Assembly: GCA_006212115.1 (NCBI GenBank)
Contig: PDUK01000027.1
Span: forward strand, 1 to 35,082
Length of the DNA: 35,082 nt
Origin: Thalassolituus sp.
Lineage (GTDB): Bacteria > Pseudomonadota > Gammaproteobacteria > Pseudomonadales > Oceanobacteraceae
Direction of reading: 5' to 3'
Numbering within the stretch: the first letter of the stretch is position 1; every line of letters starts with the position of its first letter. Below, one piece after another: positions 1 to 35,082 of this stretch. A model generated the notes under the pieces. That model did not search any database. It was not told the DNA's origin and saw only the letters and a program-made list of their open reading frames with translations. The translations under genes were made by a program, and so were the position numbers.

Positions 1-725
1 ATGTCGATAGGCAGGCTGTAAGAAACAACAAATTTCAGATCGTCGTCCATGCTGTCTTCAGTTTCTTCGTCGATGATCTTGCTGGCAGTGAAAGACAGGT
101 TGTCGTTGTACGCGTAGCTCAGGTCAAGGTGAGTGTAGCCACCGTCAACGTCATCCATAGCCATACCAACTGTGGCACTGTACGCATCCATACCGTAGCC
201 GAGAGTCAGGTAGCTGTATTCGTCTGGGTTGCTTGATACTGGGTAGTAGTAAGAGAAAGACGCGCCTTCGTAGCCAAGAGATACAATAACCTCAGACAGG
301 TCGAAGGTGTTGCCGCTTGTATCTTGCTCAAGCGCATCAGGGGTAGTGTTGCCGTCTTCGTCGGTACGATCGTAGTAAGCGAAGTTACCAGCACTTGGGT
401 ATACATAAGACCACACAGAGATGTCATAAGAGAAACCTTCCATCTCACCGCCGTAGCCGATGTAGAGATCGTATTCATTTCCTGAAGCGCTGTCGCCGCT
501 TGAAGTCCAAACGCCAGCGTACGCACCGCCAACAGACAGGGCAATATCACCAGAAACCGCAGGAGAACCGTTACCCAGGTCCTGTCCACGCCACAGGTAC
601 ATGCTTGCAACGGCTGCAGATGCAGATACTTCTACAGCGTGATCGTCTGCTTGAGCCAGTTGAGCACCAGTCAGACCTGTAGTCATAACACCAGCGAGAG
701 CGATTGCTTTAGTCAGTTTTTTCAT
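1..725 (-). CDS. TorF-family putative porin (Gcw_chp type), partial
   Basis: The start codon is at 725-723 and the 3' end lies beyond the left window edge, so about 241 residues are visible. The N-terminus MKKLTKAIALAGVMTTG...AQA is a clear Sec signal peptide. The mature part shows SASAAVASMYLWRGQDLG followed by alternating polar/aromatic beta-strands rich in Tyr, Gly, Asp and Ser. That opening (strand, then LWRGQ/S) is typical of the TIGR02001 'gcw_chp'/TorF putative porins of proteobacteria. The role is inferred: outer-membrane uptake of small solutes. It is divergent from ubiK. In Pseudomonas relatives ubiK sits beside glnK-amtB, which fits the nitrogen-type promoter found upstream here (824-839, with an NtrC-like site at 968-984). 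The substrate cannot be read from sequence. Confidence 0.85.
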   Translation of the reverse strand, partial: MKKLTKAIALAGVMTTGLTGAQLAQADDHAVEVSASAAVASMYLWRGQDLGNGSPAVSGDIALSVGGAYAGVWTSSGDSASGNEYDLYIGYGGEMEGFSYDISVWSYVYPSAGNFAYYDRTDEDGNTTPDALEQDTSGNTFDLSEVIVSLGYEGASFSYYYPVSSNPDEYSYLTLGYGMDAYSATVGMAMDDVDGGYTHLDLSYAYNDNLSFTASKIIDEETEDSMDDDLKFVVSYSLPID

Positions 726-823
726 CGTTCTTTTTCCTATATACAGTTTTTTTTTTAGCTGTTGATCTTTCTAAGTTATGTTCACCGATGCAACGCACCG
801 ATTTCATTCTGTGATGTCCATAA

Positions 824-839
824 AGCAGGCTGCATGCCA
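824..839 (-). promoter_or_regulatory. sigma-54 (-24/-12) promoter of the porin
   Basis: On the minus strand the sequence is TGGCATGCAGCCTGCT. It keeps the invariant GG and GC separated by 10 bases and closely matches the consensus TGGCACG-N4-TTGCT. Transcription would start near 812, giving a leader of about 87 bases before the ATG at 725. Spacing and sequence are direct observations; function is inferred. Confidence 0.75.
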
Positions 840-967
840 ACCTTACCAATACCTTTAAAAATCAAAGGCTTAGGGTATTTTTAGTCAATTTTACAATCGT
901 TGACGCTTCCAAAATGGGGCATGAGTGGGTTTTAAGCACCCATTTATGGCACACCCGAACAGCTACG

Positions 968-984
968 TGCGCAATATTGGTGCA
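968..984. promoter_or_regulatory. NtrC-type enhancer site
   Basis: TGCGCAATATTGGTGCA is an imperfect palindrome closely resembling the NtrC sites of glnA promoters (TGCACC-N5-GGTGCA). It lies about 150-165 bases upstream of the predicted sigma-54 start of the porin, a usual distance for an NtrC enhancer. A weaker GCACC-containing stretch at 936-952 may be a second, degenerate site. Confidence 0.65.
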
Positions 985-1050
985 TATTCCATAACCACCT
1001 CGCAAAATCCCTTTCTGGTACACTAACGACCTGTAGACCGGAGGTATCCC

Positions 1051-1281
1051 ATGAAAGCCGACATGATCAAAAACCGTATCGAAGAATTATTACACCAAAG
1101 TCCATTTGCCAGCCTGTCATCTGACCTGAAGCTGGCCCTGCAAGCCCAACTGCAGAGTGTTATCACCAGTGCTAACCTGGTGACGCGTGAAGAGTTTGAT
1201 GTACAGGCGGAAGTGTTGCGTCGTACCAGTGCACGACTGGCGGAACTGGAAGAGCGAGTTGCTAAGTTAGAGGCAGAGTGA
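1051..1281 (+). CDS. ubiK: UbiK/YqiC accessory factor of ubiquinone biosynthesis
   Basis: This 76-residue protein of the BMFP/YqiC family has a full-length, typical layout. The N-terminal amphipathic segment MIKNRIEELLHQSP is followed by helical residues to about 45, and the C-terminal coiled coil is VTREEFDVQAEVLRRTSARL then AELEERVAKLE. In E. coli UbiK binds UbiJ and helps the aerobic ubiquinone (Ubi) complex in the cytosol or at the membrane. The start is supported by GGAGG 8 bases upstream. A strong terminator follows at 1302-1328, so it is a single-gene unit. Homologues commonly lie next to glnK-amtB and the YifB ATPase in pseudomonads; here the porin takes the flanking position. Confidence 0.93.
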   Translation: MKADMIKNRIEELLHQSPFASLSSDLKLALQAQLQSVITSANLVTREEFDVQAEVLRRTSARLAELEERVAKLEAE

Positions 1282-1301
1282 TCTGCTGATGCTTTGATGA
1301 G

Positions 1302-1328
1302 GCGGCCTGATGGCCGCTTTTTTTGTTT
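1302..1328 (+). terminator. Rho-independent terminator of ubiK
   Basis: The stem GCGGCC/GGCCGC (1302-1307 and 1312-1317) has a TGAT loop and is followed by seven T residues and a further T-rich run. It begins 21 bases after the ubiK stop. Confidence 0.93.
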
Positions 1329-1377
1329 TGTAGCCGCTAGCGCGGGCTGGCTTTTTTGACTGCCGACAGGGTTCTAT

Positions 1378-1573
1378 TGCCCTGTTTGGGGATTGCATCC
1401 CCGGGCGGGCAGCCCCTCCCCTGCTTCGCGCTTTCTGGGCCGTATTCCTTCACAGAACTTGAGAACCCTCGCAACGGGCCAATGCAGCATCCCTGCTGCC
1501 TGCCCCTTGCCCGGCATCCATGCCGAGGCCATGCGGGCTTCTCTCCATTCTGTTCGGCGGCCCCAGAGGCGCA
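1378..1573 (+). repeat. Left unit of an inverted mosaic repeat
   Basis: The unit starts with a 66-bp block (1378-1443) that matches the reverse complement of 1878-1943 at 65 of 66 positions. It ends with a 16-bp block (1558-1573) that is the exact reverse complement of 1747-1762. The 114 bases between the blocks are not visibly colinear with the right unit. Internal hairpins are GGGGAT-tgc-ATCCCC (1388-1402) and CGGCAT-cc-ATGCCG (1512-1525). The ORFs here in several frames are by-products of high GC; none has a credible start or family. Confidence 0.85.
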
Positions 1574-1746
1574 TTTATCAGTCCGCAAAAGTATCGTTCT
1601 TAATTAAATAGGTTTTACCGCAACGCTTTTTAGTGGGTGTGCCCACCCCTCGTTTCCAAATCAACACGTAGAGTGCGCATTACGCACCACACACTTTAAC
1701 GTTAAGACTAATATATCTTTGGAATACGATATTGAGGGCTAAATTC
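1574..1746. other. AT-rich spacer between the inverted units
   Basis: The 173-base spacer has lower GC than the flanking repeats. It carries two short hairpins, GTGGG-tgtg-CCCAC (1633-1646) and GTGCG-catta-CGCAC (1673-1687). The latter, preceded by CGTAGA, resembles a GTGCG...CGCAC palindrome dispersed in many bacterial genomes (from memory). No coding potential was recognised. Confidence 0.5.
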
Positions 1747-1943
1747 TGCGCCTCTGGGGCCGCTGAGATTTACGCCCGCTTTGAAGGCAACGAGAGGCAG
1801 GATGCCGAACGAGGCTCCATACGGGCATGGATGCCCGCCGGAGCCGTTTACCGGAAAAGCCAGTAAATATCAGAAACACGGCCCAGAAAGCGCGAAGCAG
1901 GGGAGGGGCCGCCCGCCCGGGGATGCAATCCCCAAACAGGGCA
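1747..1943 (-). repeat. Right unit of the inverted mosaic repeat
   Basis: This is the inverted partner of 1378-1573. Both end blocks are conserved at nearly the same separation (115 versus 114 bases), but the middle is replaced. The middle contains an extended hairpin at 1813-1845: outer stem GGCTCC/GGAGCC and inner stem CGGGCAT-gg-ATGCCCG. The unit lies just downstream of urtE (stop at 1993) and could act as its transcript end, although no T-run is present. Confidence 0.85.
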
Positions 1944-1992
1944 TCAAAACCCGGCGGCAGCTAAAGAAGCGCCCCCACGCCAGTGGCTACCA

Positions 1993-2691
1993 TTAAATAG
2001 CCAGAAGCTCCTTCGCTTCCTCAGAATGCTCAAGCTCCTCACCCGTCCCCTGACTCACTACTCTCCCCCGCTCGAGAATAATAAATTCATCAGCAAGTTC
2101 TTTCGCAAAGTCGAGGTACTGTTCAACAAGAACAATCGCCATATCACCGCGATCACGCAGTAGTTTAATCACCCTACCAATGTCTTTGATGATGGATGGC
2201 TGAATCCCCTCAGTCGGTTCATCAAGAATCAGCATTTTAGGGCGCAGTAGCAACGCACGAGCAATGGCCAATTGCTGTTGCTGGCCACCGGAGAGATCAC
2301 CGCCCCGCCGTTTGAGCATCTGCTGCAAAACCGGAAACAGTGAGAATACTTCCGGGTCGATAAAGCGCTGTGCCCGCGGTACTGCCGAGAAGGCAGTCTG
2401 TAGATTTTCTTCCACCGTCAGCTGCGGGAAGATATCCCGCCCCTGCGGCACAAACGCAATACCTTGTTTAGCACGATCATATGGCGCTAATTTCATGATG
2501 CTTTTGCCATCCCAGGCGATATCGCCCGAACCGGGTGCCAGGTGCCCAGCGAGGGATTTCATCAGGGTCGTTTTACCAACGCCATTTCGCCCCAGCACAC
2601 AGGTGACTTTACCTACGTCGGCTTTCATGCTGACGTTGTATAACGCCTGACTCGCGCCGTACGACACATTTAAATCTGTTACATTCAACAT
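1993..2691 (-). CDS. urtE: Urea ABC transporter ATP-binding protein UrtE
   Basis: This 232-residue LivF-type ATPase is of normal length. Visible motifs are Walker A GRNGVGKT (34-41), Q-loop VPQGR (81-85), signature LSGGQ (133-137) and Walker B MLILDEP (153-159). LVEQ (188-191) stands where many ABC proteins have the H-loop, as is usual in LivF proteins. The conserved phrase DEPTEGIQPSII (157-168) is strongly UrtE-like. It energises urea import with UrtD on the cytosolic face of the UrtBC channel. It is the last gene of the minus-strand urt operon; its ATG follows the urtD stop by one base, implying translational coupling. No T-rich terminator follows; the right repeat unit does. Confidence 0.96.
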   Translation of the reverse strand: MLNVTDLNVSYGASQALYNVSMKADVGKVTCVLGRNGVGKTTLMKSLAGHLAPGSGDIAWDGKSIMKLAPYDRAKQGIAFVPQGRDIFPQLTVEENLQTAFSAVPRAQRFIDPEVFSLFPVLQQMLKRRGGDLSGGQQQQLAIARALLLRPKMLILDEPTEGIQPSIIKDIGRVIKLLRDRGDMAIVLVEQYLDFAKELADEFIILERGRVVSQGTGEELEHSEEAKELLAI

Positions 2692-2692
2692 A

Positions 2693-3460
2693 TCAGCGCC
2701 CCAGATACACTTCGATAACCTGCTGGTTATTCTTCACATTAGCCAGACTGCCTTCTGCCAGTACAGACCCCTCGTGCAATACCGTCACACGGCAATCCAG
2801 TGCTTCAATGAAATCCATATCGTGCTCGACGACCATTAACGAATGCTTTTTAGAAAGCTCTTTAAATAACTCAGCGGTTTTCATGGTTTCTTCATCGGTC
2901 ATCCCTGCGGCCGGTTCATCGATCAACAGTAGCTCAGGCTCCTGCCCGAGCAACATGCCGATTTCCAACCACTGTTTCTGACCGTGAGATAAGCTGCCTG
3001 CGTCTTCGTACAGTCGATCTTTCAAATCAATCATGGATAAAATTTCATCAATTTTATCCTGCTTCGCACTCGTAAGTTTGTGCGTCAGCGCCTGCCAGAC
3101 TGAACGACCACCTTTCAATGACATTTCCAGATTTTCGAATACCGTAAGGCTTTCAATCACGCTGGGCTTCTGGAATTTTCGGCCTACGCCCATGTTCGCC
3201 ACCTGAGCTTCATCGAAACGCGTCAGGTCATGCTCATCATTAAATAGAATGGTGCCTTCATCAGGGCGGGTCTTTCCTGTGATCACATCCATCATGGTAG
3301 TTTTACCCGCACCGTTAGGACCAATGATCGCCCGCATTTCACCCGGCTCAATAAATAACGAAAGAGAGTTCAGTGCTTTAAAGCCATCAAAACTGACACT
3401 TACACCGTCCATATACAGAACAGTGGGTTGATCAATATGTTTGGTTTTTGCGAGGCTCAT
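2693..3460 (-). CDS. urtD: Urea ABC transporter ATP-binding protein UrtD
   Basis: This 255-residue LivG-type ATPase has Walker A GPNGAGKT (47-54), Q-loop around KFQKPS (95-100), signature LSHGQ (157-161), Walker B LLLIDEP (177-183) and H-loop VVEHDMDF (210-217). LSHGQKQWLEIGMLL is typical of UrtD. Its start overlaps the urtC stop by 4 bases (ATGA), and urtE begins one base after its stop, so urtCDE are tightly coupled. It should pair with UrtE in a heterodimeric ATPase. Confidence 0.96.
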   Translation of the reverse strand: MSLAKTKHIDQPTVLYMDGVSVSFDGFKALNSLSLFIEPGEMRAIIGPNGAGKTTMMDVITGKTRPDEGTILFNDEHDLTRFDEAQVANMGVGRKFQKPSVIESLTVFENLEMSLKGGRSVWQALTHKLTSAKQDKIDEILSMIDLKDRLYEDAGSLSHGQKQWLEIGMLLGQEPELLLIDEPAAGMTDEETMKTAELFKELSKKHSLMVVEHDMDFIEALDCRVTVLHEGSVLAEGSLANVKNNQQVIEVYLGR

Positions 3461-4629
3461 ATTTTGCCCTCCGCATTATCCGTAGCGGGCTTACCAGACT
3501 GGCCGCCCCCGCCGGAGGAGAAAAACTTATCTTTAATCTGTGCCCATAAACCGACCACGCCTTTTGGCAGATACAAGGTCGTCAGGACAAACAAGCCACC
3601 CAGCATAAATAACCAGAGCTCAGCAAAAGCACCGGTGAAGTAGGTTTTCGCATAATTAACCAGTACAGCGCCGATCACGGCACCAAATAAGGTTCCACGC
3701 CCGCCCACTGCGACCCAGATAATCATCTCAATCGAATTAATTGGTGCAAATTCGCCGGGGTTAATAATACCGACCTGAGGAACATATAAGGCGCCGGCAA
3801 CGCCCGCGAGCATGGCGGACACCACAAAGACAAAGAGCTTGTACCACTCGACCCGATACCCCAAGAAACGAGCACGTGATTCACTATCACGAATTGCGAC
3901 CAGCACTCTTCCGAGCTTCGACGTCACAATAAATCGGCTGATTAAATAACCAAGTATCAACGCAATGCCGGACGCAAAGAAGAGCGCAGCGCGAGTAGAG
4001 TCCGCCTGTAAGTCAAAGCCTAAGATATCTTTAAAGTCTGTCAGGCCGTTGTTACCACCGAATCCCATGTCGTTACGGAAAAATGCCAACAGCAGCGCGT
4101 ATGTCAGTGCCTGTGTGATAATCGAGAGATAGACACCGGTAACGCGTGAGCGGAAAGCCAGAGCTCCAAATACAAAGGCAAGAATCCCCGGCGCTGCGAG
4201 CACCATCACCATGGCAAACCAGAACTGATCAAAGCCATACCAGTACCAAGGCAACTCCGTCCAATTCAGAAAGACCATAAAGTCGGGAAGTTCCGGGTTG
4301 GCGTATACGCCGCGGTCACCAATCTGGCGCATCAGATACATGCCCATCGCATACCCGCCCAGAGCAAAGAAAGCGCCGTGTCCTAGACTGAGAATACCGC
4401 AGTATCCCCAGATCAGGTCCACCGCGACCGCCAATAGGGCATAGCAGAGGTACTTACCAAGTAGTGTCATGGTGTACGTCGAGACGTGAAAAGCAGAGCC
4501 TTCCGGAAACATCAGGTTGCAGAAGGGCACAATCACGGCAATCGCTAGGATGATTGCCATCATTCGACGCCCCGCAACATCATTCATAATCAGCCGGGTT
4601 AAAGGGCCGCCTTTTATTTCTTGTTTCAT
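3457..4629 (-). CDS. urtC: Urea ABC transporter permease UrtC
   Basis: This LivM-type inner-membrane permease has 390 residues when started at 4629. That ATG (MKQEIKGGPLTRL) has AGGAG 7-8 bases upstream, overlapping the urtB stop. The more upstream in-frame start at 4659 would lie inside urtB and has no such site. There are about ten hydrophobic segments, the first at AIILAIAVIVPFCNLMF. Family motifs include WGYCGILSLGHGAFFALGGY and VAVGGRGTLFGAVIGA. The C-terminus is hydrophilic with a short Gly run. It forms the channel with UrtB and ends with an ATGA overlap on urtD. Confidence 0.95.
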   Translation of the reverse strand: MKQEIKGGPLTRLIMNDVAGRRMMAIILAIAVIVPFCNLMFPEGSAFHVSTYTMTLLGKYLCYALLAVAVDLIWGYCGILSLGHGAFFALGGYAMGMYLMRQIGDRGVYANPELPDFMVFLNWTELPWYWYGFDQFWFAMVMVLAAPGILAFVFGALAFRSRVTGVYLSIITQALTYALLLAFFRNDMGFGGNNGLTDFKDILGFDLQADSTRAALFFASGIALILGYLISRFIVTSKLGRVLVAIRDSESRARFLGYRVEWYKLFVFVVSAMLAGVAGALYVPQVGIINPGEFAPINSIEMIIWVAVGGRGTLFGAVIGAVLVNYAKTYFTGAFAELWLFMLGGLFVLTTLYLPKGVVGLWAQIKDKFFSSGGGGQSGKPATDNAEGKI

Positions 4630-4639
4630 AGTGCGCTCC

Positions 4640-6262
4640 TTAACCCATATCCGCGGCACGGCCTTTCAGGGCAAACAACCCGCGAGGACGCTTCTGGATA
4701 AACAGAATAATAAATATCAATACGAGAATTTTAGCGACGACCGCGCCCGCCCAGGGTTCCAGTAGTTTATTAACAACACCTAAAGACATGGCGCCAACTA
4801 AGGTGCCCCAGAGGTTACCCACACCGCCGAACACAACGACCATAAAGGAATCGATAATGTAGGCTTGCCCCATATTAGGACCGACGTTGGTCAACTGGGA
4901 TAAGGCCACACCAGCAATACCGGCAATCCCTGAGCCGAGTCCAAATGTCAGGGCATCGACCCAACCGGTACGAATACCCATTGAGCTGGCCATCGGGCGG
5001 TTCATGGTGACGGCACGCATCTGTAATCCAAACAGCGTTCGCTTTAAAACGAGAGCCAGAAGTGCCAGTACCAGCAAGCTAAAAATAATGATGTACAAGC
5101 GATTAAACGTCAGCTCAAGCGCTGGGTTAATCATAAAGGTACCCGCCATCCAGTCAGGCGTGGCGACTTCACGGTTTAACGGGCTGAATACGGAGCGGAC
5201 AGCTTGTTGCAACACGAGGCTGATACCGAAGGTCGCAAGCAGTGTTTCCAGAGGGCGTCCGTACAAGTGACGAATCACGCCCCGCTCAATCGCAATACCG
5301 ACTAATCCACTGACCAAAAAGGCCGCCGGAATAGCGACGACGAGAGACATACCTATGTGGTCTGGCATCAATTGCTGCACTACATACGTGGTGTAAGCCC
5401 CCAGCATAATCATTTCACCATGGGCCATATTAATAACACCCATCACACCGAAGGTGATGGCAAGACCAATTGCCGCCAGTAAAAGAACGGCGCCCAGTGC
5501 GAGGCCGAAATACAAATTCTCTGCAACGCTATTCAGCGTTAACAGGCTTTCAATTTTTTCGATGGCCTCGTTCACTGCCTGTAACTCAGTCGTACGACCA
5601 TCTGCTTCGGCAGAGCGTTGAAAGTTCGCCAACGCGCCTCGCACATCCGGGTATAAGGAACCCGATAACAATGAAATACCTTCGAGACGCTGAGCTTCGT
5701 TATCGGCATCGAGTAAGCGGATGCCTTTCACTAGCAAGAGAACTTCATTTACATCTGTATTCTTTTCAGTATTCAGCGCCTGTTCCAGAGTTTCAGGATC
5801 AAGATCATCGGCAGATTTAAGAAGGTTAACTGCGGCTTGCATACGCTGCTCAGGGTCATCGGAGAAAACCTGCAATCGAGCAATACCACCTCGAAGAACA
5901 ATACGCAGTTTGTTATTAACACTGATCTTTTTTATGTCGCGCTTACTTTTCAGTACGACTTCCTTGCCCGTAAAAAAGCTGGTAATGGCGTCATCACCAT
6001 TAATCACAATTACGCGATCGTCTTTTCGGTAATACAGATCGCCATCGACCATTACCTGCATAAATTTAAGGGTATTCGGATCTTCGATCGTGGTGAGGCG
6101 CTCGGTCAGCGCCTGCTTTTCACGAAACCCTGCATCAATAAGTTCTTGAGCAATTGCATGCAGCGCGGTGTTGGGTTTTTCGGGCGATGCATCAGCCCCG
6201 GCCACCACAGGGTACATAACACACGCGAACAGCAATACCGTCCGTTGGATAACAGATAACAT
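4640..6262 (-). CDS. urtB: Urea ABC transporter permease UrtB
   Basis: This 540-residue permease has the N-terminal extension that marks UrtB. A signal peptide (MLSVIQRTVLLFACVMYPVV...GADA) is followed by a ~220-residue periplasmic, mostly helical domain with the repeat-like phrase VNEAIEKIESLLTLN. A LivH-type membrane domain starts near residue 250. Family motifs are ITFGVMGVINMAHGEMIMLG and VVFGGVGNLWGTLVGA. The start has AGGTG 7 bases upstream. It is separated from urtA by about 98 bases that contain two strong hairpins (6288-6348), unlike the tight urtBCDE junctions. Confidence 0.95.
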   Translation of the reverse strand: MLSVIQRTVLLFACVMYPVVAGADASPEKPNTALHAIAQELIDAGFREKQALTERLTTIEDPNTLKFMQVMVDGDLYYRKDDRVIVINGDDAITSFFTGKEVVLKSKRDIKKISVNNKLRIVLRGGIARLQVFSDDPEQRMQAAVNLLKSADDLDPETLEQALNTEKNTDVNEVLLLVKGIRLLDADNEAQRLEGISLLSGSLYPDVRGALANFQRSAEADGRTTELQAVNEAIEKIESLLTLNSVAENLYFGLALGAVLLLAAIGLAITFGVMGVINMAHGEMIMLGAYTTYVVQQLMPDHIGMSLVVAIPAAFLVSGLVGIAIERGVIRHLYGRPLETLLATFGISLVLQQAVRSVFSPLNREVATPDWMAGTFMINPALELTFNRLYIIIFSLLVLALLALVLKRTLFGLQMRAVTMNRPMASSMGIRTGWVDALTFGLGSGIAGIAGVALSQLTNVGPNMGQAYIIDSFMVVVFGGVGNLWGTLVGAMSLGVVNKLLEPWAGAVVAKILVLIFIILFIQKRPRGLFALKGRAADMG

Positions 6263-6287
6263 AGTTCACCTGGGAGAAAGAGAAGAT

Positions 6288-6348
6288 GGAGGCAGGAAAA
6301 CCCCTGCCTCCGTGTCTAGGGCATTTCTGAACAATTCAGAGGTGCCCT
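6288..6348 (-). promoter_or_regulatory. Tandem hairpins between urtA and urtB
   Basis: Two stem-loops lie in the urtA-urtB gap. The first on the transcript has stems AGGGCA/TGCCCT (6318-6323, 6343-6348) enclosing TCTGAA-caa-TTCAGA (6326-6340). The second is GGAGGCAGG/CCTGCCTCC (6288-6296, 6303-6311) with a 6-base loop. Neither has a T-run downstream. They are therefore better read as mRNA stabilisers or partial attenuators that keep the binding-protein transcript more abundant than the downstream genes. Confidence 0.6.
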
Positions 6349-6360
6349 GGAACTGAACGA

Positions 6361-7674
6361 TTACTCGCCAGCGACCGTTGAGCCACCACAGGTCTTGGTG
6401 ACAGTGTTGTAGTTGCCGCAGTTCACTGGAGCAGTCCAGTCAGAAATGAGGTTTGCGCTTTCTGGCAGATAATCTGTCCATGCATCGCCTTTCACTTCGG
6501 CATCTGTCGCCCATACGATTTCGAACTGACCGTCTTCCTGAATCTCACCAATCAGAACTGGCTTGGATAGGTGGTGGTTTTCGTTCATCACCGCGGTACC
6601 GCCTGTCAGGTTAGGTACTTCGATGCCGTACATTGCAGAGCGTACTTTATCGACATCCGCAGAGCCTGCTTTTTCAACTGCTTCTGCCCACATGCTGAAG
6701 CCAATGTAGGTCGCTTCCATTGGGTCGTTGGTTACGCGGTCTTCGTCACCAATGTAGTTCTGCCAAGCTTCAATGAACTCATCGTTCGCTTCACTTTCCG
6801 CACTCTGGAAGTAGTTCCAGGCTGCCAGGTGACCCACCAGAGGAGCAGTATCAAAACCAGACAGTTCTTCTTCACCAACAGAGAAAGCAACTACCGGGAT
6901 ATCTTCAGAAGCGACACCCTGGTTAGCCAGTTCTTTGTAGAAAGGAACGTTTGCGTCACCGTTGATGGTAGAAACCACCGCAGTTTTCTTACCTGCGCTA
7001 CCGAACTTCTTCACATCAGAAACGATGGTCTGCCAGTCGCTGTGACCAAATGGCGTGTAGTTCACCATGATGTCTTTTTCAGCAACGCCTTTTGACTTGA
7101 GGTATGACTCAAGAATTTTGTTGGTCGTACGCGGGTAAACGTAGTCTGTACCGGCAAGTACAAAACGCTCAACACCGAGATCATTAATCAGATAATCAAC
7201 CGCAGGAATAGCCTGCTGGTTTGGCGCAGCACCTGTGTAGAAAACATTGTAAGAAGATTCTTCACCTTCGTACTGTACCGGGTAGAACAGCAGGCCGTTC
7301 AGTTCTTCTACTACTGGAAGAACAGACTTACGGGATACAGAAGTCCAGCAACCGAAGATCACATCAACGTCTTCTTTTTCCAGCAGTTCACGGGTTTTCT
7401 CCGCGAACAACGGCCAGTTTGAAGCAGGGTCTACAACCACTGGCTCCAGTTTCTTACCCAGCAGACCGCCTTTTTTGTTTTGCTCTTCGATCATCATCAG
7501 AACGGTATCTTTCAGAGTCGTCTCTGAAATAGCCATGGTACCTGAGAGAGAGTGCAATACGCCTACTTTAATGGTGTCATCTGCTGCATTAGCGATGCTT
7601 ACGCCTGCCGCCATTGCAGTCATACCAATAATTTGTGACGCCTTAATCAGAGTTTTGAGACTTACTTTTTTCAT
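6361..7674 (-). CDS. urtA: Urea ABC transporter substrate-binding protein UrtA
   Basis: This 437-residue periplasmic binding protein of the amide/urea type (Peripla_BP_5, FmdD-like) has a signal peptide MKKVSLKTLI...IANA ending near residue 30. Conserved UrtA phrases include KVGVLHSLSGTMAISE, FGCWTSVSRKSVLPVVE and LLFYPVQYEGEESS. Further phrases are VLAGTDYVYPRTTNKI, FGHSDWQTIVSDVK and GGTAVMNENHHLSKP. It captures urea and delivers it to UrtBC. The start is preceded by AAGGAAATAATT, a good ribosome binding site. A sigma-54 promoter lies about 95-110 bases upstream. It is the first gene of urtABCDE; no urease gene is in the window. Confidence 0.96.
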   Translation of the reverse strand: MKKVSLKTLIKASQIIGMTAMAAGVSIANAADDTIKVGVLHSLSGTMAISETTLKDTVLMMIEEQNKKGGLLGKKLEPVVVDPASNWPLFAEKTRELLEKEDVDVIFGCWTSVSRKSVLPVVEELNGLLFYPVQYEGEESSYNVFYTGAAPNQQAIPAVDYLINDLGVERFVLAGTDYVYPRTTNKILESYLKSKGVAEKDIMVNYTPFGHSDWQTIVSDVKKFGSAGKKTAVVSTINGDANVPFYKELANQGVASEDIPVVAFSVGEEELSGFDTAPLVGHLAAWNYFQSAESEANDEFIEAWQNYIGDEDRVTNDPMEATYIGFSMWAEAVEKAGSADVDKVRSAMYGIEVPNLTGGTAVMNENHHLSKPVLIGEIQEDGQFEIVWATDAEVKGDAWTDYLPESANLISDWTAPVNCGNYNTVTKTCGGSTVAGE

Positions 7675-7768
7675 AATTATTTCCTTTTTATGGTCAGGAT
7701 TATGTCCGGCCTCAACTCTATAAACTGGGGGTGTGTAGAGTGGGCTGTTATAAAACCGATTCTATATG

Positions 7769-7784
7769 AGCAATCGTCATACCA
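7769..7784 (-). promoter_or_regulatory. sigma-54 (-24/-12) promoter of urtABCDE
   Basis: The minus strand reads TGGTATGACGATTGCT. The GG and GC are 10 bases apart and the TTGCT half is perfect, with two mismatches in the TGGCACG half. The predicted transcription start is near 7758, giving a leader of about 84 bases. GTGC/GCAC words occur upstream (7853, 7864, 7877, 7907), but no properly spaced NtrC palindrome was found. Confidence 0.7.
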
Positions 7785-7943
7785 ATTTAAGGCACCGATT
7801 TAGCCTGCTACGTCATAAAAACGCCCCATATAAATGCATATAAAGAAATAACGTGCATTTGCCGCACGAATAAAGCGCACATCTCATTTATATATGATCT
7901 TTTAAAGTGCGTAATAGAAATTAGCTGGGTATATATTGATAGG

Positions 7944-7972
7944 AATAAAAAAGCCCAGGCGAACCTGGGCTT
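7944..7972 (-). terminator. Terminator of the peroxidase gene
   Basis: The stem AGCCCAGG/CCTGGGCT (7952-7959 and 7964-7971) has a 4-base loop. On the minus strand it is followed by TTTTTTATT. It lies about 30 bases after the stop of the 8001-10757 gene, between that gene and urtA, so the two are probably separate transcripts. Confidence 0.92.
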
Positions 7973-8000
7973 TCGTCATACAGTCAAAGTAAATTGACTA

Positions 8001-10757
8001 TTAACGGTCTTCGTAGCGCTGGTGCTTGAAGAACACACCAGAGTCACCAAATACCGAAGTGGTGAACTCGGAGGTCAGAACCAACTCACCAACTTTTACA
8101 GCGTCATCACGACGTTCCTGCTGAAGACGAAGTTGCTTAGATGCCCAGACAGAGGACTTAATCTCAATGTCGGTCGCATAAACATCATACAACTTAGTGC
8201 CTTCCGGCAAGCTTAACAGGTCAGCACGGAAGTCATGCTCAGACTCAGCAAACAGTCCAGAAACTTCAGCCGTTGGAACAAAGTAAACCTGTGTCGGTTT
8301 AACCGGGTTCGCTTCGGCCGTGCCGTCTGATTGTGTTTCAGCCATAGCGTCTGCCATAACCAGTGTTGGCTTGCTGGTCACGAACGAGAACAACAGGCTG
8401 GAACCCAGAGTATCGTTCGCTTCGAGGCTAACGTAGTTCGACAGTTCATTAGCGAAGAAGTCGTAGTTATCTTCCTGGCCAGACAGCGTGTACAGAGCAG
8501 AAATGTTCTCTGATGGCTTACCGTCGATCAGAGTCTTCCATGCAAAGCCCGGTGCGAAACCACGGTCAGCTGGATCACCCGTTACAGACAGACGCAGCAG
8601 GCCACACTCATTACCTTCAAACACACCAGTGTATGGGTGGTTGCCCGTTGAGTTGAACGCCACTTTCGCCATCGCACCGTGAGGGTGGATCGGCTTGCTG
8701 TGACCAACAGGTGCTACATCACCAACGTACTCAACTTTATCGCGGATAACGCCACTGATCAGGCCACCGATGTCGACTTCTGGAATCGCTGGCAGTTCGC
8801 CTTCTTCGTACGTAGTACGCAGCGCACCGTTGGTCCAAAGCAGGTTCTGCTTATCACAGGCCGCCCAGTTCTCATAATCCGCAGGGACATTCAGACCCCA
8901 TGGTTTAAAGGCGTTATCGATACCAGCCAGTGACAATTCAAGAGATGGGAAGTGACGCTTAATCACGTCAACCATCGTCGTGTTCTCAACCCAGTTATAA
9001 CCTTCTGGAGTGTATACCTCAGGGGTGTAGTACTCGGTGAAGAAGCGGTCGGTAATGATGCGACGGGATGCGTTCATGATAAAGATCTGGAACGCAGTCT
9101 CACCAAAGCCGAAGCCTTCAGGACGAACGTTCTCAGCCAGCTGGCCAACCAGTGCATCCAGTTTTTCAACGTCGTTGTCGTACAGGCGACGCATTTCTGT
9201 AACCAGCTCTTCGTCGTCTGTCAGATCCGAGAAGTCATTGATTGGCGTCAAACCAATCTGACGACGGAATTCGTTATAGCGAGGCACGCCGCGCTCACGG
9301 TCACGAATAATATCAATGGACGCGAGGTCTATGGTGCCACGACCCGGAACGTTCAGATTACGCAGGAACTCAGGGTAGTTACGCAGCGTCAGTGCACCCG
9401 GCAGGGTCACACCAAATGAGTACCACAGGCGATCTTCGCTCTGGTCATCCATGATGTCTTCAGCATTGCCATCACGTGTTGCGTTCATCGCGATCTGCTC
9501 GCTGACTACATTTGAGCCAATGTCATAAACATCTACTGTGTCACGCAGCAGAGGGTGCATACGGTATACCGCAACAAACTCTTCTGTCAGAGTAAATGGC
9601 GTGCCAGCGTTATCAGACTTACGTGCACCTGCAAGACCGGAGATTGCCCATTCAAGCGCCTTACCGTTATCCAGTGCTTCTTCCATTTTTGGGTCGAAGC
9701 CAAGAATACGGCGTACCCAGGAATCAGATTTAGCAAGATCCTCAGCCAGCTTTTCAAACTCGGCCGCATACTTGTCACGGTTTTCAGTATTGCCTGCAAG
9801 GCCCCACCAGTTCGCGTACATTGCACGCTCTGTCACAGGGTTCGCAATGATCGCTGGTGTCCATTCAACTGTATGGATCTTAGCCATCAGAGCCGCGTTA
9901 ATCAGACGCGCCTTGTCGTACAACCACTGGTCATCTTTATCCGGGTAAGTTGAAGCCAGCATGTCTGCAATGGTGTTGTGCTCTTTAACAAAGATCTGAT
10001 GCAGCATGCTCAGACCGAGCCACCAGTTGTCAGTGAAACCAGTGATTGGCACGCCAGTCATAAAATCAGTTGGCAGTGAGCCATCTGCGTTAACCGTCAG
10101 GCGGCCGCCCTGGAATTCACGGATTGAATTCGATGTTTCAAGATCGCTACCGTAAATCTGCGAGCCATCCCACCAGTGCGTGTTTTCGTTCAGATAAGCG
10201 TCTGGCAAGCCAGCCTCATCTTCAGCAGCGATGCGCGTTGGATCTGGGATAGTGCGGCGAATAGACATGGTGCCAGGCGCATCCGGGTCGTTCGCTGGTA
10301 ATTCAAACTCGATGTAATCGCTGGTAGAGCCATCACCGTGGCTGAACCAATCGTGAGTCATAAACTGAATCCACGCTGCAGCAATAAAGTTGAGCGTCGG
10401 TGCAGGCTTAAACTCGTCACGGGCCATCAGTGAGTTACTGATATCTCGAGGGTTAGGCGTCAGCAGCGTGTCTGTCTCACCATAAGCGGCGTCCAGAGCA
10501 ACGTTGCGACCAAAGCGTCGGTTTGCCGAGCCCTCGGCAGGGTTTTCAAGGATGTTACAAGTACCGTCTTCCATACGCGCAGTGAGGCTGCGCTCGTCAC
10601 ATTCAATATCGGCGTTGTATTCATCCCAACGCTCAAAATCAAAGAGATTATTTTCAAACAGTTCGTTTCGTTCAACGGCGAGCGTAAGCAGGCCGGCCAG
10701 GATCCCGAGCGTCCCGTATTTCACGAGCGCGGGCCAGGTAACCCAGATGCTAGTCAT
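8001..10757 (-). CDS. Alpha-dioxygenase-like heme peroxidase with extra C-terminal domain
   Basis: The protein has 918 residues. One hydrophobic segment (about 12-28) makes an N-terminal membrane anchor; no lipobox or cleavable signal is evident. Residues ~85-600 are an animal-type heme peroxidase of the alpha-dioxygenase branch. AAWIQFMTHDW (127-137) carries the distal His135, WWDGSQIYGSD spans 195-205, KIHTVEWTPAII 293-304, and VYRMH (397-401) gives Tyr398 and the proximal His401. RDRERGVPRYNEFR (485-498) is also conserved. In plant alpha-DOX the Tyr three residues before the proximal His is the radical site oxidising fatty acids to 2-hydroperoxides; it is retained here. Residues ~650-918 form an additional domain (IHPHGAMAKVAF at 690-701, FAPGFAWKTLIDGK at 734-747) with possible, unproven catalase-like features. 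It is a single-gene unit: GGAG precedes the ATG and a terminator follows. Confidence 0.85.
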   Translation of the reverse strand: MTSIWVTWPALVKYGTLGILAGLLTLAVERNELFENNLFDFERWDEYNADIECDERSLTARMEDGTCNILENPAEGSANRRFGRNVALDAAYGETDTLLTPNPRDISNSLMARDEFKPAPTLNFIAAAWIQFMTHDWFSHGDGSTSDYIEFELPANDPDAPGTMSIRRTIPDPTRIAAEDEAGLPDAYLNENTHWWDGSQIYGSDLETSNSIREFQGGRLTVNADGSLPTDFMTGVPITGFTDNWWLGLSMLHQIFVKEHNTIADMLASTYPDKDDQWLYDKARLINAALMAKIHTVEWTPAIIANPVTERAMYANWWGLAGNTENRDKYAAEFEKLAEDLAKSDSWVRRILGFDPKMEEALDNGKALEWAISGLAGARKSDNAGTPFTLTEEFVAVYRMHPLLRDTVDVYDIGSNVVSEQIAMNATRDGNAEDIMDDQSEDRLWYSFGVTLPGALTLRNYPEFLRNLNVPGRGTIDLASIDIIRDRERGVPRYNEFRRQIGLTPINDFSDLTDDEELVTEMRRLYDNDVEKLDALVGQLAENVRPEGFGFGETAFQIFIMNASRRIITDRFFTEYYTPEVYTPEGYNWVENTTMVDVIKRHFPSLELSLAGIDNAFKPWGLNVPADYENWAACDKQNLLWTNGALRTTYEEGELPAIPEVDIGGLISGVIRDKVEYVGDVAPVGHSKPIHPHGAMAKVAFNSTGNHPYTGVFEGNECGLLRLSVTGDPADRGFAPGFAWKTLIDGKPSENISALYTLSGQEDNYDFFANELSNYVSLEANDTLGSSLLFSFVTSKPTLVMADAMAETQSDGTAEANPVKPTQVYFVPTAEVSGLFAESEHDFRADLLSLPEGTKLYDVYATDIEIKSSVWASKQLRLQQERRDDAVKVGELVLTSEFTTSVFGDSGVFFKHQRYEDR

Positions 10758-11153
10758 GGTTGTCTCCGCTATTATTTTTGTTGTGCGTTTTTTTTAGCTG
10801 GTTTTGCAGCGCTGCTAGTCAACCACATGGGATTAAAGACTAAAGGTTCAGCGAAACAGGTCGGCCCACATTGCCCTACGATGGCCAAATATGTCGCTAG
10901 ACGATCGCGCACCCACCTACCGATGTCGCATTATGTCTAATCAAACAACAAAGAAACGAGACGAGTGATCAGGATCATTCCGTGAAATTTGTGATAAGGA
11001 TTGCAGTAACGCCAAAATCAATTAGGAAATAGTGAAAAAGTGGCGAAAAACCACCCTTAAAAGAAAAGTCGGTGCCACTCACTGAATATCAGCGCGCTAG
11101 CACCATCAGACTATTAACGACATGGATTGAAAAGAAATAGTGTGAGAAATAAC
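10758..11153. other. Intergenic region upstream of the peroxidase
   Basis: This 396-base region presumably holds the peroxidase promoter. The only -35-like hexamer I see on the minus strand is TTGACT near 10815-10820, next to the palindrome GCAGCGCTGC (10807-10816), but no good -10 follows. A weak GGTGC...GCACC hairpin (11071-11104) follows the exonuclease gene on the minus strand. No gene was recognised. Confidence 0.4.
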
Positions 11154-11648
11154 TCAGGAGGCGGAAATAACCCGTTTAAAGGTTTCCTGTAGGACTTTCA
11201 CATCATTAGCGGCACGGTGACGATCAACGTCCAATTCGTTCCACAACGTGCTCTTGGTGTCCGCCCAACGCTCCATCTCTTCCATAGTGAGAAGTTTATT
11301 AATGGTCTCTATACGGAAGCGTTGAACCAGCTCAGCTTCTTCAAATAAACGACCAATCCACGAGCTATCAAAGCTCCAGGCGTCGGAGTACAGAGTTTTG
11401 TTGAACAGGTGCTCGTTGAGTAGCAGCGCGACATCGCGAACGCCGAGACCGTCCTCTTCAAGCTGTTGGCGACTGATTCCGTGAATCGCTTCTGCTTCAT
11501 CACTCCAGTGCGTCCAGTTGTCAGACGGTCGGATCAGATAGCTCTGCACTTTTCTGTCTTCGAGCGCAAAACCGATTTCAATCGGAAAACTGCCCCGGCC
11601 AAACCCGGATGCTTCAACGTCGATGATAGGTGGGAGAGAAGTGCTCAC
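11154..11648 (-). CDS. DnaQ-like DEDDh 3'-5' exonuclease family protein
   Basis: This 164-residue single-domain protein has an RNase H-like exonuclease fold. IIDVEASG (8-15) gives the metal-binding Asp10 and Glu12. EAIHGIS (53-59) is the phrase typical of the epsilon/ExoX group. SDAWSFDSSWI (88-98) supplies the third acidic residue, probably Asp94. HRAANDVKVL (144-153) supplies His144 and Asp149, completing DEDDh. It is shorter than DNA polymerase III epsilon and has no extra domain, so the substrate (DNA or small RNA) is open. It lies 77 bases downstream of the GspE-like ATPase and probably shares its transcript. Confidence 0.85.
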   Translation of the reverse strand: MSTSLPPIIDVEASGFGRGSFPIEIGFALEDRKVQSYLIRPSDNWTHWSDEAEAIHGISRQQLEEDGLGVRDVALLLNEHLFNKTLYSDAWSFDSSWIGRLFEEAELVQRFRIETINKLLTMEEMERWADTKSTLWNELDVDRHRAANDVKVLQETFKRVISAS

Positions 11649-11725
11649 TACATACTGCCATTTAAATTCGTTAATCAGGCCGGCATTCTGGACGCTAATG
11701 CGCCGTTATTCAATGCAGGATTACG

Positions 11726-13501
11726 TTACTGTCCGGTGGCGCGGCTAGCGGGTGCAACCCGCATCACTTCTTCAATGGTCGTTGTGCCTGCGGCCACCTT
11801 GTGTGCGCCACTGAGGCGCAGGCTGTGCATCCCCTCTTTCATGGCCACCTGACGCAACTTCTGATAGTCCGTTGCATCGTTGATGTGGGGTTCAAGTGAT
11901 TCAGAGAGCGGCATAACCTCGTAGATTCCCATGCGCCCGAGATAGCCAGTGCCACGGCATTCAAGACAGCCTTTCGCCGCATAAATATGCTCTGGAGCCT
12001 TCATCAGCCAAGGCGCAGTCAGCTGTTTCCAGACTTTCTCGTCCACCAGCTGCTTCTCTTTGCAGTGTGGACACAGAGTTCTGACAAGGCGCTGCGCCAT
12101 CACACCGATCACACTCGACCGGATCAGATAGGCGGGCAAGCCCAGTTCCTGTAGTCGGGTAAACGCAGAGGGCGCATCGTTGGTATGCAACGTAGACAGC
12201 ACAAGGTGACCCGTCAACGCTGCCTGAACCGCTATTTCTGCAGTTTCCAGATCACGGACCTCACCGACCATGATGATATCCGGGTCCTGACGCAGCAAAG
12301 CACGCACACCCGACGCAAAGGTCAGATCGATTGTCGGGTTTACCTGCATTTGGTTGAAGGCTGGCTCGACCATCTCGATCGGATCTTCAATGGTCGAGAC
12401 GTTGACTTCACTGGTCGCCAGCTGGCGCAGGGTGGAGTAAAGAGTGGTTGTCTTACCGGAGCCTGTAGGTCCCGTAACAAAAATAATGCCGTGGTTATTG
12501 TCCGTCATCTCAGACCAGCGACGGCGATCTTCACGCGAGAAACCCATTTCGGAGAAGCTACGCATCAGCACCTGCGGATCAAACACCCGCATAACCATCT
12601 TTTCTCCGAATGCGGTCGGCAGCGTTGATAAGCGCAGCTCAACTTCTTCGCCTTCCGGTGTTTTGGTCTTCAGGCGGCTATCCTGCGGCTTCCGCTTCTC
12701 GGCGATGTTCATTCGACCCAGAGATTTCACCCGGGCGATCACCGCCATGCCCACGGCCGCAGGAAGCTCGTATACGTTATGCAGAACGCCATCAATGCGA
12801 AAACGCACATGAGTCACTTCACGGCGGGGTTCGAGGTGAATATCACTGGCGCGCTGATCAAATGCGTATTGCAGAAGCCAGTCGACGATATTGACGATGT
12901 GCTCATCATTGGCGTCGGGCGCTTTCGCCTTGCCCAACTCCAGCATGGACTCCAGATTCTGCACCGAGCTGATGCCGGAGTGATCTTTACGGGCCTTCGA
13001 AACCGAGTTCGCCAGTTGATAAAACTCAACGCGATAACGATTGATATCAGAGGGCGCAGCTAACACCCGTTTCACACTGCGTCGGGTCACATGCTCAAGG
13101 TCAGAGACCCAACTCGATGAGTAAGCGTCGGTGCAGGCAACAACCACTTGCTCGGTACTCACACCTACAGCGAGGATTTTATGCCGTTCAGAAAAGGCAT
13201 AAGACATAACGTCCGTTACAGCAGCAACATTGATTTCGAGCGGGTCAATATTGACCACGTCCATCGACTCACGTTCGGCCAGCCACTCGATCAGCACATG
13301 CTCACTGAGAATCCGGTTATCTTTGCGCGCGTCATTAAAGCGCTGACGGGCAATTAACGTAAGCGGATGCAGGTTTGCCTCATCAGCGCCACGACGTATC
13401 GTCATAGCCAACTGATGATCGTCATCCGACAACAGACCATCGCGATGTAAATCGCCAACCAGGGTAGACAGGTTGAGTGTGCGATCTGGTGTCGCCTGCA
13501 T
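11726..13501 (-). CDS. GspE/PilB-type secretion or pilus assembly ATPase (orphan)
   Basis: This 591-residue protein has an N-terminal region (~1-180) like the T2SSE_N domain, then a complete ATPase core. Visible motifs are ASDIHLEPR (218-226), Walker A GPTGSGKT (344-351), Asp box STIEDPIE (369-376), Walker B DIIMVGEVRD (408-417) and His box TGHLVLSTLHTNDA (430-443). The tetracysteine zinc site is CPHC (477-480) and CLEC (512-515), as in GspE/PilB. Such ATPases drive pilus or pseudopilus assembly at the inner membrane. No other type II or type IV pilus genes are nearby. It lies 3 bases after the CYTH gene stop, and its ATG has AAGGA upstream, so the three minus-strand genes appear to be one operon. 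Confidence 0.92.
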   Translation of the reverse strand: MQATPDRTLNLSTLVGDLHRDGLLSDDDHQLAMTIRRGADEANLHPLTLIARQRFNDARKDNRILSEHVLIEWLAERESMDVVNIDPLEINVAAVTDVMSYAFSERHKILAVGVSTEQVVVACTDAYSSSWVSDLEHVTRRSVKRVLAAPSDINRYRVEFYQLANSVSKARKDHSGISSVQNLESMLELGKAKAPDANDEHIVNIVDWLLQYAFDQRASDIHLEPRREVTHVRFRIDGVLHNVYELPAAVGMAVIARVKSLGRMNIAEKRKPQDSRLKTKTPEGEEVELRLSTLPTAFGEKMVMRVFDPQVLMRSFSEMGFSREDRRRWSEMTDNNHGIIFVTGPTGSGKTTTLYSTLRQLATSEVNVSTIEDPIEMVEPAFNQMQVNPTIDLTFASGVRALLRQDPDIIMVGEVRDLETAEIAVQAALTGHLVLSTLHTNDAPSAFTRLQELGLPAYLIRSSVIGVMAQRLVRTLCPHCKEKQLVDEKVWKQLTAPWLMKAPEHIYAAKGCLECRGTGYLGRMGIYEVMPLSESLEPHINDATDYQKLRQVAMKEGMHSLRLSGAHKVAAGTTTIEEVMRVAPASRATGQ

Positions 13502-13504
13502 GGA

Positions 13505-14572
13505 TCAGTCCTTTACTAGCGTGAGGAGTGACGCGGTACGCGTGCTTTCGTTATTGCATTCAATCACATCAGCCACCCGTCTGCGAGCCTCACACCAGCG
13601 TATGTACCAGTCACCGGGCCTGAGCTGCGACTCAGTGCACACTCTGCTGAGATCTTTAACGACGGCCGAGAGCTCAGCCGCAGAAATTCTGTCTGCCTGC
13701 ATGGCCTCCGGTGAGGTCGCCGTGCTCTCAAGTAGTCGACGCAATGGTTGGTGCTTGTCATTGAATGAGTCGTTGCATGAGTCGCTGCCTTTATCCTTAA
13801 CCAAGGCACAGAACAATGGATAACCGTAAAGCCAGATATCCGACACCGACGCGTTGCTCCACAACCTGTATTCCAGCGCCCGCTGTAGATTAAATACCTG
13901 CGACATCAATCCTTCGCCGGATTCATCAACCGGATCATCACTGAAGCGGCTTCCCGCTACACCCGCCAGCCGGTAACCGCGTTCCGCTTTCGAGATATCG
14001 CTCAACCACAACGGCACCTGTTTATGCAGATCCTCGAGTAATGGCCACATGGAATCCGCAGGCCCCGATTGCAGCTCCAGTTCAATTTCACACAGAGGCT
14101 CTTGCTCGCCACCTGCGAGAATCTGTCCCTCATCGATCACGATCTCTATAACGGCGCCGCGCGCCGCATCGTGAAACAGCCAGCGCCGACGCTCAAAGTC
14201 CGTGCTGAATACCGCATGCAGAGGCGAACTGTCATCAAGCGCGATATCACTTGGCCATTGCGCCTGGACCTCAGGCAGAGTCAGTAAGTCGGTGTCGAGC
14301 TCGCGCGCAACAAGAGGCCAGTTCCACTCATGACGAACCTGAATCCCCTGAGAGGAAGCACTGCGCGCTTTGAAGGTCTGCTCATAGCCCTGCTGCGTCG
14401 AGCGGATACGCAAGGCCGCGTGAGCCGCCGCCAATGCCAACTCGGGTGTATCGAAGTAGTCGTTCTGAAGACTGAGCGGTTGGCTGCTATCGGTATTCTG
14501 ATCAAGCCAGGCCGCCAGTTTCCCGATGTCGCTGGGGTCCAGCCGGAGTTTCAGTTCAATTTCTGTTGCCAT
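13505..14572 (-). CDS. CYTH-domain inorganic triphosphatase (YgiF-like)
   Basis: This 355-residue protein has a complete CYTH domain in the first ~205 residues. It opens with EIELKL (4-9, the defining ExExK motif), then ALRIR (53-57), QTFKAR (65-70), FERRRW (126-131), EIVIDEG (143-149), CEIELEL (161-167) and SKAERGYRL (194-202). These basic and acidic residues line the triphosphate tunnel. E. coli YgiF hydrolyses inorganic tripolyphosphate. YgiF carries a CHAD domain after CYTH; here the remaining ~145 residues are helical-looking but show no clear CHAD pattern. It is the first gene of the unit with the GspE-like ATPase and exonuclease, divergent from argE across about 54 bases. Confidence 0.88.
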   Translation of the reverse strand: MATEIELKLRLDPSDIGKLAAWLDQNTDSSQPLSLQNDYFDTPELALAAAHAALRIRSTQQGYEQTFKARSASSQGIQVRHEWNWPLVARELDTDLLTLPEVQAQWPSDIALDDSSPLHAVFSTDFERRRWLFHDAARGAVIEIVIDEGQILAGGEQEPLCEIELELQSGPADSMWPLLEDLHKQVPLWLSDISKAERGYRLAGVAGSRFSDDPVDESGEGLMSQVFNLQRALEYRLWSNASVSDIWLYGYPLFCALVKDKGSDSCNDSFNDKHQPLRRLLESTATSPEAMQADRISAAELSAVVKDLSRVCTESQLRPGDWYIRWCEARRRVADVIECNNESTRTASLLTLVKD

Positions 14573-14626
14573 CGCGCTATCGTCGTATCTTAATGTTTGC
14601 GAACTTTTCTCCAGGATCTGGCCAGA

Positions 14627-15802
14627 ATGCCCAATAGCACTGCGATCTCCCCACTCACACTCAAGCGCATGACAGCACTGATTGCAGAAAACAGCATCAG
14701 CTCAGTATTGCCCGAATACGATCAGAGTAACGAAGGCGTGATAAACCTGCTGGCAAGCTGGTGTAACGACCTGGGTTTTGATGTCTCTATTATGCCGATT
14801 GATGATCAACCGGGGAAATTCAACTTACTGGCAACCTACGGTCAAGGCAGTGGCGGTCTGGTGCTCAGCGGGCATACCGATACTGTCCCCTGCAACCCGG
14901 AAAAATGGACGTCTGATCCTTTTACCCTGACCGAGCGGGACGGAAAACTCTACGGCCTCGGCACCTGCGACATGAAAGGCTTTTTTGCTCTCGCGCTTGA
15001 AGCCATAGAGCAAGTGAAACACCAGACGTTCCACCAGCCACTGATGATTCTCGCCACGGCGGATGAAGAATGTTCCATGAGCGGCGCCCGCGCGCTAAGC
15101 AAACAGACCGGACCTAACGGGCGTTACGCCGTCGTCGGTGAACCCTCCAGCCTGCGCCCCGTACGTATGCACAAGGGTATTATTATGGACAGCATCCGTG
15201 TCACCGGGCGCTCCGGACACTCATCCAATCCCGCACTGGGTATTAATGCGATGGATGCCGTCCATAATGTCATGGGCGAACTCAAAGCCCTGAGACTGGA
15301 TCTGGCGGAACGTTATCAGGATGCACACTTTGCTGTGCAGACACCGACGTTGAATCTCGGCTGCATCCACGGCGGAGACAACCCCAACCGTATCTGCGGC
15401 AGTTGCGAGCTGGCATACGACTTACGCGCCCTACCCGGCATGAGCAACGACGACCTACGCGAAGAAATTCGCCGCCGGATGAATCCGATTGCAGCACAAA
15501 ATCAGGTTGAGCTGTCATTCGAGCAATTGTTTTCGGGCGTCGAGCCCTTCGCAGAAAGTGAGCAAAGTGAACTGATCAAAGAAGCCGAACGCTTGACCGG
15601 TGCCACCAGTGTCGCGGTCAACTACGCCACGGAAGCCCCATTCCTGCAGAGCCTCGGTATGGAAACCGTGGTACTGGGCCCCGGCAATATTGATCAAGCG
15701 CACCAGATTGATGAATACCTAGCGCTGGATCAGATAGAACCCTGCGTGAATATTGTGCGTAACCTGATCGAGCGCTTTTGTCTCACCCCCGCCCATGATT
15801 AA
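14627..15802 (+). CDS. argE: Acetylornithine deacetylase ArgE
   Basis: This 391-residue M20-family dizinc hydrolase removes the acetyl group from N-acetylornithine in arginine synthesis. Motifs are LSGHTDTVP (metal His, Asp), LGTCDMKGF (bridging Asp), ATADEECSMSG (catalytic Glu-Glu), VVGEPSS, GRSGHSS in the lid domain and GPGNIDQAHQIDEY (last metal His). I start at the ATG 14627 (MPNSTAIS), which has AGGA ten bases upstream. A TTG at 14597 would add ten residues without family support and crowd the divergent CYTH gene. argA follows in the same direction 90 bases later, the gene pair also found close together in Pseudomonas. Confidence 0.94.
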   Translation: MPNSTAISPLTLKRMTALIAENSISSVLPEYDQSNEGVINLLASWCNDLGFDVSIMPIDDQPGKFNLLATYGQGSGGLVLSGHTDTVPCNPEKWTSDPFTLTERDGKLYGLGTCDMKGFFALALEAIEQVKHQTFHQPLMILATADEECSMSGARALSKQTGPNGRYAVVGEPSSLRPVRMHKGIIMDSIRVTGRSGHSSNPALGINAMDAVHNVMGELKALRLDLAERYQDAHFAVQTPTLNLGCIHGGDNPNRICGSCELAYDLRALPGMSNDDLREEIRRRMNPIAAQNQVELSFEQLFSGVEPFAESEQSELIKEAERLTGATSVAVNYATEAPFLQSLGMETVVLGPGNIDQAHQIDEYLALDQIEPCVNIVRNLIERFCLTPAHD

Positions 15803-15892
15803 ATCGGTAACTATTGAGAGACAGGTGGTACGCAGATAGGCACCCTACATAGCCAGATCCGCATCCGCCGGGATTAAACAGGAAGTCCCGTT

Positions 15893-17194
15893 TTGACCGA
15901 CAACACCGAATACGTACAGTGGTTTCGCCAATCTTCGCCGTATATCAATGCGCACAGAGGCAAAACCTTCGTCATCATGTTCGATGGCGATGCATTACAG
16001 CACCCGAATTTCGACACCCTGGTTCAGGATATTGCCCTGCTAAACAGTCTGGGTGTACGTTTGGTGCTGGTACACGGTGCCCGGCCACAAATTGATGCCG
16101 TTCTGGAGCGACTGGACATCACCAGTCAGTTTCACAACGACCTGCGCATCACAGACGGTGAAGCATTGAGTGCGGTAAAAGCCGCCGTTGGAATGGTGAA
16201 GGCGGATATCGAATCGCGCCTGTCTGTAGGTGTGCCCGGTTCGCCCATGCATGGCGCGCGCATTCGTGTCGTAAGCGGTAACTTTGTGACTGCCAAGCCT
16301 TTGGGTGTGATCAACGGAGTCGACTACCAGCACACCGGTGAAGTCCGCCGGATTGAACATCAGGCAATCTCAAATCTGCTCGACCAACAGAATGTCGTAT
16401 TGCTGTCGTGTTCTGGGTATTCTCCGTCTGGCGAGATGTTTAACCTCGGAGTAGAAGATGTCGCCCGCCACGCGGCCGTGTCATTGCGCGCGGACAAGCT
16501 GGTCGCCTTTGGTGAACAGGATGGCTTAAGCGATGAAGACGGCACCCCGTTGGAGGACTTAACCTGCCGTGAACTGGAGTCACGCTTGACCGGTTTAAGT
16601 GGAAGCCAGCGCTGGCATGCGGATATGGCTCTGCGCTGTGTCCGTCAGGGTGTACCGCGTGTTCATTTACTGAGCTATCAGAGTGACGGTGCGCTGTTGC
16701 AGGAGCTGTTCACACGGGAAGGTAGCGGCACGTTAATCAGTCAGGATGCCTATGATCAATTGCGGGCCGCCAATATTGATGACGTTGCCGGGATTCTGGA
16801 TCTGCTCAAACCTCTCGAGGAAGACGGGATTCTGGTAAGGCGCTCACGCGAGCTGTTAGAAACCGAAATTCACCGGTTTTACGTCATTGAGCGTGACGGT
16901 CTGATCACCGCCTGCGCGGCACTGTATCCGTACTCAGACGACGAAGCAGAACTCGCCTGCGTCGCCGTGCACAGTGACTATCGGGGCAGTAACCGCGGAC
17001 AACGACTGCTAGAACAACTCGAGCAGGAAGCCAGAAAACGTGCCTATAAGCGGTTATTCGTATTAACCACTCGTACCGCACATTGGTTTGTTGAGCACGG
17101 ATTTAAGGCTGGCCAGGTTAGTGAATTACCGCAGGAAAAGCAGAAGCTATATAACTTTCAGCGTAATTCGAAGGTCTTTTTTAAATCTCTCTGA
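15893..17194 (+). CDS. argA: N-acetylglutamate synthase ArgA
   Basis: This 433-residue protein catalyses the first step of arginine synthesis, acetyl-CoA + glutamate to N-acetylglutamate. The N-terminus TEYVQWFRQSSPYINAHRG is characteristic of ArgA. Residues to ~290 form the amino-acid-kinase-like domain, with LVLVHGARPQIDAVL and LLSCSGYSPSGEMFNL, which in the family binds arginine for feedback inhibition. Residues ~293-433 are a GNAT domain with CVAVHSDYRGSNRGQRLLE for acetyl-CoA. The start is TTG, preceded by AGGAAG at a good distance; no in-frame ATG is near. A hairpin at 17221-17242 follows. Confidence 0.95.
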   Translation: MTDNTEYVQWFRQSSPYINAHRGKTFVIMFDGDALQHPNFDTLVQDIALLNSLGVRLVLVHGARPQIDAVLERLDITSQFHNDLRITDGEALSAVKAAVGMVKADIESRLSVGVPGSPMHGARIRVVSGNFVTAKPLGVINGVDYQHTGEVRRIEHQAISNLLDQQNVVLLSCSGYSPSGEMFNLGVEDVARHAAVSLRADKLVAFGEQDGLSDEDGTPLEDLTCRELESRLTGLSGSQRWHADMALRCVRQGVPRVHLLSYQSDGALLQELFTREGSGTLISQDAYDQLRAANIDDVAGILDLLKPLEEDGILVRRSRELLETEIHRFYVIERDGLITACAALYPYSDDEAELACVAVHSDYRGSNRGQRLLEQLEQEARKRAYKRLFVLTTRTAHWFVEHGFKAGQVSELPQEKQKLYNFQRNSKVFFKSL

Positions 17195-17198
17195 ATGC

Positions 17199-17981
17199 TC
17201 ATCCAGAAACAGGAAGCAACGCAGCGCTCAACCGAGCGCTGCACATCTCGTCATTAATCCAACCGGAACAGCCAACTGTACGAAACGCTGAGATATTCGT
17301 ACTTGCCCACCTCATCACTGCCGGATTCCAGGTCACCGCCAGACGATGCGTATCATCCACCAGCACGCCGGCTTCAAGTGAATACATCATATCGATGGAA
17401 GTTTCCGAGATATTGTCGGGCAGCTGCAGATCAAACACGCCATCGCCAAGCAGCAGATCCAGGTAACCCTGAATAGTCTGAACATCCGACGCAGAGAAGT
17501 CGCGGAAATCATCCAGTGTGCTGATACCGACATTGTCCACATCAAAGGTATAACTGGTTCGGGCGGCACCGATACCAAGCCCGGCAAAAAGCTCAAAACG
17601 AGGGAACGGCTGGCTGAAAATAAAATTCACGCTGACGGTCTGACGACTGACGCTATCCAGATAAGCACAACCGATTGCGACTTCGTCATCACCGAATGTC
17701 AGCTGATCGACGGCCTCCTGATCCAGACACTGGCCACTGAATTCACGTTCCTTCTTACCCAGCGTCGCGCCTTCTACTTCGATAGTGAAGCGGTCGGTGA
17801 AATCGAGACCAAAACGTCCTTCGAAATTAAAAATGGGGTATTCGGCGTCCGATTCCTGTTCAGTCAAAACGCCATAATCAATGCCGAACCCGAGATATTG
17901 GCTGGCGTGTGCGGTCGCGGAGATCAACGACATTCCGGCGAATGTGGCGGCAATAACGCCGCTGTACATGTATTTTTTCAT
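17199..17981 (-). CDS. Outer-membrane beta-barrel protein with probable C-terminal frameshift
   Basis: The start ATG at 17981 gives MKKYMYSGVIAATFAGMSLI...AHA, a signal peptide; the upstream TTG at 18020 is unlikely. The mature part has barrel-like strands (QYLGFGIDYGVL, FNFEGRFGLDFTDRFTIEVE, RFELFAGLGIGAARTSY) and two Cys in a probable extracellular loop (CLDQEA...GCAY). As read, the end (after HRLAVTW, residue 218) is un-barrel-like. One frame over, the DNA encodes ESGSDEVG then KYEYLSVSYSWLFRLD and a stop at 17254. That is a proper terminal beta-hairpin of an outer-membrane protein. One missing G near 17328-17330 (TGGGAA read as TGGAA) would explain it. The restored protein would be 242 residues. 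Function unknown. Confidence 0.75.
   Translation of the reverse strand: MKKYMYSGVIAATFAGMSLISATAHASQYLGFGIDYGVLTEQESDAEYPIFNFEGRFGLDFTDRFTIEVEGATLGKKEREFSGQCLDQEAVDQLTFGDDEVAIGCAYLDSVSRQTVSVNFIFSQPFPRFELFAGLGIGAARTSYTFDVDNVGISTLDDFRDFSASDVQTIQGYLDLLLGDGVFDLQLPDNISETSIDMMYSLEAGVLVDDTHRLAVTWNPAVMRWASTNISAFRTVGCSGWINDEMCSARLSAALLPVSG
17221..17242. terminator. Convergent hairpin between argA and the barrel gene
   Basis: This perfect 9-bp stem GCAGCGCTC/GAGCGCTGC has an AACC loop, 27 bases after the argA stop. It has no T-run of note on either side. It falls inside the last codons of the opposite gene as read, but outside that gene if its frameshift is repaired (stop at 17254). Confidence 0.7.
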
Positions 17982-18071
17982 TATTGTTATAAGTATTAGT
18001 ATCGTGAGATTGGATAACAATGGCGCGAATCGCCCAAAGGGTCAACTCAGCGGCAAGTAAAGAAGGCCAGC

Positions 18072-18338
18072 TTACTGACTGCGCTTCTTAACGAAAAACA
18101 CGTCAACGATCACGCCGGCGATCACCATACCCAAAAGGTATTTACCGGAGAGCTCCGCGGCGATAACCGGCGAGCCGAGCGCGGAATGCAGCATCGGCAC
18201 CATCATCAGACCGATGAAGATGCCACCAATGCGGAATACCGAAGCAGACCCCGAGTTATCCACCTTGCGTGCCATCAAGACACCCGCATACATAATTACA
18301 AAGCCCAGGAACGATACTGCGAAAGCTGTCAGGTTCAC
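18072..18338 (-). CDS. Small inner-membrane protein, unknown
   Basis: This 88-residue hydrophobic protein has about three membrane segments (4-22, 38-55, 66-82), a short basic/polar loop ARKVDNSGSASVFR after the first, and a basic end KKRSQ. I do not recognise a family. It lies upstream of the beta-barrel gene on the same strand, about 90 bases apart, but nothing shows a shared role. Coding is supported by the clean membrane pattern and the basic residues at membrane edges. Confidence 0.6.
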   Translation of the reverse strand: MNLTAFAVSFLGFVIMYAGVLMARKVDNSGSASVFRIGGIFIGLMMVPMLHSALGSPVIAAELSGKYLLGMVIAGVIVDVFFVKKRSQ

Positions 18339-18714
18339 TCGGGTATCCTCTAAGGTATCGGAAAACCAGCCCAGTATACCCCAACCTCGTCACATTCAGT
18401 GCCATCAATGGCAGCTGATCCTGAGTACTTCCCGCCATATATTCCGCCCAGCGATACCATAACCCTACGACCTGACCGCAGTCTGATGAAATAAAAATGG
18501 GCTTTGAGTTGCAGGCTTGGAAAGATCACCGCACATAGACAGAAAAGCCCCAGCTATTAGGTATAGCCAGCGTTGTCCTGTATGGCAAAGTGCATATCTC
18601 GCTATTCACCATCAGCTAAAAGTAGCTTGGGACAGCCTGCTGCCCGGGGGCCACTTGCTATCCCTACGGGGCTGCGATAGCTTCTGTCGCTAAATAACAT
18701 AATGCGGACTCACC
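18339..18714. other. Intergenic region upstream of the BASS transporter
   Basis: This 376-base gap contains a GC-rich stretch with CCCGGGGGCC (18643-18652). It also has a 7-bp hairpin GCGATAG-ctt-CTGTCGC (18674-18690, one G-T pair) ending 24 bases before the transporter ATG. That hairpin could lie in the mRNA leader. No known riboswitch fold or small gene was recognised. Confidence 0.4.
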
Positions 18715-19581
18715 ATGTACGAGATACTGACGCAAGCAGCCTTACCTATATCCCTGATTCTGATCATGACAGGCGTAGGAATGGGGCTCAGACCCGCCGA
18801 CTTTACCCGAGTCGTTGCCCAACCAAAGGCGTTCTTGATTGGCGCTATTTGCCAAATGTTACTGCTGCCAGCGATTGCTGTTGGCATCATTGCGCTCACC
18901 GGGCTGACAGGCCCCCTCGCTATTGGCCTCTTCATTCTCGCCCTCTGTCCGGGTGGCGTGACGACCAACCTCTACACATTGCTGGCCAGAGGTGATGTCG
19001 GATTATCGGTATCTCTGACCGCCGTCATTGGGTTTATCACCCCCTTTACCATTCCTATTCTGGGCACCTGGGCGATCGGGTATTACGGAAGTGGCGAACA
19101 GAGTTTTGAGCTGCCGCTGGCAAAAACCTGGATCACCCTGATTGTGGTTACCGTTATCCCAGTGGTTGTGGGCATGTCGATCCGTCACTTTGCGGCGCAA
19201 TTCGCAACCCGAATGGAACCTTGGGTATCGCGCTTCTCGGTCGCCGTGCTGGCGCTGTTGATCGTCATGATCTGTATTAATCTGGGAGACAAGCTGATCG
19301 ACTTTGCGATCGCCTCGGGCCCTGCTGCCCTAGCACTTAACCTGGTCACCATGGCCGCGGGTTATCTGATTGGTAATGCACTGCTGCATCATAAAGACCA
19401 GGCGCGCACCATTTGCTTAGAGGTTGGCCTACAGAACGGTACCCTGGCCTTGATGATTGTCACCACTCTGCTTGGCAGTACTGAAATGGCCGTCGCACCG
19501 TCTGTTTACAGCCTGATTATGTTTGTTACCGCCACGCTGTTCACGCTCTGGATTCGAAATCGCCCGATGACCAGCAGCTAA
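18715..19581 (+). CDS. Bile acid:sodium symporter (BASS) family transporter
   Basis: This 288-residue inner-membrane protein has about nine to ten hydrophobic segments covering nearly the full length, normal for the family. Signature motifs are ALCPGGVTTNLYTLLARGD (the first discontinuous-helix/sodium-site region) and EVGLQNGTLALMI (the second). The family couples sodium entry to uptake of organic anions; bacterial members move various carboxylates or sulfonates. The substrate is not predictable here. It is a single gene with a hairpin after its stop (19589-19620). Confidence 0.92.
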   Translation: MYEILTQAALPISLILIMTGVGMGLRPADFTRVVAQPKAFLIGAICQMLLLPAIAVGIIALTGLTGPLAIGLFILALCPGGVTTNLYTLLARGDVGLSVSLTAVIGFITPFTIPILGTWAIGYYGSGEQSFELPLAKTWITLIVVTVIPVVVGMSIRHFAAQFATRMEPWVSRFSVAVLALLIVMICINLGDKLIDFAIASGPAALALNLVTMAAGYLIGNALLHHKDQARTICLEVGLQNGTLALMIVTTLLGSTEMAVAPSVYSLIMFVTATLFTLWIRNRPMTSS

Positions 19582-19588
19582 TACCCTG

Positions 19589-19620
19589 AACGTCACTCGT
19601 GCCAATGCGCGGGTGACGTT
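19589..19620 (+). terminator. Hairpin after the BASS gene
   Basis: AACGTCAC/GTGACGTT arms (19589-19596, 19613-19620) enclose a 16-base loop. It lies 8 bases after the stop and has no T-run behind it, so terminator activity is uncertain. Confidence 0.5.
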
Positions 19621-19667
19621 GTGGTGTAAGATGGCGGCTTTTACAGCCACTGCCACAAGGGTGTTCT

Positions 19668-20183
19668 ATGCTTGGCCAGATTATTAAATCCATTATCAAA
19701 CGCAACGAGCCCGCGATTATTCCCGCTCAAGGCACCTCCGTTTTGCGTCAGCGCGTCTGGCCTCATCAGATTGATTTCAATCTGCACATGAACAACGCCA
19801 AGTACCTCAACGTAATGGAAGCGGCCCGCTGGACGCTGTTTCGCCACAACGGCTGGTTCAAGCATCTGTTCGATAAGCGCATCAACCTCGTTGTTGCCTC
19901 TCTTGAGATCACCTTTATCCGCGAACTGAATCTGTTTACCGGCTATGAAATTCACACCAAGCTCACTTCGTGGGATGAAAAGTACATCTACTTTGAGCAT
20001 CGCCTGATGGTCAAAGGCAAGCTTTATGGGCACGCACTCGTGAAAATGGCAGGCGTACGTAAAGGCAAGCGCGCTCTTACTCCTGAAATCTGTGAAGCAG
20101 TTGGTGTTGATTTCAATCAGGCTGAAATAAAAGACGCCATCACTCGCTGGAGCGAAATGACTCAGGCGAAGCGCGAACTCTGA
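19668..20183 (+). CDS. Acyl-CoA thioesterase-like hot-dog fold protein
   Basis: This 171-residue protein belongs to the 4HBT/THEM6-like group. The conserved opening WPHQIDFNLHMNNAKYLNVME (from about residue 31) contains the Asp and the HMNN turn typical of hot-dog thioesterases. EAARW, VVASLEITFIRELNLF and SWDEKYIYFEHRLM follow as in the family. It would hydrolyse acyl-CoA thioesters in the cytosol; the chain-length preference is unknown. The ATG is preceded by AAGGGTG. It stands alone, with 84 bases to the upstream BASS gene and 212 bases to the next gene. Confidence 0.85.
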   Translation: MLGQIIKSIIKRNEPAIIPAQGTSVLRQRVWPHQIDFNLHMNNAKYLNVMEAARWTLFRHNGWFKHLFDKRINLVVASLEITFIRELNLFTGYEIHTKLTSWDEKYIYFEHRLMVKGKLYGHALVKMAGVRKGKRALTPEICEAVGVDFNQAEIKDAITRWSEMTQAKREL

Positions 20184-20241
20184 TCCCAGCCCCCGCGCTG
20201 TCCCCCGACCTCACAGTCTTTGAAGTCGCGCCTGTTTCTAA

Positions 20242-20283
20242 GGTTCTGACTGTGGGGTGCTGACTGTGAGGTGCTGACTGTGG
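20242..20283. repeat. 14-bp tandem repeat, three copies
   Basis: Three adjoining copies of GGTGCTGACTGTGG lie at 20242-20255, 20256-20269 and 20270-20283, with one or two substitutions between copies. CCTCACAGTC at 20209-20218 is the exact inverse of GACTGTGAGG at 20262-20271, so the block can also fold. It lies between the thioesterase gene and a Fur-box-like site. Confidence 0.85.
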
Positions 20284-20363
20284 GGCTCTTATCCACCTGG
20301 CCTACCTCCCACCCCATTCGATTCTCATAGCGAGCTTGCAGCCCCTTGTCTTGATGTTTTAAT

Positions 20364-20382
20364 ATCAATAATTATCATTTAC
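20364..20382. promoter_or_regulatory. Putative Fur box
   Basis: ATCAATAATTATCATTTAC matches the 19-bp Fur consensus GATAATGATAATCATTATC at 12 positions, including the central AT and TCATT core. It ends 13 bases before the ATG of the next gene, so bound repressor would block expression. AT-rich chance matches are possible. Confidence 0.45.
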
Positions 20383-20395
20383 ATTAAGGCAAGAT

Positions 20396-20602
20396 ATGAC
20401 CATCCACGCATACGCCAGCGACTTTCAAACCATCGCTGAACATATCCCCACAGAACTTTTATCCATTTTTGCCGGTGCCGTTCGCGCTGGGTACTGGCCT
20501 GATGGACGTACCGTCTCGGGGGAGCAACGTAAAATCTGCCTCGAAGTGTTATTCCTGCGTGATCAAAGACCCAGCGGACATCTCCCCAAGCAACTGAATT
20601 AA
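20396..20602 (+). CDS. DUF1315/YeaC-like small protein
   Basis: This 68-residue protein contains AGAVRAGYWPDGRTVSGEQR then KICLEVLF, which matches the core of the DUF1315 (YeaC) family, where the pattern is AVE.GKWPDG..LT.EQRE.C.QAVI. Family members are usually somewhat longer (about 85-95 residues); the C-terminal tail is shortened here. No function is established for the family. AAGG lies 6 bases before the ATG. A possible Fur box lies just upstream and the next gene begins 21 bases after the stop, so the two are likely co-transcribed. Confidence 0.75.
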   Translation: MTIHAYASDFQTIAEHIPTELLSIFAGAVRAGYWPDGRTVSGEQRKICLEVLFLRDQRPSGHLPKQLN

Positions 20603-20623
20603 GTACCACGGAACAGGTTAACC

Positions 20624-20995
20624 ATGAGCAGCGCACATCACAGCAAACGCATCCTTATGCATGACGAATTCCGAAAACAATACGATAACGCCAATACCCG
20701 AGTCACTTTGAGCGTTATCTTGCTTGCCAGTCGGACATCAGGCCCGGAGGAAGTGTCTGAATTTGTCGACGCGACAATGGAGTTAGCAAAAGTGTGCGAG
20801 TCTCCCTGTTCAAAACATCAACCACTGGAGGTCCTTTTCTGGTTACGGCAAAAGCTTCAACGAGAATGCAGAAAGCCGTGCCGAAGTGCCTGCTTCCGAT
20901 CTTATTGCCAGCAACACATTAGTCATGCAGGCGATAAAACTCAGGATATGTGTGATCGTATCGGTAACGGCAATATCATCGCGTTACTGCACTGA
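20624..20995 (+). CDS. Cysteine-rich hypothetical protein
   Basis: This 123-residue protein is of no recognised family. It has seven cysteines in an ordered pattern: C58-x3-C62, then C82-x3-C86-x3-C90-x4-C95, and C110. The region between is helical and basic (LEVLFWLRQKLQRE). CX3C spacing on helices suggests a metal or Fe-S site or disulfides. There is no signal peptide, so a cytosolic metal-binding role is more likely than an oxidised fold. It follows the DUF1315-like gene after 21 bases, with AGG before the ATG, and shares its putative Fur-controlled promoter. Confidence 0.6.
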   Translation: MSSAHHSKRILMHDEFRKQYDNANTRVTLSVILLASRTSGPEEVSEFVDATMELAKVCESPCSKHQPLEVLFWLRQKLQRECRKPCRSACFRSYCQQHISHAGDKTQDMCDRIGNGNIIALLH

Positions 20996-21125
20996 CTAAA
21001 GAGGCAAAAATCAAGAATGGACCATCTGCGAACGTTCTTTGTACTCAGTTTTTCACATCAAAATGAATACGCATCGATACCGCTAAATATCAATAAAAGT
21101 TACTACCGAGTGTCGGTGTGATACA

Positions 21126-21151
21126 CCCTGCAAGCGAAGCAGCTTGCAGGG
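21126..21151 (-). terminator. Hairpin after folA
   Basis: A perfect 10-bp stem CCCTGCAAGC/GCTTGCAGGG (21126-21135, 21142-21151) with a 6-base loop lies 10 bases after the folA stop on the minus strand. No T-run follows, but the stem is strong. Confidence 0.65.
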
Positions 21152-21160
21152 CGGAAAAGA

Positions 21161-21670
21161 TTACTCGGGGAGAGCGTCATAAACGACGAAACTGTAATCG
21201 TAAGGGTTGCTGCCTTCGGCGCTGTAGTCTTCGCGACCAACCTCCAACCAGCGCTGCTTATCGTAGTCAGGGAAGAACGCATCCCCTTCAACATCAGCAT
21301 GCACTTCGGTGAGATAGAGGCGATCTGCATCTTCAAGCGCAAGTGCGTAGATCTCTGCACCACCCATGATCATGGCCTCATCCTGACCGTCGATCAGGCA
21401 CACGCTTTCTGCCAGTGACCGCGCTTCGGCGACCGACCCCACAACCTTCACACCCTCTGGTTGGTAATCTGACTGGCGGGTAATCACGATATTCGTCCGG
21501 CCCGGTAAAGGACGACCAATGCTTTCGTAGGTTTTGCGCCCCATAATAACGGGCTTGCCCATAGTGGTTTTCTTGAAGTACTTCAGATCATTGGGTAAGT
21601 GCCACGGCAAGGCATTATCGCGGCCGATCACGCCGTTCTGGGCAACGGCGACTATCATTGAAAGTTTCAC
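21161..21670 (-). CDS. folA: Dihydrofolate reductase
   Basis: This 169-residue enzyme reduces dihydrofolate to tetrahydrofolate with NADPH, serving ThyA encoded nearby. MIVAVAQNGVIGRDNALPWH then LPNDLKYF carries the catalytic Asp28. MGRKTYESIGRPLPGRTNIV is the NADPH and folate region, and MIMGGAEIYALAL the glycine-rich nucleotide motif. Length is normal. The start is GTG at 21670 with AGGAAG 7-8 bases upstream. A hairpin follows the stop. The order near thyA-lgt resembles Pseudomonas. Confidence 0.96.
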   Translation of the reverse strand: MKLSMIVAVAQNGVIGRDNALPWHLPNDLKYFKKTTMGKPVIMGRKTYESIGRPLPGRTNIVITRQSDYQPEGVKVVGSVAEARSLAESVCLIDGQDEAMIMGGAEIYALALEDADRLYLTEVHADVEGDAFFPDYDKQRWLEVGREDYSAEGSNPYDYSFVVYDALPE

Positions 21671-21737
21671 GTCTGCTTCCTGAGTCAGGGTGGTGATGCA
21701 TGATACCGCCCTGCTCAGAGCTTGTCAGGCGCTTGAA

Positions 21738-23408
21738 TCAGGCACAGCGGCTGAGTACAGCTGGCATTTTTTCTGCTCCCAATGGTGCTGAAAACAGACT
21801 CCCCTGAAACTCATCACACCCCAGCTCAGACAATACCGCCTGAGCACCCGCCTGCTCGACCCCTTCGGCGATCACCTTCAGTTTAAGACTGTGCGCGAGG
21901 TGAATAATCGACCCCGCGATGGCTTTGTCGCTGTCGTCCGTACCGACGGAGCGGGTGAAATCATGATCAATTTTCAAATAATCCACCGGCAGGGTTTTCA
22001 GATCCGACAGAGACGAGTAACCGGTCCCGAAATCATCGATGGCAATCGCAATATTCTCGAATCGCAGGCGAGCCAGTGCATCGGCAGTATGCTCACTGCC
22101 CTCCATCAGCATGGTCTCTGTGATCTCTAATGTCAGGTGACGCCCAGCCAGCCCAACCTCATCAAGGGTATTCAATACCTGATCTGCCAGATCAGGCTGA
22201 TGAAACTGACGTGCAGATAGGTTCACCGACACACGGGCAGAATCCGGCATCAATCCCGATTCCAACCAGTCGCGAAACTGCTGACAAGAGGCCTTCAGAG
22301 CCCACAGCCCGAACGTCTCAATCAAGCCTGTGCTTTCCAGCAAAGGAATGAATTGCGCAGGAGGAACCTGACCAAAAACAGGGTGATCCCAGCGCATAAA
22401 GGCCTCCACGCCGTACAGTGTCCGCCCATCCATGCTCACCTGAGGTTGATACGCCATGGTGATCTGATGGTGCTCGAGTGCATGGTAAATCGCCTTCTCC
22501 AGACCACTGCGAATACGGTCTTCTGCACTGCGGGCGTTGTAGATCATGTAATTATTGCCGCCCACCTGACGTGCGCCCGCCAGGGCATTTTCAGCATGCA
22601 ACATTAAGGTATTGGCGTCGAAGTCAGACTCGCCTGCCAGCCCGGCTCCAACACAACCGGTTAAGGTGATGCTTTCGCCGTTGTACGTCATAGGTCGACG
22701 TAACTGACTCGCCAGCTTGTCACACACCTGAGAGAGATTTCGTGTCTGGCGTAGGTTCTGAGCAATCAAAGCAAACGTATTTGGCCCTATGCGCGCCAAC
22801 GTATCCGAGTTACGGGTGACGTTACGAAGCCTGTTGGCCATGGTTTCAATCGCAGCATCGTGCAGGCTGTGCTCGTAGGCTTCGTCCGGATGGGATACAC
22901 GACTGACATCAAGAATCACCAGCCCCATAGGATGCTTGCTGCGCTTATGGGACGCCAAGGCATGCTCAAGCCGGTCCTGAAATAACACCCGGTTGGGAAG
23001 ATCTGTCAGAGCGTCGTAGTGGCGTGCGGTCTGCATCGCTCGCTCCCGGGACTTGCGGGTTGCCGCCTTCCTGATTGCCGGAATCAGATCTGTGACCTGC
23101 ACAACAATCTCCTGTACGCCCGAGGCTAACAAACGCTCCATGCGCATATCAGGGAAATTCAGCATCACCACAACCGGTGCATCGGGCACCGCCTGTGCGA
23201 GATAATCCAGTCGACGCAGCAACGCCTCAGAGTATGTTGAAGAGTGAATAACAACCACGCCTTCGCCATTACTCCAACTTTCGGCAACAGCCTGACTGTT
23301 CTCACACAGGTAAACACGCACTGCTGAGGGTAGGTCAGGGGTCATACCATCCAGCGAGTGCCAGAGGACTAAAGGTGTTTCAAATGAGAGTGTATTGACC
23401 AGTGACAT
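21738..23408 (-). CDS. Cyclic-di-GMP phosphodiesterase with degenerate GGDEF and intact EAL
   Basis: The protein has 556 residues. Residues 1-115 resemble a receiver fold (VVVIHSSTYS, PVVVMLNFPD) without an obvious phospho-acceptor arrangement. A GGDEF domain starts at HYDALTDLPNRVLFQDRL (130-147), but the active site reads RIGPNTF (206-212) in place of RxGGDEF, so no cyclase activity is expected. The EAL domain (~300-550) keeps Glu335 (VEAFMRW), Asn396 (NLSARQF), Glu428 (LEITE), DDFG (458-461), Lys479 (LKID), Glu515 (AEGVE) and Gln535. It is therefore probably an active phosphodiesterase lowering c-di-GMP. AGGAGG lies just before the ATG. Confidence 0.92.
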   Translation of the reverse strand: MSLVNTLSFETPLVLWHSLDGMTPDLPSAVRVYLCENSQAVAESWSNGEGVVVIHSSTYSEALLRRLDYLAQAVPDAPVVVMLNFPDMRMERLLASGVQEIVVQVTDLIPAIRKAATRKSRERAMQTARHYDALTDLPNRVLFQDRLEHALASHKRSKHPMGLVILDVSRVSHPDEAYEHSLHDAAIETMANRLRNVTRNSDTLARIGPNTFALIAQNLRQTRNLSQVCDKLASQLRRPMTYNGESITLTGCVGAGLAGESDFDANTLMLHAENALAGARQVGGNNYMIYNARSAEDRIRSGLEKAIYHALEHHQITMAYQPQVSMDGRTLYGVEAFMRWDHPVFGQVPPAQFIPLLESTGLIETFGLWALKASCQQFRDWLESGLMPDSARVSVNLSARQFHQPDLADQVLNTLDEVGLAGRHLTLEITETMLMEGSEHTADALARLRFENIAIAIDDFGTGYSSLSDLKTLPVDYLKIDHDFTRSVGTDDSDKAIAGSIIHLAHSLKLKVIAEGVEQAGAQAVLSELGCDEFQGSLFSAPLGAEKMPAVLSRCA

Positions 23409-23449
23409 GGAGTACCTCCTTATGACTCATGGGTTGAGTGTAGAAGGCT

Positions 23450-23467
23450 CCCCGGCTTTCACCGGGG
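23450..23467. terminator. Hairpin between thyA and the EAL gene
   Basis: CCCCGG-ctttca-CCGGGG at 23450-23467 lies 41 bases downstream of thyA on the minus strand and 42 bases before the EAL gene. No T-run follows it, so it may be a weak terminator or an mRNA 3' stabiliser. Confidence 0.5.
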
Positions 23468-23507
23468 TAGTCACAAAAAGTCAGGTGTCAGGATTGTGTC
23501 AATGTGG

Positions 23508-24302
23508 TCAGATGGCGACAGGGGCCTTAATGTGCGGATGAGATTCGTACCCCTCAATCACAAAATCTTCGAATTTATAGTCGAAGATGCTCTCTGGCTT
23601 ACGTTTAATAACCAGCTCAGGAAGAGGCAGAGGCTCACGCGTCAGCTGCAGGTCGGTTTGCTCAAGGTGGTTGGCGTACAAATGTACGTCGCCCCCGGTC
23701 CAGACAAAATCGCCGACCTCAAGATCACACTGCTGCGCCATCATATGAACCAACAGCGCGTAACTGGCGATGTTAAACGGCACACCAAGAAAGATATCGG
23801 CACTGCGCTGATATAGCTGGCAGGACAATTTGCCATCGGCCACATAGAACTGGAAAAACGCATGACACGGCGGCAGCGCCATGTTTTCGATTTCTCCCAC
23901 GTTCCAGGCACTGACGATCAGGCGGCGTGAATCCGGGTTGTTCTTAATCTGCTCAACAATTTGCGTAATCTGATCAATATGACGCCCACCCGCTGCTGGC
24001 CAACTGCGCCACTGCGAACCGTACACCGGACCCAGGTTACCGTCCTCATCGGCCCACTCGTCCCAGATGGAAACGCCATTTTCTTTCAGGTAGCGGATAT
24101 TGGTGTCGCCACTCAGAAACCAGAGAAGCTCGTGAATAATAGAGCGCAGGTGAAGCTTTTTAGTCGTCACCAGAGGGAAGCCTTCGCTCAGGTCGAATCG
24201 CATCTGATAACCGAAGCAGCTGTATGTGCCCGTACCGGTACGATCTTCTTTGAAAACACCGTGCTCACGAACATGACGCATCAGATCAAGGTATTGTTTC
24301 AT
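23508..24302 (-). CDS. thyA: Thymidylate synthase
   Basis: This 264-residue protein has the same length and numbering as E. coli ThyA. It methylates dUMP to dTMP using methylene-tetrahydrofolate. [18 protein letters not shown], the nucleophile Cys146 in [32 protein letters not shown] and [11 protein letters not shown] are all present. Its ATG overlaps the lgt stop by four bases (ATGA), the familiar lgt-thyA coupling. Dihydrofolate made here is recycled by the nearby FolA. Confidence 0.97.
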
Positions 24303-25111
24303 GCTTTGTTTTCTCCAGTCTTATCAGCGCTGCGATACGCCCACACCAACAGAATCACACCAAAAATAATCATCGGAATGCTGAGCATCTGACCACGCGA
24401 CATCCAGCCAAACAAGTCGAAACCAATATGCGCATCCGGCTCACGGAAGAACTCAGCAATGGTACGGAAAACACCGTAGCCAAGCAGAAACATCGCACTG
24501 ACGGCTTTTTGTGGACGAGGCCGGGAAGAATAGAACCACAGAATCAAGAACAGCAGCAGCCCTTCTAAACCGGCTTGATACAACTGCGAAGGATGTCGAG
24601 CAAACTCATCCGCACGCGGAAACACCATGGCCCAAGGCACCTGCTCCGGATCAGCGACACGCCCCCAGAGCTCACCACCGATGAAGTTACCGATACGGCC
24701 GAACATCAGACCTAAGGGTACAAACGGCGCACCAAAATCACCGACATCAAAGAAGCTTTTCTTGTGAATTTTGCAGAATATGGCAATGGCCGTCAGCACG
24801 CCCAGTAGACCACCATGGAAGGACATACCGCCCTCCCAAACGCGCAGTAACCACAGCGGATCTTCGAGAAACTGCGGAAAGTTATAAAACAGTACGTAAC
24901 CCATCCGACCACCGATCACGACACCCATGGCACCGTAGAAAATCAGGTCAGACACTTGCTGAGTAGTCCAGCCACTGCCGGGCTGTTTCGCCCTCCAGCT
25001 CGCGAGTAAATAAGCCGAGGCAAAGGCCGCAAGGTACATCAGTCCGTACCAGTGCACCTGCAGAAAACCAAATTCAAACGCGACGGGATTAATATCCGGA
25101 TAAGTCAGCAT
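24299..25111 (-). CDS. lgt: Prolipoprotein diacylglyceryl transferase
   Basis: This 270-residue inner-membrane enzyme with about seven membrane helices transfers diacylglycerol from phosphatidylglycerol to the lipobox Cys of prelipoproteins. The family signature [14 protein letters not shown] (138-151) and MSFHGGLLG (96-104) are complete. It lies 10 bases after the TauE/SafE stop and overlaps thyA. Among proteins in the window, the predicted lipoprotein at 33284 would be a substrate. Confidence 0.96.
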
Positions 25112-25121
25112 GTCGAGTCCA

Positions 25122-25910
25122 TCAAGAGAAAAAGATAAAGCGAATTCCGACGACGCAGAGTAACACAGCGAACAGCTTTTTCAGCAGTGCGGCATCAAGT
25201 CGGTGAGCCAGTTTTGCCCCAACCCGCGCAAAAGGCACACTCGTCAGCGCAATACCGACCACGGCAGGCCAATAGATGTACCCCGTCGCCCCCGAGGGCA
25301 GCAACTCGTTATCCCACCCAGCCGCGACATTCGCCACCGCACCGGTCAGCGCGATAGGAATACCACACGCGGCTGAGGTCGCCACCGCCTGACGCATATC
25401 GAAGCGCATCCAAGATAAATACGGCACAGTAAAGGTGCCTCCACCAATACCAAACCAGGACGAGCCAAAACCTATTATACTGCCTGCAGTCATAAAGCCC
25501 TTCGCAGACGGGCGCGCCCCACTACCTGGCGGCTCCCAGCCACTGAACATTTTGGCCGCCACCAGCAGAGCAAACACACCAATAATGATTTGCAGCACCG
25601 GACCCGGGACTTCACTGATAAAGGCCACACCCAACGCGGTACCCACCACGATACCGAAGGTCATGCTGCGTACAATACTCCAGTCGATAGCGCCTTTACT
25701 GTGATGCTCATGCACCGAACTGATCGAGGTAAACACGATGGTCGTCAACGAGGTGGCCACAGCCATATGCGTCATAACTTCGGGCGAGATACCCGCCGCG
25801 GTAAAAGAAATAATCAACACCGGGACAATGACCATGCCGCCGCCGATACCAAACAGACCTGCGAGAACACCGGCAAAGGCACCGACCAGCAGATAGAGGA
25901 GGAATGTCAT
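25122..25910 (-). CDS. Sulfite exporter TauE/SafE family membrane protein
   Basis: This 262-residue protein has about eight membrane segments in two similar halves. Each half begins with the family phrase: [19 protein letters not shown] (N-half) and [17 protein letters not shown] (C-half). [20 protein letters not shown] is also typical. Members export sulfite, sulfoacetate or related organic anions, but the substrate is not shown here. It is the first gene of the TauE-lgt-thyA unit, an order also seen in Pseudomonas. The upstream divergent region with NRDE carries overlapping palindromes (25970-25991). Confidence 0.93.
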
Positions 25911-25969
25911 GCACGAACTTCCATATAAAATGAAGCGGCATTATGAAGCAATCGTATCCTGTGTACACA

Positions 25970-25991
25970 TCAACAGTCTGTTGATATCAAC
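25970..25991. promoter_or_regulatory. Overlapping palindromes, possible operator
   Basis: TCAACAG-t-CTGTTGA (25970-25984) is a perfect inverted repeat. GTTGATATCAAC (25980-25991) is a perfect 12-bp palindrome sharing the GTTGA half. Three TCAAC/GTTGA half-sites thus lie together in the divergent TauE/NRDE promoter region, 60 bases upstream of one gene and 43 of the other. Confidence 0.45.
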
Positions 25992-26033
25992 GAACGCTAC
26001 CTGACAGGTGCTTGAGTTGGTTACACTGCCACT

Positions 26034-26777
26034 ATGTGTTTAATCGTATTTGACTGGCAACCCGGCACCGAATGCTGGCTTCGCCTGAGCGCCAACCGGG
26101 ATGAAGTTTACCGTCGTCCCGCTGCAACCATGCATCCCTGGCCGGAATATCCGGGACTTTATGCTGGCAAAGACCTGGAGCAAGGTGGGACCTGGCTCGG
26201 CGTCACAGAGGAAGGACGCTGGGCGGCGCTGACCAATGTCCGGGCTCCCGGAGCCGGCCCGGAAGATCCCCGCTCACGAGGTGAACTTGTCCTCAGCTAT
26301 CTCACCTCTGGCCAATCCCCAGAGAATTGGCTCGCCACTGTTAACGCTGAGCAGTATGCCCCTTTTAATCTCCTGATTGGTGACCAGACCGAGCTCTGGT
26401 ACCTGTGTAATCATCCACAAATAACAGCCAGGCGACTGGAAGCGGGCCTGTACAGCCTGAGCAATGCACAATTAGACAGCCCATGGCCCAAAGCTGAACT
26501 GGCGAAGCAACAACTTGCTCAGGCCAGTCCACCCTATGCGGGATTATTAGACCGACGCCAGATCTGGCCAGACAACGAACTCCCGCAGACCGGCGTACCA
26601 CTACTTTGGGAGCGCCTACTCTCTGCTCAGTTTATTATCGCTCCGGGTTACGGTACACGATGCAGTACCGGCATCGACGCCAGACGCGGGAACATGGAAT
26701 TACAGGAAATAACCTGGGATGAAACCGGCACCGCCGTCGACGAAAAAACCTACAACATAGTGCTGTTAGACAGGTAA
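26034..26777 (+). CDS. NRDE/TANGO2 family protein
   Basis: This 247-residue protein starts MCLIVFDWQPG and contains SANRDEVYRRP, the defining NRDE motif. GGTWLGVTEEGRWAALTNVR, FNLLIGDQTELWYLCN and GIYSLSN-like LYSLSNAQLD follow as in the family. The Met-Cys start is conserved and might expose an N-terminal Cys. Eukaryotic TANGO2 has been linked to heme or lipid trafficking; the bacterial role is not settled. It is a single gene, followed by an imperfect hairpin before the LdtD gene. Confidence 0.92.
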   Translation: MCLIVFDWQPGTECWLRLSANRDEVYRRPAATMHPWPEYPGLYAGKDLEQGGTWLGVTEEGRWAALTNVRAPGAGPEDPRSRGELVLSYLTSGQSPENWLATVNAEQYAPFNLLIGDQTELWYLCNHPQITARRLEAGLYSLSNAQLDSPWPKAELAKQQLAQASPPYAGLLDRRQIWPDNELPQTGVPLLWERLLSAQFIIAPGYGTRCSTGIDARRGNMELQEITWDETGTAVDEKTYNIVLLDR

Positions 26778-26785
26778 TCGTTTCC

Positions 26786-26820
26786 CGCCCGTTACAAACG
26801 AAAACGCATCGTGACGGGCG
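26786..26820 (+). terminator. Imperfect hairpin after the NRDE gene
   Basis: CGCCCGTTAC (26786-26795) pairs with GTGACGGGCG (26811-26820) with one mismatch around a 15-base loop. It covers the GTG at 26811, which argues against that codon starting the next gene. Confidence 0.45.
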
Positions 26821-26849
26821 AGTCTCCCATCTGCGTCCATACTCAATGT

Positions 26850-28637
26850 ATGACGTATATTCGCACGCACCAACCGCCCCAGCGTCAGCGACGCTCAAGC
26901 CACCGTGTCCCTCTGATTATCGGTGGAGTCTGCGTATTACTATTATTTGCTGCTCTCAGTGCAAGCTTGTACACACGCCCCTTTATGCCACCCAATGTTG
27001 CTCAGGAACACATGGAGCACTGGTTGATTGAAGGCGCACGCAAAGTCGCAGGAGAAGTGCGCCTGCGGCACATCCGCAACGTCGAACCCTTTTACCTGAA
27101 ACGCAATTACCAACCGATCTGGCTCGACAGCTACCAACTCCGCCCCGAGGCACTCGAGCTGATCGAATTACTGCGGGAAACCTCCGTCGATGACTGGCGC
27201 AACTACGGCTATTCACTCGAAACACTCGAACGCGAAATGCGACGCCTGACCAACCTGCCTGAACAGGCAACGGCCATGGAAGTACTCCTTACCGATGCTT
27301 TTGTGACTTACGCCGAGCAAGCGCTCAATAATGAGTTAATTCCAAACGCCGATGAAAATGATCACCCGACCATGCGTAGAGTGGTATTGAGTGGTGACGA
27401 TCGCATCACTGAAATGCAGATCATCAGCCTGCTTCAGGAGTCTGTCCGTCAGAATAAACTGGACGAACTACTGGCTCAGATGGCGCCTCAGCACGAAGGC
27501 TACCGACGTTTGCGCGCCGAGCTGAAACGCTACCGCGATATTGACCGCAGCGGTGGTTGGCGCCCGATCAGCCACGACCTGACACTGAGTGCAGGCGACC
27601 GGCATGCTGACGTACCCTACCTGCGGTGGCTACTTGATCAGTATGGGGATCTTCCTTCGGGGACTCTGAGCTGGTTCTTCGGTTCTGAAGACAATATTCC
27701 AGCGCCTGCACGAAATCCAAATGCCGATCTGACTCAGGCAGAATATCTACTGGATGGCCCGCTGCGTAGCGCAATTATTCACTTCCAGAAACGTCACAAG
27801 CTTGAGCAAACTGGCTCACTGAATAAAGACACCATCGACCGACTGAATATTCCGCCCTACCAGACCGCCCAGCGCATTGCACTGAATATGAAGCGCTGGC
27901 GACAACTACCCAGTGATCTTGGTGAGCGCCATATCATGGTAAACATGGCCGACTATTCTATGCAGCTGGTCAAAAACGGCGCGCCGGAACTGGAGATGAA
28001 AGTCATCATTGGGCGACTGGATCGCCGTACACCTGTAATGACCGACCTGATGCGCATTATCGAAGTCGCGCCCACCTGGACAGTTCCGCCTCGGATCGCC
28101 GGTTCTTACATATTGCCTAACGTAAAGCGCAACCCCGACTACCTGAAACAGAAAGGCTTCGACGTTATGCAGTGGCGCAATGGCGCTCGGGTTCATGTCG
28201 CCGCTGACGAGATTAACTGGCATAACTACAGCGCTCGCAATCTTCCCTACACCTTTGTGCAGCGCCCGGGAAAACTGAATGCCCTTGGTACGGTTAAATT
28301 CCTGTTCCCCAACGACCAGAGTATTTACCTGCACGACACATCCAGTCCAGAGCTGTTCGATAAAGAGCAACGCGCATTGAGTTCAGGATGTGTACGGGTA
28401 GAAAAGCCGCGCTTACTGGCAGAGAAATTACTGCAGTCGCAGGATGGCTGGCATCGTGGACGAATAGACGAAGCTATTGATCATAACCACACCAGCCGCA
28501 TCCGGATCAAAGATCCGGTGCCAGTTCACCTCATGTATTGGACTACTTGGGTAGACGACGAAGGCCAACTGCAGATTCGGGACGACGTTTACCAGCGCGA
28601 CCTGATTGGCGGCACGGCCACCCACGCGAGCCTGTGA
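26850..28637 (+). CDS. ldtD: L,D-transpeptidase, LdtD/YcbB type
   Basis: Started at the ATG 26850 the protein has 595 residues, close to E. coli YcbB. One membrane segment (about 21-38, VPLIIGGVCVLLLFAAL) anchors it with the bulk in the periplasm. A scaffold domain is followed by a peptidoglycan-binding region (LLDGPLRSAIIHFQKRHKLE then QTGSL) and the YkuD catalytic domain. In that domain YLHDTSSPELFDKEQRALSS carries the conserved His, and SGCVRVEKPRLLA carries the nucleophile Cys514. It makes 3-3 cross-links between meso-DAP residues. A GTG at 26811 is a possible alternative start but sits in a hairpin. mepK follows, as ycbK follows ycbB in E. coli. Confidence 0.92.
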   Translation: MTYIRTHQPPQRQRRSSHRVPLIIGGVCVLLLFAALSASLYTRPFMPPNVAQEHMEHWLIEGARKVAGEVRLRHIRNVEPFYLKRNYQPIWLDSYQLRPEALELIELLRETSVDDWRNYGYSLETLEREMRRLTNLPEQATAMEVLLTDAFVTYAEQALNNELIPNADENDHPTMRRVVLSGDDRITEMQIISLLQESVRQNKLDELLAQMAPQHEGYRRLRAELKRYRDIDRSGGWRPISHDLTLSAGDRHADVPYLRWLLDQYGDLPSGTLSWFFGSEDNIPAPARNPNADLTQAEYLLDGPLRSAIIHFQKRHKLEQTGSLNKDTIDRLNIPPYQTAQRIALNMKRWRQLPSDLGERHIMVNMADYSMQLVKNGAPELEMKVIIGRLDRRTPVMTDLMRIIEVAPTWTVPPRIAGSYILPNVKRNPDYLKQKGFDVMQWRNGARVHVAADEINWHNYSARNLPYTFVQRPGKLNALGTVKFLFPNDQSIYLHDTSSPELFDKEQRALSSGCVRVEKPRLLAEKLLQSQDGWHRGRIDEAIDHNHTSRIRIKDPVPVHLMYWTTWVDDEGQLQIRDDVYQRDLIGGTATHASL

Positions 28638-28674
28638 GTCCTACCTTTTAACACCACTCCCTCGCACAGGCTCG
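28627..28674 (+). terminator. Long-loop hairpin at the end of ldtD
   Basis: CGAGCCTGTG (28627-28636) and CACAGGCTCG (28665-28674) form a perfect 10-bp stem across a 28-base loop, overlapping the stop codon. A T6 run follows at about 28691. It may terminate or attenuate transcription before mepK. Confidence 0.45.
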
Positions 28675-29030
28675 TTACCCTCCGGACTGATTTTTTAAAC
28701 CCACACCTCAACTGACTACCTCAAAAGTGCCCTGGTTCACGGTATGCAAAATACCAGCGATATATCGTTTTATCAGTGGCGTAATTAACGCAAACATCCC
28801 GCTTTTCAAATATCAGGATCGTCGTTTTAATTTCCCACTGCAGGTGAGCATTTTTCAGAGAAGCCCAAGCGTATTTGTAACAGCCAATTACAGGTTGGCG
28901 CGTATTTACGTAATGCCGACATGACACTCCTGTCGCAGCAGACTTACTGCTGAATTGCCTCAGGTTATTTCCGCTGGAGTTTTGGCATACTGGCCTCTCA
29001 CTGTAACCCCTATGTAACAGGAGCTCGAAC
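28638..29030. other. Long gap between ldtD and mepK
   Basis: This 393-base stretch is more AT-rich than its neighbours, especially 28740-28900. A small hairpin CAGCAG-actta-CTGCTG lies at 28936-28952, and the mepK ribosome binding site AGGAG just before 29031. Short ORFs on both strands (28727-28924 plus, 28721-29032 minus) show no family and no good start signals, so I leave them out. Confidence 0.5.
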
Positions 29031-29594
29031 ATGCTGGACCGTCGCCGTTTTCTGCAACAGTTTGCCGCTGTATCTGCTGCAGGTATGACAGGACTCAGTA
29101 ACCAAGCCTTCGCATCTCAGGAAAATCTGATTGTGGACGGCCCGGATCGCACACTGAATCTCTATAACATTCATACAGGTGAAACCGTCAAAAGCACGTT
29201 CTGGTCGCAGGGTCAGTTTGTTGACAGTGAAATCGAGATGCTCGATATACTGGTGCGTGATTTCCGCGCAAATGATGTGATCTCGATGGATCGCCAGTTA
29301 TATCAGGACCTGTTCGTGTTGCAGGAAACACTGGCCCCAAGCCAGCCTATGTACATCATTTCTGGCTATCGCTCGCCAAACACCAATGCAGCACTGCGCA
29401 AAGCAGGTGGCGGCGTTGCGAAAAAGAGCCTGCACATGCAGGGACGAGCAATGGATATCAGAATTCCCGGTGTCTCGAACGCAGACTTACACAAAGCCGC
29501 GCTTGCGCTGAAAAGCGGTGGCGTCGGATATTATCCAAACAGTGGATTTATTCACCTTGATACAGGCCGGGTGCGCCGCTGGCAAGGTTCCTGA
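29031..29594 (+). CDS. mepK: Murein endopeptidase, MepK/YcbK (DUF882) family
   Basis: This 187-residue exported protein has the N-terminus MLDRRRFLQQFAAVSAAGMT, a twin-arginine-type signal (RRRFLQ). The M15-like metallopeptidase core has YIISGYRSPNTNAALR (109-123), KSLHMQGRAMDIRI (132-145) with zinc ligands His135 and Asp142, and GFIHLDTGRVRRW (172-184) with His175. In E. coli MepK cuts peptidoglycan cross-links, including the 3-3 type made by LdtD. The genes are neighbours there as well, but here a 393-base gap separates them, so it may have its own promoter. Confidence 0.9.
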   Translation: MLDRRRFLQQFAAVSAAGMTGLSNQAFASQENLIVDGPDRTLNLYNIHTGETVKSTFWSQGQFVDSEIEMLDILVRDFRANDVISMDRQLYQDLFVLQETLAPSQPMYIISGYRSPNTNAALRKAGGGVAKKSLHMQGRAMDIRIPGVSNADLHKAALALKSGGVGYYPNSGFIHLDTGRVRRWQGS

Positions 29595-29599
29595 CCTAG

Positions 29600-31882
29600 C
29601 TATGCGCCGACGTTAGGGCCGATAATACGGCCAAAACCGGCTTTCTCCAGCATCAACTGCAGCGTTGATGCGATCACTTCACCGCTTTCCATGGTGATCA
29701 CTTCGTTAAGCAGGTTTTCGGCCCACTCGCGACTGATGCCACGCAGCACGGATTTTACTTTTGGAAGGTTGGTTGCGTTCATCGACAGGCAATCGTACCC
29801 CATCGCCATCAACAGGACGGCGCCCATCGGATTTCCTGCCAGTTCACCACAGACACTGACGGGTTTTCCTTCCGCACGGGCCTCATCGACAATACGCTTC
29901 AGCGCCTGCAATACCCCCGGATGAAACGCCTGGTACAGATCAGCAACACGCGGGTTATTGCGATCCACAGCCAACAAGTATTGGGTCAGGTCATTACTGC
30001 CGACAGAGAGAAAATCAACGCGCTGGGCCAGATCACTGATCTGATACACCGCCGCGGGGACTTCGATCATGACACCCACTTGCGGCATCTCGACGTTGAA
30101 ACCTTCTTCGAGGGTTTCGACGTGCGCCCGGTAAATCAGGTGCAGAGCGGTATCTACCTCAGACACATTGCTGACCATAGGCAGCATGATACGCAGGTTA
30201 TTTAACCCTTCGCTGGCCTTCATCATGGCCCGTACCTGAACCAGAAAGATTTCAGGGTGATCGAGCGTCACGCGAATACCGCGCCAGCCGAGGAATGGGT
30301 TCGCCTCGTTGATCGGGAAGTAAGTAAGTGCTTTGTCACCGCCGATATCTAACGTCCGCATGGTGACTGGGTCAGGGCTGAAGGTTTCCAGCTGCTCGCG
30401 ATAAATTTCCTGCTGCTCACTTTCCGACGGAAAGCGATCTTTCATCATGAAGGGGACTTCGGTGCGGTACAGTCCAACCCCTTCTGCGCCGCGATCACGA
30501 CTACGCAACGCATCGGTAATCAGTCCGGTATTCACCCACAATGGAATGCGGTGTCCGTCGAGCGTCTCGGCTGGCTGATGAATCAAGCCTTCCAGATCTT
30601 CAGCAAGGGCCTGCTCTTCCTCGTAAATGGCGTTGTACTGCTCGCGCAGTTCGTCATTGGGGTTGGAGAACAACAGCCCCCGATACCCATCAACGATCAG
30701 ATCTTTGCCATCCAATTGAGCGTAGGGCAGATCAACGGCACCCATTACAGTGGGAATGCCCATCGCTCGCGCGAGAATGGCCACATGAGAGTTCGATGAC
30801 CCTTTCACCGACACCATAGCGCGCAGTTTATCGGTCGGCACCTCGCCCAACATAGCGGGAGTCAGCTCTTCACTGACCAGAATCGTGTTATCCGGGTAAT
30901 CATCCGGACGGGAGGTCGCTTCATTACCCTGCAGGTGAGCAAGAATACGCGTACCCAGATCGAGAATGTCGGTCGCCCGCTCACGCAGATAGGCGTCTTC
31001 CATCATCTGGAAGTGACCCACGTATTCCATCACAACCTGACGTAACGCTCCTTGTGCCCAATTCCCTTTGTTAATCGCCGCTTTTACCTCGGCACCAAGG
31101 GCATTGTCATCGAGCATATTGAGATAGACGTCAAACAGCGCCATTTCTTCAGGGCGAAGCTCACCCTGTAACTTGCCACCGAGCGAGCGTATTTCATCTC
31201 GTGCCGCTTCCAGCGCAAGATCAAATCGTTCCAGTTCGGTATCAAGGGAATCTGGCTCCCGATCAACCACGCCCGATAAATCGGCAGCAGGAGAAATAAC
31301 GACACCGGTGCCCAGACCTACGCCCGGCGCACCCGGCGCGCCAGTAAAACGCGTACTTTTCTTTGGTTCACTGGCGGTTTGCGGGATATGCAGGATATTG
31401 CCGGTCGCTTCAGCGTGGGCAATCACCCCGGCAAGCTGAGCTGACATGGTGACCAGAAAGGCTTCTTCACCGGCATCAAACTGACGGCTATCACGCTGCT
31501 GCACCACCATAACGCCTAGCAGACGCTTATGGTGAATGATCGGCACGCCAAGGAAAGACATGAAAGGATCTTCGCCGGTTTCCGACAGATACTGAAACCG
31601 CGGGTGCTCTGGCGCATTATCGATGTTGAGGGGTTCTTCCCGGGTACCAACCAGACCAACCAAGCCCTGAGAGGCGGCTAGGCTGACCTTGCCGACGGCG
31701 TCCTGACGCAGACCTTCGGTGGCCATCAGAACGTAGCGCTTATCATCCGGCTCATACAGATATACGGAGCATACCTCGGTCTGCATCGCCTCACGAATGC
31801 GGGCAACCACAACCTTCAAAGCCTCGCTCAGTTCTGTGACTGAGCTGACTTCCTGTACGATACGCCTCAATATATCGAGCAT
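29600..31882 (-). CDS. ptsP: Phosphoenolpyruvate-protein phosphotransferase PtsP (EI-Ntr)
   Basis: This 760-residue protein is enzyme I of the nitrogen PTS. An N-terminal GAF domain (1-155) would sense small molecules. The EI portion begins with GAPGAPGVGLGTGVV (181-195), and the phospho-acceptor is His366 in GSSNSHVAILARAMGIPTV. The PEP-binding barrel has GLYRTEVPFM (470-479), LDIGGDK (511-517), GSNDLTQY (628-635) and the catalytic Cys678 in VSVCGELAGNP. It passes phosphate from PEP to NPr (PtsO) and then PtsN. It follows rppH by 99 bases on the same strand, the usual rppH-ptsP pair of gammaproteobacteria. Confidence 0.97.
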   Translation of the reverse strand: MLDILRRIVQEVSSVTELSEALKVVVARIREAMQTEVCSVYLYEPDDKRYVLMATEGLRQDAVGKVSLAASQGLVGLVGTREEPLNIDNAPEHPRFQYLSETGEDPFMSFLGVPIIHHKRLLGVMVVQQRDSRQFDAGEEAFLVTMSAQLAGVIAHAEATGNILHIPQTASEPKKSTRFTGAPGAPGVGLGTGVVISPAADLSGVVDREPDSLDTELERFDLALEAARDEIRSLGGKLQGELRPEEMALFDVYLNMLDDNALGAEVKAAINKGNWAQGALRQVVMEYVGHFQMMEDAYLRERATDILDLGTRILAHLQGNEATSRPDDYPDNTILVSEELTPAMLGEVPTDKLRAMVSVKGSSNSHVAILARAMGIPTVMGAVDLPYAQLDGKDLIVDGYRGLLFSNPNDELREQYNAIYEEEQALAEDLEGLIHQPAETLDGHRIPLWVNTGLITDALRSRDRGAEGVGLYRTEVPFMMKDRFPSESEQQEIYREQLETFSPDPVTMRTLDIGGDKALTYFPINEANPFLGWRGIRVTLDHPEIFLVQVRAMMKASEGLNNLRIMLPMVSNVSEVDTALHLIYRAHVETLEEGFNVEMPQVGVMIEVPAAVYQISDLAQRVDFLSVGSNDLTQYLLAVDRNNPRVADLYQAFHPGVLQALKRIVDEARAEGKPVSVCGELAGNPMGAVLLMAMGYDCLSMNATNLPKVKSVLRGISREWAENLLNEVITMESGEVIASTLQLMLEKAGFGRIIGPNVGA

Positions 31883-31981
31883 ATTATCTCGGTGTCTGAT
31901 CCTGTTTCAGGCTTTCTTATTATCTCGTGCCAGTCTCGCCAGCACATGCGCCACTGTCCATGACGCAAGGTGCCATTAAGT

Positions 31982-32473
31982 CTAGCTGGTTTTTCGCTGT
32001 AAGCGCGCAATTCTTGGCGCCAGCTCGGCCAGGGCCCGACGGTAAACGTCGCGTTTAAACGACACCACCTCTCCCAATGGGAACCAATAGCTGACCCAGC
32101 TCCAACCATCGAACTCCGGGTTACCCGTTGCTGACAGGTCTATCCGGGATTCATCTGCTACCAATTTAAGCAGATACCATTTCTGTTTTTGCCCAACACA
32201 CACGGGGCGCTTGTCGCGTCTGATCATCCGTTTTGGTAAACGGTAGCGCAACCAGCCTCGGGTCGAACCAATAATCTGTACGTGTTCAGGCAGAAGACCC
32301 ACTTCTTCCTGCAACTCACGATACAGGGCTTTCTCCGGAGACTCTCCGCGTTTAATTCCCCCCTGTGGGAATTGCCAGGCATTCTGACCAATCCGCCGTG
32401 CCCATAACACCTGCCCCATTGCATTGCAGATGATGATGCCTACGTTCGGACGATACCCATGCTCGTCTATCAC
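31982..32473 (-). CDS. rppH: RNA pyrophosphohydrolase RppH
   Basis: This Nudix hydrolase removes pyrophosphate from mRNA 5' ends and triggers decay. I start at GTG 32473 ([17 protein letters not shown]), which matches the family N-terminus and has GGATGG just upstream. An ATG at 32485 would add four residues. That leaves 163 residues. The Nudix box [20 protein letters not shown] then VGL (about 38-60) is complete. [13 protein letters not shown] and the C-terminal [13 protein letters not shown] are typical of RppH. ptsP follows. Confidence 0.95.
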
Positions 32474-32616
32474 AATGCCATCCAACTATGTCTATTCAGT
32501 CAACCTTGCCACTTTTGCGCCAAAGGTCAATGCATATATAAGAAGGAAAGTATGGCGTGTTCCCGCTAGAATAGCGATTTGTTTCTGATTCAACTGCAAT
32601 TACGGGGCCCGACAAC

Positions 32617-33279
32617 GTGGCATTAGCAATCTTCGATCTCGACCATACTCTGCTATCCGGTGACAGCGATCATGCTTGGGGGCAGTTCCTCGTTGACCGG
32701 GGCTTGGTTGATCCCGCCGTCCACCAGCGTCGCAACGATCATTTCTATGAGCAGTACAAAGCAGGATGCCTCGATATCCATGAGTATCTTGAATTCGCCA
32801 TGCGTCCACTGACCGAGTACGACGCCGACCGCATGCACCGCGAACGAGAGACCTTCCTCAACGAGCGCATCGAACCCCTTATTACCGAAAAAGCCCGGGA
32901 TCTGATCCGTCACCATGAAGAGCGCGGCGATACACTGCTGATCATCACTGCCACCAATGGCTTTGTCACCTATCCCGTTGCAGACAGACTCGGAATCGCC
33001 CATATCATCGCCCCTCACCCAGAGGTTATTGACGGCAAGTACACCGGCAAAACCGTCGGTACCCCTAGCTTTCAGGAAGGCAAGGTCACCCGCCTGAAAG
33101 CCTGGATGGAAGAGCACGGTCATGAAATGACTGGCAGCTATTTTTACAGCGACTCTCACAATGACCTGCCCCTACTGAAGCTGGTCGACCATCCCGTTGC
33201 GGTCGACCCGGACCCAACTCTGCTCGCCAGCGCGGAAGCACAAGGCTGGCCTGTTATCAGTCTCAGGGACACGGATTGA
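32617..33279 (+). CDS. HAD-superfamily phosphatase (SerB-like, HAD-IB)
   Basis: This 220-residue cytosolic phosphatase has all HAD motifs: DLDHTLL with nucleophile Asp7 and acid/base Asp9, LLIITATN (motif II), the Lys in EGKVTRLK (III), and YSDSHNDLPLL (IV). The helical cap between residues 14 and 85 is type C1. It starts at GTG. In Pseudomonas the gene at the same position beside rppH-ptsP has, as I recall, been assigned histidinol-phosphate phosphatase activity; that would be a reasonable but unproven role here. The next gene begins 4 bases after its stop. Confidence 0.9.
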   Translation: MALAIFDLDHTLLSGDSDHAWGQFLVDRGLVDPAVHQRRNDHFYEQYKAGCLDIHEYLEFAMRPLTEYDADRMHRERETFLNERIEPLITEKARDLIRHHEERGDTLLIITATNGFVTYPVADRLGIAHIIAPHPEVIDGKYTGKTVGTPSFQEGKVTRLKAWMEEHGHEMTGSYFYSDSHNDLPLLKLVDHPVAVDPDPTLLASAEAQGWPVISLRDTD

Positions 33280-33283
33280 GCTG

Positions 33284-34483
33284 ATGCAGAAGCTGGCATG
33301 TGCGGTGTTGTCAGCACTTCTGCTGATGCAGGGGTGCAATGATCCCGATTCGGACAAGCCGATGGCACCCGAGGTCGCTGGCTTACCAGACCCAGACAGC
33401 GTCGCCGTACCGGACGACATTGCCGCGCATCTGTCTGGCGTTGCTTTTGCTCAATTATCGAAAGCGATCGAGGCCGCTCAGGCGATGCAATCCAGCATTG
33501 GCGCCTTATCCAGACAAGCCGACAGTGCGCTTCTTGAAGAAGCCAGAGTCCACTGGCGCAGCGCCTACTCGGCCTACCTTGGCTCATTGGCGGCGGTTAA
33601 TATTCCAGTCAGGGAACCGGCGGAGTGGTTCTCGGCGGCGTTAACCCGCAGGCATCTTGAACAGAAGATCAACAGTTGGCCCATCGAACCGGGCTACATT
33701 GATTATCTCGAAGGCTACCCCAAAACCGGTATCGTCAACGACACAACGCTGACGATTGATCATGACAACCTGATCAGCCAGCACCAGTTTTCAGACCGCA
33801 GTTACGTCAGCCTCGGCTTTCACGCGCTGGAATTCTTACTCTGGGGAGAGCGCGGTCACCGACAGGTCAGCGACTTCGACACCAACATAGAAAGCAGCAC
33901 GAATTCTGAGAGTGAACCGCCAAACCCGAGCGCTGTGCACCACCAGACACGCCGGCTGGCCTATTTGACGACGGCGAGCGATATCCTGATATCCGATTTG
34001 CAGCGCCTGCAGATGCGCTGGGCACCTGCGACCGACAATCAAGCGGCCGGTCATTATGCGCAACTTCTCTCAGAAGTTGCGCCCGCAGAAACCCTGCAGG
34101 CCAGCCTGCTCACGGTTGCTCGTCTGATTGAGCAAGACCTCCTCCAACATTATCTGCAAGACGAAGGCAGCAGCCCATTTAGTGCGACCACACCAGACGA
34201 TCTGGCTGCTGCGCTGCGTGGCATTCGCCAGACGCTGTTGTCTGAAGATGGTTTAACCGCGTTACAGCCGGTTCTTACAGCGAGAAAAGACGAAGCGGAT
34301 CTTGCGTTGCTGGCGACGCTTATCTCCCTCACCGGCAAGGATACCGCTTGCAGTGTCGGCTGGAGTACAACGCCGGTTTACACGGAGGGACAGGGCGCCT
34401 GTCGGGAGCAAATGCTGGAACTGCTGATCACCTTGAAAAAGATCAGTGATCAGCTTGGTTTACAGGTTCCAGTTAGTAGCTGA
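33284..34483 (+). CDS. Imelysin-family lipoprotein
   Basis: This 399-residue protein starts at ATG 33284, 4 bases after the HAD gene. MQKLACAVLSALLLMQGC is a lipoprotein-like signal, though the lipobox MQGC is not canonical; Cys18 would be lipidated by Lgt. The in-frame upstream start at 33197 lies inside the HAD gene and would bury the signal. The helical mature domain has the imelysin motif GFHALEFLLWG (178-188, GxHxxE with His180 and Glu183) and WRSAYSAYL. Imelysins are periplasmic, often iron-regulated proteins in iron uptake loci. No iron transporter or partner peroxidase lies next to it. Confidence 0.9.
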   Translation: MQKLACAVLSALLLMQGCNDPDSDKPMAPEVAGLPDPDSVAVPDDIAAHLSGVAFAQLSKAIEAAQAMQSSIGALSRQADSALLEEARVHWRSAYSAYLGSLAAVNIPVREPAEWFSAALTRRHLEQKINSWPIEPGYIDYLEGYPKTGIVNDTTLTIDHDNLISQHQFSDRSYVSLGFHALEFLLWGERGHRQVSDFDTNIESSTNSESEPPNPSAVHHQTRRLAYLTTASDILISDLQRLQMRWAPATDNQAAGHYAQLLSEVAPAETLQASLLTVARLIEQDLLQHYLQDEGSSPFSATTPDDLAAALRGIRQTLLSEDGLTALQPVLTARKDEADLALLATLISLTGKDTACSVGWSTTPVYTEGQGACREQMLELLITLKKISDQLGLQVPVSS

Positions 34484-35082
34484 TCAACGCGTCGGCAGCA
34501 CCCGGGCAAATACCGCTTTGAGATAACGGGTTTCAGGAATAGCAGGCAGTACGGGATGGTCCGCGCCTTGCGAGCCAACATGCTGAATCAAGACTTCACG
34601 ATCCAACTCTCGCCCTAACACTCGCAGAATATCCGGTAAGCGATCATCCGCAAGATGCATTGAGCACGATCCTGCGACGATCATGCCGTCTTTATTCAAT
34701 AAGCGCATGGCAATCTGATTAATGCGCTTGTAGGCCTGCTCTCCGGCTTTTACATCTTTGCGACGCGGAATAAATGCCGGTGGATCGACCACGATGACAT
34801 CGAATCGCTCACCGGCATCGCGCAACTGCTTAAGCGCCGCGAAGGCATCGCCTTCCCAACAATGCAGTTTTTCTTCCACACCATTGAGCGCCGCATTTTC
34901 TTCAACCCAGTCGAGGGCCTGCGCCGAGGCATCAACACAATGCACTTCGCTGGCTCCGTGATTCGCCGCCTGAACACCCCAGCCACCAACATAACTGAAA
35001 ACGTCCAGCACACGTTTGCCTTTAACCAGACGGTTAAGTTGTGCACGATTTTCACGATGATCATAAAACCACCCGGTTTTCT
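34484..35082 (-). CDS. rlmI: 23S rRNA m5C methyltransferase RlmI-like, partial
   Basis: The 5' part lies beyond the right edge; about 199 C-terminal residues are visible. The reading frame is open to 35082 and includes KTGWFYDHRENRAQLNRL upstream of VLDVFSYVGGWGV, so a Met near 35011 is internal. The SAM-binding motif DVFSYVGGWG, VHCVDAS, DVIVVDPPAF and SCSMHL are characteristic of the RlmI/YccW group, which methylates C1962 of 23S rRNA. Its stop abuts the imelysin stop, so the two genes converge with no gap. Confidence 0.9.
   Translation of the reverse strand, partial: KTGWFYDHRENRAQLNRLVKGKRVLDVFSYVGGWGVQAANHGASEVHCVDASAQALDWVEENAALNGVEEKLHCWEGDAFAALKQLRDAGERFDVIVVDPPAFIPRRKDVKAGEQAYKRINQIAMRLLNKDGMIVAGSCSMHLADDRLPDILRVLGRELDREVLIQHVGSQGADHPVLPAIPETRYLKAVFARVLPTR

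Follow-up and report, generated by a model that had tools for sequence, protein, structure and literature searches.

Control of glnK by NtrC is textbook knowledge. In other bacteria glnK is the first gene of an NtrC-controlled glnK-amtB operon, whereas in relatives of the DNA described here a porin gene comes first. NtrC binding sites follow a consensus of the TGCACC/T-N5-A/GGTGCA form. The crossing of the outer membrane by scarce ammonium, urea and amines is usually left to general porins. One named porin, TorF of Shewanella, is controlled by TorR.

A membrane-associated protein has been described together with glnK and amtB in Herbaspirillum seropedicae. The nlmA(orf1)-glnK-amtB genes of this bacterium are NtrC-dependent, and amtB::lacZ expression was 21 times higher under nitrogen limitation (PMC3023670). 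NlmA takes its name from its presence in membrane extracts of nitrogen-limited cells, and the available part of the paper gives its function as unknown and its location as "most probably in the periplasm", citing Noindorf 2006 and Huergo 2010 on nlmA-glnK-amtB (PMC3023670). The terms nlmA, glnK, amtB and porin are absent from the H. seropedicae genome paper. For P. aeruginosa amtB, a table on the effects of NtrBC gives values of -19.2 and -15.7, in an excerpt that leaves out the column headings (PMC7214821). TorF (SO4694) is annotated as a TMAO reductase system outer membrane porin, according to the excerpt available (PMC5955497). Among the matches listed in a search of titles and abstracts, with subscription journals mostly outside its range, none links TorF/Gcw_chp porins to NtrC or glnK. 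The portions available of the literature on P. putida, P. stutzeri, B. cenocepacia, Shewanella and A. ferrooxidans likewise contain no mention of this porin.

The upstream region of a TorF-family porin

The window, meaning the whole stretch of DNA that was analyzed, is 35,082 nucleotides long. It is an entire contig (G000:C31) of an 84.5% complete assembly, and the first base of the contig lies inside a porin gene. The features at this end are as follows.

3-725, minus strand: TorF-family putative porin (TIGR02001, PF09694), 241 codons to the contig edge
824-839, minus strand: predicted sigma-54 (-24/-12) promoter element of the porin transcript, TGGCATGCAGCCTGCT, about 99 bp upstream of the porin ATG
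935-951, no strand: second, weaker NtrC-like site, 9.7 bits, 33 bp away from the other one and centred about 130 bp upstream of the predicted start
968-984, no strand: NtrC-type palindrome farther upstream, TGCGCAATATTGGTGCA, centred about 163 bp from the predicted start
1051-1281, plus strand: ubiK (BMFP family), divergent from the porin, 66.9 bits against PF04380 (cut-off 37.2)

The porin scores 63.5 bits against TIGR02001 (cut-off 47.15) and 47.7 bits against PF09694 (cut-off 24), a family of unknown function according to Pfam. Its reading frame is open up to the first base of the contig and, judged by the C-termini of relatives, it is missing about the last codon and the stop. The ubiK product also matches NF047835 at 51.4 bits, under the cut-off of 100. 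The gap upstream of the porin measures 325 bp (726-1050).

An earlier note on this DNA had claimed a correct GG-N10-GC spacing on the minus strand and an NtrC palindrome at 968-984, and both claims hold. TGGCATGCAGCCTGCT occurs once in the window, its GG and GC are spaced by exactly 10 bases, and it is the top sigma-54 match of the window on both strands (16.1 bits) in a scan with sigma-54 and NtrC matrices that are approximate and typed from recall. The top NtrC match in the same scan is 968-984, at 17.8 bits with a runner-up of 13.0, and TGCGCAATATTGGTGCA has 2 mismatches to TGCACC-N5-GGTGCA. Sigma-54-dependent promoters are marked, at promoter distance, by a TGGCAY-N5-YTGCW-type element with a GG-N10-GC core, and the element at 824-839 has this form. 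It predicts a transcription start near 813 and a 5' UTR of about 88 nt. Membership of the NtrC regulon is recognized in sequence by palindromes 100-170 bp above the start that are conserved in orthologues. Such palindromes are found here, the second of them being weak in the window. The genome to which the window belongs has rpoN, and it has seven NtrC-model matches at E ≤ 1e-60, only one of which is above the NtrC cut-off. No known RNA family reached the gathering score in positions 1-8100 of the window.

A sigma-54 or NtrC match taken singly is not beyond chance. Loose patterns gave 141 sigma-54 matches in the window against 180 expected, and 17 NtrC matches against 19.6 expected. In 30 resampled windows, sigma-54 matches of at least 16.1 bits occurred at a mean of 0.33, about one per three windows, and NtrC matches of at least 17.7 bits at a mean of 0.033. 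The strict pattern TGGCAYNNNNNYTGCW occurs 16 times in the whole assembly and its reversed control 14 times, so the bare pattern is neither rarer nor commoner than chance. What lifts the two matches above chance is that both top matches share one 325-bp gap upstream of the porin and that their arrangement is conserved. The regulatory case rests on place and conservation.

Genes for a urea transporter lie on the other side of ubiK.

1993-2691, minus strand: urtE
2693-3460, minus strand: urtD
3457-4659, minus strand: urtC, start uncertain
4640-6262, minus strand: urtB
6361-7674, minus strand: urtA-like binding protein, named from PF13433 (Peripla_BP_5) and its place, not from the urtA model
7769-7784, minus strand: candidate sigma-54 element upstream of urtA, TGGTATGACGATTGCT, 14.3 bits
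7822-7838 and 7863-7879, no strand: two weak NtrC-like sites upstream of urtA, 11.7 bits each

The urtE, urtD, urtC and urtB genes score above the cut-offs of TIGR03410, TIGR03411, TIGR03408 and TIGR03409, respectively. Of 18 urtA upstream regions, counting that of the window, 16 have a sigma-54 site of at least 12 bits, which lies at -89 to -110 in 10 of them, and NtrC-like sites of at least 11 bits are found in only about 7 of the 18. Upstream of the urea transporter genes, 8001-10757 on the minus strand encodes a 918-aa protein of the animal haem peroxidase family (PF03098). Between ubiK and urtE, 1369-1449 and 1872-1952 form an 81-nt inverted repeat, 93% complementary and 422 nt apart, which may be a small mobile or palindromic element. 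A partial copy stands at the start of another contig of the assembly (G000:C136), and an ORF at 4111-4464 of locus L031 resembles part of the element, judged by eye.

Conservation and gene order in relatives

Relatives of the porin were taken from 55 related genomes, 41 of which had a match (the window's own included), and from 25 named loci; several of the loci are, by length and place, the same contigs. The nearest named porin is that of an Oleibacter marinus MAG, at 82%. To these were added the best-scoring TIGR02001 loci, at most 30 per search, from a class-wide search (68 of 143 genomes positive) and an order-wide one (61 of 115). L025, with 2 bp upstream, was left out before the table was made, and L131 and L147 (113 and 15 bp upstream) before the final count. 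This count covers 104 distinct porins, identical proteins being taken once, with at least 250 bp upstream. The pair was scored as present when the best sigma-54 match reached 12 bits and an NtrC match of at least 11 bits lay 60-220 bp above it.

Upstream of most of these porins, a sigma-54-like element lies 57-163 bp from the start, with an NtrC-like palindrome farther up; L024 and L049 lack both. When 14 rows (L001-L014, window included) are aligned, TGGCA and CTGCT are invariant in all 14 and the spacer varies. Counted upstream from the sigma-54 element, the NtrC-like site begins at 144-145 bp in 13 of the 14 rows, and a second NtrC-like site of at least 9 bits is present at 111-112 bp in 8 of the 14. 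Two further 16-base stretches are equally conserved, the best lying on the ribosome-binding side of the leader, and the sigma-54 element is therefore among the most conserved stretches and not the sole one.

The pair stands upstream of 75 of the 104 porins, namely 58 of the 70 that are beside glnK and 17 of the 34 that are not. With nearly the same rule it was found in 58 of 75 porin regions, compared with 16 of 3279 real 450-bp control stretches and none of 3000 shuffles. These counts are effect sizes and not probabilities, since the score thresholds were chosen after a first look at the upstream regions and the rows are related. The glnK-adjacent porins with the pair span 29 family labels, by a hand count from the tree listing. 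Those without it number 12 of 70, including L153 and L156, which lack a sigma-54 match. Among near relatives that fail, L021 and L041 have no NtrC-like site of 11 bits, L027 has a site outside the distance range, and the sigma-54 match of L042 is 11.6 bits.

A tree built from the 104 proteins places the window in a clade of 44 rows (support 100/100), of which 38 have a sigma-54 match and, upstream of it, an NtrC-like one. This clade holds 29 glnK-adjacent rows with the pair and 4 without, and 9 detached rows with it and 2 without, the window and L040 being labelled glnK-adjacent in the tree. Named isolates, such as Bacterioplanes sanyensis and Alcanivorax species, have both the porin gene and the sites. 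The earlier note would have given up its idea if the GG-N10-GC element were not conserved in relatives; the idea survives this comparison, with the pair kept in 38 of the 44 clade porins and in detached copies as well.

Contig ends cut off the window and L040, so that 32 of the 34 porins away from glnK count as truly detached, and the pair is kept in 15 of these. They are five Alcanivorax-type copies, L016, L050, L051, L052, L053, L082, L083, L092, L151 and L152; some loci were classed as detached with little flanking sequence to go by, down to 1.5 kb in L151 and L152. The L016 porin is divergent from a urtA-like gene (by eye), L050 and L051 have ureC on the same stretch, and L052 is from Marinobacter. 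On the tree, well-supported branches force at least 5 changes in the state of being detached with the pair. The remaining 17 detached copies lack the pair. This rules out the idea that every TIGR02001 protein is nitrogen-controlled, and the second TIGR02001 gene of the window's own genome (L110, G000:C7:30701-31357), which sits on a long branch, is among the copies without sigma-54 and NtrC sites. Another genome, G049, has two members of the family, one beside glnK without sites (L156) and one divergent from a urtA-like gene with sites (L016/L105), as if the nitrogen switch had moved.

The gene order in relatives is urtD-urtE, ubiK (on the opposite strand and not found in all), porin, glnK, amtB. 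The earlier note had set the porin beside ubiK in the place where relatives have glnK-amtB. The porin is indeed beside ubiK, but in relatives it does not replace these genes; it lies there between ubiK and glnK-amtB and on the same strand as the latter. In close relatives the porin, glnK and amtB are on one strand, and the porin is directly followed by the other two. Across the scored loci glnK comes after the porin in 70 of 104, and the porin-glnK gaps are 13-271 bp, mostly 50-90. A separate sigma-54 promoter for glnK was considered and rejected: in a scan of the gap plus the last 60 bp of the porin, made without the 30 order-wide loci, a site of at least 12 bits was present in only 1 of 49 gaps (L096, 271 bp). 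The runners-up were L086 at 7.6 bits and L039 and L054 (gap 191) at 4.6. L096, a single lineage, has a strong sigma-54 site before the porin and another before glnK, with NtrC-like matches upstream of each. Because 48 of the 49 gaps have no such site, the operon as a whole is most likely transcribed from the promoter before the porin. A search of the window's own 84.5% complete assembly, run without a positive control, did not find glnK. As no glnK turned up and the contig breaks off within the porin gene, we infer co-transcription here from close relatives (e.g. L002 and L003). By this comparison of gene orders, the promoter most likely serves a porin-glnK-amtB operon that is cut off by the contig end.

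The predicted pore and the hairpin behind its gene

An AlphaFold2 model from a 50-row alignment is a 12-stranded barrel with a mean pLDDT of 83.4 and a pTM of 0.78. A sequence comparison with the PDB gave no relative at E ≤ 1, and the Foldseek TM-scores are modest. A second structure aligner places KdgM first (Z 15.2, rmsd 2.7, 156 residues), followed by intimin, the Vibrio oligogalacturonate porin and FapF at Z 14.4-14.5, and NanC at 13.3. KdgM and NanC share with this porin a small barrel, and their identity to it is 8-9%. Since intimin, FapF and others score between these two, the likeness is one of fold only. The structural neighbours have other substrates. A tblastn search against plasmid records gave two weak, uninformative matches.

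The protein is very acidic, with a net charge of -34 in 215 residues, the mature part having 38 D+E and 4 K+R. Judged by the alternation along the strands, the conserved residues pointing into the barrel include Y69, W73, E84, D86, D101, Y107 and Y172. The predicted acidic lumen could suit cations or polar neutral solutes better than acidic sugars, which is a weak clue because porins lacking the pair are likewise acidic. Acidity was also considered as a sign of nitrogen control and set aside as weak; the mean net charge is -21.6 in porins without the pair compared with -28.6 in those with it.

Many relatives have a strong hairpin just 3' of the porin stop codon (e.g. L002:1453-1497, minus strand, and L028:2140-2184, plus strand). 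The window ends before this position, and the hairpin is known from the relatives. Taking the space up to glnK and excluding gaps under 25 bases or with N, a stem of at least 8 pairs is present in 52 of 64 glnK-adjacent gaps, compared with 8.8% of 3200 shuffles, and in 13 of 33 other copies. A looser first count, based on runs of paired bases, gave 56 of 68 gaps, yet also 292 of 1360 shuffles. Covariation was assessed in an alignment of 21 of the 68 gaps (19 distinct) from the window's genus and family. Here 99.4% of 171 cells are paired and 4 of the 9 pairs have changed on both sides, while slid versions of the alignment pair at 14-44%. The number of further pair types, one of five covariation measures, was reached by 39 of 500 shuffles. 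An ordinary terminator is unlikely for most of these hairpins, as at least 5 T in the next 8 bases were found in only 8 of 52. The hairpin may instead act as a control of the mRNA end or of read-through, so that more porin is made than GlnK-AmtB.

A proposed nitrogen-controlled outer-membrane pore and its alternatives

Our preferred explanation, which we consider quite probable as a whole, is that 726-1050 acts as an NtrC-activated sigma-54 promoter for the porin and very probably for glnK and amtB, and that the porin is a nitrogen pore. The regulatory part is well supported by genome comparison. When glutamine falls, NtrB would phosphorylate NtrC, which would bind both NtrC-like sites, with centres some 163 and 130 bp upstream of the start; lying 33 bp apart, these are on about the same face of the helix. 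NtrC would then loop to the RNA polymerase-sigma-54 complex at 824-839 and open a promoter that reads leftwards into the porin. The porin, a small and strongly acidic outer-membrane barrel of 12 strands, would be made first, with GlnK and AmtB next. In relatives, the hairpin behind the porin stop codon probably increases the proportion of porin message relative to glnK-amtB. Small nitrogen compounds (ammonium, amines, urea, amino acids) could cross the outer membrane through this pore on their way to AmtB and Urt. There is a good case for the porin as a putative nitrogen-scavenging channel of the outer membrane. The earlier note's proposal of a nitrogen-starvation outer-membrane channel is supported in its regulation, as judged by sequence, and in its predicted barrel fold, but it does not extend to every TIGR02001 protein, as the pair is absent from 17 of 32 detached and 12 of 70 glnK-adjacent porins.

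Several other explanations have to be weighed. A chance resemblance with no promoter function would agree with loose single-sequence matches that are no commoner than expected. It is contradicted by the control stretches, far below the porins in which the pair recurs at promoter distance across 29 family labels, by the 14-row alignment and by the 104-porin count, and we regard it as extremely improbable. A sigma-54 promoter driven by an enhancer-binding protein other than NtrC is improbable as well. Seven NtrC-model matches, with a single one above the cut-off, and the two mismatches in the window's palindrome leave some room for it. Sites in relatives such as L005 and L007, on the other hand, read TGCACC/T-N5-A/GGTGCA at conserved spacing, and glnK-amtB is next in the relatives.

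The promoter could also belong to glnK-amtB, with the porin a passenger at the head of the operon that has no nitrogen-uptake role of its own. With glnK after the porin in 70 of 104 loci, promoter conservation could stem from glnK alone, and the 17 detached copies without the pair also fit. This reading has to contend with the 15 detached copies that keep the pair on several separate branches, some of them beside urtA-like or urease genes, and with a porin-glnK hairpin that is maintained with compensatory changes; we think it unlikely. A greater, though still lesser, likelihood attaches to a porin that is nitrogen-regulated but serves physiologically for something other than nitrogen compounds, such as a general pore made in starvation to change permeability. 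The family namesake in Shewanella is annotated, in the excerpt available, as a TMAO-system porin (PMC5955497), and KdgM, first among the structural matches, is a porin for oligogalacturonate. The nitrogen pore is favoured by the repeated linkage to urt, ure and glnK-amtB, and the strong acidity would disfavour acidic sugars.

More tentatively, and with somewhat less than even confidence, the preferred explanation can be extended to a whole branch of the Gcw_chp/TorF family, which would form the outer-membrane gate of nitrogen scavenging. An acidic 12-stranded pore would be made first from an NtrC-controlled porin-glnK-amtB message, the hairpin would set the excess of pore over GlnK-AmtB, and copies relocated beside urea transport or urease genes would carry the same switch. 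If so, AmtB and Urt would have a dedicated partner in the outer membrane. A porin family that Pfam lists without a known function, and that stands before a PII protein and an ammonium transporter in many proteobacterial families, behind an apparent nitrogen-starvation switch, would then supply a definite outer-membrane step. The hairpin also suggests a possible simple way for one operon to make a large amount of pore and a small amount of regulator.

The locus and its relatives share the predicted promoter and enhancer types and, in the relatives, the glnK-amtB cargo with the NtrC/sigma-54-controlled glnK-amtB operons found elsewhere. TorF of Shewanella shares the family label and is tied by annotation, in the excerpt available, to TMAO reduction and not to NtrC (PMC5955497). 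The likeness to nlmA-glnK-amtB of H. seropedicae is that there too, from the part of the paper available, the gene of a membrane-associated protein heads glnK-amtB (PMC3023670). The present arrangement differs from the latter in its predicted barrel, in the adjoining urea transporter genes and in the intercistronic hairpin of relatives. If NlmA is itself a TIGR02001 protein, the regulation has already been shown in one betaproteobacterium, and what is new would be the identity as a barrel, the breadth of the arrangement, the detached copies and the hairpin.
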